Below the pieces are notes generated by a model. That model was not told the DNA's origin. It made no database searches and worked only from the letters and a program-made list of their open reading frames with translations. DNA of 64,000 nucleotides from a virus. The position numbers and the translations under genes were made by a program. The stretch covers positions 62,001 to 126,000 of the IMG/VR virus record IMGVR_UViG_3300028377_000003; one strand, 5' to 3'. This document shows, piece after piece, positions 1-64,000 of this stretch. Within the stretch, counting starts at the first letter, position 1; each line of letters opens with the position of its first letter.

Positions 1-183
1 ATAGTAACGCCCCGGCCTCAAATCCTGTAGCTCATCGTGGATTTCCCGGACATCCTGATACGTGAAAGGGGTGGACTTGATGTACGTATCTCGGATCCAC
101 AACACATACCGTGCCACGTTCGGGAAAACAGGTTCCCCGGAAGCAGTAAGGCCCTCCTCGTATTCAACAATTGGGGGGAACAT
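1..183 (-). CDS. Hypothetical protein, 3' part cut by window edge
   Basis: An open frame runs on the minus strand from an ATG at 183 to the window edge without a stop, giving 61 residues that begin MFPPIVEYEEGL. It is compositionally ordinary, with no membrane segment, and I do not recognise it. It diverges from the plus-strand gene at 257, and the 73-bp gap between them probably holds promoters for both. An AT-rich stretch, TATAAA on the minus strand around 200, could be its -10 box, but I see no matching -35. No clear Shine-Dalgarno precedes the ATG. Confidence 0.5.
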   Translation of the reverse strand, partial: MFPPIVEYEEGLTASGEPVFPNVARYVLWIRDTYIKSTPFTYQDVREIHDELQDLRPGRYY

Positions 184-256
184 AGCAATAAACTTTTTAT
201 ATGGTGGTTGAAGTGAATCCTTTTGATCTCACGTCAGACATAATTAGGGTAACTCC

Positions 257-970
257 ATGTCGCTAAAAAAGCAACTGATCAAATTGGGCAAGGTGCGCAA
301 AAACCTTCGTCCCCATATCCGACCGGTTTTGGCTGAACTGAAAAAGCTGGCGTCCGTCACCGTAACTCCGAAAAGGGGTTTGCCGGATTCGCCACGCTTT
401 GCCCAGCACCTGTCTGGCCTCAAGAGTGATCACCACTCTTTTCAGTTGGTTGAGATATCGACGGAAAGCAAAACAGTTGAGGCCGCATGGGTCACATCCA
501 CACGTCCCGGAAGACTGGATGTAGCGATGGGAGGCATGGTCTACCAATTTGAAGGCCGCAGCCCTGAAGATGCAGCTAAAGATTGGGCCAGAAAATATGC
601 CACGACCCGGAAACAGGCAAACAACGGCCTGTATGAAAAAGCATCGGAGCTTGCCCGCAAGCATGTCGGGGCGATTGAGCAAGGGTTCGAAAAGCTCCTG
701 AAAGACGCCAAGAAAAGCCTTGCGAAACAAGACCTAGAGATCAACATCTTTGGGCGCAACACATCATGGCTGAGTTATCGTAACCACGGTAGCGACGGGC
801 TTCTTGTCGGCGGGCAACTCAAGATCACAGATAATGCGGAATATCCCCGGTCCAAAGAGGAGATCGGCGATGCTGTAGTAGCCTCCGGTGTCACTGATTG
901 GGCTTATGTCCGACGTGGGAAAGGGGCAGGACAATGGATCGTGGAAATCGGCAATTCCGACCGTATCTAA
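257..970 (+). CDS. LRPH-module protein, 237 aa
   Basis: Unknown function. Residues 3-32 carry the N-terminal LRPH module found in nine proteins of this window: a basic amphipathic helix LKKQLIKLG, then LRPHIRPVL, then a short run ending KKLA. The remainder is a separate domain rich in Lys and Ala (roughly residues 105-165, probably helical), followed by a beta-rich tail. There is no signal peptide or transmembrane segment. The gene heads a run of two adjacent LRPH genes followed by a lytic transglycosylase. That setting, plus other members in the head cluster, suggests a virion or assembly-associated protein, which is inference only. The start is chosen because the module begins exactly at this ATG. 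Confidence 0.75.
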   Translation: MSLKKQLIKLGKVRKNLRPHIRPVLAELKKLASVTVTPKRGLPDSPRFAQHLSGLKSDHHSFQLVEISTESKTVEAAWVTSTRPGRLDVAMGGMVYQFEGRSPEDAAKDWARKYATTRKQANNGLYEKASELARKHVGAIEQGFEKLLKDAKKSLAKQDLEINIFGRNTSWLSYRNHGSDGLLVGGQLKITDNAEYPRSKEEIGDAVVASGVTDWAYVRRGKGAGQWIVEIGNSDRI

Positions 971-990
971 TCATTTCGTAGGAGATCACA

Positions 991-1413
991 ATGGATTTGA
1001 AAGACCAACTCATCAAGCTAGGCTCCGATAACAAGAGCCTTCGAAAGCATATCAAACCGGTACTCGCTACCTTGTACAAGGTGGACGGTGATTCCCTTGC
1101 GGCAGTCGTAGGGGACGCCAAGCGTAAGTTTGCTACGGATCTAGCGGGCTTGATGGAAGAGAGGATCAAGCGAGAATTCGACGTCAATACAGGTCGTTCT
1201 AGGGACGGCGGTCGCATCGACACTGACGGTGGCTGGTCGGTTACCATCACCCTTGATCCAAGAAATAAGGGCAACGGTATTATTGCCTACCTCGAAGATA
1301 TCGACGGTAGAAATATCAGCACGGTGACTTTTGCCTCTACCGACCTCAAGCGAAAAATCATGAAAAAGGTGGTAGCGGAAATCAGAGACAATATCACGGA
1401 TTACTACCTCTAA
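991..1413 (+). CDS. LRPH-module protein, 140 aa
   Basis: Second copy of the family, 20 bp after the first. Residues 1-28 are the module (LKDQLIKLG, then LRKHIKPVL), almost identical to the module at 54995. The C-terminal part has a WSVTITL beta strand, further short strands, and a final helix that contains KIMKKVVAEI. This strands-then-helix layout recurs in other short members (54573, 54995, 61032, 61566), so the C-terminal domains may also be related. The Shine-Dalgarno is TAGGAGATC. Biochemical function unknown. Confidence 0.75.
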   Translation: MDLKDQLIKLGSDNKSLRKHIKPVLATLYKVDGDSLAAVVGDAKRKFATDLAGLMEERIKREFDVNTGRSRDGGRIDTDGGWSVTITLDPRNKGNGIIAYLEDIDGRNISTVTFASTDLKRKIMKKVVAEIRDNITDYYL

Positions 1414-1423
1414 GGGTTAGATT

Positions 1424-2086
1424 ATGAGTCTTTCAGACTGGCACAACAAGTTCGGGGGCCGCTCTTGGCGGATCACATCCGAGGGTATCGAAACAAAGGA
1501 CGAGGGACTTCTTCGTAGCCGTGGTGAGCCTATCACCATGAAAACCTTGTGGGAAGATTTCGGTGACGAGATCTATTACGCCTCAAAAGAGCTTGAAGTC
1601 CCGGCTGATATGATTGCGGCGATGATTCCCATCGAAGCTGTTCGAAAAAGTGACGGGCATTACGACCCGAAGTCAATTCGCGAAGAGCCGGGCTACACTT
1701 CCGATGAGGAAACACCTCACCGGGTATCTCCGGGCCTCATGCAGACATTGATTTCAACCGCGAAGTCAATGGCTTCCAAATACGACCTAGTGCCCGAAAA
1801 TGAGGTCGACCGCGAATTTCTGTTCGACCCGCACTACAGCATTTTGTTAGGCGCGGCCTACATGGCTCACCAGATCGAAAAATACGGGGTAGATCCACCT
1901 CTTATTTGTTCAGGATATAATGCGGGATCAGTGCGAAAAACCACACGAAATAGTTGGCACTTGATCGCCTATGGTAAAACTCGAATTGACCGGTATGTAT
2001 CATGGTTTAATGATTTTATTTATGGGATTGACAATGGTATGATAGAAGTCCCTGAAAACTTGTTACTAACACGGGCTTTTTTGTGA
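1424..2086 (+). CDS. Lytic transglycosylase (SLT domain)
   Basis: Peptidoglycan-cleaving enzyme of the soluble lytic transglycosylase fold. The domain spans about residues 45-190. The likely catalytic glutamate is E71 in PIEA, followed by the family landmarks SPGLMQT and SGYNAGSVRK (the usual G-L-M-Q and A-Y-N-A-G motifs). There is no signal peptide or membrane segment, so it would act from the virion or after holin-mediated release rather than being secreted on its own. In phages such enzymes serve either tail-associated entry or lysis. The neighbours do not decide between these. It lies 10 bp after an LRPH gene, and its stop overlaps the next start. Confidence 0.85.
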   Translation: MSLSDWHNKFGGRSWRITSEGIETKDEGLLRSRGEPITMKTLWEDFGDEIYYASKELEVPADMIAAMIPIEAVRKSDGHYDPKSIREEPGYTSDEETPHRVSPGLMQTLISTAKSMASKYDLVPENEVDREFLFDPHYSILLGAAYMAHQIEKYGVDPPLICSGYNAGSVRKTTRNSWHLIAYGKTRIDRYVSWFNDFIYGIDNGMIEVPENLLLTRAFL

Positions 2087-2499
2087 AATCAGGCATTTAC
2101 CATATCAAGAATTTAGTCAACGGAAAGGCATATATCGGGAGCAGCAAGGATATCCCACGCCGACTAAGAGATCACCGGTCTACCTTGAAAAGTTCGGAGA
2201 GGGTACATGAAAATATCTATTTGCAAAGGTCGTGGGACAAATATGGCGCAAATAATTTCGTATTTGAGCCTATTGAAAATGTTCCCGTCGAACAACTAGT
2301 CGAACTTGAACAAAAATATCTTGACCGCCATAAAAATGCAGGTGATTGGAAACACCTATACAATATCAACCCTATTGCCGCACATCCTCCTATATTAAAG
2401 GGTGAGGATAACCCTAATTACGGCGGTTTATCCCCTGAAACCCGAAAAAAGCTGAGTGTAGCTCACACTGGAAAAACACGCAAAAATGATGTCCTGTAA
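2083..2499 (+). CDS. GIY-YIG homing endonuclease, C-terminally short
   Basis: GIY-YIG nuclease domain at residues 3-95: GIYHIKN, AYIGS, an arginine in the RRLRDH helix, and a candidate catalytic Glu E76 in ELEQKYL. A NUMOD3-type DNA-binding motif follows (NPNYGGLSPETRKKLS, about residues 110-126). The protein stops at 138 aa, shorter than typical members, which continue into more NUMOD or HTH modules. Such a helix-turn-helix is encoded immediately downstream in another frame. The start is a GTG that overlaps the transglycosylase stop, which is typical of a selfish gene dropped between two phage genes. Confidence 0.85.
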   Translation: MKSGIYHIKNLVNGKAYIGSSKDIPRRLRDHRSTLKSSERVHENIYLQRSWDKYGANNFVFEPIENVPVEQLVELEQKYLDRHKNAGDWKHLYNINPIAAHPPILKGEDNPNYGGLSPETRKKLSVAHTGKTRKNDVL

Positions 2500-2671
2500 C
2501 AACCCCATGAAAGATCCAACCAAACAATTTTCCGATGCTGAACGAAAAGCGGCAGTTAAGGACTATCTATCTTCCGACCTAACGCAAGCACAGATCGGAA
2601 AAAGATATGGTGTATCCCAAGCCTGTATTGGGAAATGGGTAAAAAAGTTTAAAGTAATTATTATTATCTGA
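2486..2671 (+). CDS. Small helix-turn-helix protein, probably detached C-terminus of the endonuclease
   Basis: 61 residues with a clear helix-turn-helix (about 25-55): LTQAQIGKRYGVSQACIGKWVKKF, split here as LTQAQIGKRYGVSQ and ACIGKWVKKF, of the kind used by transposase and homing-endonuclease DNA-binding tails. The N-terminus has NPMKDP, resembling the start of a NUMOD3 repeat. It overlaps the GIY-YIG gene by 14 bases in the +1 frame. I infer it was once the C-terminus of that endonuclease and was separated by an indel, or is now made separately. A free-standing regulator is the alternative. Confidence 0.6.
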   Translation: MMSCNNPMKDPTKQFSDAERKAAVKDYLSSDLTQAQIGKRYGVSQACIGKWVKKFKVIIII

Positions 2672-2684
2672 TCAAGGGATTCAC

Positions 2685-3635
2685 ATGTCACACAACAAAT
2701 TAGCGAACCACGTGCGGAAAGCCAAGCGAAAGGTTTACGCCTCCTTGCCCGCCGAAATTCGTACTCTCCACGCACTTATGCGTCTTGCGAGTCCCCGTCG
2801 AAAACGGGCCTTTAGTGAGGGGCAGATCACAAAGCTCGTCGAGCAAATGCTTGACCGCGAAGGGATCAGACGGGAGCTTGAAGGCGACGGCCTCGAAATC
2901 CCCACCATTGATTGGGGCAAAATTTTCAAAGTCGGTGTCAACTCGATGGCCCGCAAGCTCAATTTGGAGCACACCCAGCGTGAGGATTTCCTCAATGACG
3001 TGGTTGGGGATATGATCATGGGCCAGAGCATCATGAGCCTCCGCGATACTGGCCCGTGGAAGCGCAACCTCATGGAACAGATTGAGGATTGGGTACGTGA
3101 AGGCTACAATGACAACCGGATCAAAGCCTCGTTGACCAAATGGGTCAAGATGAAGGTTTCCAACCTGTACAAGCGTTGGAAAGCCGAAACCGGTGACGCC
3201 GACACGGGTTTTCAGCAAGGTACCCCGGATGATGGTTACGAAGGGCGGGACACTTTTGAAGATCTCTTCACCCTCGACGGTCTTAGCAGCGGACAGCTTT
3301 CGGGCTATTACTCGTTAATGCGAAGCAACCCGGCTGCGAAGCAACTGATTGAGAAGATCAAGAAGGAACTCAACCAGCGTTACGACGATCTGGGGATGAT
3401 TTGGGAAGCCTACATGAACAACCCCGCATCTTCGATGCGTGAATTGCTCAAAGTGGACGTAACGTTCAAAGCTGGGGCACGCGGAAAAGTACCTCTGTGG
3501 CGGGCACTCGGTTTCGAGGAAGGCGATTCGTCCAACCCCGGAAAGCTGGGCTACCGTGTCAAGAAACTAAGAAAGTTCCTCCGCAACAAGTGGCCGGACA
3601 TCGACGACGTGTTGCGTGACTTGAGCAAAAGCTGA
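2685..3635 (+). CDS. Unknown 316-aa helical protein, possibly sigma-like
   Basis: I do not recognise this protein with confidence. It is highly charged and mostly helical. The stretch around residues 85-115 (LEHTQREDFLNDVVGDMI) resembles the 'E-D-L-x-Q-D' helix of sigma-70 region 2, and a basic C-terminus (LGYRVKKLRKFLRNKW) could bind DNA. A diverged sigma factor is one possibility, and a virion protein is another. The gene ends at a strong terminator at 3667, so it closes the transcription unit that starts upstream. Confidence 0.55.
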   Translation: MSHNKLANHVRKAKRKVYASLPAEIRTLHALMRLASPRRKRAFSEGQITKLVEQMLDREGIRRELEGDGLEIPTIDWGKIFKVGVNSMARKLNLEHTQREDFLNDVVGDMIMGQSIMSLRDTGPWKRNLMEQIEDWVREGYNDNRIKASLTKWVKMKVSNLYKRWKAETGDADTGFQQGTPDDGYEGRDTFEDLFTLDGLSSGQLSGYYSLMRSNPAAKQLIEKIKKELNQRYDDLGMIWEAYMNNPASSMRELLKVDVTFKAGARGKVPLWRALGFEEGDSSNPGKLGYRVKKLRKFLRNKWPDIDDVLRDLSKS

Positions 3636-3666
3636 CGTACTGCTACCTTAGCAGCCGCATCCCCGA

Positions 3667-3699
3667 AGCCCGTACCAGTTCGCTCTGGTGCGGGCTTTT
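3667..3699 (+). terminator. Rho-independent terminator
   Basis: A 12-bp stem (AGCCCGTACCAG with CTGGTGCGGGCT, one T-G pair), loop TTCGCT, and a run of T at 3696-3699. It separates the leftmost unit from the promoter at 3716. Confidence 0.85.
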
Positions 3700-3715
3700 C
3701 AGTCTCAAAAGGTTT

Positions 3716-3744
3716 TTGACGAACCTTCGAACCTATGGTATAAG
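3716..3744 (+). promoter_or_regulatory. Sigma-70-like promoter 1
   Basis: TTGACG at 3716-3721, a spacer of exactly 17 bp, and TATAAG at 3739-3744, inside the wider pattern TTTTTGACG...GGTATAAG. It drives the AAA+ ATPase gene at 3795. Three more promoters with the same layout follow within 5 kb. Confidence 0.9.
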
Positions 3745-3794
3745 GGTGTGGAAGATAGCAGCGACGACAAGTGACGACGATTAGGAGAAACAAG

Positions 3795-5015
3795 ATGCGA
3801 GTGATTACGTCGGGCAGTAAGCAAATTGATTTCGAAAACGCCAAGGCGGTGTGTCGGGAAGATTACGCTACTCACCACAACCTTGAGACGCACCTCGCCG
3901 AAGAGCACGATATGTCTGTGGCGGACTATCAGCGCCGTTACGGCAAAAATGCGACGGTCTTCGGGGGTCGGGTTTTCAAGGAATTCTTTGACCGTGAAAT
4001 CGAGCGCAAAGGGTCCCGTTCTTACCATACATACGTGGCAGTGGGCAACATCAAGATGCGGGCGCAAGTCGGCATGATGTCCCAGCGCCCTTCCCGTCCC
4101 AACGGATACATGTATCCCGAAAAGGGGGCGGCAGGCAAAGCGGCCCAGCGTGTGGCTCGTGCGGTCAAGTATGGGCGCAACATTTTCCTGTACGGTCCAG
4201 CGGGTACGGGCAAATCGGACATGTTCCGCTGCCTTGCCCACGATCTGAACATGGAATTCAGTCTGTATCCCATGCGAGAAGACCTCGACACGGCTCTCTA
4301 CATGGGCCAGATGCAAGTTGTCATCGACCCTGAGACGAAGGTCAACAAGACCCAATTCGTCGAAGGTCGCCTCCTGAAAGATATCCAAGGGCGTATTGGC
4401 AAAGATGGTATCCGCCGTGCGGTAATGATTACGATCGACGATATCGACCGTGCGCCTTCCGAATGCCACGAATTGTTCCGTCACATTCTCGACGGAGCCA
4501 AAGAGGTGTTCATCCCCGAGTTGGGCAAGTCCATCCCGGTGTTTCCGGGCACGACCATCGTGGCAACGGCCAACTCCAGAGGGCGTGGTGACGATTTCGG
4601 GTTCTACAGCAGCGTCGAAAGTATGGATGATTCGATTCTCGACCGCTTCGGTCGTTTCATCGAATACCATTACCTCGAAGTCGAAGAGGAAAAGAAAATC
4701 CTCAAGGCCAAATTCCCGTACCTCAAGAAGGTGGCTCCGCAAGCCTTCGACACCATCATGGACGTCACGAAAACGATCCGTCACATGATTACGAATCGGG
4801 AAATCCACATCGGATTCTCGCACCGTATCCTGACGGAATGGGCCACGTGCCTCGAAGAACTCATCCAAGAAAACGATGAGCGCTTCGACAAAGTTCTCGT
4901 AGGCAAAGCGGCTTATGACTGGCTTGAGCGCTTCGACGAAGACACCCGCAAGGCACTGTTTGACCGGACGCTTCGAGCCTACATCCCGCATGGGGATCGG
5001 GACAACTTCAAGTAA
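3795..5015 (+). CDS. MoxR/CobS-like AAA+ ATPase
   Basis: ATP-driven remodelling ATPase of the MoxR/CobS type, 406 aa. Walker A is GPAGTGKS (134-141) and Walker B is ITIDDID (acidic pair D215-D216). Sensor-type TIVATANSRGRGD and an arginine-finger-like DRFGR follow. The N-terminus (about 25-50) has HLAEEHDMSVADYQRRYG, resembling the zinc-finger 'H-x-L-S-x-x-E-Y' segment common in phage homing endonucleases, but the usual CxxC pair is absent. The next gene is a VWA-domain protein, the classic MoxR-VWA or CobS-CobT pairing, so the two probably form one complex. The target is unknown, and cobalt chelation itself is unlikely here. The start at 3795 is chosen over an upstream GTG because TAGGAGA lies 7 bp before it. 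Confidence 0.85.
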   Translation: MRVITSGSKQIDFENAKAVCREDYATHHNLETHLAEEHDMSVADYQRRYGKNATVFGGRVFKEFFDREIERKGSRSYHTYVAVGNIKMRAQVGMMSQRPSRPNGYMYPEKGAAGKAAQRVARAVKYGRNIFLYGPAGTGKSDMFRCLAHDLNMEFSLYPMREDLDTALYMGQMQVVIDPETKVNKTQFVEGRLLKDIQGRIGKDGIRRAVMITIDDIDRAPSECHELFRHILDGAKEVFIPELGKSIPVFPGTTIVATANSRGRGDDFGFYSSVESMDDSILDRFGRFIEYHYLEVEEEKKILKAKFPYLKKVAPQAFDTIMDVTKTIRHMITNREIHIGFSHRILTEWATCLEELIQENDERFDKVLVGKAAYDWLERFDEDTRKALFDRTLRAYIPHGDRDNFK

Positions 5016-5043
5016 GCTACCTGCCGGGGTCGTTAAGTTTCTT

Positions 5044-5072
5044 TTGACGGCCTCGGCTCGTTAGGGTATAAG
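5044..5072 (+). promoter_or_regulatory. Sigma-70-like promoter 2
   Basis: TTGACG (5044-5049), 17-bp spacer, TATAAG (5067-5072), with the same TTTTGACG...GGGTATAAG context as promoter 1. It precedes the VWA gene at 5110. Confidence 0.9.
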
Positions 5073-5109
5073 ACGACGATAAGACTACGACCTTAATCCG
5101 AGCGACGAC

Positions 5110-7485
5110 ATGGCACGTAAAATTTCAGGCATCGCAGTCCGGCAAGGGCACACCGCATTGACGCGGGGCTTGCTCCGGGACAGCAAAGTCAACGTGGTAT
5201 CGGCGGGTAGCGACTTCTACAACGCCAATGACTTTCCCATCCTTCCCTTCATGTTCAAGTTTTGTGAGCGTGTGAGGCGGGGGAAAAAAGAAACGGGTCA
5301 GCGGCCCGATTCCTTTTCCACTTGGGATATCAAGCAAGTCTGGTTGTCCGCTCGTAGTGAACTGCGGGGCGACAACAAAATTGTCATCGCGTCCACCCCG
5401 GACGAGGTGTCCCAAGAATACATCCGCACGTTGGACGGCGGGATTCTTCACGAATCTTTCCACAGCCTCTACACGCACAAGGGGCGTAACCTCGACTACC
5501 AACGGTTGGCGAAATTCATCGGCAACCACTACGACCCCGAGGTTCCCTACGAAAAGAAAGCCAAGCTGCTCAAGACCCTCTGGAACATCTTCGAAGATTC
5601 GATGATTGAACGGCGGGGCATGGAGCGGTTCGAAGGCGCTATCTATTCGATCCAAATGGTACACCAACTGGTCTGGGATCGTGAAACACCGGGGCGACGT
5701 GGGCCGGTCGGGGGCACTTTCTATGACGAAAACAATCGCAGGTGCAAAGCCTTCACGATGCTGGACCACGTGGTCTACTACCTGCGGGACCAAGTTGAAA
5801 ACTACCTCGACGACGCTCCCCTCGACGAATACGACCCGCAAGCGCGGATGATTGTTGATGTGTTGCTTGGCGATCTCGTCGAAGAAGGTCGTCAGTCAAA
5901 AGACACCTACGAATGCTTCGAGTTGGCTTTCCAAGCGCTGAATCGTCTGTCCAAGCTCAAGGGCGCTGCCAACGGGAAAGGCGACGGTGACGGCGACCCC
6001 CAAGAGCAAGAAAAACAGGGCGATGAACAGCAAGAAGGCGGGGGCGGCGGCAACGGTGAAAAAAGCCAACAGGATGATGAGCAGTCCGGTGATGGTGAAA
6101 GCCAGAGCGGGGACGGCCAGAGTGACTCCGAAGAAGGCGAAGGCGAAGACGACGGTGAAAGTGAAGGCGGGGATTCCGAAGGCGGAGATTCCGAAGGCGA
6201 AAGCGGGGACGACGGTTCTGACGCCGATGGTGACAGCGGAAATAGCTCTGAGGACGGCTCAGAGGGACAGAGCGGCGATTCAAGCGACCAAGGTGGACAG
6301 CAAGGTACATCCGGTAACGAAAACCATTCTAAGGCCGGTCAGGACAGCCGGGACGGTGAAAAGGGTGGCGGCGAAGGCGGGCACCAAGAAGGCCACCGTG
6401 ATGGTGACGCGCTCCCCCCGGATTTTGACCGCTTGGCAGATGAAATCGCCAACACTGACGAGGCGAATGGCGGGCAAGATTTGTCGGACGTCATTAAAGA
6501 CCAGTGGGAAGAGGAAACACAAGCCTCGGGCGTGCCGAGTCATCCGATTCCCATGACCCGTGAATACGATATCATCCATGAGGTAACACAGTCGAAAGGC
6601 AACCTCAAAAAGTTCAGAAAGTTTGCGGGTGATGTGCGCCGGGATACGCTGTATATCCGACCCAAAATGGTCGCTTTCCTACGGGGTATGAAAAAGTCCC
6701 GTCGCAAGCACCGGCTTGAGCAGGGCCAGCGATTGTCTGGCCGTAGCATCCATGAAATCGTGTACAAGAAAAAGCCCAAGCCGTTCATGAAGCGTATCAA
6801 GGCCGAGAAAGAGCACGCGGCGGTGTCCATCGTTATCGACGAATCGGGTTCGATGAATCTCGATGAAGCGCGGTACATCCTGACCACGTTCGCCGTGTCC
6901 CTGCAGCAGCTTCGGATCCCGTTTGAAGTTATCGGGTTCCAGCAGGGGACGATTCAAGGTTGCGACAACGCCCATAACGTCCAGCAAAGATATTTCCGGG
7001 AACGGGGGATCTCCGGGGATGCCTACGAAAAGTCCAAGAGGACTGAAGAATGGAAAGCACGGTTCACGCGGATTGCGGCACGCAGGTTCAATGTGTTTCG
7101 CACCTTCGACGAGCCGCTTACGGACAAGTCCCTGAGCAAGCTAATGAACACGAGGGCCAACGGTGGTACGCCCTTAGCCGATGGGATGGATTTCGCGGCC
7201 CGGAGGCTAGCCCAGCGCAAAGAGTCCCGTAAGGTGCTTATCGTGATTACTGACGGCAAGCCTTCGGGGTCCAGCGGAACCCGGTTCGGTACAAACGCAA
7301 TGGTTCAGATTTGCAACAACGAAACCAAGCTGTTGGCTTCGATGGGTATCCAAACCTTGTTCGTAGGCTACGGTGAGCGCAGCATCAATAAGTTCGATAA
7401 CAGCGTGTACATCCCGAACCTCGATTCATTCGGTACGGTGATGAACGAGCACCTGTTCAAGATGCTTCGGGAAAATAGGTTTTGA
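5110..7485 (+). CDS. CobT-like VWA-domain protein with HExxH motif
   Basis: 791-aa partner of the AAA+ ATPase just upstream. The C-terminal third is a von Willebrand A domain with a metal-binding MIDAS motif (D577, S579, S581 in DESGSMNL) and the second strand motif NGGTPLADGM. The middle (about 285-450) is an extremely acidic, Gly/Ser/Glu/Asp-rich linker, as in CobT-type proteins. Residues 114-118 read HESFH, an HExxH zinc-protease-like motif within ILHESFHSLY, so the N-terminal domain may be a metallopeptidase-like fold. In known systems the MoxR-type ATPase loads metal or remodels a client through the VWA subunit. The client here is not evident. Confidence 0.85.
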   Translation: MARKISGIAVRQGHTALTRGLLRDSKVNVVSAGSDFYNANDFPILPFMFKFCERVRRGKKETGQRPDSFSTWDIKQVWLSARSELRGDNKIVIASTPDEVSQEYIRTLDGGILHESFHSLYTHKGRNLDYQRLAKFIGNHYDPEVPYEKKAKLLKTLWNIFEDSMIERRGMERFEGAIYSIQMVHQLVWDRETPGRRGPVGGTFYDENNRRCKAFTMLDHVVYYLRDQVENYLDDAPLDEYDPQARMIVDVLLGDLVEEGRQSKDTYECFELAFQALNRLSKLKGAANGKGDGDGDPQEQEKQGDEQQEGGGGGNGEKSQQDDEQSGDGESQSGDGQSDSEEGEGEDDGESEGGDSEGGDSEGESGDDGSDADGDSGNSSEDGSEGQSGDSSDQGGQQGTSGNENHSKAGQDSRDGEKGGGEGGHQEGHRDGDALPPDFDRLADEIANTDEANGGQDLSDVIKDQWEEETQASGVPSHPIPMTREYDIIHEVTQSKGNLKKFRKFAGDVRRDTLYIRPKMVAFLRGMKKSRRKHRLEQGQRLSGRSIHEIVYKKKPKPFMKRIKAEKEHAAVSIVIDESGSMNLDEARYILTTFAVSLQQLRIPFEVIGFQQGTIQGCDNAHNVQQRYFRERGISGDAYEKSKRTEEWKARFTRIAARRFNVFRTFDEPLTDKSLSKLMNTRANGGTPLADGMDFAARRLAQRKESRKVLIVITDGKPSGSSGTRFGTNAMVQICNNETKLLASMGIQTLFVGYGERSINKFDNSVYIPNLDSFGTVMNEHLFKMLRENRF

Positions 7486-7510
7486 CGGATATGGCAAACT
7501 AGGGTATAAA
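7482..7510 (+). promoter_or_regulatory. Sigma-70-like promoter 3, -35 overlapping a stop codon
   Basis: TTGACG (7482-7487), 17-bp spacer, TATAAA (7505-7510). The -35 box includes the TGA stop (7483-7485) of the VWA gene. It drives the gene at 7555. Confidence 0.9.
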
Positions 7511-7554
7511 GTGACGAGACGATGACGTTACCGTAAGCGACAAGGAGACGCACC

Positions 7555-8304
7555 ATGAAAATGATTAACGGCAAACTTTACTTCAAGACGCCAGACATTC
7601 GGGCTTTCCTCGGGATTACCGATGGTCAAATATGGGCCGCCCGTGAGCGGAATGCCCTCAATCCGATCCAGTTTTCGGACGGTGGCGACTGTTACTTCAA
7701 ACCCGAAGAGATTTTGGAAGGCAAGCGCCAGCTTGTTGAAACGGGACGTCTCGGGTCCAGCAAGCTCCGACGAAAGCCGGTCATCGAGGACAAGCAAGAG
7801 TACGCCCGTATCGTGCGGTATCTGGAACGAAGCGGCTATGCCGTGGGCGACGTCAGCCAGCTTGAGGCACGTGAAGATGGAAAGGGTTACAAGGTCGTCT
7901 ACGACCCGACCGCCGTTCCGGTTGATGATTCCGCCACGGCCACAAGCACCGAAAATGTGTCCACCGATACGTCCGAAAGTAGCGGCGGCGATATGGCATG
8001 GAAAAATCGGCCCACCCCGGACGTCTTGCCCTTCAATTTCGCGATGGGGTCTGACGAAGTGCCCGAAGGGCCAGAGGCCAAGCACGATTTCAAGAACGTC
8101 CAGAGTTGTTTCGGGTACGCCGACGAGACGAACACTGAGTGCAGTGAAAACTGCGCCTTTTTCGAAGCGTGCGCCAAGTCCCGGTTCCGCATCATGTCCA
8201 CCGTAGCCAATGGATTGGACAAGGGCAAAGATGCGGGCACCATCCGCGAAGAAGAAGCGGCGGTGCGCAAATCCGAAATCGAACGGGTTGCCGCACTTAT
8301 CTGA
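7555..8304 (+). CDS. Unknown protein with DNA-binding-like N-terminus and four-cysteine cluster
   Basis: 249 aa. Residues 8-60 (FKTPDIRAFLGITDGQI, then YFKPEEILEGKRQL) look like a MerR/excisionase-type winged helix. A Ser/Thr-rich linker lies near 125-150. A cysteine cluster C185, C196, C200, C206 (spacing 10, 3, 5, with CAFFEAC) could bind zinc or an iron-sulfur cluster. The Shine-Dalgarno AAGGAGAC fixes the start. It has its own strong promoter and sits with the AAA/VWA pair. Function unknown; a small DNA-binding regulator is a guess. Confidence 0.65.
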   Translation: MKMINGKLYFKTPDIRAFLGITDGQIWAARERNALNPIQFSDGGDCYFKPEEILEGKRQLVETGRLGSSKLRRKPVIEDKQEYARIVRYLERSGYAVGDVSQLEAREDGKGYKVVYDPTAVPVDDSATATSTENVSTDTSESSGGDMAWKNRPTPDVLPFNFAMGSDEVPEGPEAKHDFKNVQSCFGYADETNTECSENCAFFEACAKSRFRIMSTVANGLDKGKDAGTIREEEAAVRKSEIERVAALI

Positions 8305-8312
8305 AAAACCTT

Positions 8313-8341
8313 TTGACGACTCACCGTTACTTTGGTATAAG
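8313..8341 (+). promoter_or_regulatory. Sigma-70-like promoter 4
   Basis: TTGACG (8313-8318), 17-bp spacer, TATAAG (8336-8341), in context CTTTTGACG...GGTATAAG. It drives the gene at 8414, leaving an untranslated leader of about 65 bases. Confidence 0.9.
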
Positions 8342-8413
8342 AGGGTGACGGTGAGTCGCAAGGCTCGAAACGAAAACGAAGTTTCACTACTACTGATTTG
8401 AGAGGAAAAGAAA

Positions 8414-8857
8414 ATGGCACAAGCCGCCCAAAAGCAAGACAACGCCCAGCCCACCTTCAACGAAATGCTCGAAGAGGGCATCGAACTCTACCGCGACCTG
8501 CGGGAAAAGAAAAGCCGCCTGAGCGAAATCAAAGACATGCTCCGCCAGCACGCTGAGGCCAAGCGCAACGGCGTCAAGACGGTGGAACTCACCACCGAGG
8601 ACGGCGAGCACACCGTGTCCGTCACGTTCCCGGACCCCAGCCTCAAGGTGAAGTCCGACAACGACGAGATGGCTTCCATCCGCGAAGATCTCGGCGAACT
8701 CCTGTTCGCGATGTTCTTCAAAGAGAAAACCTCGTACAGCGTCGAATCCGACTTCGAGGACAACATCGTCAAGGTCAAGGATCCCCTCCAGCGTCAAGAA
8801 CTGGAAAGCGCGGTCGAGAAGAAAGCAGCCACCCCGCGTGTCAGCTTCCCGAAGTAA
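8414..8857 (+). CDS. Unknown 147-aa coiled-coil protein
   Basis: Residues 12-55 form a charged coiled coil (ELYRDLREKKSRLSEI). A beta-rich stretch follows (about 60-80, TVELTTEDGEHTVSV), then a helical tail ending KKAATPRVSFPK. I do not recognise it. The codon use appears strongly biased to GC-ending codons, more than in its neighbours, which with its own promoter suggests high expression. An 8-bp hairpin (8846-8868) spans its stop codon. Confidence 0.7.
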   Translation: MAQAAQKQDNAQPTFNEMLEEGIELYRDLREKKSRLSEIKDMLRQHAEAKRNGVKTVELTTEDGEHTVSVTFPDPSLKVKSDNDEMASIREDLGELLFAMFFKEKTSYSVESDFEDNIVKVKDPLQRQELESAVEKKAATPRVSFPK

Positions 8858-8874
8858 ACTTTCGGGAAAACCGG

Positions 8875-8895
8875 CCCCGGTCCAGCCGGGGTCTT
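8875..8895 (+). terminator. Candidate terminator hairpin
   Basis: CCCCGG (8875-8880) pairs with CCGGGG (8886-8891) across the loop TCCAG, and a weak TCTTC tract follows. A second hairpin, TTCCCGAA/TTCGGGAA (8846-8868), lies just upstream over the stop codon. Together they probably end the unit from promoter 4. Confidence 0.6.
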
Positions 8896-8923
8896 CATCG
8901 TCGCACTCCTTGTCGTCGCAAGG

Positions 8924-8961
8924 GCAAAGCCCCCGGTGGTTAATTCCATTGGGGGCTTTGC
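8924..8961 (+). terminator. Long 16-bp hairpin, terminator-like
   Basis: GCAAAGCCCCCGGTGG (8924-8939) pairs with 8946-8961 (16 bp including two G-T pairs) around the loop TTAATT. The same loop flanked by GG/CC occurs in the terminator at 60268. A-rich and T-rich steps inside the stem could let it work in both directions. It marks the left border of the non-coding region. Confidence 0.7.
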
Positions 8962-9131
8962 ATTACCCCCAACATCCCTCTGACAATTCCCCACAAGATA
9001 GCACAGCCCTTTAGATGTGTTTGCCTACCCCACTAGTCACCTTCGCTGGACAAATAGCTTAGGGGCCGTCTCAAAGCGCACACATATCACTTAGCCAAGC
9101 GGAGTCTGGAGGCGTTACGTAGTAATTGACC

Positions 9132-9160
9132 TTGACGCCTTCGAGTTCTTGCGGAATCAT
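9132..9160 (+). promoter_or_regulatory. Candidate promoter for the structured RNA
   Basis: TTGACG (9132-9137), 17-bp spacer, AATCAT (9155-9160). The -35 matches the phage consensus but the -10 matches only 4 of 6 bases. The predicted start lies about 7 bases downstream, at the first base of the hairpin at 9167. Confidence 0.4.
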
Positions 9161-9397
9161 ATTGGTGATCTGCGTGTTGGCAGATCGGACGGGTTAACAA
9201 CCGTCGCCGGTGCTTGACTCATAGCAACCTCGCTGTGGGCCGAAGATGGAAAGCCGGTCGGGGTACTCCGCACTCCCCCATCAACAAAGAGTGTCGATGT
9301 AAAGGATCGAGAACCATTGCCCTGTCAAAAGGGTTACTAGCTCGATGACTCCGATAGCCGCCACTTGCTTTCGTGCCTATCAAGGCATGTAGCTGAC

Positions 9398-9426
9398 GGA
9401 TTCCCCAATGACTTCCTGAGTCGGGG
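9398..9426 (+). repeat. 29-bp direct repeat, copy 1
   Basis: Begins GGATTCCCCAATGACTTC and ends CTGAGTCGGGG. It folds as CCCC/GGGG, a 3-base bulge, GACT/AGTC and loop TCCTG. Here the stem extends outward as ATTCCCC with GGGGGAT, and GATTCC also pairs with GGAATC at 9441-9446. The second copy lies 180 bp downstream. Confidence 0.9.
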
Positions 9427-9577
9427 GATGAAGGCTGGTAGGAATCGTTTCCCTATGGATCCTTAGTCGGATGTCGGGAACACGCCCATCGGGGCGGTCA
9501 AGCACCGGGTAGTTTACCGGTCAAGAGGTTTGACCACCCGTGATACCTATCTTGGCAAGTAACAATTGGAACCTCAT

Positions 9578-9606
9578 GGATTCCCCAATGACTTCCTGAG
9601 TCGGGG
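9578..9606 (+). repeat. 29-bp direct repeat, copy 2
   Basis: Identical to 9398-9426 over 29 bases. The flanks differ, but the stem still extends (TTCCCC with GGGGAA), replacing the T-G pair of copy 1 by T-A. This small compensating difference favours a conserved RNA or DNA hairpin. Confidence 0.9.
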
Positions 9607-9742
9607 AACGACGGGCTCTACAGTTGGTAGCTATTTGGTAACGGAGGCAAGAGGTCTTGGAATGATAAGCAGTCAGGTAGTTTAGTGAGTAATGTCCTAC
9701 CAACATACGTAATAAGTACTCAGAGTTATAGTACTCTAGGTT

Positions 9743-9915
9743 GTTCTTATTACTCTACTCTCTCTTCTTCCTCTCTTACTTTCCTTGATCAGTCTTCACC
9801 TTTACCTAATAAGAACCTAAGCAATAGCCATATAAGAAACAGTAAAAGAAACAGAAGTAAAAGAAACAGAAGTAAAAGTAAGAGCAGCAGCAGTAGAAAC
9901 AGCAACAGCAATACA
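9743..9915. repeat. Pyrimidine tract, purine tract and 15-bp tandem repeat
   Basis: About 9743-9786 is C/T-rich on the plus strand and about 9834-9915 is A/G-rich. The unit AAAAGAAACAGAAGT occurs twice in tandem (9844-9858, 9859-9873), with a partial copy before it. CTCTTACTTT (9773-9782) is complementary to AAAGTAAGAG (9875-9884). Such asymmetry is seen at some replication origins but is not diagnostic. Confidence 0.7.
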
Positions 9916-10318
9916 ACCGGCAACAGGTGTAGCAGCGTAAGCACCCACGCACGTGTATGTGTCCCCTACGGGGATAGACTACCGATTTTTGGAAGTGTAT
10001 GAGATAGCCACAGTGACCTTGTGAAGTATCCGATAACTGAGTGCCTTGGTGGGCACGGGGGATAGCCACCTGAAGCCTCTTGGAGCGCTTGATAGCCTCT
10101 GAGAATACTTTTGGATCCGGGCTTTTAAGGGGTAAAATACTATTGGGGACAGTAAAACCAGAGTATTTACCCTTGATGAGGATCTAATAGACTTGGCGAG
10201 GGTTGGTGAGTGAATTTCCGAACGGAATAGAAACCGTTTTTGTGGTGCTATTTTTAACGATCGTAGCTACCGGATGGAGATCTCTAACTTTTTTCGACCG
10301 GTCCAAGTGTGATCTGGG

Positions 10319-10355
10319 TATAATAAGTGAGATTACTTGAGGGGCGGTCCCTCAA
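10319..10355 (+). promoter_or_regulatory. -10 box and leader hairpin before the KH-protein gene
   Basis: A perfect TATAAT at 10319-10324 preceded by GG, as in the other phage promoters. A good -35 at the usual distance is missing; TTCGAC lies 20 bp upstream. TTGAGGG (10337-10343) pairs with CCCTCAA (10349-10355), so the leader would begin with a stable hairpin that could stabilise or regulate the transcript. Confidence 0.6.
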
Positions 10356-10385
10356 ATTGGTAGCAAAACGAATACGGAGATTCAC

Positions 10386-10646
10386 ATGATTTACACGTTT
10401 GAAGAAGGCCCTAGCATCGACGAGTTGCTTGAAAACTACATCAAGGCGCTTGTCGCTTCCCCCGATGAAGTAGAGATCGAAAAGACTGAAAGCTCTACGA
10501 CCCTCATTTATACCATTGACGTCGTACATGATGATCGCGGCAAGATTATCGGGCGTGGTGGTTCCATCATCAACAGCCTCAAGACCATTTTTCGTGCGCT
10601 TGGTTGCAAGCATGGTAAGAAGGTCCTCCTAGAAATCAGGGAGTAA
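10386..10646 (+). CDS. khpA: KhpA-like KH-domain RNA-binding protein
   Basis: 86 aa, nearly the whole length being one type II KH fold like bacterial KhpA (YlqC). The RNA-gripping GxxG loop is GRGG at residues 56-59, in KIIGRGGSIINSLKTIF, and is followed by a helix and the final strand KKVLLEI. The N-terminal helix (about 11-25, IDELLENYIKALV) and the D-E-V-E step also match KhpA. Bacterial KhpA, often with KhpB, binds many small RNAs and mRNAs. I see no KhpB partner in the window. The gene follows a 1.4-kb structured non-coding region and starts a short operon with the next two genes. Confidence 0.8.
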   Translation: MIYTFEEGPSIDELLENYIKALVASPDEVEIEKTESSTTLIYTIDVVHDDRGKIIGRGGSIINSLKTIFRALGCKHGKKVLLEIRE

Positions 10647-10649
10647 GGC

Positions 10650-11237
10650 ATGTCAAACGACGATTTGTTTGCTGGCCGCAGTGAAGAGGAAACGGCGAAA
10701 AGAGCCGAACAACTTGCTGAGGCGGAAGATGAGGGTGAAGTCTGGTCACAACTAGATTTCAAGCCGCTTGATGAGACACCCGAAGACCACGACCCCGTTG
10801 ATTTTGAAGCTCTTGCTAACGAAATCGGGGTCGTGGATCGGGACTATTACTGGTTCAAACGGGACATCCAAGAGGTGTACCTTGAACGGGAAATAGGTGA
10901 TCTCGAAGAGGGTCATCCCGATATTGAACAGGCGTACATCGCTTTTGAAGAGCGTATCGTAGACGACAAGGCCGGGCACCAGTTTTATCTGGACAATTAT
11001 GCCCATATTGGTGAGGACGAATTAGACGCTCCTCAAGCCTTGGAGGCTTTTTTCGCTTACCAAGATGAGATCGACGCCCGCCAAGATGCCCACAAAAACA
11101 TGTTGGATACGCAATTCAAAAATGCGGATACGGAAGTCGTGTCGGGTTATAAGCCACGGCACGCTCAAGAGCGGCTGATTATTCGTGCTGAGGATGAGGA
11201 TCCTCAGATCATCATGCCGAGGTCCGATGATGAGTAA
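10650..11237 (+). CDS. Unknown acidic protein, 195 aa
   Basis: Strongly acidic, mainly helical (many Glu, Asp and Gln), with aromatic-rich segments such as VVDRDYYWFKRDI. It has no cysteines and no membrane segment. It starts 3 bp after the KH-protein stop, so the two are probably translated together. I recognise no family. Acidic proteins next to RNA-binding proteins can be partners or nucleic-acid mimics, but nothing here proves that. Confidence 0.6.
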   Translation: MSNDDLFAGRSEEETAKRAEQLAEAEDEGEVWSQLDFKPLDETPEDHDPVDFEALANEIGVVDRDYYWFKRDIQEVYLEREIGDLEEGHPDIEQAYIAFEERIVDDKAGHQFYLDNYAHIGEDELDAPQALEAFFAYQDEIDARQDAHKNMLDTQFKNADTEVVSGYKPRHAQERLIIRAEDEDPQIIMPRSDDE

Positions 11238-11472
11238 TGGCCTTTTGAAAACCGAAATCCTTTGCCACGACTTGTGGGCCGGTGATATGAAGCTCCAGTT
11301 ACCGTGGCAACCGGAAGGCAACCTTATCTTTTTGCATTTCACCATGCCCACCAAGGGCAAGATCGAAGGTCTGTTCGTGGTGGAAAAGCGGTTGGATATG
11401 TACGACACCCGTGAAAACGGTTATGTCCAGCGCCTACGCATCAAACCTTTCGAAGATGACGAGGAATCATAA
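11230..11472 (+). CDS. Unknown small protein, 80 aa
   Basis: Begins MSNGLLKTEILC, with beta-rich predicted strands (GNLIFLHFTMP, IEGLFVVEKRL). It overlaps the previous gene by 8 bases. The start at 11230 is preferred because GAGG lies 7 bases upstream; an ATG at 11227 is too close to it, and a longer frame would overlap the neighbour by 53 bases. Function unknown. Confidence 0.6.
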   Translation: MSNGLLKTEILCHDLWAGDMKLQLPWQPEGNLIFLHFTMPTKGKIEGLFVVEKRLDMYDTRENGYVQRLRIKPFEDDEES

Positions 11473-11526
11473 TCTTTTGATAGCACCCTCTTGGTGTATT
11501 CTTAATACTACCAGAAGGTCTCCACG

Positions 11527-12222
11527 ATGGGCGACAAGCTATATAATTCACATGTGATCGAGATCGAATGCAACGGGTGGGCAAAGGAAAACCTTTTGCC
11601 GCTGTTGGACGCCGTGAAATACCTATGTAACGTAGGCTCCTCGCGGTCAGTAACGATCGAAGATTACAAGGATCTAGGACCATTCTATATTGATGGGGAT
11701 GGACCTGATGCTGTGACCAGCATCAAAGTCGATGGTGAAGAGGCCGAGATTTCTAAAGAGGGTGCCATGAATTTATATGATCAGTTAGTGAAAATGGGGT
11801 CGGTTCGAAAAGAGCTTCGGCCCCACATTCGTCCCGTACTGGCTACTCTACGGCGTCAGAAAATGGCTTCCGAAGAGCGCGCTAAAGAGGCGGCGGGTGA
11901 GTCGCTGTTTGAAACGCTTGCTGAGTTTTGCAACGAACTTGCGAAAGTGGGCCAAAAGATCCTACGTCGTGAATCCGAAGTCGTGTCTCACCGTGTAAAC
12001 GAGGTGGAGCACTATCTGGAGGTCACGCACAAAGCGAGTCGGACTCGATACCGGGCACGTTTCGGCGTAGACGCCTGTGATCTGGATAACGTCTTGGTAG
12101 TCGTGGAGTACATGGCCGGTGACGAAGTTCTGGAAAGAGACGAATTTACCGGTGAGATGGAACCCACCGATGTAGCTGAACAAGCTGCAGATCGCCTTAT
12201 GGCCGTTATTATGGGAGCGTAA
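11527..12222 (+). CDS. Two-part protein: 80-aa N-terminal domain plus LRPH-module protein
   Basis: Residues 1-80 are a small unknown alpha/beta domain (SHVIEIECNGWAKENLLPLL). At residue 81 a Met begins a full LRPH module (LYDQLVKMG, then LRPHIRPVL), followed by a coiled segment and a strands-plus-helix C-terminal domain. An internal Shine-Dalgarno (AAAGAGG, 5 bases before the ATG at 11767) sits exactly at the module start. The shorter 151-aa product may therefore be made independently, or the gene may be a fusion. Elsewhere the module is N-terminal. Function unknown. Confidence 0.65.
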   Translation: MGDKLYNSHVIEIECNGWAKENLLPLLDAVKYLCNVGSSRSVTIEDYKDLGPFYIDGDGPDAVTSIKVDGEEAEISKEGAMNLYDQLVKMGSVRKELRPHIRPVLATLRRQKMASEERAKEAAGESLFETLAEFCNELAKVGQKILRRESEVVSHRVNEVEHYLEVTHKASRTRYRARFGVDACDLDNVLVVVEYMAGDEVLERDEFTGEMEPTDVAEQAADRLMAVIMGA

Positions 12223-12228
12223 TCAGCT

Positions 12229-12822
12229 ATGGACGCTCTTTCGAAAGCCACAAATGGGTTTATCAGTGGGGATACCTCGGTCACTATGACGACGGGGTAC
12301 CTTTCCGGTGAAGCTATCTCAGAGGCGGAACGGCAGGTTTCGATTCTGGGAACGGCCACTTTCGGGAAAACGTCGTCCTCCAGCGGCCCGTCATATTCCA
12401 GAGGACTGTCTTACAAAGAGGGTGGTCGACACCACAGTGGCTCTTACGCGGGAAATGACGGCGTTAAATTCGCCGAATTCGTCGATCAACGGGGAAAATC
12501 TTACCCTCAGCGGTCGATGTATTACGGGGAAGCCTTACGGGTGGTGCCTATCATTTCGCTTTTAGCCGCCCGCAACGAACTGTTCGTGCGGCCCCATAAA
12601 GAGGGGATACAGGTTTCATCACGAAATAGCCGGTTCAAGTCAGTTTTGACTCGGGGGGATTGGGCTAAGATAGTGACGTTGCTATCGGGTTCGTCAGTTA
12701 AAGATGTGATTGGCGAGATTACGGCGAGGGAAGATCCCTTGTTGAACAACGTGGATGCGCATTTGGAATTACTTGAAGGTCAAATTGAGAGCTTGTTTTC
12801 CAAGTTCGATGACCGCACATGA
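12229..12822 (+). CDS. Unknown protein, 197 aa
   Basis: Starts 6 bp after the previous stop. The N-terminal half is rich in Ser, Gly and Thr, with a low-complexity stretch around residues 45-75 (TSSSSGPSYSRGLSY). The middle has a hydrophobic strand-like segment (LRVVPIISLLAARNELFV, about 104-121), and the C-terminus is a charged helix (LELLEGQIESLFSKF). No known motif. The context suggests it is co-expressed with the LRPH protein upstream. Confidence 0.55.
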   Translation: MDALSKATNGFISGDTSVTMTTGYLSGEAISEAERQVSILGTATFGKTSSSSGPSYSRGLSYKEGGRHHSGSYAGNDGVKFAEFVDQRGKSYPQRSMYYGEALRVVPIISLLAARNELFVRPHKEGIQVSSRNSRFKSVLTRGDWAKIVTLLSGSSVKDVIGEITAREDPLLNNVDAHLELLEGQIESLFSKFDDRT

Positions 12823-12836
12823 CACAGGAGTATGGT

Positions 12837-13166
12837 ATGTCGGAAGAACAGAACGATCAACTCAACCTAGACGCTCATTCAGAGAATCTAGTCGAAGAAG
12901 AAAAGATCGAGGCGGCCCTGAGCAAGCACGAAGGCGACCTCCGCCAAGTGAATATGGGGTGCCGTCGCAATGAGCATGTCGACGGACGACCCGGAGCATC
13001 TTCGGGTGACGGTGATGTTGGTAAGAGTGCTACCACGTGCGCCAGCAAGCGGGCGTATGTTATGACTGACGTGATCGACAACGTTCAGATGGGGCATTCG
13101 ATTTACCGTTGTGTTGATTGCGGCTATTCGTGGTCGGTTTCGACAGGCGGCACTTTCAAATACTAA
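12837..13166 (+). CDS. Small protein with C-terminal zinc-ribbon half
   Basis: 109 aa. The N-terminal third is acidic and helical. Cysteines at 42, 68, 92 and 95 (the last two in RCVDCGYSW) could form one zinc site, with the C-terminal CxxCGxxW typical of ribbon proteins. The start is taken at 12837 because CAGGAG lies 6 bases upstream; an in-frame ATG at 12819 lacks a ribosome-binding site and overlaps the upstream gene. Function unknown. Confidence 0.55.
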   Translation: MSEEQNDQLNLDAHSENLVEEEKIEAALSKHEGDLRQVNMGCRRNEHVDGRPGASSGDGDVGKSATTCASKRAYVMTDVIDNVQMGHSIYRCVDCGYSWSVSTGGTFKY

Positions 13167-13194
13167 TTGATGGTGGCGGGGATAGGCACCGAGC

Positions 13195-13225
13195 AAGGGT
13201 GGTCTTCATGTCGGAGATCACCCTT
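13195..13225 (+). promoter_or_regulatory. Intergenic 11-bp hairpin upstream of holB
   Basis: AAGGGTGGTCT (13195-13205) pairs with AGATCACCCTT (13215-13225) with one G-T pair and a 9-base loop. No T tract follows, so it may be an attenuator or RNA-processing element rather than a terminator. Confidence 0.5.
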
Positions 13226-13285
13226 GATTATCTCGGGCGTTATGGTAGGCTCTGATACGTTAAGATCGCACTATTACGAAGAACT

Positions 13286-14248
13286 ATGTTTACGAATATT
13301 TTCGGCCACGGCCAAATCACAGATTATTTGCAAAGGCTCATCGAGACGGGGGATCTCCCATCTTGCCTCCTTTTTCACGGACCCGAGGGCGTAGGTAAAC
13401 GAACTACGGCACTCGAAGTCGCTAAGAGACTCAACTGTACGGGCACTCGCAAAGCCGGGTGCTCTTGCGCCTCTTGCCACAAGATCGAGAGCGGCAACCA
13501 TCTGGATATCATGGACTATGTGCCGGATGGTAAGACCTTCAAGATCGACCAAGTGCGTGATCTCATTAACGAATCCAATCGCTCCCGCATGGAAGGTAAC
13601 GTGCGGGTGTTCCTCCTGAACGATGCACAGCGGCTTGGGATAAAAGCCGCCGATGCGTTGCTCAAGACGCTCGAAGATGGGCGGGAAAACACCCTTTTCA
13701 TTTTGCTATCGACGTCGAAGACCGCGCTGGTACCTACGCTGGTTAGCCGGTCGCTTGACTTTTATTTCGGGGCCTTGTCCGACGATGCTGTGCGGAGCGT
13801 CCTCGAAAGTAAAGGGCATCGGGGCGCTAGCGTAGATCATGCGGTACGTCTCGGTGGTGGGAGCATAAGCAAGACACTCTATTTTCTGGAGGGCGAGGGA
13901 CTTCAGTTGCGCAACGACGTGTTGTCGCTCCTTTGCGAATACCCACACATCAAAGATTTCCGGGTGATCACGAAAGTCAATGAATATTCGGATCAGATCG
14001 GCGAGTTTTTGGAAACCCTGTATGTCTTGCTTTCCGACCTGTGTTTGGTGGAGCGCGACCTGACAGATTTCGTGCAAAATCAAGACATTTTAGGACAACT
14101 TTCTGGTCTGAAAAATCGTTTTGGTCCAAAATGCTTTAATGCGTTCTCTTTAGTACGCGCTGTGCGTCATCGACAAGAGGACCCGATTGCGCTTGACCAC
14201 CACGTGAAGAGCGTACTGTTGGATCTCAAAGACGAATTTAGAACATGA
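13286..14248 (+). CDS. holB: DNA polymerase III delta' (HolB-like) clamp-loader subunit
   Basis: AAA+ clamp-loader subunit, 320 aa, close to bacterial delta'. It has GPEGVGKR at 32-39 (Walker A), a zinc module with C51, C59, C61 and C64 as in HolB/DnaX, and the helix AQRLGIKAADALLKTLED with FILLSTSK, typical of clamp loaders. A sensor-2-like region and a helical C-terminal collar domain follow. It would help open the phage sliding clamp and load it on primed DNA. Its 3' end overlaps the delta gene by 4 bases. DnaX and the clamp are encoded further right. Confidence 0.85.
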   Translation: MFTNIFGHGQITDYLQRLIETGDLPSCLLFHGPEGVGKRTTALEVAKRLNCTGTRKAGCSCASCHKIESGNHLDIMDYVPDGKTFKIDQVRDLINESNRSRMEGNVRVFLLNDAQRLGIKAADALLKTLEDGRENTLFILLSTSKTALVPTLVSRSLDFYFGALSDDAVRSVLESKGHRGASVDHAVRLGGGSISKTLYFLEGEGLQLRNDVLSLLCEYPHIKDFRVITKVNEYSDQIGEFLETLYVLLSDLCLVERDLTDFVQNQDILGQLSGLKNRFGPKCFNAFSLVRAVRHRQEDPIALDHHVKSVLLDLKDEFRT

Positions 14249-15204
14249 AAACGCCTACGATTGACTGGACAGATGAGCCCTCCGTTGTTGTGGTTGACGG
14301 TTCCGAAGAATATTTCAAGGACCAAATCACTGAATCAGCCAAGCGTACCCTTGACGGGTATAGCTCCGTTCTTGTATGGGCGGGGATTGATTCGGATAAT
14401 GCGATCCGCAACCACCTCTTTGAGGGTTCCCTCATTCCGACCAAAAAGCTGATCATGATCCGGGATGCAAACCGGGTGGATGATTCGGGTTTTTTGGAGC
14501 GGTACTGTAAAGATCCCAACCCTAATCACGTGGTGATTTTGATCGCTTCGGGTGGACGTAAGCCGAAGTGGTTTGGAAAGCTCAAATGCGACGAAAAGGT
14601 CAAGTGTGTTTCGCCCAAGCCTTGGGAATACAAGGATTGGGTGGTGTCGTATTGCCGGAGGCGGGGTTTCAACCTCGATGAGGGTTACGCCGAAAACATC
14701 CATGCGAACGTAGGGGACGACCTTTACGCTTTATCGAATGAGATGGAAAAGGTGTTTTTGAATATGGGCGATCGAACGACCATCACGCCCAAGGATATCA
14801 CTTCGGTTCTGGTCCAACACAAAACGATCAACCCCTTCAACGTTTTGAAGGCGTGGGGTGCAAAGCAAATGTCGACGGCCCTTCGAATGGCCACCATTTA
14901 CTTTCACCAGTCCACAGACATCTATGCGTGTCTCCCGCTGATTTCGATGTTTTTGGGGCAGATCGAAAAGCTCATTCTTTTCGAGTCCTATTTCAAGAGC
15001 GAGTTCAGCAAAAACGATGTATGCAGCCTGATGGGAATTTCCCACTACGTCTACGACCAGTTGCATCGGCAATCGGTTCATTGGAACCTCAAGCAGTTGC
15101 GAAAAGCGTATCGTCAGATGTGCGAAATTGAATCTATGGCCAAGCGCGGGAAAAACGGTCCCCTGTTAATCAACTGGTTTCTTAGTCAAGACTTTGAGGA
15201 GTAA
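14245..15204 (+). CDS. holA: DNA polymerase III delta (HolA-like) clamp-loader subunit
   Basis: 319 aa. It shows the delta layout: an early strand VVVVDGSEEYFKDQI with no Walker A, the L-I-M-I-R-D strand, the VVILIASGG strand, the basic WVVSYCRRRGFNLDEGYAE segment matching the 'i-x-x-x-x-x-G-l-x-i' motif of HolA, NDLYALSNEMEKV-like helices (DDLYALSNEMEKVFL), and a C-terminal helical collar (LPLISMFLGQIEKLIL). Delta is the clamp-opening wrench. ATGA overlap with holB indicates translational coupling. Confidence 0.8.
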   Translation: MKTPTIDWTDEPSVVVVDGSEEYFKDQITESAKRTLDGYSSVLVWAGIDSDNAIRNHLFEGSLIPTKKLIMIRDANRVDDSGFLERYCKDPNPNHVVILIASGGRKPKWFGKLKCDEKVKCVSPKPWEYKDWVVSYCRRRGFNLDEGYAENIHANVGDDLYALSNEMEKVFLNMGDRTTITPKDITSVLVQHKTINPFNVLKAWGAKQMSTALRMATIYFHQSTDIYACLPLISMFLGQIEKLILFESYFKSEFSKNDVCSLMGISHYVYDQLHRQSVHWNLKQLRKAYRQMCEIESMAKRGKNGPLLINWFLSQDFEE

Positions 15205-15207
15205 TTC

Positions 15208-17973
15208 ATGATTTTTAACACCCGATTGGCCCGCGAAAATTGGGCTTCCAAGTATCAGTATGATGGTGAAACAGCGCTTGAAACCTACAAGCGTGTGGCA
15301 CGGTCAATTGCAGAGGTAGAGCGCCAGTATGGTGCCAGTGATCAAGAGGTTGAAGAGTGGTATGACCGCTACCTAAAGACCCTTGTGAAGTTCGAGCCGC
15401 TTCCGGTTGGTTCACAGTATTCAAAGGACGACGAAGACCTGTATACGAGCGAGATCACGGGTCAGACCTATCGTGCTGTGGGTATGAAGGCTACACCAGC
15501 GGGCCGCATCACAGCGAACGCCGGTACGGATTTCGATAAAGCTACCGTTTGGAACTGCTTTATCAACAGCCCGGTGTCCAACGCCAAGATCAATTACAGC
15601 AAGCGCGTTCCCAATTCGGATGCGGTGATTGACTGCAGCCTCGACACCGAAGAGACACCCGACAACCTGACCAACATTTTCCTTTCGCTGCTTGAGGCCG
15701 CCGAAACGCTCAAGTCCGAAGGTGGATACGGGATGAATTTCGGTTTCATCCGTCCGCGTGGCTCTTTCATCGGTGGTGTCGGCATCCGTCACCCCGGCGT
15801 TGTCAGTTACATGGAGCTATGGGATAAAATGAGCGGTATGATCGTCAAGGGGGATAACGACGGTTATGAAGACCAGATCGTCAACCACTTTGAGGAGGCG
15901 GTTAAGGATCGGGTGGAAAAAGCCCAGCCCCGTAAAGGTGCTATGATGGCTATCCTTCCGGTATGGCACCCGGATGTTGAAGAGTTCGTCCGCGCCAAAC
16001 AGGAGGCGGGCCGCCTGACCAAGTTCAATATCAGCGTGATGGTTGACGATGCGTTCATGGAAGCCGTGCAAGCGGATGATTTCTATGACCTCCATTTCAA
16101 CGGGAAAACTTACAAGCGGGTCAAGGCACGTGATCTATACGATCTGATCATGGAGTCCACGTACAACCGGAATGAGCCGGGCATCATGTATTTCGATAAC
16201 ATGAACCGGAACAACCCCCTGATTTATCTTGGACCCGTCAGCGCTTCAAACCCATGCGGTGAAATCCCCGGCACGTCGTTCATGGACCAAGGGTATCAGC
16301 CAGCGGAGTACCTCAAGCCTTACATGGAAGAGTGGGACGACCACTTGCTAGGGTTCACGACCGTTTGTTTGCTGGGTTCGATCAACCTGACGCAGTTCAT
16401 TACGGACGACCGTACTTTCGATTACGAAGGCTATGCAGAAACGATTGAAGTCTTTACCCGGATGCTGGATAACGTCAACGACACGGGTACGGTACCTCTT
16501 CCGGCTTACGAATGGGCGGTATCTCAGATCCGCCAGTTTGGTATGGGCGTCAACGGGCTAGGGTCCAGTATGTATATGCTGGGGATCCGTTATGGTACCG
16601 ATGAGGCTGCGGATTTCATTGATGAGATCCATCGGATCAAAGACGAAGTGACGCTTAGGGCTTCGGCATTGCTGGCGAAGGAGAAGGGTCCGTTCCCGAT
16701 GTACGACGAGCGGTATCTGGAAACGCCGTATTTCAAAAACGTCTGTACGGCTTCGGAAGATACGATTGAGTTGGTTCGTAAGTACGGTGTACGCAATGCC
16801 AAGCGCCTGACGAACCCGCCGCTGGGCAACAGTTCGATTATCTGTGACATGGTGTCTAACGGCATCGAGCCGGTTTTCGCGCATGGTTACGAGCGCACGA
16901 TGATCGCGTCGGCCTGGCCCGAAGGTCTGACACAAGATAACGTCAAGGACATTCTTGACGAAATCGAAGTGGGAGACGCGGTTGCTTGGAGGGGCGAGTA
17001 CGAAGGTCGTATCTGGTACTATGAGCCGCACAACCGGGGGCTTTGTTTCATCGACCCCGTAGAGGACTATGGCTATTCATGGCTCAAGGAGCATTTCCCG
17101 GAAGCCCTTGAAGAGGGTGATGATTATCTCGTGACCGCACAGGATTTGCCGGTCCGGGAGCATGTCTACATGCAAGCGAAAGTGCAAGAGTCGTGTGATC
17201 AGAGCGTTTCAAAGACCGCCAACGTCCCCGAGGAGTACCCCTTTGATGATTTCAAGCAGCTTTACATGGATTCATGGAAAGCTGGTCTTGTCGGATTCAC
17301 GACGTACAGGGCGGGAACAATGGAGTCAGTGCTTTCCACCGGCGAAGAAAGTGGTGCCCCGAAGCAAAGTGGTGAGCTGCTCCTTTCGCTGATTGAGTAT
17401 GGATGCACGCCCGAAGATGCGGAGATCACTGATGAAAGCGTGGTGGTAAAGGATGTGAAACTGCCTGACGAATTTTCGAACGGGCCTACGCACACGATCC
17501 GTCGTGAAGGCAATAAGTATTACATGCATTTGTCATACTTGCCGAACGATCTGGTTAACCCCGTGGCTCTGTGGATTCACAGCAATTCGTATGAAACGGG
17601 CGAATACGTTACCATGAACCGGGCTTTCAGGGCCGTCACAAAGCTCCTGTTGGCAAAGGGCGTGTCGCAGGACCTCGTGCTAGATCAAGTCGATAAGCTC
17701 CATGAGGATGCGTATCACGTGAAGCTGGGCAAGGTCATTTCGATGGCGATGCGACACAATATCTCGCTCCCGGATATCGTGGCTTCAATCAGTGATATCG
17801 AAGGCGACTATATCGCCACTACCTTGACTGCTGTTCGTCAGTTCCTCACGGAGCACATTTTGGACGGTACGAAAGCCACGAATGCTGAGTGTCCGAGTTG
17901 TGGATCAGATGATATCATATTTGAAAGTGGCTGCAGTGCTTGCCGGTCTTGTGGACACAGCGGTTGTGGTTGA
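15208..17973 (+). CDS. nrdJ: Adenosylcobalamin-dependent (class II) ribonucleotide reductase
   Basis: 921 aa. It reduces ribonucleotides to deoxyribonucleotides using a B12 coenzyme, so it works with or without oxygen. The active-site set is visible: C117 (WNCFI), the N-P-C-G-E loop at 348-352 with the radical cysteine C350 and E352, and the resolving cysteine C387 in VCLLGSINL. The phosphate-binding loop NPPLGNSS is present. The C-terminus has paired CxxC motifs (CPSCGSDD, CSACRSCG), typical of NrdJ redox tails. It lies 3 bp after holA, so dNTP supply is coupled to clamp-loader expression. No small NrdB subunit is needed or seen. Confidence 0.9.
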   Translation: MIFNTRLARENWASKYQYDGETALETYKRVARSIAEVERQYGASDQEVEEWYDRYLKTLVKFEPLPVGSQYSKDDEDLYTSEITGQTYRAVGMKATPAGRITANAGTDFDKATVWNCFINSPVSNAKINYSKRVPNSDAVIDCSLDTEETPDNLTNIFLSLLEAAETLKSEGGYGMNFGFIRPRGSFIGGVGIRHPGVVSYMELWDKMSGMIVKGDNDGYEDQIVNHFEEAVKDRVEKAQPRKGAMMAILPVWHPDVEEFVRAKQEAGRLTKFNISVMVDDAFMEAVQADDFYDLHFNGKTYKRVKARDLYDLIMESTYNRNEPGIMYFDNMNRNNPLIYLGPVSASNPCGEIPGTSFMDQGYQPAEYLKPYMEEWDDHLLGFTTVCLLGSINLTQFITDDRTFDYEGYAETIEVFTRMLDNVNDTGTVPLPAYEWAVSQIRQFGMGVNGLGSSMYMLGIRYGTDEAADFIDEIHRIKDEVTLRASALLAKEKGPFPMYDERYLETPYFKNVCTASEDTIELVRKYGVRNAKRLTNPPLGNSSIICDMVSNGIEPVFAHGYERTMIASAWPEGLTQDNVKDILDEIEVGDAVAWRGEYEGRIWYYEPHNRGLCFIDPVEDYGYSWLKEHFPEALEEGDDYLVTAQDLPVREHVYMQAKVQESCDQSVSKTANVPEEYPFDDFKQLYMDSWKAGLVGFTTYRAGTMESVLSTGEESGAPKQSGELLLSLIEYGCTPEDAEITDESVVVKDVKLPDEFSNGPTHTIRREGNKYYMHLSYLPNDLVNPVALWIHSNSYETGEYVTMNRAFRAVTKLLLAKGVSQDLVLDQVDKLHEDAYHVKLGKVISMAMRHNISLPDIVASISDIEGDYIATTLTAVRQFLTEHILDGTKATNAECPSCGSDDIIFESGCSACRSCGHSGCG

Positions 17974-17989
17974 TTGATAATCCTTTGGT

Positions 17990-18035
17990 ATCCAACCACT
18001 ATTGGTACACCTTTAACCTCCAGTAGTGGTTGGAT
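17990..18035 (+). promoter_or_regulatory. 16-bp hairpin just before a homing-endonuclease start
   Basis: 17990-18005 pairs with 18020-18035 (16 bp, a single T-G pair) around a 14-base loop. It lies 16 bases after the nrdJ stop and ends one base before the ATG at 18037. In phage T4 several homing-endonuclease genes have hairpins hiding the ribosome-binding site in early transcripts, and this could play that role or limit readthrough. No T tract follows. Confidence 0.65.
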
Positions 18036-18036
18036 C

Positions 18037-18564
18037 ATGATCCAATGCGAAATCTGTAGCTCAGAATTCAAGAACAACAAAGCCGGTCAATTGACACGTC
18101 ATTTGGGGGATGAGCATGATTTGTCCCTTGCAGATTATGTGATCTTGACTGAATACAACGGCAAAGAGCCTCGATGCAAATGCGGGTACTGTGAAGAGCG
18201 GCCCAATTTCTATCGAGGCTCTTTTCGTAAGTACGCCACGGGTCATAGATCCTTTGAATGGCGTGAAACAAAGTACATCGAAAACCACGGCCAGCCTATT
18301 TGTGATGAATGCGGTGATCCCGTAGGGTTCAAAAGGGGTTCACCCCTCAGTTACTGTTCGTACCAATGTAGTGGAAAGAATGCAGGATTTTCACTTGACA
18401 AAACCCAAGACAAGATCCGGGAAGTGGTGCAGGAAAAGTATGGGGTGGCTAATGTATCGCATCTTGATCGGGTAAAAGAAAAGATTGGTAATGCCCACCG
18501 AGGAATGTCTCGCCCACCACAAGACAAAGAGACGCTCCGCAAAAAGTCTGTGGCTTCACGGTAA
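18037..18564 (+). CDS. Homing-endonuclease relative, probably truncated
   Basis: 175 aa. A zinc-finger-like N-terminus (CEICSSEF, then HLGDEHDLSLADY) is followed by two more cysteine clusters (CKCGYC; CDECGDPV with CSYQC). Then come EKYGVANVSHLDRVKEKI and a NUMOD3-like tail. The 'E-K-Y-G-V-x-N-V-S' segment is typical of a phage homing-endonuclease family, whose nuclease part would normally lie further on, but the frame stops here. Related-looking codons continue in another frame at 18594. The ATG at 18037 is preferred over an upstream in-frame start inside the hairpin. Confidence 0.65.
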   Translation: MIQCEICSSEFKNNKAGQLTRHLGDEHDLSLADYVILTEYNGKEPRCKCGYCEERPNFYRGSFRKYATGHRSFEWRETKYIENHGQPICDECGDPVGFKRGSPLSYCSYQCSGKNAGFSLDKTQDKIREVVQEKYGVANVSHLDRVKEKIGNAHRGMSRPPQDKETLRKKSVASR

Positions 18565-18593
18565 GCGGGGTGTCCCCTTCTGGGAAGGAGGGG

Positions 18594-18719
18594 ATGCTCT
18601 TTGGTTATCCTTACGCATGTAAGTCCGGGTTTTTCAAGGGCATGAACGATACAGGCATTGCTGTAGTGGATCGGGATAGCTCCAGAGGTTCATATATCAC
18701 CTACAGGATCCAACGATGA
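18594..18719 (+). pseudogene. Probable remnant of the homing-endonuclease C-terminus
   Basis: A 41-codon frame (MLFGYPYACKSGFFKG at its start, ending YITYRIQR) follows 30 bases after the truncated endonuclease in a different frame. K-S-G-F-F and a following Y-R stretch resemble the 'S-G-Y/F...Y-R-S-S' part of the nuclease domain in this homing-endonuclease family. The likely history is a frameshift and decay. AAGGAGG stands only 2-3 bases before the ATG, too close for efficient initiation. The resemblance is short, so confidence is limited. Confidence 0.4.
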
Positions 18720-18756
18720 ACCGATTGATTTGCGTTTTTGAAGAATTGGAGGTGCC

Positions 18757-18999
18757 ATGAGCAAGATTTCTTTTGACGAAGGCTCGCAGTTAGGGTATGT
18801 TCTAGAGGGCGTCCTACGGAAGAGCGAGGACGGCTGGTTGATTGAAACTTACGACGGAACCGAAGAGCGTCTCGACGACGTTCTGGACGAATATAAAAAC
18901 AAGGAGATTCGCCTTACGACGGTGGATCTCAAAGAAGCCGAACACCTTCAGAATTTATTGCAACGAGGAGCCGAAAATGTCGAAGGAAAGGATCCATGA
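18757..18999 (+). CDS. Unknown small protein, 80 aa
   Basis: Alpha/beta protein beginning MSKISFDEGSQLGYVLEG, with strands containing DGWLIETYDGT and a C-terminal helix (LKEAEHLQNLL). The strong Shine-Dalgarno GGAGGTG defines the start. Its end overlaps the DNA ligase start by 23 bases, so ligase translation is probably coupled to it. I recognise no family. Confidence 0.65.
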   Translation: MSKISFDEGSQLGYVLEGVLRKSEDGWLIETYDGTEERLDDVLDEYKNKEIRLTTVDLKEAEHLQNLLQRGAENVEGKDP

Positions 19000-20902
19000 G
19001 CTAGAGGGAAAACTCGCTGAGTACCGCGAAGCCTACTACAACGACAATCCGCTCGTTGAAGATGATGTGTACGATGCTCTGGAAGATGAGCTTCGGCGGT
19101 TGGATCCCGACAATGACCTCCTTACGTCCGTAGGGGCGGCCCCTTCTGGTAAAACCAAATGGTCCAAGATGCGCCACCAGATGGCGATGACCAGCCTCAA
19201 CAAAGTCAACAGCATCACGGCTTTGCGTGATTGGTTTGCCTCGGTGTCAACGACCCTTCAGCCCACGAAAGTACCCGCCAGCGGCCTTCTTAGCTGGTCG
19301 GAGAAGCTGGACGGTATCAGCATCTCTTTGAACTACGAAAATGGCAACCTCGTTAGCGCTATCACCCGTGGTGATGGTTTCGTGGGCGAAGATATCCTCG
19401 CCAATGTCGTGATGATGCGCGGCGTCAAGCGCAAGCTGCCGCACGCCCTTACCGGTTCGATCCGGGGCGAAATCGTACTCACCCATGACATGTGGAGGAC
19501 CCATTTCCCGGACTACGCCAACCCACGCAATGCCGCCGCTGGTATCGCCAAGCGGGAAAGTCGGGACAAGGCGCAAGGGTGCCAGCACCTGACGGTCATG
19601 TGCTACGACGTCGCCAGCCGGGGACTGGAATTCGAAGATGACGAGGAAAAGTTCTTTTTCATCAAGACGGAGTTGGGATTGAAGGTTCCCAACCACGGTT
19701 TCGGTCGTGCGGGTCTGGAAACCATCTATCAGGAGTACGAAAACACGCTCCGTGACGAGTTGAACTACGACATCGACGGGCTTGTGATTCGCCTCCAGAA
19801 GTCCACACACTTCAAGAGGGCCGGGGAGCGTAGTGGCAACCCTTATGGGGCCGTGGCTTTGAAGTTCGCCGCTGAGGGTGCTATTACGACGCTTCGAAAC
19901 GTCGTGTGGCAGACGGGTAACACGGGCCGCATCACTCCGGTCGCTGAATTCGATCCGGTGGATCTGGCCGGTGCGGAAGTCCGCAGGGCCAGCCTGTACA
20001 ACAGCAGCTACATCCGGGAAATGAATCTCAACATCGACGACCAGATTATGGTCAAGCGGGCCAACGATGTTATCCCCCGCGTCGAGAAATTGATTTCCAA
20101 GAAAAGCGTGGGCTACCTTACGGCACCGACGCAGTGCCCCTCTTGTGGTAGCAAAACCAAGTCGGAAGGCGAATACGTCGTTTGCACGGGCGGAACGGTT
20201 TGCCCGGCATCGGCAGCGGGACGTATCAAGCAGTGGATCGAATCCATTTCGATTCTGGAATGGGGCGATTTCATCATCGAGGAAGTCGTCAAACAGGGTC
20301 TGGTCGAAGATGTCGACGACCTTTATCGCCTGTCCGTTTCCGACTTGAAAGACCTTCAGAAGTCCAATGGGGCGGTCGTGGGGCGTAGCACAGCTACCAG
20401 CCTTATCGAGCAGCTTGTGAAGAATTCGGAGGTCACTCTGGACGCCCTTATCGGCGGCCTTGGTATCGAAGGAATCCGTAATCGCACGGTGCAAAAGTTC
20501 ATGCAGGCCGGATACGATACGGTGGACAAGCTCACGACGGCTTATGCTACCGAACTCACTTACATCGACGGTATCGGTGAGGCCACGGCGCTTGCATTCA
20601 CGAAAGGTATCAAGGACCGTGAACCGGTTCTGAGGCAGTTGCTCGATCGGAATTACGTGACCATCAAGAAGCGTGAAGGCAACCTCAAGGGCAAGCGCAT
20701 CACCCTGACTGGAGCCATGTCCAAGCCCCGCGCTCACATTAAGCGTGACATTCAGGACGCAGGTGGTACAGTGAAGGGGATGGCGCAGTCGACTGACTAT
20801 CTGGTCGCCGCCGATCCTAATACGTCGTCAAGCAAAGCTGCGAAGGCTCGGAAGTATGGTGTTCCCATCATTTCCGAGAACGAACTCTACAACATGATGT
20901 AA
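18977..20902 (+). CDS. ligA: NAD+-dependent DNA ligase
   Basis: Seals nicks using NAD+. 641 aa, full bacterial LigA architecture in order: domain Ia NAD-binding helices (YYNDNPLVEDDVYDAL), the adenylation domain with nucleophile K110 in EKLDG, ANPRNAAAG, an OB fold (ITPVAEFDPVDLAGAEV, then VKRANDVIPRV), a zinc finger (CPSCGSK, then C-x5-C), helix-hairpin-helix repeats (GGLGIEGI, YIDGIGEATA) and a C-terminal BRCT domain (KRITLTGAMSKPR onward). Large phages more often carry ATP ligases, so a complete BRCT-bearing LigA is notable. The start at 18977 is fixed by GAGGAG 6 bases upstream and by the family N-terminus. Confidence 0.95.
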   Translation: MSKERIHELEGKLAEYREAYYNDNPLVEDDVYDALEDELRRLDPDNDLLTSVGAAPSGKTKWSKMRHQMAMTSLNKVNSITALRDWFASVSTTLQPTKVPASGLLSWSEKLDGISISLNYENGNLVSAITRGDGFVGEDILANVVMMRGVKRKLPHALTGSIRGEIVLTHDMWRTHFPDYANPRNAAAGIAKRESRDKAQGCQHLTVMCYDVASRGLEFEDDEEKFFFIKTELGLKVPNHGFGRAGLETIYQEYENTLRDELNYDIDGLVIRLQKSTHFKRAGERSGNPYGAVALKFAAEGAITTLRNVVWQTGNTGRITPVAEFDPVDLAGAEVRRASLYNSSYIREMNLNIDDQIMVKRANDVIPRVEKLISKKSVGYLTAPTQCPSCGSKTKSEGEYVVCTGGTVCPASAAGRIKQWIESISILEWGDFIIEEVVKQGLVEDVDDLYRLSVSDLKDLQKSNGAVVGRSTATSLIEQLVKNSEVTLDALIGGLGIEGIRNRTVQKFMQAGYDTVDKLTTAYATELTYIDGIGEATALAFTKGIKDREPVLRQLLDRNYVTIKKREGNLKGKRITLTGAMSKPRAHIKRDIQDAGGTVKGMAQSTDYLVAADPNTSSSKAAKARKYGVPIISENELYNMM

Positions 20903-20917
20903 GGCATAGGCATACGA

Positions 20918-23119
20918 ATGGAATTACGAGGCACTGTAAAGCGGGTTATTTTCACCAACGAAGAATCGAATTTCTACGTATTCGTGGTGGAAGACTCGAC
21001 CGACAATCGACGCCCGAAAAAGGCCAAAGGCAATTTCCTTTTCGAAAAGCCTTACCCCGGCCAAGAGGTGGTGCTCGAAGGTGAGTGGGAACAGACGAAA
21101 TATGGCCTCACCTTCGACGCCGCTGCTTTCGTGCCCGGAGATCTCGACAGTAACGACGGGATTCAGAAGTATCTGGAAAACTACGTCCACGGTGTTGGAC
21201 CCGTAACCGCCAAACGGCTGGTGAATCATTTCGGGACCGATACCCTTGACGTCTTGTCCAACCATCCCGAACGGCTCGAAGAGGTGTCCAACCTCAACAA
21301 GGTCCAGCGTGACAACCTTGCTAAAGAATGGGCCAAGTACAACGAGTACCGTGAAATTGCTATCCACCTGTTGGATCTCGACCTGCCTAATGGTGTGGTC
21401 AAACGCATTTACGACGAGTGGGGAACGGACGCCGTTAATAATGTGGAAGAGAATCCGTACCGCTTGATGGAAATCAGAGGCGTTGGTTTCGTCATAGCGG
21501 ACCGCGTGGCCCTTGCCCTTGGTGTAGAGCCTGATTCGACCTTCCGCATCGGAGCGTGCATTGAGTACGCCCTACACAACGCATCCAACGGTACGGGGCA
21601 CCTCTATTTGGAAGCCAGCGAGCTTATCAATCAGGTGTACTACCTCATCCGGCGAAACGAGGTGACAGATTTTGGGCGCAAGCTCACCACCGAAGATGTA
21701 CGCACGGCCCTTCAGGATCTCAAGAGCCGTGACCGTATCGTTACGGACAAGGGTAAGATTTACCTAGCGCCCCTGCATACCTACGAACAACGCAGCGCGG
21801 AGTTGCTATCGACCTTTGTGGGGGAACACGACCATTTCCGAATGGACCTCGAAGATTTCATTTCGATGTACGAAGAAAGCCACAAGATTCAGTTTTCCAC
21901 CGAACAGCGTCAAGCCATTGAATCGCTCAAGGACCACAAGGTCATCCTTTTGACTGGCCTTCCGGGCACAGGTAAGACGACGGTCACGAAAGCGATTATG
22001 GACCTGTTCAAGAAGCAAAACCTCGCGGTCCAGTTGATGTCGCCTACCGGTATTGCCGCCAAGCGTCTATCGAACGTGGTTGGTGAGGCTGCAGCGACGA
22101 TCCACCGGGCCTTGGGCTATCGTGGTGAGGGCAGCGAATGGCTTTACAACCGGAACAACATGCTCCCGGTAGACGCCGTGATCGTCGACGAATTTTCAAT
22201 GGTCGACCAGCAAGTGATGTTTCGGATGCTATCGGCCTTGAAGAAAGAGACGATCCTCGTATTTGTCGGCGACCATGCGCAGTTGCCTTCGGTTGGTGCG
22301 GGTAACGTGTTGCACGAACTGATTCGATCTGGCCAGATTGCTCGTACCCAACTGACGCAGATTTTCCGTCAAGAGGAAGCCAGCGATATCATCCTCAACG
22401 CCCACAGTATTAACCGTGGCGAGGATCCCCGTGTAGGCGACCCCACAGACCCCAAGACCGATTTCAGGTTCATCCCCCGTGACAGTGACGAAGAAATCGT
22501 AGATGGCATTCTACGTGTCATTCAGGGGCTTCAGGCGAAGGTCGATAAAGACGCCACGTTCCAAGTGCTGTCCCCACGATGGAAGAGCGACCTCGGCGTG
22601 AACAACCTCAACCAGCGTATCCGGGAAGTTTTGAACCCGTTGGAAAACCAGCGGGAGACGACGTTGCGCGGAGGCTTACGTTTGCGTGAAGGCGACCGAA
22701 TCATCGTGACGGCCAATGACTATGAAAAAGGGGTCTACAACGGGGAAATCGGTACGATTACGGAAATCGACTCGAAAAATTCCCAAATCAAAATCCGTAT
22801 CCGGGACTTTGGTAAGACCAAGCTCATCCCGATCGAGTTCAAGGAGGCCCCGGACATGCTTAATCTGGCCTTCTGTATCACGATCCACAAGTCACAGGGC
22901 ATGGAGTACGATTACGTGGTCATGCCATTTGTCAAGGGCTTTTCGATCCAGCTTCAAAGAAACCTTTTGTATACCGCTGTGACTAGAGCAAAGCGCAAGG
23001 TGTTCATTTTCGGTGATTGGGAAGCCATCCAAAAGGCGGTCCGCAACGATGAAGTCGCCAAACGCAATACTCTACTAGCAGAGCGGTTGGCCGAGAGTAT
23101 GGATGAACTGGATAGCTAA
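20918..23119 (+). CDS. recD2: RecD2-like 5'-3' DNA helicase (superfamily 1B)
   Basis: 733 aa. The RecD2 layout is seen in order: an N-terminal OB-like domain (GTVKRVIFTNEESNFYVF), helix-hairpin-helix (VHGVGPVTAKRLVNHFG and LMEIRGVGFVIADRVAL), then the motor with Walker A GLPGTGKTT (347-355), Walker B VIVDEFSMV (about 420-428), GDHAQLPSVG and the C-terminal UvrD-like ITIHKSQGMEYD with LLYTAVTRAKRKV. RecD2 proteins act alone, without RecBC, in repair and fork processing. It follows ligA by 15 bp. Confidence 0.9.
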   Translation: MELRGTVKRVIFTNEESNFYVFVVEDSTDNRRPKKAKGNFLFEKPYPGQEVVLEGEWEQTKYGLTFDAAAFVPGDLDSNDGIQKYLENYVHGVGPVTAKRLVNHFGTDTLDVLSNHPERLEEVSNLNKVQRDNLAKEWAKYNEYREIAIHLLDLDLPNGVVKRIYDEWGTDAVNNVEENPYRLMEIRGVGFVIADRVALALGVEPDSTFRIGACIEYALHNASNGTGHLYLEASELINQVYYLIRRNEVTDFGRKLTTEDVRTALQDLKSRDRIVTDKGKIYLAPLHTYEQRSAELLSTFVGEHDHFRMDLEDFISMYEESHKIQFSTEQRQAIESLKDHKVILLTGLPGTGKTTVTKAIMDLFKKQNLAVQLMSPTGIAAKRLSNVVGEAAATIHRALGYRGEGSEWLYNRNNMLPVDAVIVDEFSMVDQQVMFRMLSALKKETILVFVGDHAQLPSVGAGNVLHELIRSGQIARTQLTQIFRQEEASDIILNAHSINRGEDPRVGDPTDPKTDFRFIPRDSDEEIVDGILRVIQGLQAKVDKDATFQVLSPRWKSDLGVNNLNQRIREVLNPLENQRETTLRGGLRLREGDRIIVTANDYEKGVYNGEIGTITEIDSKNSQIKIRIRDFGKTKLIPIEFKEAPDMLNLAFCITIHKSQGMEYDYVVMPFVKGFSIQLQRNLLYTAVTRAKRKVFIFGDWEAIQKAVRNDEVAKRNTLLAERLAESMDELDS

Positions 23120-23777
23120 ATACCCCACCACAGAGGCCCCTGATTTAGACGCAGGGGCTTTGGTAGCTTTTGTAAGCCCCATCGCTCGGGTAGATTGCGC
23201 GGGCTTCTCACTAAGGCGCTTAGGCTTTGAGATCCGGGATGCTATCAGTTACCAGACCGATGACATTCCGGTCGTGGTTCTGGTAGGCCGCGTCCCTGTA
23301 GATAGCACATACGTCGATCAGGTCATACGCAAGGGGGTCGGGACGTTGGATGTGAATACGTGCCGGATACCTGTTGATAAATGGGACCAAGAAGCTATGG
23401 AACGGTGTAACACCCCTAAGTCTGGTAGGATGTATGCCAGCAAAGGGCAGTTAGGGACGTTCGAACGTAGCTCAGGTAGCGGCGCACTTGATACTTCCAA
23501 GGGACGTTACCCCGCCAACTTGATGTTGACGGGAGCCACGGCGGAGATCATGGATGCTCAGAGCGGGGCTTGTCCTTCGAGTAACAAGGGGATAGGTGAT
23601 GATTATGTTGGTCGGGTAAAAGTATACGGCAATGATGGGGGCATTGGTAAAACGAAAAGTCCCGGCTATGCTGATACCGGAGGGGCTTCCCGTTTCTATC
23701 ATCATTTTGAAACCATCGAAGACGTAGTAGATCATTTCGCAAAACTATTTGTTGGACCCACGAAGATCACCTATTGA
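23103..23777 (+). CDS. Methyltransferase-like protein lacking the catalytic motif
   Basis: 224 aa resembling the C-terminal half of phage/plasmid N6-adenine or N4-cytosine DNA methyltransferases: LRRLGFEIRDAISY, then a GVGTLDVNTCRIP segment, GRYPANLML, QSGACPSS and GYADTGGASRFYHHF. The N-terminal part that would carry the DPPY catalytic motif and the SAM-binding loop is absent. It overlaps the helicase gene by 17 bases, and the ATG there leaves no room for the missing domain. It may be a decayed enzyme, or a domain kept for another role such as DNA binding. Confidence 0.65.
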   Translation: MNWIAKYPTTEAPDLDAGALVAFVSPIARVDCAGFSLRRLGFEIRDAISYQTDDIPVVVLVGRVPVDSTYVDQVIRKGVGTLDVNTCRIPVDKWDQEAMERCNTPKSGRMYASKGQLGTFERSSGSGALDTSKGRYPANLMLTGATAEIMDAQSGACPSSNKGIGDDYVGRVKVYGNDGGIGKTKSPGYADTGGASRFYHHFETIEDVVDHFAKLFVGPTKITY

Positions 23778-23845
23778 CTAGGTGGTTCGATCTGGTAAGG
23801 TAAGGGTTACGATCCGTTCGTGATTACTAACGAGGAAGCACTACT

Positions 23846-24238
23846 ATGAGCAAACGAACAGAGCAGGAACTCCGAGATTCGATCCGAATCGAACGGGTGA
23901 CGTCTTCCTATTCACTGGAAGGGCGAAGCCCAGCCGGGATTAAGACCTCATCCTTTTTGTCGTACACCGCCAAGTGTGAAGACGACGAGGGGTGGACGAT
24001 GGAAGAGGCCCGGTATACAGAGTCGTGTTTGGCCCAGAAAGTGGTCGAGGACCTCTACACCGACGCATTCATCCGCCAGCAGATCACAAAGAACAATAGA
24101 CAAGCGCAGGTGCAAAAGCTCACGCCGATGTACGAGGCTTTGCAGCGTGCGCGTATTAAAGCGGTCGAGGAATCGGATACCGACAGTCAATCGTCGGCTA
24201 ATGATGAGGCCATTCGTAATCCGGTCGCACAATCATGA
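23846..24238 (+). CDS. Unknown protein, 130 aa
   Basis: Charged, with a central acidic strand-like part (SYTAKCEDDEGWTMEEARY) and a long helix (about 70-110) rich in Gln, Arg and Lys. The tail is polar. A single short stretch (RVTSSYSLEG) could be beta. It begins a set of three small genes before the recombination cluster. No family recognised. Confidence 0.55.
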   Translation: MSKRTEQELRDSIRIERVTSSYSLEGRSPAGIKTSSFLSYTAKCEDDEGWTMEEARYTESCLAQKVVEDLYTDAFIRQQITKNNRQAQVQKLTPMYEALQRARIKAVEESDTDSQSSANDEAIRNPVAQS

Positions 24239-24256
24239 TCGGAATAGGAGGGTAAT

Positions 24257-25066
24257 ATGGACGACGAAAGAGTAGACGTAATTTTTGAGCGCATTTCGGA
24301 AATGGACCTTGAGTTGGATTACGATCCAATCGAACGAGGCCCAAAGTTCCTGAACAACATGGTCGCTAAGTGCCGTAACTTCACCAATGAAGTGCAGCGT
24401 TTCGCCCGTGAATGCCAGATGTATATGCGCCAGATCGAACGGCGGCTCCGCATGGTGGAAGCTGATTTCGAGCTACAGTACAACGACCTCATGGCAAACG
24501 ACCCTGAGATCGTTCAGATGCGTGGCCTATCGAAAGCCGATCGTGAGGCACTGGCCCGTACCAAGTTGCAAGAGGAGATCGGCCAGATCAATGATTTGCA
24601 GCTTTCCCTTACGGACGCCGGTCACGTTGATACTGTGATCGAATCGAAGCTCCGTGAGCTTAGGGACGTGAACCGGGACATTCGCTTGCAAAAGCAACTG
24701 ATTCAGGCGGAGATCGAAACCGGTGCCATGTGGGGCAACGATATGGGGGACTTTGATTCACCCCAGATCGAAGCCGAAGATATCGAAGTTGACTCCGATA
24801 ACATGTTTGAAAACCCGGACGAAGATCCCGAAACCAAAGGGAAAGCCGAGCCGGACTATGAGAACCTGTTCGTTATCGGCGAAGATCAAGAAAAGAGTGA
24901 TCAAGGGGTTGACAGCGCAGATCAAGATGTTAAAGTAGAGTCTAGCGATACGGATCAGTCCGTATCGGACAAGCCGGATGTGGGGGAGGCTGACAAGACA
25001 GCGGTTTTCGAAGAGGAATCCGAAATGGACCTCGATTTCGAAGCGGCACTGGAAAGCCTCGCCTGA
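24257..25066 (+). CDS. Unknown coiled-coil protein with acidic tail, 269 aa
   Basis: Residues 30-155 are predicted long helices and coiled coil (NEVQRFARECQMYMRQIERR; VIESKLRELRDVNRDI). Residues 165-269 are acidic and low in complexity, rich in Asp, Glu and Ser, and end FEAALESLA. Strong Shine-Dalgarno TAGGAGGG. The acidic C-terminus suggests protein-protein contacts, as in replication or scaffold proteins, but no function can be assigned. Confidence 0.55.
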   Translation: MDDERVDVIFERISEMDLELDYDPIERGPKFLNNMVAKCRNFTNEVQRFARECQMYMRQIERRLRMVEADFELQYNDLMANDPEIVQMRGLSKADREALARTKLQEEIGQINDLQLSLTDAGHVDTVIESKLRELRDVNRDIRLQKQLIQAEIETGAMWGNDMGDFDSPQIEAEDIEVDSDNMFENPDEDPETKGKAEPDYENLFVIGEDQEKSDQGVDSADQDVKVESSDTDQSVSDKPDVGEADKTAVFEEESEMDLDFEAALESLA

Positions 25067-25089
25067 GATTCGGTATTCTTTTGATAATT

Positions 25090-25107
25090 CCTTCTCTATA
25101 GAGAAGG
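25090..25107. promoter_or_regulatory. 18-bp perfect palindrome upstream of the H1-like gene
   Basis: CCTTCTCTATAGAGAAGG is its own reverse complement, with a TTGATA 9 bp before it. It lies 19 bases before the ATG at 25127. It could be an operator overlapping a -10-like TATAGA, or an RNA hairpin. Confidence 0.5.
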
Positions 25108-25126
25108 CAAGGTAACGGAGTTAATT

Positions 25127-25363
25127 ATGGCTAGCGCCTACGAAGATCTCGTAAAAGCCCTCCGGGCTTCCGAGGAAGACGTTGTGAAAGGTTACGGTGG
25201 AAACCGTGCCGCAGCAACCCGAGCAAGAAAGACCCTGATGAATGCCCGTGAGGCACTCAACGATTGCCGTAAAGAGCTTTTGGCTTGTGGCAAGGGTCCA
25301 GACAAGGGAGGCACTGAGCCTCGCGATGTGACGGCTCAGTTCAACGTCGAAGACGCCGAATAA
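25127..25363 (+). CDS. Small histone H1-like DNA-binding protein
   Basis: 78 aa. Residues 18-50 contain YGGNRAAATRARKTLMNA followed by LNDCRKELL, resembling the bacterial histone H1/Hc1-like motif (G-N-x-A-A-x-x-R-x-R-K-x-L), which binds DNA without sequence specificity. The N-terminus is helical and acidic, and the tail (GPDKGGTEPRD) is polar. A nucleoid-type or DNA-condensing role is likely. The alternative is a small coiled-coil protein of other function. Confidence 0.55.
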   Translation: MASAYEDLVKALRASEEDVVKGYGGNRAAATRARKTLMNAREALNDCRKELLACGKGPDKGGTEPRDVTAQFNVEDAE

Positions 25364-25585
25364 GGCGTTTTTAACAGCTAGATCACAGGCAGTGATCACA
25401 TAACCTACCTTTTACACACTGCCTGATATCTTCCCACCTAACTTCTCTAGGCCCTCACCAAATGGGTTGGTGATCGGCCACTTAATAACAACTGACGGTG
25501 CTAAAGCGCAGCGACCATCGCACCTTATTGGATGCCAAAGTAGTCCACGCGCTGGTAGGCCGTCTAAAACGATGAGGACATACCT

Positions 25586-26278
25586 ATGTCTGATGCAGAA
25601 CAGTTGATTGGTTTTGGGCAAGACGACAAGAAAGTTATGACCGGAGGCCGCGTTGAGCGGTACAAAGGTAAGAAGAACCACACCGATCGTCTCGCGATCG
25701 TATGGTTTTTCAAGGACGAGGAGGGTAACCGTCGCATGGCGGAGACTGACACCCCCAAGTTCAAGATGGCTAATTACCACTACGCCCCCGGCCTTGGATA
25801 CATCAATGCCAAAGGGGAGTACACGACGCAAAAATTCGGACCCCCGAAGCGTCGTATCGGTACTTTCGTCCTGAAGTACAAGACCGACCGCAACGGATCA
25901 CTGCCGAAAGGCGCAGACGGAAAGCCGCAACTGGACTTCGAAGTCTTGGAGTGGCAATTCGGTGAAGACAAGTACCGTCTTCTTGCTACGATCCACGAGG
26001 AATTCCCCCTCACCGCTCATGATATCAAAGTCACTTGCACCGACGATCAGTACCAAAAACTGTCGTTCACCGCGTGCAACGGTCAGGCTTTGTGGCAGCG
26101 CAACGACCAGATCCGTGAAAAGATTCTGGAGCGTGTTGCCGAACAGGAGCACACCCTTTCTCTTTGCCGTGATCTCTCTGTTGATGAGATCAAGCAGCAC
26201 TTCGGCGAGGATACGGACGTCGTACCCGACGTTTCCTCAGACATCGACTATGATGATCTGATGGAAGACATCGACTAA
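25586..26278 (+). CDS. Unknown 230-aa protein with acidic tail, candidate ssDNA-binding protein
   Basis: Beta-rich core (RLAIVWFFKDEEGNRR; RIGTFVLKYKTDRNGS; KYRLLATIHEEF) with many exposed basic and aromatic residues, ending in an acidic tail (SSDIDYDDLMEDID). That shape, a beta core plus acidic C-terminal tip, is what phage single-stranded DNA-binding proteins show, and the gene stands just before ruvC and recA. I cannot identify an OB fold by eye, so this is inference from composition and place. A terminator-like hairpin follows. Confidence 0.5.
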   Translation: MSDAEQLIGFGQDDKKVMTGGRVERYKGKKNHTDRLAIVWFFKDEEGNRRMAETDTPKFKMANYHYAPGLGYINAKGEYTTQKFGPPKRRIGTFVLKYKTDRNGSLPKGADGKPQLDFEVLEWQFGEDKYRLLATIHEEFPLTAHDIKVTCTDDQYQKLSFTACNGQALWQRNDQIREKILERVAEQEHTLSLCRDLSVDEIKQHFGEDTDVVPDVSSDIDYDDLMEDID

Positions 26279-26290
26279 TCGAAGTCTATC

Positions 26291-26319
26291 GGGGTGGGGC
26301 TTTCGGGTCCCGCCCCTTT
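26291..26319 (+). terminator. Candidate terminator
   Basis: GGGGTGGG (26291-26298) pairs with CCCGCCCC (26309-26316), one T-G pair, followed by TTTG. The T tract is short, so termination may be partial before ruvC. Confidence 0.5.
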
Positions 26320-26335
26320 GCCCCCTATATAGCCT

Positions 26336-26998
26336 ATGATTGTACTTGGACTGGACCCGTCTATAACGGGTTACGGGTGGACTCTGATTGACACTGATAA
26401 GGATGGGATGGATTCCGTTCTTGACTATGGTGTCATGAAGACGACCGCCAAAACCTTTATGCCACGTCGCTACCGCATGTTAGCTGATGGTCTTGATGAG
26501 ATCATTAAAGACTGCGGACACGACATTGATTTCGTTGGGATCGAGCATCCGCCTTACCGGGCGAGCTATGCTATGGGGCTTTATGCCCTCTATATGTATA
26601 CGATCGAGATCTTGATGAATCACCGGCTCCCTTTCGTATATTTCATGCCGACGCAACTGAAGGCTTTTGTCCGAGACGTTTTGGACGATAAAGGCAAGAT
26701 GTTCAAGAGCGACATGAAAGATGCGATGAAGGATCTACTCGATGGTGAGTGGGAAGGTCGCCTCAATAACAACGTGGCTGACGCCTATTTGATCGGGTAC
26801 TTTGCTGCCCGATTCAAGTCGCTCCTCGACGGTGATATCACCGAAGATGATCTATCCTCGAAAGAGGCACAGGCGTTCACCAAGACAGTCAAAAAGCGTA
26901 AAACGGGGAAGATCGAGTACAAAGGCTTGATCTATCAAGAGGATGAAAAATACTATTTGTTGAAAGACGAAAAGTACGACTACCTCTACGAAGAATAA
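26336..26998 (+). CDS. ruvC: RuvC-like Holliday-junction resolvase
   Basis: 220 aa RNase H-fold nuclease. Acidic catalytic residues are visible: D7 in GLDPSITGYG, E70 in VGIEHPPYR, and D149 in NNNVADAYLIG. It would resolve recombination and replication intermediates, including branched DNA, before packaging. The C-terminus (about 165-220) is a charged extension rich in Lys, Tyr and Glu that is not part of RuvC. It sits directly upstream of recA. Confidence 0.88.
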   Translation: MIVLGLDPSITGYGWTLIDTDKDGMDSVLDYGVMKTTAKTFMPRRYRMLADGLDEIIKDCGHDIDFVGIEHPPYRASYAMGLYALYMYTIEILMNHRLPFVYFMPTQLKAFVRDVLDDKGKMFKSDMKDAMKDLLDGEWEGRLNNNVADAYLIGYFAARFKSLLDGDITEDDLSSKEAQAFTKTVKKRKTGKIEYKGLIYQEDEKYYLLKDEKYDYLYEE

Positions 26999-27047
26999 TG
27001 GAAGTTAAGTCGAATGAAACGATTACGACGACAAGGGGACAACCCAC

Positions 27048-28382
27048 ATGTCCAATCTAGCAAAGGCCCGAGCGGCCTTAAAGAAGAACAAGAAGATCGA
27101 CTTCAAGAACCGAGTCGAACTCGACCCCAATAACACGACGCCGGTTGATGCAATTTCGACCGGTTCGCTTGTTATTGATTTCTTGATCGGGGGCAACAAG
27201 CTCCCTAACGGTCAACGACAATGCCCCGGACTTCCCCGTGGGCGCATGACAGAAATCTACGGTCCCGAAGGGTCCGGTAAGACGACGCTTGCGCTTGAAG
27301 CGGCTGTGAAGTGCCAGAGCGAAGGAGGCAGTGTTTGCTTCCTTGATTATGAGAACGCCATTGCTCCCGCCTATGCCCAAGCCTTGGGTGTGGATTTTAG
27401 CGACGACAAATGGGACCTGTATTCCCCGATCACATGGGAAGAGGGTGCCGAGATCATCAAGATCATGGTCAACGCTAAAGTCGACCTGATCATCATTGAC
27501 TCAGTGTCGGCTATGGTACCGCAGGCGACTTTCGAAAAGGATGTGTCTGAAACGGGACAGATCGGTTTGCTTGCTCGACTTCAATCGAGCTTTTTGCCGA
27601 ACCTTGTTCACGACCTCCGCCATTCGGGAACGTCGCTTATTTACTTGAACCAGCTTCGCTGCCGGATCAAGACGAGCAAGTACGATACGGGACCGGACGA
27701 GGATACGTCGGGTGGCCGCGCTTTGAAGTATTACGCTTCGCTCCGTTTGAAGATCAAGCGGGTGAAAACCGAATACTCCAAGATCGAAAACGATCTCACT
27801 GGCGATAGCGAAAAGCAGCCGATTTGCAACATCGTTCGCGCCCAATGCACCAAGAACAAAGTGTCGATGCACCAAGGCCACAGCACTGATTTTGTGCTAC
27901 GCTACGGCGAAGGAATCGACAACGTGCGTTCTATCATGGACATTGCTGAGAATCGCAATCTGATTCAACGTGCGGGCGCGTGGTACAAGTTCGTGGACCA
28001 GCAAGGTGAAGAGCAGAGCTTGCAGGGCAAGGAGAACCTTCGGGATTACTTGCTTGAAAACACCTCGCAGTTCATGCACCTCGTCAATCAGATTTCGTCT
28101 TTCTCAGCGTTGGGCGGCGTCACTAAGATCGGCGAGAACGAGGATGATACCTCCGAAGCTACGGGTGAAACTACGTCTGAAAAGGTCGTGGACCCTGCTA
28201 TCGAAGCGCTAGTTGATCTAGCTCTTGAAGAGGGATTGATCGACCAAGCCGGTCCGTGGTATAAATTCACCGATGAAGATGGTGAAGAGCAATCAGTACG
28301 GGGCAGAGATGCCGCTATTGATTACCTCGACGAAAACCCGGCCACAGCCGTATTCCTCGAAAACGAGATGGATGATACGTGA
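27048..28382 (+). CDS. recA: RecA-type recombinase with duplicated C-terminal segment
   Basis: 444 aa. RecA core: N-terminal helix, GPEGSGKT Walker A (72-79), FLDYENA, a Walker B-like LIIIDSVSAM, the SGGRALKYYASLRL segment and INQLR-like LNQLRCRI. The C-terminal 'A-G-x-W-Y' element (AGAWYKF, W312) followed by GKENLRDYLLEN matches the RecA C-terminal domain. A second copy (AGPWYKF, W404, then GRDAAIDYLDEN) lies 92 residues later after a Glu/Thr-rich linker. Bacterial RecA has one such element. It drives homologous pairing, with SbcCD-like, Cas4-like and RuvC proteins adjacent. Confidence 0.9.
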   Translation: MSNLAKARAALKKNKKIDFKNRVELDPNNTTPVDAISTGSLVIDFLIGGNKLPNGQRQCPGLPRGRMTEIYGPEGSGKTTLALEAAVKCQSEGGSVCFLDYENAIAPAYAQALGVDFSDDKWDLYSPITWEEGAEIIKIMVNAKVDLIIIDSVSAMVPQATFEKDVSETGQIGLLARLQSSFLPNLVHDLRHSGTSLIYLNQLRCRIKTSKYDTGPDEDTSGGRALKYYASLRLKIKRVKTEYSKIENDLTGDSEKQPICNIVRAQCTKNKVSMHQGHSTDFVLRYGEGIDNVRSIMDIAENRNLIQRAGAWYKFVDQQGEEQSLQGKENLRDYLLENTSQFMHLVNQISSFSALGGVTKIGENEDDTSEATGETTSEKVVDPAIEALVDLALEEGLIDQAGPWYKFTDEDGEEQSVRGRDAAIDYLDENPATAVFLENEMDDT

Positions 28383-29551
28383 AAGTTCGAATCCAGAACT
28401 TCCAGTCCGTTGAGGACGCTGAGATCGAAATCGACGGCTTTACCGTAGTAGTTGGTAAGTCCAACATCGGTAAGTCGGCGATGGTCCGGGCAATTCAAGG
28501 AGCCCTCGTTAACCGAGAGGGCGATGATTTCGTAACGAAAGGCGGAACCGCTGATCACGCCGAGGTCGAATTGGATTGCCCGGAGTTCAATCTCATTTGG
28601 AAAAAGGGCGGCGGTCACAATGGTTACGTGATCAACGGAGAGGTTCTTGAAAGCGTGGGGAGGGGCAGCCTTCCCCACGTGGCCGAGGCCGGATTCGGTG
28701 AGATGAAGGTGGGACGTGATTCCATCAACGTTCAGATCTCCGATCAGTTCCACCCCCTATTCCTTTTGAATGAGGTTGGCAGCCTTGCAGCCGAAGCCAT
28801 TTCCGATGTGGGCCGCCTTACTGACGTCCAGACCGCACTTAGAAATTGCGATAAGGAACGTCGGGAAGTGCGGAGCACGCGGAAGGTCCGACGCACGGAC
28901 CTCGATGCTGTAAAAGAAGAACTAAATCGCTACGAGAATTACGACGACGATATGGCACAGGTAGAGGAAGTACGGACCTACTACCGAGGCATTACGGCTC
29001 TTAACAAGGAGATCGAAGTCCTCGATGGGTTCGAAAAGAAGCGTTCCACTTTGGGCACTACACTCCAACATTTGGATGGGGTCGAAGCTCTTTCCGTTCC
29101 CTCATGGGATGGCGACGATGCTGTTAAAGAGGTTGAAACGCTGGCGCGGTATGCCCGGCGTTTCGATCGTGGTCGCACCGAACTCAAGAAGTTCGCGGGT
29201 GTAGAAAAGGTCGATATTCCTGAATGGGATGACGATGGGTTGCTTGGTGAGATCAGGGAGCTAGAATCCCTAGCCGCCAAGACCCGCCGCATCGGAAGTG
29301 TGGTAAGGCGTTTCAAGGATCTTGGCAGTTTGGAATTGCCGACGCTAGGCGACCTTGAAGATGCCTATATCGAATGTAAAGACCTTGACAAAATAGCAAC
29401 CCGTCTGGACAGTATCCTTTCGCTTATCCCCGCCACTAAGGCTGAGATCGGCGACCTTGACAAGCAGATCGAGGCCAATAAGGATGAGTTGCATGTAACC
29501 CTGCACGAGGCAGGTACCTGTCCTACTTGTGAACGGGATGTGTCCCCATGA
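28379..29551 (+). CDS. sbcC: N-terminal half of a split SbcC/Rad50-like ATPase
   Basis: 390 aa. It begins like SbcC/Rad50: RIQNFQSVEDAEIEI, then Walker A GKSNIGKS (26-33), and a Q-loop-like segment ISDQFHPLFLL. A coiled-coil arm follows (about 150-370). It ends with CPTC (381-384), the zinc-hook motif, six residues before the stop. The second half with signature motif and Walker B is absent here but is present as a separate gene at 33205. The recA stop overlaps its ATG, and sbcD follows with a 4-base overlap. Confidence 0.85.
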   Translation: MKVRIQNFQSVEDAEIEIDGFTVVVGKSNIGKSAMVRAIQGALVNREGDDFVTKGGTADHAEVELDCPEFNLIWKKGGGHNGYVINGEVLESVGRGSLPHVAEAGFGEMKVGRDSINVQISDQFHPLFLLNEVGSLAAEAISDVGRLTDVQTALRNCDKERREVRSTRKVRRTDLDAVKEELNRYENYDDDMAQVEEVRTYYRGITALNKEIEVLDGFEKKRSTLGTTLQHLDGVEALSVPSWDGDDAVKEVETLARYARRFDRGRTELKKFAGVEKVDIPEWDDDGLLGEIRELESLAAKTRRIGSVVRRFKDLGSLELPTLGDLEDAYIECKDLDKIATRLDSILSLIPATKAEIGDLDKQIEANKDELHVTLHEAGTCPTCERDVSP

Positions 29552-30516
29552 TTTCATTTTTGGTTAGAACCGACGTCCATATTAACGATCGTCCACCGGA
29601 GTCTAGGTGCGACGATTACATGGAAACGCTACTTGGTAAGCTCCGACAGATCGGCGACATGGCCCGTGAAAAGAAAGTGAATGCCGTGTTGGATAACGGC
29701 GACTTTTTTCACAACAAGGCGGCGTCACGAAACAGCCATTTGTTGGTACGTAAGGTAGCTGATCTGCACCGGTCCTATCCCTGTCCGGTTTATGAAAACC
29801 CCGGCAATCATGACTTTCCGTATGCCAACGTCGATTACGTAGAAAAGCAACCCCTTGGCGTTTTATTCGCAACCGGGGTTTTTGAACGTATGGGAGACGT
29901 CCGGTTCGAAGACGACGATGGTCTTGTGGTCCGCGTCGTGGGTTTGCCTTACAAGATCGATTTCGATGTGTTTGACTTTGAAATTGAGCGCGGGGACGAA
30001 GACGTATTGATCGTGGCCGCCCATACGTATGCTTCACCTACCGGGACGGAAAGTTTCGGGCGTGAGCAATTTTTGTCATACCAGCAACTAGCTGAATGCT
30101 CCCCGGACGTTTTCATTTTCGGGCACTACCACATTGATCAAGGCATTCAAGAGGTGTTGGGGAAGCCCTTTATCAACTTGGGTTCCCTCAGCAGGGGGTC
30201 GCTTACCAATGACAATCTGAAGCGCATCCCCCGGATCGGTTATATCCGCGTGGAAAAAGTGGAGGGTGAGGTAAAAATCCACACCGAACCGATTGAAATC
30301 GAAGTAAAACCGGCTTCCGAAGTGTTTGATCTAGAGAAGCATGAGCGTATCAAACAGGAACGGAAAGATATCGACCATTTCATTAAAACGCTATCAGAGT
30401 CTGCGTCCGTGAACGAAGAAGATAACATCCGCCAAGCTATCGAAGGCTTGGAGGATTTCGATCACGAGGTACGAAACCGGGCGCTCCGCTACTTAGAAGC
30501 AGCAGCGTCAGGATAA
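29548..30516 (+). CDS. sbcD: SbcD/Mre11-like nuclease
   Basis: 322 aa metallophosphoesterase. Metal-binding motifs are D9-x-H11, D49 with NGD at 50-52, GNHD at 86-89, an AAHTYA histidine and FGHYHID. A C-terminal helical region (about 265-322) would bind the ATPase partner. It processes DNA ends and hairpins together with the SbcC-like protein. The ATGA overlap with the preceding half-gene supports co-translation. Confidence 0.88.
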   Translation: MISFLVRTDVHINDRPPESRCDDYMETLLGKLRQIGDMAREKKVNAVLDNGDFFHNKAASRNSHLLVRKVADLHRSYPCPVYENPGNHDFPYANVDYVEKQPLGVLFATGVFERMGDVRFEDDDGLVVRVVGLPYKIDFDVFDFEIERGDEDVLIVAAHTYASPTGTESFGREQFLSYQQLAECSPDVFIFGHYHIDQGIQEVLGKPFINLGSLSRGSLTNDNLKRIPRIGYIRVEKVEGEVKIHTEPIEIEVKPASEVFDLEKHERIKQERKDIDHFIKTLSESASVNEEDNIRQAIEGLEDFDHEVRNRALRYLEAAASG

Positions 30517-30519
30517 AGT

Positions 30520-31440
30520 ATGGGAAAGCAATACTGGTTATCGTACTCAGGGTACAAGACGTACCGCGAGTGTCCTAAGAGGTACCGCCTCACACGTGTA
30601 GATAAAGAGGAACCACCCGAACCGGATTCGAAGCATAATGCGGTTGTTGGTAGTGTGGTCCAGCGTGTTTACGAAGATTTCTACAACGATGAGTTGTGGC
30701 GATCCGGCAAAGGGACTTCGCAAAAGCTACTTGATTTGGTGCCGAAGTATTTTTACGAGTTCCTCGACGAGGAGCACGTTGACTTCAACGATATCAAGTG
30801 CCGGTACGAGCCGCTAGAATTGCTTGAGACGTGTTTGGAGATCGTACCCAAGGTGCTGGAAGGTATTAAGCGTGAAAAGCTCTTAGGGCCGTATGCGCGA
30901 AGCGAGGTGGTTCTTCGCACGCAGCTACAGTCGAGCTATTTTTTGTACGGGATCGCCGACTTCTTGATCCGCAAGAAAAACGACGAAGTGCTGTTGATTG
31001 ACGGCAAGTCGTCTAAGCACCGTGAAAAGTACGTAGACGAAGAGCAGCTCTTGTTCTATGCCTTGGCATTCAAGCTATTGCACAATCGTTTGCCAGACCG
31101 TCTGGGCTTTTATTACTACCGTTTCGCCGATGACCCCGAGAAAGCGTTTGACTGGATCAAGCCTGACCCGGAAAGTATTGCGAAATTGCGCAACGATCTG
31201 GTAGCTGCGTTTACCAACATCCAGAAGAAACGTTTCAAGGCAAACCCGGAACCGTCCCACTGTAAGTGGTGCCCGTGGGAAGCGGTATGCGTTGAGCGAC
31301 AACAACAGAAAGCGACCCGCCGTGAAAAGCGTCGATGGAACCGCGCCGAGCGTGGTGAAGAAACGCTCCCAAGCCTCTCGCAAAGTAACGAGGGATCTGT
31401 TATGATAGGCTTTGGCGGTAAGATCGAAGATTCGGATTAA
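30520..31440 (+). CDS. PD-(D/E)XK nuclease, Cas4/RecB-like with probable Fe-S cluster
   Basis: 306 aa. The nuclease core is GIADFLIRKKNDEVLLIDGKSS (split here: GIADFLIRK and EVLLIDGKSS) with downstream QLLFYAL, matching the D...(D/E)xK pattern of the RecB/Cas4 family. Cysteines at the two ends, C18 in ECPKRY and three in HCKWCPWEAVC, are placed like the four that hold an iron-sulfur cluster in Cas4 and AddB. It probably resects DNA ends for RecA. No CRISPR genes are nearby, so a Cas role is not implied. Confidence 0.82.
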   Translation: MGKQYWLSYSGYKTYRECPKRYRLTRVDKEEPPEPDSKHNAVVGSVVQRVYEDFYNDELWRSGKGTSQKLLDLVPKYFYEFLDEEHVDFNDIKCRYEPLELLETCLEIVPKVLEGIKREKLLGPYARSEVVLRTQLQSSYFLYGIADFLIRKKNDEVLLIDGKSSKHREKYVDEEQLLFYALAFKLLHNRLPDRLGFYYYRFADDPEKAFDWIKPDPESIAKLRNDLVAAFTNIQKKRFKANPEPSHCKWCPWEAVCVERQQQKATRREKRRWNRAERGEETLPSLSQSNEGSVMIGFGGKIEDSD

Positions 31441-31457
31441 TACGAAGGAGTATCACT

Positions 31458-31730
31458 ATGAGCGACATGACCGATCTTGAAGCTCGCATCAAGAAGATCA
31501 AATCACAGCGTGAGCAGTTAGTGAGTCAAAAGGCGGAAAAGGTGGCCCGCCTTAAAAATGCGCAAGAAGAATTGCGCAACCTCAAGGAGGAGGCCGCCGA
31601 AAAGGGTTACGATCTTAAAGAGATCCCGGACCTTCTTCCCCAGAAGCGTAAAGAGCTAAACGGCAAGGTTGCCTTGGCTGAGTCCGCTTTGGAAGAGGTG
31701 GAAGAGAAACTCGCCAAGTATGACGATTGA
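31458..31730 (+). CDS. Small coiled-coil protein, 90 aa
   Basis: Almost entirely a charged coiled coil: IKKIKSQREQLVSQKAEK, then LKNAQEELRNLKEEA, and a final helix with VALAESALEEVEEKLAKY. It is encoded between the two halves of the split SbcC/Rad50 and has a clear Shine-Dalgarno (GAAGGAGT). It could supply missing coiled-coil length to that complex, but the sequence alone cannot show this. Confidence 0.6.
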   Translation: MSDMTDLEARIKKIKSQREQLVSQKAEKVARLKNAQEELRNLKEEAAEKGYDLKEIPDLLPQKRKELNGKVALAESALEEVEEKLAKYDD

Positions 31731-31749
31731 AATTATTAGGAGTTACGGT

Positions 31750-32934
31750 ATGAGATTTAGTATTCAAAAGGACGCTTTGAAGGCGGCCCTCGATGTAGCA
31801 AGCCTCGCTGTTACCAACGATGCGGGTGTGATCACTTCTTCGATTCTTTTCAAGGTCGAGGAGGATAGTCTCGTCTTGTGGGCTACCGACCGCCGAATCA
31901 TGGTCAAGGTACCTACTACAATCGTGGAAGATTCCCTTCATGGTGAGGGTAGTTTCACCGTAGAGGCCGCACGGCTTTCTCAGTGGGTCGGTAGCGTGTT
32001 TGACGATGTGGTTGACGTGGAAGCCGACGCTAACGGCGTGGTTATGGAATGCGGCGAAGCTAAGGGCCATTTTGCATCGCTCGATGCAGCCTCTTTCCCG
32101 GACTTTTCCAAGCGCCTCGAAGACAAAACCAAGCTCTTCGATATCAACCCCAACGCATTCGTGGATTCCCTGAAATTCGTGCGCCCTTTCATTGGGGAAG
32201 CTACGACGAACAACGAGCTTGCGAACAATTTGCAAGTGACGGAGTTGCGGGGCCGGGATATGCTGGCGACCGATACCTGTTCACTGGCCATGTTCAAGTT
32301 GGCTGAGGCCGATGAAGACGATGCGCTGGCTGAGTATGTGGATAGCGAAGAGCGGTTTAAGATCACAAAGGATGAAATCAAAAAGCTGATTTCGTTCCTC
32401 AGCAAGACGTGTGACCTTTCCTGCACCGTGTCGAAGTCCGACCTTTTCGTGGTCGAATCCGACGACGGATCCCTTTTCGGTTATCCCGATACGCATCTGG
32501 CGCTCCCGAACATTCCCGGTATCCCGGTTGACCTTTCCGAGCCGGAAGTGTGGTCGGTAGATAAGACGAAGCTCCAGAGTGCCGTTAAGGCGCTGGGAGC
32601 TACGGCAGACCCGGACGACGTGGTGCTTGAAATCGGTGTCGCTGGCCCCGAGGGTGCTGAGGGCGTATTGACCTTGAAGATGAAAGACGCCTTAGAAAAG
32701 CATGATTCGGTGGTTAAGATCCCGGTCGTTCGTGTGAAGTCTTCGGGCGAGTCGGTATCACTCAAAGTCAACCGGCACTTCTTGACGAACCCTCTGTCGT
32801 TGTATGACGATGATGAGGTGACGATCGGTGTTAGCGCCCATGACGGTGCTCAGACCAAATACGTCAAGCTCTACGAAAAGACCGAAGACGACAATATTCG
32901 CATTTGCCTCGTGACCTTACGAGTCGATCTATGA
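31750..32934 (+). CDS. dnaN: DNA polymerase sliding clamp (beta, DnaN-like)
   Basis: 394 aa, the length of three repeated clamp domains. Landmarks: an N-terminal MRFSIQKDALKAAL strand-helix, LVLWATDRRIMVKV in domain 1, FDINPNAFVDSLKFV and LATDTCSLAMFKL in domain 2, and a third domain starting WSVDKTKLQSAVKAL. It forms a ring that holds the polymerase and partners on DNA and is loaded by the phage DnaX/delta/delta' proteins. The ATG at 31750 is chosen for AGGAG 7 bases upstream and the family start; a longer frame overlaps the previous gene. Confidence 0.85.
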   Translation: MRFSIQKDALKAALDVASLAVTNDAGVITSSILFKVEEDSLVLWATDRRIMVKVPTTIVEDSLHGEGSFTVEAARLSQWVGSVFDDVVDVEADANGVVMECGEAKGHFASLDAASFPDFSKRLEDKTKLFDINPNAFVDSLKFVRPFIGEATTNNELANNLQVTELRGRDMLATDTCSLAMFKLAEADEDDALAEYVDSEERFKITKDEIKKLISFLSKTCDLSCTVSKSDLFVVESDDGSLFGYPDTHLALPNIPGIPVDLSEPEVWSVDKTKLQSAVKALGATADPDDVVLEIGVAGPEGAEGVLTLKMKDALEKHDSVVKIPVVRVKSSGESVSLKVNRHFLTNPLSLYDDDEVTIGVSAHDGAQTKYVKLYEKTEDDNIRICLVTLRVDL

Positions 32935-33215
32935 TGAAGGATAGAGTAGCGGAATTTTTATCCGATCTTCAAGATCTCACGGATAAGCACGGTTTTGTGG
33001 TAGGGGGTTGTGGGTGTTGTGGTAGTCCTTACCTTGTGAAAAAGGGTAAAAAGGTAGCTCAGGACATTGAGTTTGGGGATGGGCGTTACGTGATCCAAAC
33101 TTTTTGTAGTACCTGTGAAGGCTATGGTGAGCTTGAAGTTGATGGGAATTTCGTACCGTGTGAATCTTGTGAAGATTGGGGTTACACGACCGTGGAGGTT
33201 TCTGATGACGCCTGA
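32931..33215 (+). CDS. Small zinc-binding protein, DnaJ-finger-like
   Basis: 94 aa. GCGCCG (C27, C29, C30) and two DnaJ-like pairs, CSTCEGYG (C59, C62) and CESCEDWG (C77, C80), suggest one or two zinc sites. The N-terminal helix precedes KHGFVVGGCGCCGSP. The ATG overlaps the clamp stop as ATGATG; 32934 is also possible. Function unknown. DnaJ-type fingers are protein-binding modules. Confidence 0.65.
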   Translation: MMKDRVAEFLSDLQDLTDKHGFVVGGCGCCGSPYLVKKGKKVAQDIEFGDGRYVIQTFCSTCEGYGELEVDGNFVPCESCEDWGYTTVEVSDDA

Positions 33216-33834
33216 TTTTGAAGCGAGATACGAATCCGTGATGGATCAAGCGCGTAAAGTGGAGACGTCTTACGCCATGCTCCAAGAGCGGCAAACGGAA
33301 CTTACGGGACAGATCGAGCATCTTAACCAAGAGGACGTTCTTTTGGAAAAGGTGGGCGAGCTATTCAAGCACCTCCTGAACAAGTACGTGTACGAATACG
33401 CTGAGTCCTTTAGCCGGATCGTTACGGAAGGTTTGCAGTCGATTTATTTCGACCAAGACGTCAAGTTCGATATCGAGGTTGAGCAAAAGCGTGGGAAGGT
33501 CTACGCCAATTTTGTGACCGAGCAGAACGGTGTCCGGGCTAACCCCCTTGAATCTTTCGGCGGCGGCGTAGCGTCTGTTGTAAGCCTTCTGTTGCGTATT
33601 CTAGTCCTCTTGAAGGCGGACCTAGCTAGGTACCTGGTTTTGGACGAGGCGTTGGGCGCTCTGTCCACGGAGTACGTAGAGACTTGCGGCGATTTTTTGC
33701 GCAAGCTGTGTGACGAACTGGACGTGAACATTTTGTTGGTGACGCATAACGCCGACTTTGTAGATCAAAGTGATAACGCATACATGGGATCCTCTGACGC
33801 CAATGAGCGTCTACAACTAAAGAAAATACGATGA
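33205..33834 (+). CDS. C-terminal half of the split SbcC/Rad50-like ATPase
   Basis: 209 aa. It starts with a coiled coil (about 8-60) and then has the features missing from the gene at 28379: the ABC signature ESFGGG (116-121), Walker B YLVLDEA (143-149, D147 and E148), D-loop GALS (151-154) and the H-loop TH (180-181). It has no Walker A and no zinc hook. Both halves would be needed for ATP hydrolysis. GGAGG 6 bases upstream defines the ATG at 33205. It overlaps the preceding and following genes slightly. Confidence 0.85.
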   Translation: MTPDFEARYESVMDQARKVETSYAMLQERQTELTGQIEHLNQEDVLLEKVGELFKHLLNKYVYEYAESFSRIVTEGLQSIYFDQDVKFDIEVEQKRGKVYANFVTEQNGVRANPLESFGGGVASVVSLLLRILVLLKADLARYLVLDEALGALSTEYVETCGDFLRKLCDELDVNILLVTHNADFVDQSDNAYMGSSDANERLQLKKIR

Positions 33835-35033
33835 CAGACATAGAACACAATAACTGGAAGATATTGGTGGGGGATTGTCGTGAACGTTTAGAGGGGCTTC
33901 CTGATGAATCGGTTCACATGATCTGGACGAGTCCTCCTTATTTCGGACTTCGTGATTATGGTGAAAAGGATCAAATAGGGCTTGAGCTCACCCCCGATGA
34001 ATTCGTCGAGGCATTGGTTACTGTGTTTGCAGAAGCACGGCGTGTTTTGCGGGATGATGGTACTCTTTGGTTGAACCTTGGGGACAGTTATGCGTCGTCA
34101 TCCACAGGTTCGGACACCACAAAAACTGGTCTTAAACCCAAGGATCTAATCGGTATTCCTTGGCGTGTGGCTAAGGCTCTCCAAGATGACGGATGGTATT
34201 TGAGGTCAGATATTATCTGGGCAAAAGGTATCAGTGGTCATGAGGGTGTGTCCAAAAGGGTATATCAATCGGCGGTAAAGAACGGGGTGAGTACTTCAGT
34301 TGCCAAGGCGATTGTAGAGGATCTTGATCTGTACGTGGGTAATCCCATGCCAGAGTCAGTGAAAGATCGTCCATCTTCTGCTCATGAACATATTTTCCTC
34401 TTTTCCAAAAACAAGCGGTACTTTTACGATCATATTGCTATTCGAGAACCTGTGAGTGCTGAGTCCGTAGCACGTGTACAGAGGGGGCACCACCGAAAAG
34501 GTCACAAATGGGGAGATGGTCCCGGAAATCAGACCATTGCTAATGATCTTTCTCGTGCATTGCATCCTGCAGGACGTAACCGTCGTGATGTGTGGTGCAT
34601 CCCCACAAAACCCTTTAGGGGTGCTCATTTCGCGACGGCTCCCGAGGCTTTGGTGGCACCGTGCATCAAGGCAGGTACTTCCGAGGCGGGGTGTTGTCCC
34701 GGATGTGAAGCTCCTTATGTGAGGAAAAATTCAGAGTGCAAAACGAGTTGCGCTTGTAACAACGACCCTTTTTTTGTTGCATCTTCGGACCCCGTACCCT
34801 GTACGGTACTTGATCTTTTTGCAGGGGCGGCCACAACGCTTCTGGTAGCAGAAAAGTTAGGCCGAAGATCCATAGGTATAGAGTTAAATCCAGAATATGC
34901 TGTTATAGCTAGTGAGCGACTTGCTGAGTATTCACGTAATACGAAAGCTCCTTGGGAAGATGGGTATATACCTAAAGAGATTGAAGAGGATTCTGTGATA
35001 GAAGAAATGAGCTTTGACGATCTTTTAGGATAA
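33831..35033 (+). CDS. DNA methyltransferase, beta class (TSPPY motif)
   Basis: 400 aa. The catalytic motif TSPPY (33-37) is followed by a long target-recognition region, and the SAM-binding motif VLDLFAGAATT lies near residue 325, so the order (catalytic before SAM) is the beta class. SPPY suggests N4-cytosine but N6-adenine is also possible. A cysteine cluster (CCPGCEAPY, then CACNN, about 288-310) may bind zinc. No restriction partner is nearby, so it probably marks phage DNA against host restriction. Codon use looks more AT-rich than its neighbours, suggesting recent acquisition. Confidence 0.88.
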   Translation: MTDIEHNNWKILVGDCRERLEGLPDESVHMIWTSPPYFGLRDYGEKDQIGLELTPDEFVEALVTVFAEARRVLRDDGTLWLNLGDSYASSSTGSDTTKTGLKPKDLIGIPWRVAKALQDDGWYLRSDIIWAKGISGHEGVSKRVYQSAVKNGVSTSVAKAIVEDLDLYVGNPMPESVKDRPSSAHEHIFLFSKNKRYFYDHIAIREPVSAESVARVQRGHHRKGHKWGDGPGNQTIANDLSRALHPAGRNRRDVWCIPTKPFRGAHFATAPEALVAPCIKAGTSEAGCCPGCEAPYVRKNSECKTSCACNNDPFFVASSDPVPCTVLDLFAGAATTLLVAEKLGRRSIGIELNPEYAVIASERLAEYSRNTKAPWEDGYIPKEIEEDSVIEEMSFDDLLG

Positions 35034-35037
35034 GCTT

Positions 35038-35454
35038 ATGAAAGATGCGTCAGAGATTAATAAGAAGCTTCGTGATCTCAGGTACCGCTATTTAGCGCGT
35101 TACCTTGATGATCGATTGAGCGTTAGGCCGTGTAACTGTGTTCATAACCATGAGCATGTAAAGGAAGACGGCCCCCTCCGGCTATGTATGCTTGGTGCGG
35201 AAGACCCGGAAAATTGGCCGGGCAATATTTGTGACACCGATGAGAACGCTCAGACGTGCCCGTTTTTTGATAACCAGCACGACAAGGCGACGCTCAAAAA
35301 GGAATTCGACGGGCAACTTCAGGACCCGGAGATACTTTTCACTGAGTATCGCGATGTGGCGATGCTTCAGTGGACTTTAGGTGAGGCCCCTGAAGAGGTC
35401 ACTACGAACTTGTCGTGGTGGCAAAGGATTAAGCTATGGTTTACGCGGGGTTGA
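35038..35454 (+). CDS. Unknown cysteine-containing protein, 138 aa
   Basis: Cysteines C32, C34, C50, C65 and C74 (CNCVHNHEH; ICDTDENAQTCPFFD) with nearby histidines could bind zinc or a cluster. The N-terminus is basic and helical and the C-terminus has a Trp-rich tail (WTLGEAPEEV, then WWQRIKLWF). It follows the methyltransferase by 4 bp. No family recognised. Confidence 0.6.
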   Translation: MKDASEINKKLRDLRYRYLARYLDDRLSVRPCNCVHNHEHVKEDGPLRLCMLGAEDPENWPGNICDTDENAQTCPFFDNQHDKATLKKEFDGQLQDPEILFTEYRDVAMLQWTLGEAPEEVTTNLSWWQRIKLWFTRG

Positions 35455-35455
35455 T

Positions 35456-36193
35456 ATGTCCTCTTTGACTAAATTGCTATTTGTGGACCGCCACCGGCGT
35501 GATATGGCTGATCAAGGCGGCCTTAAAACGCCCATGATTATGTCTTATCCTGTGTCGGGAGACTTTGAAGAGGCGTGTATCAGTCTTCGGTCCGGTGACT
35601 TTCACATGGTGCGTGTGGCCCCACAGCGTGAAACCCGCACCGGATTTTTCGATTTGGATTTCGATGATGAGGAGGCACAGCACGCTGACCTCATTGATTT
35701 CCTTTACGACCACGGGTCCAAACGGCAGTGGGGTGGTGTGGCTGAAATAGCACTCCCTGACGAAACTTTGCTGGACACGGTAGCAACCTATTTGAAGTCG
35801 TATGATCTGGAACCCCAGCACGGCTTTGTAGGCTTGGTAGGTTTTGCGGCTCTTGTAACCGCCGATCTTATTGATTTGCCGGAAAAGGTCGATAGCATTA
35901 GCGACATAACCAGTGACCTTCTTAACGAGTGGATGGCCGAGCATTTACACGTGGGTAAAGTGGGCGAGGTTCCCGTCTATTTCAATCCCCACATGTCAGA
36001 GCATATCGTATTTTCGGGCGAACCAAAGTCGGTAGGCTTGATGACTAGAGTGGGGGATTTTGCTAGCATTTTGGTCCACAATGCGGAGCGAAGCATGATC
36101 ATACTACGAGTAGGATTAAACGACCATGACGATGTTCCTGAACCGGATCTTGACAGCAGCACAGAAACACGTGCGGAAGAGCCCAGCGATTGA
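35456..36193 (+). CDS. Unknown protein, 245 aa
   Basis: Alpha/beta protein with a central acidic part (FFDLDFDDEEAQHADLIDF) and a hydrophobic helix (FVGLVGFAALVTADLI, about 138-153) that is too polar at its ends to be a sure membrane span. The tail is acidic and polar. The start at 35456 lies one base after the preceding stop codon TGA. It overlaps the primase gene by 68 bases. Function unknown. Confidence 0.55.
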   Translation: MSSLTKLLFVDRHRRDMADQGGLKTPMIMSYPVSGDFEEACISLRSGDFHMVRVAPQRETRTGFFDLDFDDEEAQHADLIDFLYDHGSKRQWGGVAEIALPDETLLDTVATYLKSYDLEPQHGFVGLVGFAALVTADLIDLPEKVDSISDITSDLLNEWMAEHLHVGKVGEVPVYFNPHMSEHIVFSGEPKSVGLMTRVGDFASILVHNAERSMIILRVGLNDHDDVPEPDLDSSTETRAEEPSD

Positions 36194-36830
36194 TTACCTT
36201 CGAGCGAGGGGCGTTTCAGACGCACAGATCGAACAGATTGGCATTGGGTATTTTCCAGAGGATGTGTGGCCCCCGTACTTTTCCGGCGACGACGAGGATA
36301 TCCAGAGCTATCTGGAATGGTCGTCTAAGGGTTACCGCCTCCGGGGCAAGTTGGTTTTCCCTATGCGGAACCCGCTAGGTGTTTTGCGGGGTCTTCAGTT
36401 GCGGTCCCCGATCCAAACAAAAAAGGACTATTCGAAATTTTACTTGAATCGTTCTCGCGTGGATGCGATCTTTTTCGGGGCGGAGCTTGCGATGCCCCGG
36501 ATTTGGGATACCCGCGAAGTGTATATATGCGAAGGGTTGTTTGACTATTTCCCGTTGCAACGTATCTTTCCTAATACGATATGTACTGGTACGGCGAATG
36601 TGAGTAAGCGCCAGATTGCATTTCTCACCCGGTTTGTAGATCACGTTAACGTGGTTTTCGACATGGATTGGGGCGGCAACCATTTCTGGCAACGCTTTGA
36701 AGGTGAGTATAAAGACTCCTTCAAATCCCTACGCCGCATCGAACTCCGAGGTAAGGATGTGTCGGAGGTGTGGGAATCTATCGGTGACGATGGACTCAAT
36801 GAACTGTTAACACGGCGACTTCTTTTCTGA
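36126..36830 (+). CDS. dnaG: DnaG-like primase catalytic core without zinc domain
   Basis: 234 aa. It starts at the DnaG linker motif (AIDYLRARGVSDAQIEQIGI), then RLRGKLVFPMRNPLGVL of the RNA-polymerase N subdomain, and a TOPRIM domain with EGLFD (E136, D140) and VFDMDWGG (D179, D181). It synthesises RNA primers for replication. Bacterial DnaG has an N-terminal zinc-binding domain and a C-terminal helicase-binding domain. Both are missing, so either they are separate proteins or this primase recognises templates differently. The upstream gene does not encode an obvious zinc domain. Confidence 0.8.
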   Translation: MTMFLNRILTAAQKHVRKSPAIDYLRARGVSDAQIEQIGIGYFPEDVWPPYFSGDDEDIQSYLEWSSKGYRLRGKLVFPMRNPLGVLRGLQLRSPIQTKKDYSKFYLNRSRVDAIFFGAELAMPRIWDTREVYICEGLFDYFPLQRIFPNTICTGTANVSKRQIAFLTRFVDHVNVVFDMDWGGNHFWQRFEGEYKDSFKSLRRIELRGKDVSEVWESIGDDGLNELLTRRLLF

Positions 36831-36845
36831 GGTTGCTTTACGTAT

Positions 36846-36865
36846 CGGATTGTGGTATCAATCCG
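36846..36865 (+). promoter_or_regulatory. 7-bp hairpin in leader before 36916
   Basis: CGGATTG (36846-36852) pairs with CAATCCG (36859-36865) around the loop TGGTAT. It lies 16 bases after the primase stop. Role unknown; no T tract. Confidence 0.4.
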
Positions 36866-36915
36866 TAGGGTGTGATCAAAGCCCCTTTTTACTACGAAAC
36901 ACTAAGGAGACCGTA

Positions 36916-37449
36916 ATGGCTCAGATGTATTGGAAAGCAGCAGAAGCCGAAGATATCGCAAACGACTATCTCAGGTACCACCCGGACCTCGTGGGCGCTA
37001 ATATCGCTTTCGTTTTCAAAGAGAAAGCGACCAAGAGCGATGGACGCCCGATCGTAGGGAAGTCTTTCAAGGTGCCCGCCAAATATCAGCCGTTGATGGA
37101 AGAGAATGACGACGGCACACGCGGTTACGATTTCATGATTGTGCTCGGGGCCGATATTTGGACCGAACTGAACAACGACAACAAGGAAGCATGGGTCGAT
37201 TTCCTGCTTGAGCAATGTTACGGTGAAGAGGACAAGCAAGGGAACATGAAGTGGAAGACCCGCAAGCCGGAAGTTCAAGCCTTCCCGGTTATCCTTGCCC
37301 GTCACGGAACCAATTGGGATCAAGGGGTCAACAAGCTGTCTGTGATCGACATTGGCCGCAAGCAGACGAAGGTGCAAGAACCTACGGTCCGGTCGCAAGA
37401 TACGGATGCTGACACGGACACCGAAAGCGACGTTTCGGTCAATTCGTAA
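36916..37449 (+). CDS. Phage metallopeptidase-fold relative lacking the HExxH site
   Basis: 177 aa. Residues 20-105 follow the pattern of the putative phage metallopeptidase family: YHPDLVGANIAFVF, GRPIVGKSFKV, then YDFMIVLGADIWTEL and a helix where the zinc motif H-E-L-x-H should be. Here that helix reads WVDFLLEQCY (residues 93-102), so the zinc ligands are lost. The tail is acidic (DTDADTDTES). It is likely a non-catalytic descendant with a new role. The start at 36916 follows AAGGAGA. It precedes dnaX and is followed by a stable hairpin. Confidence 0.65.
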   Translation: MAQMYWKAAEAEDIANDYLRYHPDLVGANIAFVFKEKATKSDGRPIVGKSFKVPAKYQPLMEENDDGTRGYDFMIVLGADIWTELNNDNKEAWVDFLLEQCYGEEDKQGNMKWKTRKPEVQAFPVILARHGTNWDQGVNKLSVIDIGRKQTKVQEPTVRSQDTDADTDTESDVSVNS

Positions 37450-37459
37450 TAGAATCACC

Positions 37460-37479
37460 GGAGGGGCTTTTGCCCCTCC
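37460..37479 (+). terminator. 8-bp hairpin, terminator-like without T tract
   Basis: GGAGGGGC (37460-37467) pairs perfectly with GCCCCTCC (37472-37479) around TTTT. The sequence after it is ACCTTGAGG, so strong intrinsic termination is doubtful; attenuation or mRNA protection is possible. Confidence 0.5.
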
Positions 37480-37501
37480 ACCTTGAGGATCACACTGCCA
37501 C

Positions 37502-38923
37502 ATGTCTTTCGATACGAAATACCGACCAGACCTTTTCGAAGATGTAATCGGCCAGCAGAGCACGATTCATGTGCTCCAAGAGCTACTTCGAAGGGGTGAC
37601 ATTTTTCAAAAATCGTATGTCTTTTCTGGGCCTTCGGGCACAGGTAAGACGACGACCGCCCGTATTCTAGCACGGGCAATGCTGTGTGATAATTTCGATC
37701 CTGATGTGGCGGAACCTTGTAACGAATGCAACTCCTGCAGGGAAATCCTTGATCGTGGGGATAGTCCCTCATTCAAGGAGATGGACGCGGCCAATCATAC
37801 GGGTGCGGACAACATTCGCAAGATCGTCGAAGGGTTGAACTATTACACATTGGACGGTGGCGACCGTAAGATTTATCTTATTGATGAATGCCACCGGCTA
37901 TCATCGCAGGCGATGGACGCCCTCCTGAAGCCTATGGAGGATAATGTCCCCGGCACCAAAGACAAGCGCCTCGTGTGTTTGTTCTGTACTACCGAGCCGC
38001 AAAAGCTACGGGGTACGATCAAAGGCCGTTGTATGGTCTTTGGTATTAAAGAGCCATCGAGGGATGAAGTTGTCCGTCGCCTGCGTTACATAGCTGAACA
38101 GGAAGAGATCGCTGTCGAAGACGACGACGCGCTTGATCTCATCTTCGGTTATGGCAAAGGGCATATCCGAGACATGGTGAACGCCCTTGAACGAGTAAGC
38201 CGGGTTGGTCCCGTTACAGAGGATACCGTTCGGCAGCAATTAGGATTGGATGTAATTTCGAAGGAGTATGAAATGCTCTTACATCTTCGGGATGATCCAG
38301 ACAAAAGCATGGCCGCTCTAATGGAAGCCTTGACCCAGACAGATCCTGACTCGATCTACGAGGGTATTGCCGACGCGGCTATGGCATCATATAGGTTGGC
38401 AAAAGGCATAACTATTGGTCTGAGTTACGTGGAGAAATCGCTTGCAGAACAGATTTCTTCATGCTATGAAGAAGAAACACTACTTACTCTAGCGCATCGC
38501 ATCTTGAATGCGAACCGGAAGATGGATCGGAATGCGTTGGTCTGCGAGCTTTTAATGCTACAGAACCAGCTTGAAAACGGTACCGTACAGATGGCTTCCC
38601 AGCCACAAACGATCACCGTCCCGGTCCCCTCGGAACCTTCGCAAGAAGTTACCGAAGATAAAGCACCCACAGGGTCCAAGCCCAAGTCGAAACGCGACGT
38701 AGAACGTGAAAACAGGGAAATGGCTGAGAAAGCTATGCCCTACGGTGGTAAAGCCGCACGTGGAACACCGTCAGCGACGGCAGATGCTGTTGAAGATCCT
38801 ATGGACGCTTACCGGAAGAAACGTAGCTCAGTCAAAGCTGCGCCGCGCCCTATTACCCCCAAAGCACCCACCGGAACAGATTACTCGGAGCAAAAGAAGC
38901 TATTCGAATCGCCTGATGAGTGA
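37502..38923 (+). CDS. dnaX: DNA polymerase III gamma/tau (DnaX-like) clamp-loader ATPase
   Basis: 473 aa. It has KYRPDLFEDVIGQ, Walker A GPSGTGKT (43-50), a zinc module C62, C73, C76, C79, Walker B LIDECH with D128-E129, and FCTTEPQKLRGTIKGRC with the clamp-loader S/K-R-C motif. Collar helices follow to about residue 365, and then a basic, Pro-rich tail resembling a short tau extension. It is the motor of the clamp loader together with the delta' and delta genes at 13286 and 14245. The nusG-like gene starts within its last codons. Confidence 0.9.
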   Translation: MSFDTKYRPDLFEDVIGQQSTIHVLQELLRRGDIFQKSYVFSGPSGTGKTTTARILARAMLCDNFDPDVAEPCNECNSCREILDRGDSPSFKEMDAANHTGADNIRKIVEGLNYYTLDGGDRKIYLIDECHRLSSQAMDALLKPMEDNVPGTKDKRLVCLFCTTEPQKLRGTIKGRCMVFGIKEPSRDEVVRRLRYIAEQEEIAVEDDDALDLIFGYGKGHIRDMVNALERVSRVGPVTEDTVRQQLGLDVISKEYEMLLHLRDDPDKSMAALMEALTQTDPDSIYEGIADAAMASYRLAKGITIGLSYVEKSLAEQISSCYEEETLLTLAHRILNANRKMDRNALVCELLMLQNQLENGTVQMASQPQTITVPVPSEPSQEVTEDKAPTGSKPKSKRDVERENREMAEKAMPYGGKAARGTPSATADAVEDPMDAYRKKRSSVKAAPRPITPKAPTGTDYSEQKKLFESPDE

Positions 38924-39467
38924 TCAAAAAAGAAAGTGGGTCATCTTGGAGCTTAGTCACCAAGGGGAAAAGAAAACCCCGCCTGAGCTTCAAAGCCTTT
39001 TACAACCCGAGATCGGGGAGGGGGTCGAGATTTTCGTCCCTTCTATCACCTTTTCAAGACGGGAAAGTAATGTTACCATCTGTTTGATGGAGGGTTATTT
39101 TTTCGTCGAAGCGGTGATACCCCCATCGACGTTCTTCACGCTTGAAGAGCTTCCTTATGTGCGTCGTGTCTTAACCCACGATGAACCGAATGGACGGTTC
39201 ATTTGCTATGTGGAACAGGACACCGTAGACGAACTAAAGGAAAAGCTCCACCGTCAAGCGGCCCGTGATATTTGTGTAGGAGACTATGTGAAGGTTTGCG
39301 AAGGGGCGTACTCGTCACTTAGGGGTAAGATCCTTAACGTGTTCGCCGACAAGGAACGGGCTTCAGTCCATATCGTGGATCTGAAGAGCATGGAAGTGAT
39401 TGTGGAATTACCTTTCCAATTTTTCGAACGAATACCAGCTAACTCCGATGAGGACTACGAACTATGA
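38916..39467 (+). CDS. NusG-like transcription factor with KOW domain
   Basis: 183 aa. The N-terminal NGN-like domain has KWVILELSHQGEKK, EIFVPS, and GYFFVEAVI in the position of the NusG 'G-Y-V-F-V' strand. The C-terminal KOW motif is VGDYVKVCEGAYSSLRGKI (about 121-139). NusG proteins bind the RNA polymerase clamp and control pausing, termination or antitermination. A phage copy may favour its own long operons. The start overlaps the dnaX stop by 8 bases with no strong Shine-Dalgarno, so translation is probably coupled. Confidence 0.75.
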   Translation: MSDQKRKWVILELSHQGEKKTPPELQSLLQPEIGEGVEIFVPSITFSRRESNVTICLMEGYFFVEAVIPPSTFFTLEELPYVRRVLTHDEPNGRFICYVEQDTVDELKEKLHRQAARDICVGDYVKVCEGAYSSLRGKILNVFADKERASVHIVDLKSMEVIVELPFQFFERIPANSDEDYEL

Positions 39468-40426
39468 AAACCAACGTGATCGTGGACGGGATGAACATCG
39501 CCTTTCGCTGCTCTTACATTTACGACAAGAAGCAGGGGCTACAGAACTCCGAAGGGTTGCCTACTGGAACTATCTATGGCTTTGCCCGTCACATGGTCAA
39601 GTTGCGTGATCGTTTCCCCGGTGCTGATATCTGGGTAGCGTGGGAAGGCGCTGGAAGCCGCGAGGAACGTCGAGCTATCTATGCCGACTACAAAGGCAAC
39701 CGGAAAGATGAAACGTCGGAGGGGCCGTCTGAGACACGTCAGTTGGTATTTGACCAAGTGTCTGTGCTGCAGGATTTGCTTGAAGCCACGGGTATCCACC
39801 AAGTGAGCGCTGCAGGCTACGAAGCCGACGATATGATTGCGACACTTGTGCGTGACCGTTTCAGTGACGACGAATACAAGAACGTCATTATAAGCAGCGA
39901 CCGTGACCTACTTCAGTTGGTGGGCGACGGGACTGTGCAAATGACGCCGCACCCGGAAAAGTTTTTTGACGCCCTTAAAGTCGAAGAGGAATACGGTGTG
40001 CCGCCCCGTCTCCTTTTGTCTTACCGGGTGTTCGATGGGGACAAGAGCGATAACATGCCGGGCATGTATCGTTTCCCCCGCAAAAAGATTGCCACCATCG
40101 TCCAAGAACACGACGGCGATCTGGAATCTATTTATAATGACTGTGAAGTGAAGCTAACCGAGTTCCAAGAAAACACCCTCACCGATTTTGAGGACCAAGC
40201 CTACGTCAACCGGGACATCATGTACCTCCGGTCGATCGAGGATTACGACGAACGCGAAGGACGTCATGACGAAGAAGTCATTGAGCGTTTTTGTGATCAG
40301 CTAGATATCGAATCCATCCGCGCCGACTTGCTTTCTTTTACGGCCAAGACAGGGTTCGTCAAGACAGGAGATACAAATGTCAGTACATTACATCCAACCG
40401 CTGGATCCGCAGGAACTGGCGAGTAG
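39464..40426 (+). CDS. 5'-3' exonuclease (PIN/FEN fold)
   Basis: 320 aa resembling the N-terminal domain of Pol I and T5 exonuclease. Metal ligands: D8 in IVDGMN, the GYEADDMIATL trio, and IISSDRDLLQL. The helix-hairpin-helix region has VFDGDKSDNMPGM. It would remove RNA primers and process flaps. An ATGA overlap joins it to the nusG-like gene, and its 3' end overlaps the sigma-like gene by 50 bases. Confidence 0.88.
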   Translation: MKTNVIVDGMNIAFRCSYIYDKKQGLQNSEGLPTGTIYGFARHMVKLRDRFPGADIWVAWEGAGSREERRAIYADYKGNRKDETSEGPSETRQLVFDQVSVLQDLLEATGIHQVSAAGYEADDMIATLVRDRFSDDEYKNVIISSDRDLLQLVGDGTVQMTPHPEKFFDALKVEEEYGVPPRLLLSYRVFDGDKSDNMPGMYRFPRKKIATIVQEHDGDLESIYNDCEVKLTEFQENTLTDFEDQAYVNRDIMYLRSIEDYDEREGRHDEEVIERFCDQLDIESIRADLLSFTAKTGFVKTGDTNVSTLHPTAGSAGTGE

Positions 40427-41168
40427 ATTTTCGACCGATGATACGCTTGAGCCCCTTCCCCGGCAAGACGAACAATGGAAGGAGCTGCACCTAGATAAGA
40501 TCAAGGCCGTTTTAGATAGGTTGCCAGACCGTGAGGAGGACTTGATCCGTCTTTACTTTTTCTTGAACAAGCGCCAAACGGACATTGCGGAGATTTTCAA
40601 CATCACTCAAGCCGCCGTGTCCTACCGGCTAAAGCGTGCCCTTGATAGGATTCGATTTTTGATCGAAATCCCCGAGGTGACAAAAGACGAAATTTACGAC
40701 GACCTCCTTCCCGTCATGCCTACCAAGCTAGACGCTCGCATCTTTGCCGAGATGTTTGAGTCCACTTGCCAAAGTGAAGTTGCTGACATTCTCGATATCA
40801 GTCAAGGGCGTGTGCGCCACCGATTCATTGCGAACCTTGCCCGGATGGGTCAAGTGCTTGTGGACCGCGTGTATGCGTGGGTGCGCCGTAATGATGAGGA
40901 CCTCCAAGAGGTGGCTGTCGTCAAAGGCAAACTCGACACCTTAATGGAAGCGCAACGTCAGAAAGAGTTGGAAATCGAAGAATTCGAAGACGGCTTAAAG
41001 GAGATTGTTGACCTCCTCGTTGACCTCCCCGACGATCTTGAAGATGAGGACCTAACCCTCTTCGCTCGTTACTATAAAACGTTCGTCAAGATCCGCTACA
41101 ATTTCAACATCCTCCGCGAAATCAAGCTACCGAAATGGTCCAACCGTAGCAAGAAGACGATCACCTAA
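40377..41168 (+). CDS. Sigma-factor-like protein with two helix-turn-helix motifs
   Basis: 263 aa. Residues 44-95 resemble sigma-70 region 4: VLDRLPDREEDLIRLYFF, then a helix-turn-helix QTDIAEIFNITQAAVSYRL. A second, similar HTH (SEVADILDISQGRVRHRF) lies at about 133-150, so the domain may be duplicated. The C-terminal half is helical and acidic. Region 2, which melts the -10, is not obvious. It may be a late sigma-like factor binding the host polymerase, or a Tn-type regulator. Shine-Dalgarno AGGAGAT. Confidence 0.7.
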   Translation: MSVHYIQPLDPQELASRFSTDDTLEPLPRQDEQWKELHLDKIKAVLDRLPDREEDLIRLYFFLNKRQTDIAEIFNITQAAVSYRLKRALDRIRFLIEIPEVTKDEIYDDLLPVMPTKLDARIFAEMFESTCQSEVADILDISQGRVRHRFIANLARMGQVLVDRVYAWVRRNDEDLQEVAVVKGKLDTLMEAQRQKELEIEEFEDGLKEIVDLLVDLPDDLEDEDLTLFARYYKTFVKIRYNFNILREIKLPKWSNRSKKTIT

Positions 41169-41237
41169 CCAATCAGTAATCTGTTTATATGTTTTCTAGG
41201 TTAGAACTGGTACGTCTATTGCCCCTGCGTGTATGCG

Positions 41238-41510
41238 ATGAAAAGTAGCCTTCGAAAAGTCATTATGTCGAAGAAGGTTGCCGCAGCTTATCTGGATGAG
41301 GTTTCCAAGGTCGCTTCGACCGTTACGGTTTACTTCCTAGATGAGCAGGGGCTTACCGGATTCATGAGCACCGCCAAGTCTAGCTTCGGCAAAAAGCTCT
41401 CATGTAGTCGTGGTTTTGATTACGTGACCTTTCTGTCGACGGACCATGAAGTGGTCCAGAAGATTCAAGAGCGGGCCAGAAAGAAGGGACTCGACTTTTC
41501 GGGCTTTTAA
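41238..41510 (+). CDS. Unknown small protein, 90 aa
   Basis: The N-terminal basic helix contains KKVAAAYLDEVSKVAS, the V-A-x-x-Y-L type motif also found near the start of the protein at 41819. The rest is alpha/beta (VTVYFLDEQG; FDYVTFLSTDHEVVQKI). No start has a good Shine-Dalgarno; ATG 41238 and ATG 41268 (MSKKVAAAYL) are both possible, and a GTG at 41229 extends it slightly. Function unknown. Confidence 0.5.
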   Translation: MKSSLRKVIMSKKVAAAYLDEVSKVASTVTVYFLDEQGLTGFMSTAKSSFGKKLSCSRGFDYVTFLSTDHEVVQKIQERARKKGLDFSGF

Positions 41511-41520
41511 GGGGCACACA

Positions 41521-41817
41521 ATGGACTATAAAGATTTTGATCTCGGCGAAGTAATGATGCAATCCTCGGGGATGGATGCATACCTTGGGGACGATGCTGA
41601 AGCCGTTGACATTCGTGAATTGGTGGGGGCGGAGATTGAAGAGCCTAAGCGAATTCGCATTGCCAACGTAGAGCAACTTCAGGGCTTCAGTCGGGTCGCA
41701 AGTGATACGCTGATCCGTAAATCGGAGCGTGATCTCTGGTCGCTCAAGCAGAGCGAAGAGGGCGATTGGGTAATCGAGCGCCTTTTCGACGATGAAGGCA
41801 ATCCCCTCAAGGTCTGA
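41521..41817 (+). CDS. Unknown acidic protein, 98 aa
   Basis: MDYKDFDLGEVMMQ at the start, acidic first half, then a strand-helix-strand part (RIRIANVEQLQGFSRVAS; DWVIERLFDDEG). AAGGGG precedes the ATG at 41521. It stands between two small proteins carrying a V-A-S-x-Y-L type motif and itself has FSRVASDTL. No family recognised. Confidence 0.55.
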   Translation: MDYKDFDLGEVMMQSSGMDAYLGDDAEAVDIRELVGAEIEEPKRIRIANVEQLQGFSRVASDTLIRKSERDLWSLKQSEEGDWVIERLFDDEGNPLKV

Positions 41818-41818
41818 T

Positions 41819-42382
41819 ATGAGCAACAAGCCATACAGCAATAGGGAAAAGCGGATTGCGGAGCGTGTGGCTTCTCAGTATCTCTTTGAGAAGACCGGCA
41901 TGGTTCGCACTGCGGGCGAAGTCCGATTCATCAAGGACACAGGTCCTGATGGTCGTGCTATGCCGAGGAACTACGACTTTGATCCAAAGGCTAAGAAGCC
42001 TCTGGCAAAAGTCTTGTGGTCCATTTCGTGTGCTCTGGGGCACATGGTTTCGGCGTACAGCAGTTTCACAAAGATCAAAGCCGTGTCGATCAGCCCGGAT
42101 GGTAAGTTGGGTGGAAAGGGCTACATCCAAGATATCAAAGATATGCGGTCCGACCTCAACACTTCGCTTGAAACCCTTTCCGGTATTCAAGATACGATCA
42201 ATGACGAACTTCGCGGCCCTCACTGGCAGCCAGATGCTGTCGATGTAGACGAGGATGATGAGGCCGAAGTCGAAGAGATGCTTTCTGACTCCCAAGAGAT
42301 TACTGACGACCCGGAAGGGTTTTTCGAAGAGGAGTACGAAGAGCATGTTGAAGACGACGTTGCTGAAAAGCAAGGGAAATGA
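41819..42382 (+). CDS. Unknown protein with N-terminal VASxYL motif, 187 aa
   Basis: The basic N-terminus NREKRIAERVASQYLFEKTG ends near residue 25 and is followed by an alpha/beta region and an acidic C-terminus (DVDEDDEAEVEEMLSDS; FFEEEYEEHVEDDVAE). The VASxYL helix is shared with nearby proteins and could be a targeting or cleavable leader, as suggested for the LRPH module. The start at 41819 lies one base after the preceding stop. Function unknown. Confidence 0.55.
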   Translation: MSNKPYSNREKRIAERVASQYLFEKTGMVRTAGEVRFIKDTGPDGRAMPRNYDFDPKAKKPLAKVLWSISCALGHMVSAYSSFTKIKAVSISPDGKLGGKGYIQDIKDMRSDLNTSLETLSGIQDTINDELRGPHWQPDAVDVDEDDEAEVEEMLSDSQEITDDPEGFFEEEYEEHVEDDVAEKQGK

Positions 42383-42442
42383 GGTTAGGAAACGAACGTC
42401 GTACCGGGTGATCCTCGCATATTTTCGGAGTTCAGAAGGTTG

Positions 42443-42526
42443 ATGTTCGAGCGTGCGTTAAAGAATCTGGACTTTGTAGATAAGGGAATGGCTTTGCTGG
42501 TTTGTCTGGTCGACGCCGAATCCTAA
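42443..42526 (+). CDS. Possible 27-aa ORF
   Basis: MFERALKNLDFVDKGMALL at its start, ending LVDAESstop; AGAAGG lies 4-5 bases before the ATG. It occupies most of the 156-bp gap before the large structural-region gene at 42539. Too short to judge; it may simply be a leader. Confidence 0.3.
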   Translation: MFERALKNLDFVDKGMALLVCLVDAES

Positions 42527-42538
42527 AGGAGATCACAC

Positions 42539-45508
42539 ATGGCAGATTTAGGAGACATCGGAGCTATCCTTGAGGATGAGCCGGTATCGGATCTTGATTG
42601 GCTTGATGTTGATGAAGATGAGTACCGCGCTACTGAGGCGCTACCGAAGCAAAACTTGGATGCTGTTCCTGAGCTTGAGGCACAGTGGAAAGATTTGACG
42701 GAGGCCGATAAGTATCGGCTGTCGCCAGAAAACCGCGAACCCGCAAACGCTCGTACCCCTTTCTGGAGTGAGCGGAGCATTCCCGGTGAAATCTCTGGTG
42801 ATGATGCGGTTGCTATCGTCGAAAAATTCGCCAAGCGCCACGTTCAGGCGGGCGTCTCCGGTCCCGATGTAATTCAGATCCTCAAGAGTAATTTCGATGC
42901 GGAAGTCCTTTCCATGTCGAAAAAAGCCGTCCGTGGCGTCCTCAGTGAAAGGGGCCTCCTCGGTTCGGTTTATATTGATTCCGAGCTTTTCGAAGACTGT
43001 TACAAGGGCGGCCCTCAGAAGGGTCTGACGGCGAACACACGGAACGCCAAGTACGTTCTGGCAAAGAGCCAGTGTGGTGATTGCATCCACAACCGTAAAG
43101 GTCGCTGTTCGGTATTCCAAAAGGAAATCGTCCTTGAAGTCGATTACACCAAAGACCTGTGGGAAGAGTACCTCGATGGTATCCACATGGAGCGCAAGGA
43201 TCTTGATGGTATCCAGAACCTCCCGGTCAAGGCCCGGTTGCAAAAAGCACTTCTAGCTTCGCCCATCCCGGAGTCCGACGCACTCGATGGTAAGCCCATC
43301 GTACCGGACCCCACGGCTGGCGTAACCTACGAAGATGCGATGGATCAGTTGCGGTCCGCTGATATCAAGCGTGAGATCGTAGCTAATACTGTCAACCGAA
43401 AGAAGGTGCTTCGCCTCGCTGTGGACATGATGCGCGGCAACCACGGACCCGCTGTTCGTGATCTTCTTGCCTCGGACCCCGCAGTTGCTTCGTTGAAGGA
43501 TGAGCTATATGTCCTCGGGCAACTGTACCTCGACCTATCGTATTTCCCGACGTACAAGGTGGCTTCGCAATTCATCGACCTTTTCGAAAAGCAAGGGGCC
43601 GCAGATAATCTGCCTCCACTGATCGTGGGAATCCCTTTCGAAGAGTCCGAGTTGGATAAGCGTTATGCACATGCACCGTCTCTGGACATTCGTTCGGACA
43701 AGGCGCTTTTGCATACGATCAGTCGGTTTTTCCTTACGAAGCAAGGCCGCAAGCTAGACAATACGAAAAAGGCCCTGTTCAAGAAGCTGTTCGCTCGCCT
43801 CAAGAAATCCGACGAAGCGGATGTTCGTGCCTTCGCTCAGAAGGTCTACAAGAAGCCGGTGCCGAAGGAAGTAAGCAAGTATCAGGCAACGGTTATTTAC
43901 GACCCGACACACGGTATCTCTTCCGAACAGGCTGATAGCCAGCTTCGGAAAGCAGATCGTAAGCGGGTGGTCGTCGAAAACCCGACGAAAATTTCCAACA
44001 CTAAAGATCTCGTTGGGCGGATGCTTCGTGGTGATCACGGAAACAAGGTCGCGACCCTTATTAAGCAGGACGACCGGCTTTCCAAGCTAAGTAAGCACTT
44101 GCACTTGCTGGGCCGCCTGTACGTCGACACGTCTCTTGCTACCCCTCGGGAAGTAGAGGCGGCTGCAGCGGCGAATCCGGCAGTCAAAGAATTGCCACTC
44201 CTCACCCCGAACAACCGGAAGGGCTTTTTCAAGAAGCCCGAGGTCCACGCTTTGATTGCGAAGCGTGTTGCGAAAATTAAAGGGATTGATACCGACCCAG
44301 CATACACTCAGACGCTACGAAACGTCGTCTCCCGGCTTTCGCAAACTTCCGAAGGCAAGGTAATGGCCTTCGCCCGGAAAGCGTTCTCAATGCCTGTGAA
44401 GGGCAAAGCTGCGGTCCACAATACACCGTACCAGATTAATCCACAGGTTGAAGTCAGCGACGAGCAAGTCAACGACTTTATGGATTCGCTCAAGAGCAAG
44501 AAACAGGCGCGGGCGTTCGAAACCCTTGAGGATTACCTCAAAGAGGAAGGCGGCGCGCACCTGTTGGCTTCCCTGCAAAAGCGTATTGGCCTTGATCGTA
44601 TCAAGCGTCTGTATATGCAAAACGACGGTAAGGTTGCATCCAACCTCGATACATCCAAGACGGCGAAATCCGATGCTTTGGAAATTCTATCGGCGGTTCT
44701 GGACGACAACTACAAACCGAACGGACTCAAGCCTCCGTCTCGTCGCATGGCCCGCACTAAGATGGGCAAGTGGCTTCGGGATCAAATGATGAAGGGCAAG
44801 TACGGTTCGGCATTGGCCGATGCCCTGAAGTTGGCTTTCCCGTATACGGACCTCCTTGAAGATGCGCCGGTCATTATTGCTTTCCGCGAAGAGGAAGGGC
44901 TTTACGGTCGTGCCTACAGCACGGCGGACAGCTACGACTCTTGCAACGAAGGTACGCAAGATATCAGCGCTTCGGTGCAGCAGATCGTAAAAGGGTCCAA
45001 GTGCCAAGGGTGTATTTACAACAAAATTGGCCGATGCTTGCTTTACAGCAAGAAGCTCGTAGACGATCCGGTCTATACGGATGAAACGGTAAACGCGGCC
45101 CTCCAATATCGGGTCAGCAATGGCCAGCTTACGGAGCGGGACGCCAAGCGTATCCGTATGATGGATGTAGATCCCCGGACCAAGACCCGGATTGCTTATA
45201 CGTCCGAACCCGCTAACGAGGTTCAGATGCACGAGACGGGTCTACAGGCATTTTATGGTGATCAAAGCGAAAAGCAGGTTAACCATGCCGCTGTCCGCGA
45301 AATCGTCGAAAAGAAAAAGGCCGCCGAGAAAAAGGCCCTCGAACAGATTGATACGCCATCCGAAGGCGGCATCGACGGTAAAGACCAAATGTCCGAGTTC
45401 GAACTTGGAGGCGTTGCTTCCGATGGTTCGATCAACGAGATTGAGTTTCACGGAGGCCCATCACCGACACTTGATGTGGAATTCGGTGACGGTTTCAATA
45501 TCGAATAA
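42539..45508 (+). CDS. Large repeat protein with two cysteine knuckles, 989 aa
   Basis: I recognise no family. Two cysteine motifs frame the protein: CGDCIHNRKGRC starting at residue 179 and CQGCIYNKIGRC at 822, each preceded by another Cys about 25 residues earlier. Between them, a segment is duplicated about 198 residues apart (near 262-340, EDAMDQLRSADIKRE...LGQLYLD; and near 460-540, EQADSQLRKADRKR...LGRLYVD). The ends are acidic. It lies just before the terminase genes, so a packaging or virion role is plausible. The knuckle spacing suggests zinc binding. Confidence 0.65.
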   Translation: MADLGDIGAILEDEPVSDLDWLDVDEDEYRATEALPKQNLDAVPELEAQWKDLTEADKYRLSPENREPANARTPFWSERSIPGEISGDDAVAIVEKFAKRHVQAGVSGPDVIQILKSNFDAEVLSMSKKAVRGVLSERGLLGSVYIDSELFEDCYKGGPQKGLTANTRNAKYVLAKSQCGDCIHNRKGRCSVFQKEIVLEVDYTKDLWEEYLDGIHMERKDLDGIQNLPVKARLQKALLASPIPESDALDGKPIVPDPTAGVTYEDAMDQLRSADIKREIVANTVNRKKVLRLAVDMMRGNHGPAVRDLLASDPAVASLKDELYVLGQLYLDLSYFPTYKVASQFIDLFEKQGAADNLPPLIVGIPFEESELDKRYAHAPSLDIRSDKALLHTISRFFLTKQGRKLDNTKKALFKKLFARLKKSDEADVRAFAQKVYKKPVPKEVSKYQATVIYDPTHGISSEQADSQLRKADRKRVVVENPTKISNTKDLVGRMLRGDHGNKVATLIKQDDRLSKLSKHLHLLGRLYVDTSLATPREVEAAAAANPAVKELPLLTPNNRKGFFKKPEVHALIAKRVAKIKGIDTDPAYTQTLRNVVSRLSQTSEGKVMAFARKAFSMPVKGKAAVHNTPYQINPQVEVSDEQVNDFMDSLKSKKQARAFETLEDYLKEEGGAHLLASLQKRIGLDRIKRLYMQNDGKVASNLDTSKTAKSDALEILSAVLDDNYKPNGLKPPSRRMARTKMGKWLRDQMMKGKYGSALADALKLAFPYTDLLEDAPVIIAFREEEGLYGRAYSTADSYDSCNEGTQDISASVQQIVKGSKCQGCIYNKIGRCLLYSKKLVDDPVYTDETVNAALQYRVSNGQLTERDAKRIRMMDVDPRTKTRIAYTSEPANEVQMHETGLQAFYGDQSEKQVNHAAVREIVEKKKAAEKKALEQIDTPSEGGIDGKDQMSEFELGGVASDGSINEIEFHGGPSPTLDVEFGDGFNIE

Positions 45509-45520
45509 AGGGAGTTACGT

Positions 45521-46081
45521 ATGAGCGACGATCGGACCAAAGAGCTACAGGTGCAAGTCGTTACGCTCGAAAAGAAAGAGAAGAAGCGAGGGCGGGGGCG
45601 TCCACCTAAGATTCCTATCAAGCCGACGACGCCTGAAGTTGCCCAACTCATGAAGAACAAGCAAAAGCACCGGGAAAGCGACCCGCTTATCCAGCAGATT
45701 ACTCAAGATGCGGATAGCTTGGACGTTCTCGATGTGGCGATGCTTGAACTTGCTAAAGAGGCTTCGAGTCTTGATTTTGAGCGTGGTGAAGCGGAGCGCA
45801 AAGGTAACGACACTACCGGGATCTCTTCGAAGAAAATCAACGCCACGAAAGCTATCATTGACACGTACCTGCGAAAGCGGGATTCGGTAGTCAAAGACAC
45901 GTTCGATTTCAAGAGCAAGAAGTTCCAGAAGCTCTTTGAATTTTGGGCGATGAAATTCAGAAGGTGTTGTGAAGGGGCGGGCATGTCAGAGGAGCAAATT
46001 CAGCGCCTCTTTCAGGTCGCCGGTGAAGAATTCGAAGATTGGGAAGACGAAGCACTCCGCTATATCAAATCTGAGGTTTGA
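45521..46081 (+). CDS. Probable terminase small subunit with AT-hook-like motif
   Basis: 186 aa. A basic AT-hook-like KKRGRGRPPK at 21-30 would grip the minor groove. The rest is helical, with INATKAIIDTYLRKRDSVV and a C-terminal acidic helix. Its place immediately before terminase large subunit, its size and its DNA-binding motif support a small-terminase role in genome recognition. I see no classic small-terminase HTH signature, so this rests largely on position. Confidence 0.6.
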   Translation: MSDDRTKELQVQVVTLEKKEKKRGRGRPPKIPIKPTTPEVAQLMKNKQKHRESDPLIQQITQDADSLDVLDVAMLELAKEASSLDFERGEAERKGNDTTGISSKKINATKAIIDTYLRKRDSVVKDTFDFKSKKFQKLFEFWAMKFRRCCEGAGMSEEQIQRLFQVAGEEFEDWEDEALRYIKSEV

Positions 46082-46137
46082 GCTAGCGACTACTATTACT
46101 ACCTACGATTGAGGCTCTATGGAAAAGGTGATCACTC

Positions 46138-48147
46138 ATGTCGATGGCAGATCTCTTTCGTCAAGTCGGACGCAAATCCTCTGAAGGGGATTACGACACC
46201 CAAAAAGTACTCAATATTATTGAGTTCGTTGAATCGCCGTTTGGTCTGGGGTTTTCCCAAGAGATCTGCGGCATGTCGCTATTCCCTGTCCAGAAGTTTC
46301 TCCTAAAAGCGTTCTACAACCTCCCGCTCGACGACTCAACCCGCAACATCAAGGTACCTAAGACGTGGCGTCAAGCACAGAGCGCCAAGCCCGACGACTA
46401 TTACAGGTTCACCGAAGTCGAATACATGCGGTACCTCTATAATGAGGGCCGGTGTAACATCAAAGAACAAGACCACGACCGACACGAACTTGTCCTACCC
46501 ATCGGTCGTCGTAGTGGTAAGTCCACAATTTCTTCGATGATCGCGGCATACGAGGTGTACCGCCTCCTACGTAAAGCCAACCCCCAACGCTATTACGGGA
46601 TTCAAGATGGTGCCGAGATCACAATCTCCACCATTGCTACCACCAAAGATCAGTCACAGATCCTTTACAACGGTGTACGTAACCACTTCCAGAGTTGCGA
46701 ATTCTACGCCCCGTACCTGAGCCACGACACGCAAAGCTACGTCCGTTTCCAGACTCCCTATGACATCGATCAGACGGGTGAAGCTGACGATGGTGGTCGT
46801 GCCAGCGTACAGATTAAGTTCTTTTCGTCTGTTTCCAGCGGTATTCGTGGTCTGGCCAACATCGTTATCATCCTTGATGAGGTCGCTTTCTTCAAGGAGA
46901 AGGGCAACTCTTCGGCCAATGCTGTGTACCAAGCTGCCTCGCCTTCCGTTGCGACTTTCGCTCCCGCAGATCCGAATGGTCAGCAGGAGACCTTGAATCG
47001 TGATTCGGAAGGACGTATCATTATGATCTCGTCCCCTTTCAATAAGGACGGATTGTTCTATAATAAGTATGAGCAGTCTAAAGTGGGAGGGTCCGCATCG
47101 CGTGATATCTTGATGGTGCAGGCTCCCACATGGGAAGTTAACCCTCAAGTACCTGTTGGTTTCCTCGAGAATGCTCACGGTAAAGATCCGGTAGCGTTTG
47201 CTACGGAGTTCGGGGCCGAATTCACCGACCGCGTTATGGCGTGGATCGAACGTGAAAAGGACCTCATGGTTTGCCTCGACCGTGACCTTCGACCTTCCCC
47301 TCGTGGGAAACCGCGTACACCCCACAGCCTCGGACTTGACCTTGCTGTTAAAGGCGACCGTACTTCCGTTGCTCTGACACGCCCGGACGGAGACAAGATC
47401 CGCCTTGTGTACCACGAGGAGTGGCAGGCGGGGAAAAGCTGGTACGATCTTAACCCGCACCTTGAAGAGCCGATTGTCCCTTACGCTAAGGAACTGCACA
47501 CGGTTGATATTCTCGATTTCGATGCACTGGCTGAATGGATCAAAGAGCTTTCGCGGCGGTTCTATATCGTCGACGGTGTTTTTGACCAATGGCAGGGCAT
47601 TAGTTTCAAGCAGACCCTCGACAAGATGGATATGAAACAGCTTGAATCGAAACAGTTCACACGGGACGAGTCCTCCCAGATGTTCGATGCGTTCAAGACC
47701 TTGATGTATCACGGGCGTCTCATGCTTTACGATTATATGCTCCGTGATGTGGATGAGGACGAGGATGAGGATTTCGGTGTCGTCAATTCCGCACTCGATG
47801 AGGGTACGGGCCACGTTAAACACGCACCCTATATCAAGCAACTGTTGGAGCTACGCGCCGAGCGGAAGTCTAAGAAGGTCGTACTTGTTGAAGCACCCAA
47901 CGGTCCTAACAAACACGATGACTTCGCGGATGCGCTTGTAAGATCGGTATGGTTGACACTCCACCGGGTCGGGAACCCCAAATACATTTCTGGTTCAAAG
48001 AGTCGTATGCGTGAGATCGCCGAAGAGATGGGCGCAGATCACTACAAGTCCATGTCCTCACAACAGTACCAGCGCAGGCGTCAGCGGCGTCACAACTATT
48101 CTAACAAGCGGGGCGACCGTATGCCTCCGGGGTGGAAAAAGCGATGA
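46138..48147 (+). CDS. terL: Terminase large subunit
   Basis: 669 aa packaging motor and nuclease. ATPase: GRRSGKS (123-129) as Walker A and IVIILDE (Walker B acidic pair D247-E248), with a coupling-motif-like IIMISSPFNKDG. RNase H-like nuclease: SLGLDLAVKGDR with D401, a central acidic site near the VDGVFDQWQG strand, and HDDFADAL with D594, D595 and D598. A basic C-terminal tail (RRRQRRHNYSNKRGDR) may contact DNA or portal. It pumps DNA through the portal encoded 600 bp downstream. Confidence 0.93.
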   Translation: MSMADLFRQVGRKSSEGDYDTQKVLNIIEFVESPFGLGFSQEICGMSLFPVQKFLLKAFYNLPLDDSTRNIKVPKTWRQAQSAKPDDYYRFTEVEYMRYLYNEGRCNIKEQDHDRHELVLPIGRRSGKSTISSMIAAYEVYRLLRKANPQRYYGIQDGAEITISTIATTKDQSQILYNGVRNHFQSCEFYAPYLSHDTQSYVRFQTPYDIDQTGEADDGGRASVQIKFFSSVSSGIRGLANIVIILDEVAFFKEKGNSSANAVYQAASPSVATFAPADPNGQQETLNRDSEGRIIMISSPFNKDGLFYNKYEQSKVGGSASRDILMVQAPTWEVNPQVPVGFLENAHGKDPVAFATEFGAEFTDRVMAWIEREKDLMVCLDRDLRPSPRGKPRTPHSLGLDLAVKGDRTSVALTRPDGDKIRLVYHEEWQAGKSWYDLNPHLEEPIVPYAKELHTVDILDFDALAEWIKELSRRFYIVDGVFDQWQGISFKQTLDKMDMKQLESKQFTRDESSQMFDAFKTLMYHGRLMLYDYMLRDVDEDEDEDFGVVNSALDEGTGHVKHAPYIKQLLELRAERKSKKVVLVEAPNGPNKHDDFADALVRSVWLTLHRVGNPKYISGSKSRMREIAEEMGADHYKSMSSQQYQRRRQRRHNYSNKRGDRMPPGWKKR

Positions 48148-48386
48148 GTGACGACACACCAGATCGGTTCTGGGAAACCTGTGTGGTGCAGGTGCTTGGG
48201 AAGCTGGGGGATAAAAATCCCAAGCAAAAAGACCTCAATACCATTGGCTGGCTGTTCGAACATGCAGGTGGTTTATGGGAGGGGCTAGCCGCTGGCGATA
48301 CCGACCAGTGGGATCTCCTCCGAAGAGCGTGCAAAGTCTATTTGAAACGGAAGTTAAAAAAGAAGGACGAAGATGAAAAGCAGTGA
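48144..48386 (+). CDS. Unknown small protein between terminase and portal, 80 aa
   Basis: Mostly helical, MSDDTPDRFWETCVVQ at the start, with Trp-rich segments (TIGWLFEHAGGLWEGLA) and a lysine-rich end (LKRKLKKKDEDEKQ). The ATG overlaps the terL stop (ATGA). It could be a head-assembly accessory. No family recognised. Confidence 0.55.
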   Translation: MSDDTPDRFWETCVVQVLGKLGDKNPKQKDLNTIGWLFEHAGGLWEGLAAGDTDQWDLLRRACKVYLKRKLKKKDEDEKQ

Positions 48387-48732
48387 CATACCAAAGGTCC
48401 AAGATCACTTGGGCGAATTAGATGAAGCCTTACGACAGATACGCTCCGAGGTGAATAGCCTTGGCGAGATCCTGCAGCGGATAGCGAAAACTTGCGAGGA
48501 CGAGCCTGAACTCCTTGAGGTGATGAACCGGGAGCGGCGGTATTTTCGTGCCTTGCGAGGAATGATCGACGATTTTCCGATTATCCGCCAGATGCGTAGA
48601 CGCCTCCCTGTTGTGGAGGCCCGATTACGTAGGAACGAGGGACAGCAGCGGGAAGAGGACCAGTCAGTGCAGCGTCAGGCTGAAGACGTCCGTAATTCCC
48701 TTGAAGATGTTCTTCGGCGTTTCCTTCGGTAA
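48373..48732 (+). CDS. Coiled-coil protein before portal, 119 aa
   Basis: Two long charged helices: GELDEALRQIRSEVNSLGE, and VEARLRRNEGQQREEDQSV with a following basic end. It overlaps the previous gene by 14 bases and is followed by the portal gene 17 bp later. Small coiled-coil proteins in this place can be assembly chaperones, but function is not shown. Confidence 0.55.
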   Translation: MKSSDIPKVQDHLGELDEALRQIRSEVNSLGEILQRIAKTCEDEPELLEVMNRERRYFRALRGMIDDFPIIRQMRRRLPVVEARLRRNEGQQREEDQSVQRQAEDVRNSLEDVLRRFLR

Positions 48733-48749
48733 AGGCGACGGGGTGATCT

Positions 48750-50513
48750 ATGCCTAGAGGAAGTAAAATGAGAGATCAAAATAAAGATTCAGTAGTTGTG
48801 TCGAGTGTCTCACAAGTCCAGTCCCTTTTGGGTAGCCAAAAGAAGGCCGAGGTGAACGAGATCCAACCACGAACCAAGAAGATCTCATCGAATGCGGTGG
48901 GTATGTTTGGTGGTGGTGGTATCGGGAGCGGTGGGGGTGCCTTCGGTAACGGTGGCATGGCAATGGGTACGGCGACGAATATCTATTCGCCGCACCTGTC
49001 AACCGACTTCTTGGAGTTGCCTCAGAACCTTGTAGAGATGCGGTCCTATTACCGTTTTTTCTACAACAACGATCCGTATGTGGGGCAGGCGATTGATCTC
49101 CATACGGAATTGCCGCTTTCCAAGTTGCGCCTTACGTTGCCGAAAGGCCGGGACCCGGACAAAAACAGGGAAATCCTCAAGTTTTTTGAGGACATGGTTG
49201 CACGCACGGACCTTCTTAACGCCCTGATTGATGCTACCCGTGAGTATTACGTCGTAGGCGAGGCATTCCTTTTCGCCGAAGACACCGATATCGAGGTACC
49301 GGAATACGTGTATCTTGAACGGGTTAACCGCCTTGACCCCGAGACCGGGGAAATCTCGACGTCGCTTGAACGCCGGGACAACGCTGAAAAGTTGATCGAG
49401 ACTTACAAGCAACAGAATTACAAAGGGTGGGATCGCGTCATTCTATTGCCGCCTGATCAGGTGGAAATCGAGACGTTCCAGTATTCAAGCAAGGTACGAA
49501 TCGAACTGGTCCCGGACGCTAAGACCAAGAACATGGTCAAGTCGGCACTCAATGGTGATCCCGCAGCAGCGGAAGCCCTAGAGGATGTGCCTGAAGAGAT
49601 CATCGATTACATTTCGAATGAAGAGAACCTTCCCTTGGGTTCCGACCCTTATGAGGGTTCGTTCGTATTCCATTTGGCCCGTAAAAAGCCGCCCGGTGAC
49701 GATCACGGCGTCAGCATCTTGCAGAGGTGTTTGCGCACCTTGGTTTACCGGGACAAGTTGCGACAGACACAGACGTCTATTGCATCCCGTGCAATGACTC
49801 CTAAGCGCCTTATCTGGGCCGAGGACATGGATGAGTGGGATGTGGAAGACCTACGCGAACAGGTAGACTTGGCGTTGCTTGACCCGGACTACAGCATCAT
49901 CACGAACTTCCAAGTCAATTGGGAAGAGATCAGCGCCCGTGACCGTCTGTTGGATCTCAACAGCGAATACGACATTACAGATCGGCAGCTATTTGCTGGT
50001 CTTGGCGTAACTGAATCTATGTTGACCGGTGAAAGTTCGTACAGCGGCGAGCGAATCAACATCGAGGTGATCAACACTCGGTATATGCTTTATAGGGAAC
50101 GTATTCAGACCTATGTGGAAGAGTCCATCTTCAAACCGGTCGCTGAGAAGAAAGGTTTTTGGGAGTACGACGAGTTCGATAACAAAGTTCTATTGTACCC
50201 TCAGTTGAGCTTCACACGATTGGCGCTTCGGGACAACCGAGACACTTTCGATGCGATGTTCAATCTGTATCAGAAGGGATCGCTATCGGTCGGGTACATT
50301 TTGGAGTTGTTCAACTTGGATCCGCAATCCGTCGAAGAGCGCTTGATGGACGATTTGATGACCGTCAACGACGCCATGTTCAATGAGATTGTCCGAAGCG
50401 CATATTCCGAAGTGGGCCGTGCGCTACCCAAGCAGTCAGACTTGGTAGAGCGTCTGATTGATTACCTTAATCTGGAGTATCGTCCGCCCGAGGACGAAAA
50501 TGATAGATGGTAA
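48750..50513 (+). CDS. Portal protein
   Basis: 587 aa. It forms the twelve-subunit ring at one capsid vertex through which DNA enters and leaves. Support: size, position after terL, the family-like FYNNDPYVGQAIDLHTELPLS start of the core, YVVGEAFLF, the VSILQRCLRTLVYRDKL helix and the LGVTESMLTGESSYSGE segment. The N-terminal 60 residues are Gly-rich. An ATG at 48768 with AGAGGA upstream is an alternative start, six residues shorter. The next gene overlaps its stop by 7 bases. Confidence 0.88.
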   Translation: MPRGSKMRDQNKDSVVVSSVSQVQSLLGSQKKAEVNEIQPRTKKISSNAVGMFGGGGIGSGGGAFGNGGMAMGTATNIYSPHLSTDFLELPQNLVEMRSYYRFFYNNDPYVGQAIDLHTELPLSKLRLTLPKGRDPDKNREILKFFEDMVARTDLLNALIDATREYYVVGEAFLFAEDTDIEVPEYVYLERVNRLDPETGEISTSLERRDNAEKLIETYKQQNYKGWDRVILLPPDQVEIETFQYSSKVRIELVPDAKTKNMVKSALNGDPAAAEALEDVPEEIIDYISNEENLPLGSDPYEGSFVFHLARKKPPGDDHGVSILQRCLRTLVYRDKLRQTQTSIASRAMTPKRLIWAEDMDEWDVEDLREQVDLALLDPDYSIITNFQVNWEEISARDRLLDLNSEYDITDRQLFAGLGVTESMLTGESSYSGERINIEVINTRYMLYRERIQTYVEESIFKPVAEKKGFWEYDEFDNKVLLYPQLSFTRLALRDNRDTFDAMFNLYQKGSLSVGYILELFNLDPQSVEERLMDDLMTVNDAMFNEIVRSAYSEVGRALPKQSDLVERLIDYLNLEYRPPEDENDRW

Positions 50514-52615
50514 AACACGCTACAAAAGATGAGGCTGAAAAGGAGGAGGAAGAGGCAGAGCGCCTCGTCCGTAAGTCACCTAAGAAAAAGCCTCCACGCC
50601 GGGATAAGGAGCGGGGTCGTATTAAAAAAGACGACCCTGATCTGGACAAGAAGGATGAGGACCTTTCGATGAACTATAAGGACATCGGAGGGTCCGTCAT
50701 TCTTGCCCGGTGGGTTGCGTCTGAACATGCGTCGCGTGTGGCAACAGCTTCCGAAGAGGAGTTCCTGAACACAGAGGTCAAGAACCCTAATTCGGAGGGC
50801 AAAGACAACGTTAAGCTCAAGTCACTCCAGAAAAAACCGGAGGGATCTCCGGGCCGCAAGAAATACGAACAGGAACGCAAGAAGTGGGAGAAGGCTAAAA
50901 AAGACGACGAGGGTAAGTCCAAGAAGAAAAAGAAGAAGACCAAGCCCAAGTCTAAGCCTAAGAGGCCACCACAGGACGATAGCGGCGTTTCTGAAGATCG
51001 TATGGATGAGTTGCAAGAGGCGGGTACAGATGAACTGTACGACCTTGCTGAAAGCTCTGACCCCTCCGAACAAGAGGCGGCCTTGAAGGTTATCAAGGAG
51101 CGCAAAAAGCCACTTCCCACAGGTTTCCCCGAACCTAGTAGTTTCAAGGGCACCCTATCGGGCCAGCAAGTATCACAGTTGAAGGAGCAGATCAAGAACT
51201 GGGACTTGATGGATTACAACACGAACATGAAGTCCCTGAAAGAGAATTGGTTGGAAGCCAACATGTCCGGGAACGACCGGGAGATGGATTACTTTCAAGA
51301 GGTGATGGACACTTACGAAAACTCTGCGGGAGCTATCCGAAGCAAAACGCTTCGGGATGCGGAAAGTCCCGAAGACCTTATGGAAGGTGAAGAGGATCTG
51401 AATGAGCCTTTCACGGATGCGGACAAAAAGGGCCTGCAGCGTAAGCGTAATGCTTGGTACCAGTCGGCGATGTTTTCGCCGCTGAACTCCGTGCAGGATA
51501 TGCTTGAGAAGGTAGAGGCCCAGCTAAATGGGGAAGCGCAGGAAGAGGGTGGGGGCGGTAAAAACCTTGAAGTCCAGATAGACAACGACGGCAATAAAAA
51601 GGTGATCGACCACAGCGAACCGGACACGGTGGAAGAGGGGTCGAAGAAAGAGGTCTATCTCAAGGAGATGCAAGGGCTCCTTCAAGAAGTCCGTGACCGC
51701 AAGATGTTCGATAAGAACTCAAGCGCGGATCGCTTTTTGATGACGGTCCGGGATGAAAGTGAAAGTGAGGCTATCAAGGATTTGGATCCCGGTTCTTACG
51801 ATTTCACAGATGATGAAGACATTAACAATTTTTTGGGCAAGGTCCGCAATCTGGGGTCGGCAGATATAGCTAGATTGGTCAAGGATGAGCCTATTTACCG
51901 GATGTATTTCAGTTTTGATGAGTCGGAAGATCCCGAGAATGTATCTATAACTGATAGAGAGAAGAGCGAGTTCATGGATAGTTTGCACGAGGATCTGAAG
52001 GTGCGCGGCTTTTACGAGCAGCTTCGGTTCCATAATGACGAGGATAACAACGTCTTTAATAAAGGCTCACTCCTCGCATACCGTGATCAGGCTATAAAAG
52101 ACTTGCAGAATTCGGGGCACAGCCTCGAAGAAAGTAAGGGCAACAAGAAGACGAAGCACCGCAGTTTCTGGGGCATGTTCTTAGATTGGATGGACGACAT
52201 GGTAAAAGACACCAATAAGAAATCAGCCGTGGAAGGGCGGTCCGTGCAGGCGGGTATCGCATCCGCATTCAAGAAGGCCGGGCTAAAGACCGCTCAGTAT
52301 CGCGGATTGCCCGGTCCACTTGCGGAAGATGATCCGTACAAGCCGCAGGCACCTAAGTGGCGTTTGCCTAAATCCAGACGGGATTTAGACCTCGACGATT
52401 ACATGGAGATCGTCAAAGAGGCCCGTGTCTGGCTCAAGGATTCGTACCTAACGCACGAACTTGTAGAAAAAGACTTTCGAATGGCGTGCAGCTTGGCTCT
52501 CGACTATTCCATCTATACAGCGTCTGATTACAAGTATAACGGTGCGGTAGGGGCACCTGAGTACGATCGCTTGCTCGATATCCTGCTTAGGATCGAAGGC
52601 AAAGGCGATCACTAA
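50507..52615 (+). CDS. Lysine/glutamate-rich structural-region protein, 702 aa
   Basis: No family recognised. The N-terminal 170 residues are extremely charged (KSPKKKPPRRDKERGRIKK; KSKKKKKKTKPKSKPK) with an embedded VILARWVASEHASRVA motif. The middle is helical and acidic. The C-terminal 100 residues form a more globular helical domain (ARVWLKDSYLTHELVEKDF). Located between portal and the small head-region genes, it may be a DNA-binding core protein packed in the head or an assembly factor. Confidence 0.55.
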   Translation: MVKHATKDEAEKEEEEAERLVRKSPKKKPPRRDKERGRIKKDDPDLDKKDEDLSMNYKDIGGSVILARWVASEHASRVATASEEEFLNTEVKNPNSEGKDNVKLKSLQKKPEGSPGRKKYEQERKKWEKAKKDDEGKSKKKKKKTKPKSKPKRPPQDDSGVSEDRMDELQEAGTDELYDLAESSDPSEQEAALKVIKERKKPLPTGFPEPSSFKGTLSGQQVSQLKEQIKNWDLMDYNTNMKSLKENWLEANMSGNDREMDYFQEVMDTYENSAGAIRSKTLRDAESPEDLMEGEEDLNEPFTDADKKGLQRKRNAWYQSAMFSPLNSVQDMLEKVEAQLNGEAQEEGGGGKNLEVQIDNDGNKKVIDHSEPDTVEEGSKKEVYLKEMQGLLQEVRDRKMFDKNSSADRFLMTVRDESESEAIKDLDPGSYDFTDDEDINNFLGKVRNLGSADIARLVKDEPIYRMYFSFDESEDPENVSITDREKSEFMDSLHEDLKVRGFYEQLRFHNDEDNNVFNKGSLLAYRDQAIKDLQNSGHSLEESKGNKKTKHRSFWGMFLDWMDDMVKDTNKKSAVEGRSVQAGIASAFKKAGLKTAQYRGLPGPLAEDDPYKPQAPKWRLPKSRRDLDLDDYMEIVKEARVWLKDSYLTHELVEKDFRMACSLALDYSIYTASDYKYNGAVGAPEYDRLLDILLRIEGKGDH

Positions 52616-52633
52616 TCCTTTTATACCTACGGA

Positions 52634-52662
52634 TTGATAGCGTGGATCAACTGTACCATAAG
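52634..52662 (+). promoter_or_regulatory. Candidate promoter
   Basis: TTGATA (52634-52639), 17-bp spacer, CATAAG (52657-52662), 27 bases before the ATG at 52690. Weaker than the TTGACG/TATAAG promoters at 3.7-8.3 kb. Confidence 0.5.
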
Positions 52663-52689
52663 TAACCCCCCGATCAAGGGAGATTTGAT

Positions 52690-53106
52690 ATGCTGACTAA
52701 GAAAGAGGCAATTGCCCTCACAAAGCGTCTTGACAAGATCGCGAATCATGTCCAAGGCAATTTCGACCAGATGGGCCTTTCCAAAAAGGCTGCATACGAC
52801 TTTTGTCTGTATCTGGATCAAACGGCTGACGGTCTTGAAAAGGCTGCTGGTGTTGAGCGTAGTGCCAAGACGCTTCAGCGTGCGCCGGATGAAGAGTACA
52901 TGGACTCGTTCAACTCGCCGAAAGGGCCGGTCAAAATCGACCCGGACGAGCAGTACATGAACGAGTATGAGAATGACGACGATTCTCAAGTCGTGGAAGA
53001 CGACCAGATCGCTCCGATGAATGACGGAGATTGGGAAGTCGACGCCGGTGACGAAGACGATTGGTACACCGAAGCGGGCGAAGACGACTGGCACCTCGAC
53101 CTGTAA
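52690..53106 (+). CDS. Unknown protein with acidic aromatic tail, 138 aa
   Basis: The N-terminal helices (LTKKEAIALTKRLDKIANHV, about 2-60) are followed by a very acidic C-terminus with repeated E-x-Y-M and D-D-W patterns (DEEYMDSF, DEQYMNEY, EDDWYTE, EDDWHLDL). A good Shine-Dalgarno (AAGGGAG) is present. Its place in the head cluster suggests a virion or assembly protein; the acidic tail might mimic DNA or bind a basic partner. Not recognised. Confidence 0.6.
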   Translation: MLTKKEAIALTKRLDKIANHVQGNFDQMGLSKKAAYDFCLYLDQTADGLEKAAGVERSAKTLQRAPDEEYMDSFNSPKGPVKIDPDEQYMNEYENDDDSQVVEDDQIAPMNDGDWEVDAGDEDDWYTEAGEDDWHLDL

Positions 53107-53131
53107 TTCCGTTTTGTTTCAGGTGGCCAGC

Positions 53132-53794
53132 ATGAACCTTCGTGACCGACTTATTCGCCTTGGATCGGCGAACCCTAATTTGCGCCCGCATTTGCGCCTG
53201 CTTCTTCGGAAGCTGGCCATTAAGGCGCTGGGGTCCGTTGCTACACAAGAGGCGAAAATGGTCGGTACGCTCATCAATGAGCGTATGGAGGTTGATTGGG
53301 TTACGGATACTCGTGATCCACGGTGGAAAGATGCGATCGGGACGGAAAGGTACGATGAGGCTTTTGCCGAATTCGTATCCCTGAACGAACGTATCTTGAC
53401 GCATGTGCGAAAAGCGGCACGTGAGTTCTATGTTTTCCTCGAAGGAGGCGGCAAAGAGCTTGGGTCGTATGGCCTAACGGTCAAGGTCGGGAAGCCAGAA
53501 TACTTTTCGACCGACCCGGAAGAATGGGTAGCGTCCGAATTCGCTGTTGATGTGATGGTTAAAGATCATGTGGGCAGTTCGTCTTCGAAAATGCGTTACC
53601 GAGTGGTTGTTCGAAACCCTCTATCTGTGACGGATACGGTCAACGATATCAACTTTATGGCTTCCGGGGGAAGGGATTCGACATTATCGGCTGCTGACAT
53701 GTTCATCCAGTCGATGTCCCCTTTCCGTCACCTGAAGGATAAGGATTTTGGTCGATGGCGTCAACGACGACAGGGACTTCTCAATGACCGGTAA
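53132..53794 (+). CDS. LRPH-module protein in head cluster, 220 aa
   Basis: The module occupies residues 1-29 (LRDRLIRLG, LRPHLRLLLRKLA). A separate domain follows with VDWVTDTRDPRW, a helical segment (FVSLNERILTHVRKAAREF) and strands (GLTVKVGKPEYF; KMRYRVVVRN). The start at 53132 has AGGTGG 6 bases upstream and coincides with the module. The gene lies between portal and protease genes, so the product is probably a head component. Confidence 0.75.
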   Translation: MNLRDRLIRLGSANPNLRPHLRLLLRKLAIKALGSVATQEAKMVGTLINERMEVDWVTDTRDPRWKDAIGTERYDEAFAEFVSLNERILTHVRKAAREFYVFLEGGGKELGSYGLTVKVGKPEYFSTDPEEWVASEFAVDVMVKDHVGSSSSKMRYRVVVRNPLSVTDTVNDINFMASGGRDSTLSAADMFIQSMSPFRHLKDKDFGRWRQRRQGLLNDR

Positions 53795-54554
53795 GCGATC
53801 TTTCATAGACCACCAGCAACTGGCTACCCGATTCGAAGTTGGGGACCGGGTGTATTATGTGGATCCGCACCGGATGCGGAGATCCCCCCATGTTGGCGTA
53901 GTGACGAAAGTCCACCGAGGCATTGGGTTTGTCGATGTAGATTTCGGGTGGGGTAACGAACGTATCACCCCCGAAGAGTTGGCACCGGCTGAAACACCGG
54001 GTGCTGAAGACGGTCCCGATGACCCGGTAGAATTCATGGATGATCAAGATCAAAGAACCGCCATGTGTTCACACGACTTAGCTAAAAGCCTAGCCCGCCA
54101 TTACCGCCAGCGCGTATCCCACCTTTATCTCACTGCCAATCACTTTTGTGAGCAAGGCATTGAGCAGATGGATACGTACCACACGATTTACAAGCGGTAT
54201 ATGGGCGAGTTTTCGGATTTCGAGATCAAACATGCCGTGAAGACGGCTTTCGAAGCTCCTGAACAAATTCGTAAAGCAATGTACTGGAAAGAGAAAGGAC
54301 GCCAGTACGTGCCTACGCAACAGGAGTTGGATACCGGATGTTTTCATTGTCCCCGGTGCAAGAGCGTTGAGCTAGAGCAAACGATCTACAAAAAGTGGAC
54401 GAAGCTCTATGCGTGCCGGGAATGCCTGTTCTTGATTAAGCCAGCGGACATCCTCGACTCGCTCGATGATGCAGCCCGTGAAGAGGCGGAGGAACAGCTT
54501 GGATGGAGTCCTAGTGTATCGGACCCGGCGAAAGCATTTAACGAGTGGCTATAA
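53784..54554 (+). CDS. Protein with KOW-like N-terminus and C-terminal zinc ribbon, 256 aa
   Basis: Residues 17-67 look like a small beta barrel (FEVGDRVYYVDPHRMRRSPH, then GVVTKVHRGIGFVDVDF) of the KOW/Tudor kind. Residues 186-214 form a zinc ribbon: C189-P-R-C192 and C211-R-E-C214, with extra C186. Between them is a helical region. Such a pairing fits a nucleic-acid- or polymerase-binding protein. It starts within the last codons of the previous gene. Function unknown. Confidence 0.6.
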   Translation: MTGKRSFIDHQQLATRFEVGDRVYYVDPHRMRRSPHVGVVTKVHRGIGFVDVDFGWGNERITPEELAPAETPGAEDGPDDPVEFMDDQDQRTAMCSHDLAKSLARHYRQRVSHLYLTANHFCEQGIEQMDTYHTIYKRYMGEFSDFEIKHAVKTAFEAPEQIRKAMYWKEKGRQYVPTQQELDTGCFHCPRCKSVELEQTIYKKWTKLYACRECLFLIKPADILDSLDDAAREEAEEQLGWSPSVSDPAKAFNEWL

Positions 54555-54572
54555 TGATTGCGAGGCAGACGG

Positions 54573-54989
54573 ATGAGTTTACGCGACAGTATCATCCGAC
54601 TGGCCTATAGAAGCCCTTCCAGACGATCACGCCTACTACCACTAGTTAAACTAGCTACCAACCTTAGCACGCTCGATGTGCGGATTTTCGATTTCGTCAG
54701 GAACCAATTCCTGCAGGAATTGACCGATAATTTCGTCGAGAGCTTTGACTATAAAACTACGATTACGAAAAAGGATCTAGGGTACATCGAAGGCAGTCGG
54801 AGCCATTTCACGTGGCGGCTAAAATTTGACATTGTTCATCGAGGCAGTGCTTACGAGATCGAAACGACGCTTCATGCAGGGACGTCTTTTCAGGACGCAC
54901 AGTTTATTAAGTTCGAAACCGGTCAACACGAGTCGCTCGAAGACCTTTTCGACAAGATCAACGATTCGCTTTCCAATTTCATGACGTGA
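54573..54989 (+). CDS. LRPH-module protein, 138 aa
   Basis: A diverged module at residues 1-28 (LRDSIIRLAYRSPSRRSRL, ending LVKLA), closer to the version in the Dps-like protein at 63631 (IIRFAYENP). The C-terminal domain has strands (FTWRLKFDIVHRG; YEIETTLHAG) and a final helix (LEDLFDKINDSLSNF). GAGG lies 7 bases before the ATG. It is followed 5 bases later by another member. Confidence 0.72.
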   Translation: MSLRDSIIRLAYRSPSRRSRLLPLVKLATNLSTLDVRIFDFVRNQFLQELTDNFVESFDYKTTITKKDLGYIEGSRSHFTWRLKFDIVHRGSAYEIETTLHAGTSFQDAQFIKFETGQHESLEDLFDKINDSLSNFMT

Positions 54990-54994
54990 CCACT

Positions 54995-55348
54995 ATGGAC
55001 CTGAAAGATCAACTGGTCAAGTTGGGCAAATCTAAGCCGAAATTGCGTAAGCACCTCCGGTACCTGCTCGCCGCTGTTGATCATTCGACGTATAAAAAAC
55101 TTGCCTCCGATTTGAAAAGGGACGGCTGGTACATTCAAAGCGTTGGTTGGGATCACGTTCGTGTTTCGCACGAAGATCTTAATGCAAAATGGGTAGAGGT
55201 CCGGTTGGAGGAAGATGTAGATCCCCCCGATGCGCTAACCATGTCTATCCATTTTGATAATCTACGTGGCGGTGAGGAATTGGCGGGGATCCGCAAGAAT
55301 GCCTTAAAAGGCGCTTTTTACGATCTTCTTGATAAGACAGGCCGCTAA
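54995..55348 (+). CDS. LRPH-module protein, 117 aa
   Basis: The module (LKDQLVKLG, LRKHLRYLLAA) is nearly identical to the one at 991. The C-terminal domain has strands GWYIQSVGWDHVRVSHEDL, WVEVRLEED, LTMSIHFD and a last helix, again strands then helix. It is separated by 5 bases from the preceding stop and has no own Shine-Dalgarno, so translation is coupled. The next gene is the prohead protease. Confidence 0.72.
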   Translation: MDLKDQLVKLGKSKPKLRKHLRYLLAAVDHSTYKKLASDLKRDGWYIQSVGWDHVRVSHEDLNAKWVEVRLEEDVDPPDALTMSIHFDNLRGGEELAGIRKNALKGAFYDLLDKTGR

Positions 55349-55378
55349 TAGACAGGCTTAAACCAAATTGGTGATCCA

Positions 55379-56899
55379 ATGGCTTTTGTAAAATACGCTA
55401 ACGCAGTTGTTCAGTCGCCCCGTGTAGGACTTGAGGGGTGGAACACGTATCGGCAAAGCAAGCTCCTTGCGGGGGTTGACTTTGGTAGCCGTACATCTGC
55501 CATTTCGATCGAGAACTACAGCCCGGATAAGTACCTCCTTACCCACTGCACTATTATCGCCTCTGTGGACGTTGACGAGGCCCCTAACAGCAAGACGGGT
55601 GAGGTTACGACCGATGATGGGCATACGATCAATAGACCGTATACGGACTATCTGATCAAGCCCGGCTGCTCCAAGTACATCAACCAGAACGGCGATGCTT
55701 GGGAGCGCAAACTACTCTTGTCTACATACAAGACGTTTGTGGGAGCCGAGAACTATGTAGAGCATATCCAGATCCCGGAACTAAGCAAGGGCAAAATTAT
55801 CGACGCCGTTGCCCGTGATCTCGGGGACAGCGTGTACGTCGACATTCTCGTCGCTACGGACCGCAAGCACAAGGATCTGGTAGCTAAGATCGAATCGGGG
55901 GAGCTTAACACCCTTTCGATGGGATGCACGATTGCTTTTTCGGCTTGCACCAAGTGCGGCAACGTAGCCATTGACGAGCCACAGCTTTGCCACCACGTCA
56001 AGTATGAGAAGGGTAACAAGTTCATCGGCCCGGAAGGTAAGATCCGCGTTGTCGCTGAACTGTGCGGCCACCACACGGACCCTGAGTCTGTTAAGTTCAT
56101 CGAGGCATCTTGGGTAGGCAACCCCGCATTCAAAGGGGCGGTCATGCGCAACATCCTTGATCTGAACAAGCCGTCGACCAAAGAGCCGACGCCGTATGAA
56201 GAAGATAAGCTACAGAGCTTGATCCAAGAGGCACACACTAAATCCACGGTCAATCCCACTGAGGATTGGACCAAGTATTTCCTAAAGACCGCAAGCGCTC
56301 AGATCAGGACCGAAGTGAACGAGGCCGTATCGTCGGCATTCAATAGCTTTGCTCAGCGTCAAGCGTTTGACGACTTCGAAGAGGAAGAGGTCGAAGAGGA
56401 GGTCGAGGAAGAAGTGGGTTTGATCGACGATGTGTCGGACAAGCTGAAAGAAAAGATCAAAAAGCGTATTGAAAAAGAGTTGAAAGAAGAGCTTCGCGAG
56501 CAAGAAGAACCCAATGCAATGCCCGAAGCTGAACGCGCACCCAACGATTCGGTACACCATTCATATATGATTTTTGCGGAAAGGTACGCTAATGAGTTGG
56601 GTGGCCGTACCAAAAATGCGTTCCGCATTCTTTACATGCTTCAAGATCCAAACACCTTTTTCAAACACAAGCACCGGTTCGCGAATACAGACATTGTAAC
56701 AGCAATGTACCTGCACGACCGAGACGGTAAACGAGAATCCCTACCCCCAGAGTTTTATCTGAGTCTTCAAAAGGTCGGAAGCGCCAGCAATTATGGTGAT
56801 CTTCGACAGTTTTTGAAGGCATGTATACGGTCGCTTGGCCGTAAGATAAACCGCCGAGAAGCAGGAATTTTGCTCGAAAGGGCTAAATTTCTTAACTAA
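55379..56899 (+). CDS. Prohead protease with metal-knuckle insert and C-terminal extension
   Basis: 506 aa. The N-terminal 260 residues fit the prohead maturation protease fold: HCTIIASVDVDEAPN, candidate catalytic H129 in ENYVEHIQIPELSKG and S180 in LNTLSMGC, with a cysteine/histidine cluster C190-x-x-C193...C204-H205 that probably binds zinc. Residues 330-385 are an acidic coiled stretch, and the last 110 residues form another helical domain. It cleaves scaffold and other internal proteins during head maturation. The long extension could act as a built-in scaffold. Confidence 0.82.
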   Translation: MAFVKYANAVVQSPRVGLEGWNTYRQSKLLAGVDFGSRTSAISIENYSPDKYLLTHCTIIASVDVDEAPNSKTGEVTTDDGHTINRPYTDYLIKPGCSKYINQNGDAWERKLLLSTYKTFVGAENYVEHIQIPELSKGKIIDAVARDLGDSVYVDILVATDRKHKDLVAKIESGELNTLSMGCTIAFSACTKCGNVAIDEPQLCHHVKYEKGNKFIGPEGKIRVVAELCGHHTDPESVKFIEASWVGNPAFKGAVMRNILDLNKPSTKEPTPYEEDKLQSLIQEAHTKSTVNPTEDWTKYFLKTASAQIRTEVNEAVSSAFNSFAQRQAFDDFEEEEVEEEVEEEVGLIDDVSDKLKEKIKKRIEKELKEELREQEEPNAMPEAERAPNDSVHHSYMIFAERYANELGGRTKNAFRILYMLQDPNTFFKHKHRFANTDIVTAMYLHDRDGKRESLPPEFYLSLQKVGSASNYGDLRQFLKACIRSLGRKINRREAGILLERAKFLN

Positions 56900-56929
56900 T
56901 ACGAGTTTTTTCCGGTTATTCATTTGTAC

Positions 56930-57035
56930 GAAGCGTCTTTAGTATACCCATCTCTAGGTGGGGTGCGCAGTGCTTCGTAATTCAAGTTAAGGCTCCGGCT
57001 TCGTACTTCGCATTATTCGTAAGCACGGTACCGTG
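56930..57035. repeat. Inverted repeats between protease and scaffold genes
   Basis: ACGAAGC near 56930 is inverted as GCTTCGT near 56973, and CACGGTACCGTG at 57024-57035 is a perfect 12-bp palindrome 25 bases before the next ATG. They may mark a promoter or RNA-processing site for the scaffold-capsid genes. No T tract follows. Confidence 0.5.
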
Positions 57036-57060
57036 ATATCAGTTTTCTGGAGGTTACCCA

Positions 57061-58614
57061 ATGAGTAGAGATCGACTCTCGTGGAAAGCCCGCCGCCGTC
57101 AAGCGGAACGTCGTAAGAACGCCGATCCGTACACAATGAACCAAGATCGTACTCATGTACCCACAGAGGACTACATGATTGGCGATCCGGCAGTATGGGC
57201 AGAGGAACCCGTTGATGATCTTGAGGATCTCGACGGAACAGAACGTAATGAACTTGGTATGCCTGACATGCTAGACACCACACACGACCATAAGGACGTG
57301 GATGCGTGGAATAGCGGTGATGCATACGACAACGGCGACACGTTTGGTCCCGGCGATAAGCTGGACGGACGTGAGGCCAAGGTTCGTCTCGCCAAGATGC
57401 AGCGTCACTTCGATAAGAAAGCCTTTCAGTGCGTTCGTATCGCACAGGCTATTCTTCCGCAAGCTGGTGACGATGTGATCGCCGAGCAGGCCCTTGACCT
57501 TATGCCTCTTCCCGACGACGCAGTGGTTGCAACTTCCCTTCGGCTTTCTGAGCTACTGGAACGCATCGCTGAAGAAGACGCCGAGGAAGGCGACGACGAA
57601 GGTGGCGAGGATAAAGAAGCTTCCCTGAGTCCCGATGAAATGCTTCGCGTCATGATGGCCGAAGAAGAAGGGGACGATGAGGATGCTGACGAAGATGAGG
57701 CTAAAGACGCCTCGGATGATGACGACGACGATGAAGACGACGAAGGCGAAGGAAAAGAAGCCAGCGTTCGTCAGATGGTCGCCGAAGAACTCGCCAAACT
57801 TTTCGGACAGCCCAAAGTTGCCGAAGAAGATGAGGACGAGGAAGAAGACGAAGCGAAGGATGCTTCGGATGATGATGAAGAAGACGAAGCGAAGGACGCT
57901 TCGGATGATGAGGACGATGAGGACGAAGAAGAGTCCAAAGAGTCCAGCGTTCGCGAAGCGATCGCCCAAGAACTTGCTCGTATGTTCGGACAGCAGCCCA
58001 AGGTTGCCGAAGACGACGAGGAAGATGAGGACGACGCCGAAGAAGACGAAGCGAAGGATGCTTCGGACGACGAGGACGCCGATGAGGATGATGAGGACGC
58101 CGACAAGGAGTCCATGCTCGCCGATCTAATGGCGGAAGCAGGCATCGATCTTCAAGCCAACCCGGTTCTACAGCAAACACTCCGTGACATGCAGCGTCGG
58201 TCCGAAGAGGACGAAGACGATGAGGACATGGATGCTGATGCTTGTGGCGACATGGGTATGGACATGGGCGATGATATCGCCGCCGACGAGATGCTTGATG
58301 AAGATCTCGACGCCATGCTTAACGACATGGACCACGGAGCAGGTGCAAGCGAAGCTTCTGAGATCGGTATTGATCTTGAGCCTTCCCTTGACAATCTGGA
58401 TGCAGAAGCTCTCCTCGAAGAGGACGATGCTACGCTTCAGGCCCTTATGAACCGTCACTATTCGGTAGACGGACAGCAGGGCAAAAAGGCTTCAAAAGGT
58501 AGTAAAGGAGTATCACAACTCGGGCGGGTGAAAGAGGCTTCTTCCACGGGCGACGATGGTTTGTCGAAGCTGTGGGATAGTGCTCCCGACGTATCCAAGG
58601 TCTTCGGAAACTAA
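57061..58614 (+). CDS. Acidic scaffold/prohead-core-like protein with internal repeats
   Basis: 517 aa, extremely rich in Asp and Glu between residues 175 and 450. A helical unit recurs: ASVRQMVAEELAKLFGQ (about 234-250) and SSVREAIAQELARMFGQ (about 295-311), separated by acidic runs with repeated AKDASDD. A basic N-terminus (LSWKARRRQAERRKNA) and a basic C-terminal end frame it. Position between the protease and capsid genes and this composition fit a core or scaffolding protein removed or cleaved by the protease. Strong Shine-Dalgarno TGGAGG. Confidence 0.72.
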   Translation: MSRDRLSWKARRRQAERRKNADPYTMNQDRTHVPTEDYMIGDPAVWAEEPVDDLEDLDGTERNELGMPDMLDTTHDHKDVDAWNSGDAYDNGDTFGPGDKLDGREAKVRLAKMQRHFDKKAFQCVRIAQAILPQAGDDVIAEQALDLMPLPDDAVVATSLRLSELLERIAEEDAEEGDDEGGEDKEASLSPDEMLRVMMAEEEGDDEDADEDEAKDASDDDDDDEDDEGEGKEASVRQMVAEELAKLFGQPKVAEEDEDEEEDEAKDASDDDEEDEAKDASDDEDDEDEEESKESSVREAIAQELARMFGQQPKVAEDDEEDEDDAEEDEAKDASDDEDADEDDEDADKESMLADLMAEAGIDLQANPVLQQTLRDMQRRSEEDEDDEDMDADACGDMGMDMGDDIAADEMLDEDLDAMLNDMDHGAGASEASEIGIDLEPSLDNLDAEALLEEDDATLQALMNRHYSVDGQQGKKASKGSKGVSQLGRVKEASSTGDDGLSKLWDSAPDVSKVFGN

Positions 58615-58690
58615 GAAGATCACGGACACGACGTCCGCTTTCACTGATATAAAGTTCGTAGCAATCAACTAACGTTAGGAGAGGTCTAAA

Positions 58691-59320
58691 ATGGCACTTC
58701 CCGGACAAGCGAGCGGTGATTTCACCGAAAGCAGCAGCGCCCTACGTATCCTGTATGTAGGAAACCGCAATTCGTTCGCACAGCTTACCACTGACGGGTT
58801 CACACAGACGAACCCTCCCGTCGATTCTGGTACGGCTGGCGCGACTAAATCTGACACACTACCGACTGCACCCAAGCGCGGTGTACTTGGTGGTTCCGTA
58901 TGTTTCACTCGACCCGATGCTGGTAACGGCATGGTCGGTGGACCCGTATCCGCAGCACCTGCTGGTGGTTCGGTAACCCCCCTCGGTCTGTTTATTAACG
59001 ACGCGGCGGGCAACGCATACGAAAACACCCCGGCACCGGCATCCGGTCAGGCTCCGTACCTGTCCGGCCAAGGCACCTACGGTCTTCGTCTCTATGAGAC
59101 GTATGATCTGGCTACCGCCAACGGCAATGTACCCCTTGATTGGCAGTCTGGAGACAAGGTTTACGCCTCTGTCAACGGTTACCTGACCAATCTCACCGAT
59201 GCTGCAAATGCCTTTGAGGCAAGCACGCCCGGTGGCGGTGGTACACCCCTTGCTATGGGTGTCGTGAAGATAGTACCGGATTCGGTACATGCAGAAATCG
59301 TCATTGACCAGCGTATCTAA
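58691..59320 (+). CDS. Capsid decoration-like protein, 209 aa
   Basis: Gly-, Ala-, Thr- and Pro-rich beta protein (SSALRILYVGNRNSFAQ; YGLRLYETYDLATANGN; GVVKIVPDSVHAEIVI) with almost no Lys. It sits immediately before the major capsid gene with a good Shine-Dalgarno (TTAGGAGAGG), like head-decoration or stabilising proteins in other phages. High expression is expected. The family is not identified by sequence; the role is inferred from place and composition. Confidence 0.6.
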   Translation: MALPGQASGDFTESSSALRILYVGNRNSFAQLTTDGFTQTNPPVDSGTAGATKSDTLPTAPKRGVLGGSVCFTRPDAGNGMVGGPVSAAPAGGSVTPLGLFINDAAGNAYENTPAPASGQAPYLSGQGTYGLRLYETYDLATANGNVPLDWQSGDKVYASVNGYLTNLTDAANAFEASTPGGGGTPLAMGVVKIVPDSVHAEIVIDQRI

Positions 59321-59337
59321 GCTAAGGAGCCAGACTT

Positions 59338-60225
59338 ATGTCTGACAACACCACGCAATTGGATAACGCGGCCAAGCAAGAGATCATTAGTCGGCACATC
59401 AAGACCGCCGCAGGGCGAGCTAGACTTGCTGCTTCGATGATCCAACCGCTTCGCAGCCGCCGAGATTATTCGGCAGTTGGACGCCGCACATTCTTAGTCG
59501 AGCAACTTCCTGACGGAGCGTTGCCGATCTACGATAAAGACCCCGACGTGACCGCTTATGTGGTCGGTGAAGAAGGCGAGAACATTCTCGCTATCACCAA
59601 GCCTCGTCGTGTGATCTTCCCCTTGTTCGAGATTGCTTCGAACCCGGAGATTCCGATCACGCAGATCAAGGAACGTCGCTTCGACCTCATCGAGCGTTCA
59701 CAGCAGCTTGCAAAAGCTCAGATTCAGGCAGCGGAAGACGAGCGTGTCTTCGCCGTTCTGGATTCGATTGCTACGAACGGATTCGATTCGATCCCCGGAC
59801 AGGTCAACCCTGACCTTCAGGTTATTGCCCCGATCAGTTCCGCTGTTCTGGCCGATGCCTTCGCCGAGATCGAAAAGCACGACCTTCGTGTTGCTCGAAT
59901 CTACATGCACGCCAAGGACTATGCGGACATCCGTAAGTTCGGTCGTGAGATCCTCGACATCGAGACGCAGGCTACCCTGCTCAAGACCGGTCTTCAGGCT
60001 ACCCTTTGGGGAGCCCAGATCATCCTGAGCCGCCTCGTCCCCGCAGGTTTCGTATACGTATGTTGCGAGCCTGAGATGTTCGGACGTATCCCCGTCCGTA
60101 CTGAGCTTACCGTGCTCTCCGCAGACAACCCTCGTGCCCGCACGATCGGTTTCTCTGTATTCGAGAACCTCGGTATCGGAGCATTCAACCCACGCGGCCT
60201 CGTCCGCTTGGTTGTCCAGCGATAA
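59338..60225 (+). CDS. Major capsid protein (HK97-like)
   Basis: 295 aa. Helix-rich N-arm with basic residues, an E-loop-like region, a long spine-helix candidate (SQQLAKAQIQAAEDERVFAVLD), the A-domain-like ARIYMHAKDYADIRKFGREI, and a final FGRIPVRTELTVLSADNP followed by GFSVFENLGIGAFNPRGL, a C-terminal pattern seen in HK97-fold capsids. TAAGGAG precedes the start. A strong terminator follows, consistent with the end of the late head operon. Confidence 0.85.
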   Translation: MSDNTTQLDNAAKQEIISRHIKTAAGRARLAASMIQPLRSRRDYSAVGRRTFLVEQLPDGALPIYDKDPDVTAYVVGEEGENILAITKPRRVIFPLFEIASNPEIPITQIKERRFDLIERSQQLAKAQIQAAEDERVFAVLDSIATNGFDSIPGQVNPDLQVIAPISSAVLADAFAEIEKHDLRVARIYMHAKDYADIRKFGREILDIETQATLLKTGLQATLWGAQIILSRLVPAGFVYVCCEPEMFGRIPVRTELTVLSADNPRARTIGFSVFENLGIGAFNPRGLVRLVVQR

Positions 60226-60267
60226 GCTGATGTTCCCTGTATGAGGCCCGTCTAGGGCCACTACCGA

Positions 60268-60300
60268 CCCCGGCTGGTTAATTCCAGCCGGGGATTTTTT
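60268..60300 (+). terminator. Strong rho-independent terminator
   Basis: CCCCGGCTGG (60268-60277) pairs with CCAGCCGGGG (60284-60293) around TTAATT and is followed by A and six T. It ends the capsid operon. Confidence 0.92.
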
Positions 60301-60348
60301 ATGTCTGGGTGTATTCTCAGATCCTAGATCTCCAAACCTTTACCCCTC

Positions 60349-60377
60349 TTGATGTATCCCTCCAGATCTCGTACAGT
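60349..60377 (+). promoter_or_regulatory. Candidate promoter after the terminator
   Basis: TTGATG (60349-60354), 17-bp spacer, TACAGT (60372-60377), 32 bases before the ATG at 60410. It is the expected restart after the terminator at 60268. Confidence 0.55.
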
Positions 60378-60409
60378 GTGGTCTACCTAATTTAGCTATA
60401 GGAGTACGT

Positions 60410-60982
60410 ATGGAAATCAAAGACCGGGAAACAATCGTCGAGCTAGCTGTAGACCCCGCGATTAGAGGTGAAGCCCGTGACAAAACCATCAAACAGTTTA
60501 ACAAGCTGTCCAGTGCCGATCTAATGGAGATCATCGAAGAAAATGGCCTCATGGAACAGTGCTTGGAATCGGGCGTCATAGGTATGACGACGCATGAACG
60601 TTTGGAAGCCCTTACCGATCTCGAATGGTACGAGGAGTACGGTAAATACATGACCTATTTCGATGCGGGTATGGAGTGCGTGGAAATTCGTGAGGTAAAG
60701 GGCAACTGGAAAGCGACCTATTGGTGGAACATAGATCATATAGATGGTGGTGAGTCCGCGAAGCCCGAGGTGGCTTCTACACTGGAGGGCGCTCTTCGCG
60801 GTGTATTTCGTAAAGTGGGGGAACCCCTTTCCGATAAGGTATGCGAATTGGCTGGTATCGAACGCCCCGCTCTGAAAGCCGCCAAGCGTAAAGCCTATGT
60901 GGCGATTGCCGAACTAGTAGGTAAAGACCCGGATCAACCCGAAGATGTGATCTCCGCTGTGGAAGTCTTAGTAAGCCAATAA
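60410..60982 (+). CDS. Unknown protein, 190 aa
   Basis: Residues 100-150 (VKGNWKATYWWNIDHIDG, then ASTLEGALRGVFRKV) resemble the small 'phage ABA-sandwich'-like module sometimes seen in phage proteins, but I cannot be sure. The N-terminal 75 residues are helical. TAGGAG gives the start. It begins a new transcription unit after the capsid operon. Confidence 0.6.
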   Translation: MEIKDRETIVELAVDPAIRGEARDKTIKQFNKLSSADLMEIIEENGLMEQCLESGVIGMTTHERLEALTDLEWYEEYGKYMTYFDAGMECVEIREVKGNWKATYWWNIDHIDGGESAKPEVASTLEGALRGVFRKVGEPLSDKVCELAGIERPALKAAKRKAYVAIAELVGKDPDQPEDVISAVEVLVSQ

Positions 60983-61031
60983 TTTACTTGTCGCCTTCGT
61001 CCTATGGAAGACTATACCGTAGGAGATCCTA

Positions 61032-61562
61032 ATGTCCGAAGCATTTGAGTCGGCAAAATTGCGATGTTTGCTGGATACCCGTCGTAACAAACGTGACGAT
61101 TGTCCTCAGTACGAGGAGCATCCAGAATACGCGGAGCCGCGTTACGAGAACAAGGAGGCGTCCGTGTCCCTAAAAGACCAATTAATCAAGCTGGGGGCCT
61201 CTCACGAAGACCTACGACCCCACCTGAAGTCCATCATCCATGCACTGGAGCGTACAGGTTCTGGAATGGATGCACGGCGCATCGAAGGTATCCTTAAAGA
61301 GGTGTGGACAGCCCTTGATCGTATCGGCTTTTTCGTTAACCGACATGAGGATCATTTACTGGTCCACACGATTAGTGGTTCTGGCCCCGAAACCTTTACG
61401 GTCCATCTTTTCCTCGATCGTAAAGGGGACCTCATGGCCGAATACAGAGATGATCGGGATCGGTATATGAAGGACGAGAGTTGGGGTGATTACTATTTGG
61501 ATACGCACCGGGATGCCCACGTGGTGCAAGGCATTGTCAAAACCGTAAAGAAATTAGGATAA
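61032..61562 (+). CDS. LRPH-module protein with N-terminal extension and strong internal start
   Basis: Two in-frame starts each have a good ribosome-binding site. The long form (176 aa) follows AGGAG 6 bases upstream of ATG 61032 and carries a 44-residue extension with two Cys. The short form would start at GTG 61164, 5 bases after a perfect AAGGAGG, and begins exactly at the module (SLKDQLIKLG, LRPHLKSII), giving 132 aa. The C-terminal domain has strands (FTVHLFLDRKGDLMAEY) and a final helix (VVQGIVKTVKKLG). Both products may be made. Function unknown. Confidence 0.7.
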   Translation: MSEAFESAKLRCLLDTRRNKRDDCPQYEEHPEYAEPRYENKEASVSLKDQLIKLGASHEDLRPHLKSIIHALERTGSGMDARRIEGILKEVWTALDRIGFFVNRHEDHLLVHTISGSGPETFTVHLFLDRKGDLMAEYRDDRDRYMKDESWGDYYLDTHRDAHVVQGIVKTVKKLG

Positions 61563-61565
61563 CCT

Positions 61566-62255
61566 ATGGCTGATCTGTATACCAAGTTGATTCGTTTGGG
61601 GGCATCTAACAAAGCCCTACGCCCGCATATCCGACAGTTGCTGGCCGCCAAAAGAGTAAACGGCCTTCCGTATTGGGAAGGTCCAAGTCGTTCTTGGCGT
61701 GGTGGTTGGGCAGAAGCGGAGATCACCCGAGGTACTTGGATGTCGGCATGGGTACCTCCCGCTGATCTGTGGGGTATGCACGGGGTTGATTCCCTGAACA
61801 GCGGCAAGGTTCCCGTACAGTTCGATGCGGATAGCCCCTATCGCATCGTGCGTGAAGATTCTGTACGCCCTCTTGCAAAGCAACGAAACGCTTCGGTCAA
61901 GACAGCCATGCCCGGAGGACCGGCTTCGCTGATCGCGGAGTACCTACACGACGTACTGTATGTCGCAGCCAAAGAGGTCGTGAAAAAGGTTTCGCAGGAT
62001 GCGAACGTACAGGACGATGGTGTAGACACCTCCAGACGCCGTGACGGCTACCACGAGGCGTCCGTAGTCTTTTACGAAGAAGACCCTAGTACGGGCAACG
62101 GTTTCCGCGCAGGGTTCTTTACGCTGTACTACGACGGCGCACGGTTGATTTTACAAAGCGACACGAAAGTGGTGGGTAAGCTCAAAGATAATCAAGGGAC
62201 GCAAGCCCTCGCCAAGAAGGTTGCATCCATCATGATTAGCGAGATGGGCTACTAA
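61566..62255 (+). CDS. LRPH-module protein, 229 aa
   Basis: The module at residues 3-30 (LYTKLIRLG, LRPHIRQLLAAKR) is followed by a Trp-rich segment (PYWEGPSRSWRGGWAEAE), a helical middle (LIAEYLHDVLYVAAKEVVKK) and a strands-plus-helix end (RAGFFTLYYDGARLIL; ALAKKVASIMISEMGY). It follows the previous member by 3 bp. Its end overlaps the convergent minus-strand gene by 4 bases, with no room for a separate terminator. Confidence 0.72.
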   Translation: MADLYTKLIRLGASNKALRPHIRQLLAAKRVNGLPYWEGPSRSWRGGWAEAEITRGTWMSAWVPPADLWGMHGVDSLNSGKVPVQFDADSPYRIVREDSVRPLAKQRNASVKTAMPGGPASLIAEYLHDVLYVAAKEVVKKVSQDANVQDDGVDTSRRRDGYHEASVVFYEEDPSTGNGFRAGFFTLYYDGARLILQSDTKVVGKLKDNQGTQALAKKVASIMISEMGY

Positions 62256-62866
62256 AGCAGGTCTCTAAGCTCTGGAGGCAAGTCGTCACGGGTAATTTGC
62301 TTTACCATCCTGTGACGTTCGCTGGAGTTGAGTATTTTTTCGGACAAGATCCGAGGGCTTTCATCTTTGGTGTACTTGCGGTAAGGGGCCGCCCAACCCA
62401 ACGGAAAGTCTTGGTCGGGAGCATCCCCCACACAAACCATGAGGGGATGCTTTTCGCCGTTCTTTGGTAGTTCGAAAACCAGCCGGATGTTTCTACCGGT
62501 ACCCGAGCGCATGTATTTGTTGATATCCCTGAACCACCGCACCATCATATCTTTCCCGGTGTAGAGGGATGTGCGTATGTCGTCGGGAAGTCGGCTACTT
62601 TTGTTGGCTACTTTCCCGGACCCGCCACATTGTTTGCAGGGGTCTTCGAGTACACGCAAACCTGCGTAGCGGCCTTTCCCGTCGCAACCGGGGCACTTTT
62701 TAGATGCCTTGGGTTCGTCCCATTCCGGTTTCAGTTCCAGCCGCACTTTATTACTCGGGTTGTAGCATCCTACACCGAAGTTCACGCGGTTGGGAAGTTT
62801 GCGTTTTTTGGCCATCTTACGCTTGTATTTTTTGGGCATGTTCAATAGCGGGTCAGGTGTGGACAT
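62252..62866 (-). CDS. DnaJ-type zinc-finger protein, 204 aa
   Basis: A basic N-terminus (MPKKYKRKMAKKRKLPNR) is followed by a DnaJ-like finger: CPGCDGKG (C58, C61) and CKQCGGSG (C77, C80). There is no J-domain (no HPD). The C-terminal half has strands (IRLVFELPKNGEKHPLMV) and a helical end. DnaJ-type fingers bind unfolded protein or partner proteins. It overlaps the upstream minus gene by 25 bases. The start is uncertain: ATG 62866 has no clear Shine-Dalgarno, and an in-frame ATG at 62839 is possible. Confidence 0.7.
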   Translation of the reverse strand: MSTPDPLLNMPKKYKRKMAKKRKLPNRVNFGVGCYNPSNKVRLELKPEWDEPKASKKCPGCDGKGRYAGLRVLEDPCKQCGGSGKVANKSSRLPDDIRTSLYTGKDMMVRWFRDINKYMRSGTGRNIRLVFELPKNGEKHPLMVCVGDAPDQDFPLGWAAPYRKYTKDESPRILSEKILNSSERHRMVKQITRDDLPPELRDLL

Positions 62867-63117
62867 TTAGCACTACGGCACGCCATAGCTACCAGTTCCA
62901 CGTCCATATCGAAAGAATGTGACCCTTCGATAATTACGTGCAGCCCATAGTCGCTCGTGAAATGCGTAAATGCAACCAGTTCGTCGTCGAGTTGTTCATT
63001 TTCATAGGTGCGATAAAACGAAAAACCCGATGAACTCGTGTGCTTTATCTGCATGTTATCGCTACAAAGCGATTCGAGGGTACTACGAACTTGCTGGACT
63101 TTCTCTTTGTTGGTCAT
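62842..63117 (-). CDS. Unknown small protein, 91 aa
   Basis: N-terminal helix (NKEKVQQVRSTLESLC) followed by strands (SGFSFYRTYENEQ; LVAFTHFTSDYGLHVIIE) and a tail with two Cys. AAGGCA stands just before the ATG. It is the first gene after the minus-strand promoter-operator at 63143-63184, and its product is a candidate for feedback control of that operator, which is speculation. Not recognised. Confidence 0.6.
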   Translation of the reverse strand: MTNKEKVQQVRSTLESLCSDNMQIKHTSSSGFSFYRTYENEQLDDELVAFTHFTSDYGLHVIIEGSHSFDMDVELVAMACRSAKCPHLTRY

Positions 63118-63142
63118 TGCCTTTCCGGTAGCTAGTAGTATT

Positions 63143-63184
63143 GGACCACGTATCCTCTATACCAAAGGGTACGTGGTCCGTCAA
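63143..63184 (-). promoter_or_regulatory. Minus-strand promoter inside a perfect inverted repeat
   Basis: Read on the minus strand: TTGACG (63184-63179), 17-bp spacer, TATAGA (63161-63156). GGACCACGTA (63143-63152) and TACGTGGTCC (63170-63179) form a perfect 10-bp inverted repeat, one arm abutting the -35 and the other just past the -10. This is the layout of a repressor operator. Confidence 0.8.
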
Positions 63185-63185
63185 A

Positions 63186-63494
63186 TTAACCTTGCTGTCG
63201 GCGTTCCCACTGAGCCGTCTCTTGAAACTTCTCTTCGGTTGAACGGGTATCACGCTTACCCACTTCCCAATGTGGGGACTTTTCCACGTGGTCCCGATCC
63301 AGATCGGCGGTTTCCACATCTTCCAAAAAATCTTCGGCGACCTCTTCACAATCGAAATCGTGTTCGTGAATGAACTCGACCGTATCATCCTCGAGATCGT
63401 AACCGACTACTTTGAAGATGCGTACCATACGATCTCGACCTTCCGGGTTAGGGATGCGATCAAAGGTCTTGCCAACGAAAAACTCGATAGCCAT
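63186..63494 (-). CDS. Unknown acidic protein, 102 aa
   Basis: Starts MAIEFFVGKTFDRIPNPEG, with strands (RMVRIFKVVGYDLEDDTVEF) and a long acidic middle (DFDCEEVAEDFLEDVETAD) and a charged helical end. AAGGAGAC gives an excellent ribosome-binding site on the minus strand, and a consensus promoter lies at 63536-63564. Its 3' end reaches almost to the next minus-strand promoter. Not recognised. Confidence 0.65.
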   Translation of the reverse strand: MAIEFFVGKTFDRIPNPEGRDRMVRIFKVVGYDLEDDTVEFIHEHDFDCEEVAEDFLEDVETADLDRDHVEKSPHWEVGKRDTRSTEEKFQETAQWERRQQG

Positions 63495-63535
63495 GTTGTG
63501 TCTCCTTGGTTCGTGTTGTTTCCCTCTTCCACTAG

Positions 63536-63564
63536 ACTATACCCTAGAGATCCCGCGCTGTCAA
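63536..63564 (-). promoter_or_regulatory. Minus-strand sigma-70-like promoter
   Basis: On the minus strand: TTGACA (63564-63559), exactly 17 bp, TATAGT (63541-63536). A near-perfect consensus driving the gene at 63494. Confidence 0.88.
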
Positions 63565-63630
63565 AAATCCGATAATGTTTTTGTCCTCTGGCTTGAGTGG
63601 TAACGTTGCACCATCCGTTGGAGTGCTGAA

Positions 63631-64000
63631 ATGTCGGAACACCCTTTGCGTGAGCGAATCATTCGGTTCGCTTACGAAAATCCCAAGCTACAAGAGGATC
63701 TCCTGAAGGTCCTCAAGCTCGATTTCCGCTCTGAGACTCAGCCGGAACCTAGCCACGAATCCTTGGAAGCCTTATTGGATACCTTGGCGATGCTCCGTGC
63801 CCTTCAGGTGGTGCATCAAAACGGACATTGGAACGCGCATGGTGATCCTTACTACGGTGATCATCTGTTGCTGCAGCGTCTGTACGAAGCCGTGGATGAT
63901 GAGATGGATACTCTGGCTGAAAAGATTACGTCTATGTATGGGGCCGGGTCGATTGACCCTGCAAGCCAACTAGCCCACATGTCTTTTTATATCAACGATT
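63631..64000 (+). CDS. Dps/ferritin-like protein with LRPH-type N-terminus, 3' end outside window
   Basis: The open frame from ATG 63631 (after TTGGAG) has no stop before the window edge; 123 residues are visible. Residues 1-30 are a diverged LRPH module (LRERIIRFAYENPKLQEDLL, most like the one at 54573). Residues 45-123 resemble Dps/ferritin-like four-helix proteins: LRALQVVHQNGHWNAHG (H66, H70), H78, and EAVDDEMDTLAEKI with acidic residues (D89, D90, E91, E97) placed like a ferroxidase site. It could bind iron or DNA and protect the genome, possibly inside the virion if the module is a head-targeting signal. Confidence 0.72.
   Translation, partial: MSEHPLRERIIRFAYENPKLQEDLLKVLKLDFRSETQPEPSHESLEALLDTLAMLRALQVVHQNGHWNAHGDPYYGDHLLLQRLYEAVDDEMDTLAEKITSMYGAGSIDPASQLAHMSFYIND

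Follow-up and report, generated by a model that had tools for sequence, protein, structure and literature searches.

RNA-primed origins, such as the R-loop origins of T4 and the RNA II origin of ColE1, combine an unwinding element with a transcript. In bacterial origins, the basal unwinding system consists of a DnaA-box, a spacer and DnaA-trios, with a published rule that places the DnaA box 0-16 bp from the trios (PMC8287927, PMC6669920), and once the strand is open each DnaA subunit binds three bases of these trios (PMC8287927). Gene-free stretches of phages may also be occupied by large structured RNAs such as GOLLD and ROOL (PMC12286853), and A-R-N triplets are the pattern recognised by the distal face of Hfq (PMC8294330).

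The window analysed here (64,000 nt; positions 62001-126000 in a virus record of 129,690 bp, labelled G000) contains a gene-free gap that probably serves a jumbo-phage lineage as its replication origin, with a candidate unwinding element and a DnaA-trio-like array. As in the basal unwinding system, a single strand carries trinucleotide repeats with a fixed adenine, placed at a replichore switch and in the DNA of lowest stability. In contrast to that system, for which three NAN trinucleotides in a row are the minimum, the window has 26, its array shows neither a nearby DnaA box nor a T preference at the first base of the trio, and the phage that carries it has no DnaA match. A non-exhaustive search of the literature on jumbo phages found no origin of this kind. 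For a lineage known from metagenomes alone, the proposal supplies an origin of ~1.5 kb that is precise enough to test, and the triplet element points to an initiator that reads DNA three bases at a time.

The locus was compared with two relatives: G009 (IMGVR_UViG_3300021978_000001, 437,490 bp; locus piece L022), reached by a head protease search and taken to be circular or complete because its contig ends overlap by 149 nt, and G010 (IMGVR_UViG_3300028377_000008, an 80.7-kb contig; locus piece L025), reached with a KhpA profile. A near-identical contig, IMGVR_UViG_3300011189_000001 (99.99% over 12 kb), confirms the G000 sequence. Genes were called with our own simple codon-usage caller, and the gap and its surroundings comprise the following features, in window positions:

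5110-7485, + strand: CobT-like VWA protein, synteny anchor (PF11775 and PF00092; 30-40% identical in relatives)
7555-8304, + strand: conserved upstream gene, 249 aa, no assigned function (44% identity over 68 aa to its L022 counterpart)
8414-8857, + strand: conserved upstream gene, 147 aa, no assigned function (34% identical to its L025 counterpart)
8858-10385, no strand assigned: gene-free gap, proposed replication origin region (largest gap, syntenic gaps, skew switch)
8924-8961, no strand assigned: strong inverted repeat, probable terminator of the upstream operon (16-nt arms, 88% complementary)
10319-10324, + strand: TATAAT, a putative khpA -10 box (absent from the promoter-scan matches)
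10386-10646, + strand: khpA-like gene, 86 aa, GRGG loop (PF13083, E 6.5e-18)

The original prediction of about 1.4 kb without a credible protein gene is borne out: 1528 nt separate the stop of the 147-aa gene (8857) from the start of khpA (10386), forming the largest gap of the record (the next measures 863 nt), and the best + strand ORF within it (9685-10002) has a codon-usage score of -33.4 as against +25.3 for khpA. The predicted linkage of gap and khpA likewise holds, the gap lying directly upstream of khpA in two diverged phages; protein genes at this place in relatives had been named beforehand as an observation that would speak against the prediction, and neither relative carries a credible one. 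The order AAA ATPase, VWA protein, one or two further genes, gap and khpA is common to G000, G009 and G010, and the gap is the largest of its record in the relatives as well (1595 nt in G009, 1283 nt in G010). Between relatives the gaps align at the triplet array only, and a direct DNA similarity search of phage records gave no match. Hairpins comparable to the probable terminator follow the upstream genes at ~5395-5432 of L025 and ~8149-8171 of the L022 reverse complement, as read by eye.

Downstream of the gap lie genes for clamp-loader subunits, a DNA ligase, RecD2, RecA, a sliding clamp and a 5'-3' exonuclease. On the upstream side, the AAA_5 ATPase gene (L025 304-1497; in the window, the gene preceding the VWA gene) and the CobT-like VWA gene (window 5110-7485) constitute a MoxR/CobS-CobT-like pair, which is retained next to the proposed origin in each of the three phages, the ATPase domain having been checked in L025 only. 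In G010 alone, a gene for a DUF7007 protein (L025 5449-6393, - strand), which carries the N-terminal 27-residue motif described below, separates the upstream operon from the gap.

The KhpA-like gene with a GRGG loop, also foreseen in the original prediction, is confirmed by the match to PF13083 at 10386-10646 (64.9 bits, cut-off 32.1), its product having the KH_KhpA-B domain and GXXG loop that define a KhpA; the KhpA profile further matches the KhpA of PDB 7xqc. The loops of the three phages read GRGG, GRKG and GRGG, and the KhpA proteins of the two relatives are 48% and 59% identical to that of G000. Bacterial KhpA (PF13083) is similar in domain, length and GXXG loop, whereas the window copy is phage-encoded, falls outside the PHROG families, none of which matches it, and finds just one other record by tblastn in INPHARED. 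No relatives emerged from bacterial genomes searched with the KhpA and VWA alignments. The TATAAT box announced upstream of the gene is present, but it stands 61 nt from the ATG and not 40. The steady linkage of khpA to the gap raises the question of whether RNA binding and phage replication are connected.

Central to the origin proposal is strand composition, for which third-codon-position GC skew was regressed on gene strand and side and compared with 300 within-strand permutations in G000 and G009, G010 being left out with its locus too near the contig end. The skew switch expected of a replication origin, with transcription strand controlled, is found in both genomes: the best break of G000 lies at 71-72 kb, with a gain of 13.4 lnL (gap at 70858-72385), and that of G009 at 284-285 kb, with a gain of 42.5 lnL (gap at 283336-284930), and these gains were reached by 0/300 permutations in either genome, the permutations ignoring correlation between neighbouring genes. 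Both breaks fall exactly between khpA and the gene preceding the gap; the G000 gene calls include one spurious short ORF that overlaps khpA on the other strand. In the complete 437-kb G009, the minimum of raw cumulative skew is also in the gap, at 284 kb and amid same-strand genes; it is not due to a change of gene strand, because most genes on both flanks share a strand and gene orientation changes chiefly ~10 kb further on, near 294 kb. The raw minimum of G000 is at 62 kb, 9-10 kb off the gap, and there only the strand-controlled test places the switch in it.

Two further elements lie within the gap:

9681-9881, no strand assigned: duplex-stability minimum of the record at 200 bp, a putative DNA unwinding element (nearest-neighbour stacking scan)
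9835-9912, + strand: 26 consecutive A-R-N triplets (equivalent to N-A-R, DnaA-trio-like), also in both relatives

The local minimum of duplex stability that marks a DNA unwinding element is present in G000 and G009 as the least stable 200 bp (71681-71881 and ~283870-284070, respectively), in both cases in the gap and adjoining or over the array, and in G010 at 60 and 100 bp, the least stable stretches of those lengths in the record again lying in the gap. The array itself is far longer than any A-R-N run obtained by shuffling the gap 2000 times (at most 7, versus 26 observed), and no other run of at least 8 occurs on either strand of the window. It stands on the khpA strand and in the equivalent place in all three phages, with 26/26 triplets fitting in the window, 23/30 in G009 (L022) and 39/48 in G010 (L025), and is the most A-R-N-rich 30-triplet stretch of each record (28/30, 25/30 and 25/30). 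The pattern alone is not diagnostic, because among the matches listed in other viral contigs most are simple repeats or lie within genes. Gap, array, instability minimum and skew switch coincide in the sequence analysis.

DnaA boxes occur at chance level in the three phages (5, 1 and 5 found, 4.2, 4.8 and 6.0 expected), and no box with at most two mismatches lies 0-16 bp from the trios, the nearest box-like match in the window being ~90 nt off. The DnaA C-terminal domain (PF08299) has no match in G000, G009 or G010. Because the DnaA-box rule does not hold and the search of the three phages found no DnaA, the array is called trio-like and not a member of the DnaA-trio system; host DnaA could be the initiator.

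From these features we infer origin activity, strand opening, the identity of the initiator and any part of KhpA or of an RNA primer. The low-stability stretch at ~9681-9881 would open, and the adjoining A-R-N array at 9835-9912 would then present one strand to an initiator ATPase of the AAA+ type, either host DnaA or a phage protein, which may bind the opened strand stepwise with three bases per subunit; helicase loading and two-way replication would then start. The flanking hairpins and the terminator may shield the site from upstream transcription and might aid loading or priming, and khpA would be the first gene right of the origin. A more elaborate version, in which a phage-encoded triplet-binding initiator on the long A-R-N array, a structured transcript and the neighbouring KH protein jointly open the origin, is quite unlikely; if it were true, an RNA-binding protein would take part in starting DNA replication.

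Folding within the gap, the starting point of the original prediction, concerns the following features:

9060-9700, + strand: moderately structured stretch with the originally predicted hairpins (z -2.06; windowed z-scores; sequence unconserved in relatives)
9207-9218, + strand: 5' arm of a perfect 12-bp long-range inverted repeat
9497-9508, + strand: 3' arm of the same inverted repeat
9398-9426, + strand: first copy of a repeated hairpin (29 nt, the same in both copies)
9578-9606, + strand: second copy of the repeated hairpin

The stable hairpins are indeed present on the + strand, as indicated by the 12-bp inverted repeat, the repeated hairpin and the share of 120-nt windows with z below -2 on the gap + strand (25%, versus 2-3% in two coding stretches). 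The structure is real but moderate, the z-score of 9060-9700 folded as a whole being based on only 20 shuffles; folding is stronger in the gap of G009 and near background in that of G010. A pattern search for the repeated hairpin returned only the near-identical contig, and the sequences found for the gap structure are either near-identical copies or relatives that cannot be aligned there. Like GOLLD and ROOL, the window has a large, structured, phage-borne stretch free of genes; unlike them, it has no tRNA gene in a tRNA scan of the window and no Rfam match to the gap at gathering or relaxed thresholds, so that the suggested GOLLD- or ROOL-type RNA finds no covariance-model support from either family or any other. 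The candidate promoter at 9132-9160 is no better than chance (2 promoter-like matches found, 1.5 expected).

That a long structured non-coding RNA (~9060-9700 or longer) acts with KhpA as a scaffold or sponge, as originally proposed, consequently appears quite improbable: it has no Rfam family and a chance-level promoter match, its folding is of moderate strength and, in the third relative, close to background, the relatives share no sequence similarity outside the array, and the skew switch and instability minimum would be left unexplained. In its favour are the excess of + strand folding over coding stretches, the stronger folds in G009, the persistence of gap and khpA together in three phages and the study of KhpA proteins as bacterial RNA-binding proteins (PMC12456014). 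A replication origin fits better than an RNA because the skew switch and the duplex-stability minimum lie in the same gap, and the locus illustrates how a striking gene-free region can pass for a giant RNA if skew and relatives are left unchecked. A transcript might still serve the origin: running through the hairpins and the purine-rich array, it could form an R-loop as in T4 and ColE1, perhaps aided by KhpA. All origin evidence applies to such RNA priming, which is a variant of the origin explanation and not an alternative to an origin. A purine-rich sense strand favours stable RNA-DNA hybrids, and the sense strand of the array is of this kind, with a structured stretch upstream. What the locus shares with the T4 and ColE1 origins is an unwinding element preceded by a stretch that may yield a structured transcript, whereas promoter matches in the window do not exceed chance, the transcript is hypothetical and the structure is unconserved in sequence, and priming of this type seems rather unlikely.

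Two other readings concern the array alone. Were it transcribed, it might soak up host Hfq via the distal face and upset host small-RNA control, a role for which it has the A-R-N repeats expected of an Hfq-binding RNA (PMC8294330), a pattern that by itself is no proof of binding. The array is unbroken in the window, folds poorly and is conserved in place and strand, and its 26 triplets would correspond to about four hexamers, six repeats filling the distal face of one; however, the arrays of the relatives are broken (23/30 and 39/48), the two phages tested have no Hfq family match, and skew and stability would again go unexplained, which leaves this sponge very improbable. A small protein gene, encoding a serine/arginine-rich or membrane peptide, could be sought in the open frames at window 9685-10002 (+), L022 reverse complement 8794-9234 (+) and L025 7101-7484 (-), but no reading frame of the array is both open and initiated across all three phages, and the codon scores are -33.4, -8.1 and a weak +6.0, respectively. 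In the A-R-N frame, moreover, 10/10 serine codons are AGY and 6/6 arginine codons AGA (shares in genes of this phage: 0.33 and 0.14), a choice with a likelihood of ~1e-10 for a gene of G000 (product of codon shares). Such a gene is extremely improbable and was rejected on frames, codon scores and codon choice; by sequence criteria, the array is non-coding.

Returning to the proposed origin, a further comparison is offered by the Tunturiibacter phage Tunturi_5 (PP885688), a cultured distant relative, in which a stretch with few genes likewise lies close to a strand-controlled skew break and to a khpA-like gene. It differs in having five ACGCAGAAGTGCACC-type repeats and no A-R-N array, whereas the window has no such iterons. 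A ParA gene lies near these repeats (~110650-110820), which precede the region annotated for the replication helicase and are likely an iteron origin (~110.7 kb); the KhpA-like gene (gp147, 106495-106767) is unannotated and lies ~4 kb from them. The 485-kb uncultured phage LR745208.1, also a distant relative, has a strand-controlled skew switch at 436 kb, with neither an A-R-N array nor khpA.

A separate observation concerns a motif of 27 residues (LKDQLIKLGxxxxxLRPHIRPVLAxL type), in most cases close to the N-terminus, which is shared by ~9 ORFs of G000, ~11 of G009 and ~6 of G010; a profile search found none in Tunturi_5 and only weak matches in LR745208. Its ORFs are located as follows:

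73506, 62982, 62248, 123023, 123563, 116911 and 115021 in G000 record coordinates, + strand: ORFs with the 27-residue motif
257, 991, 11527, 54995 and 61566 in the window: ORFs with the 27-residue motif

The motif is possibly a targeting or packaging tag.
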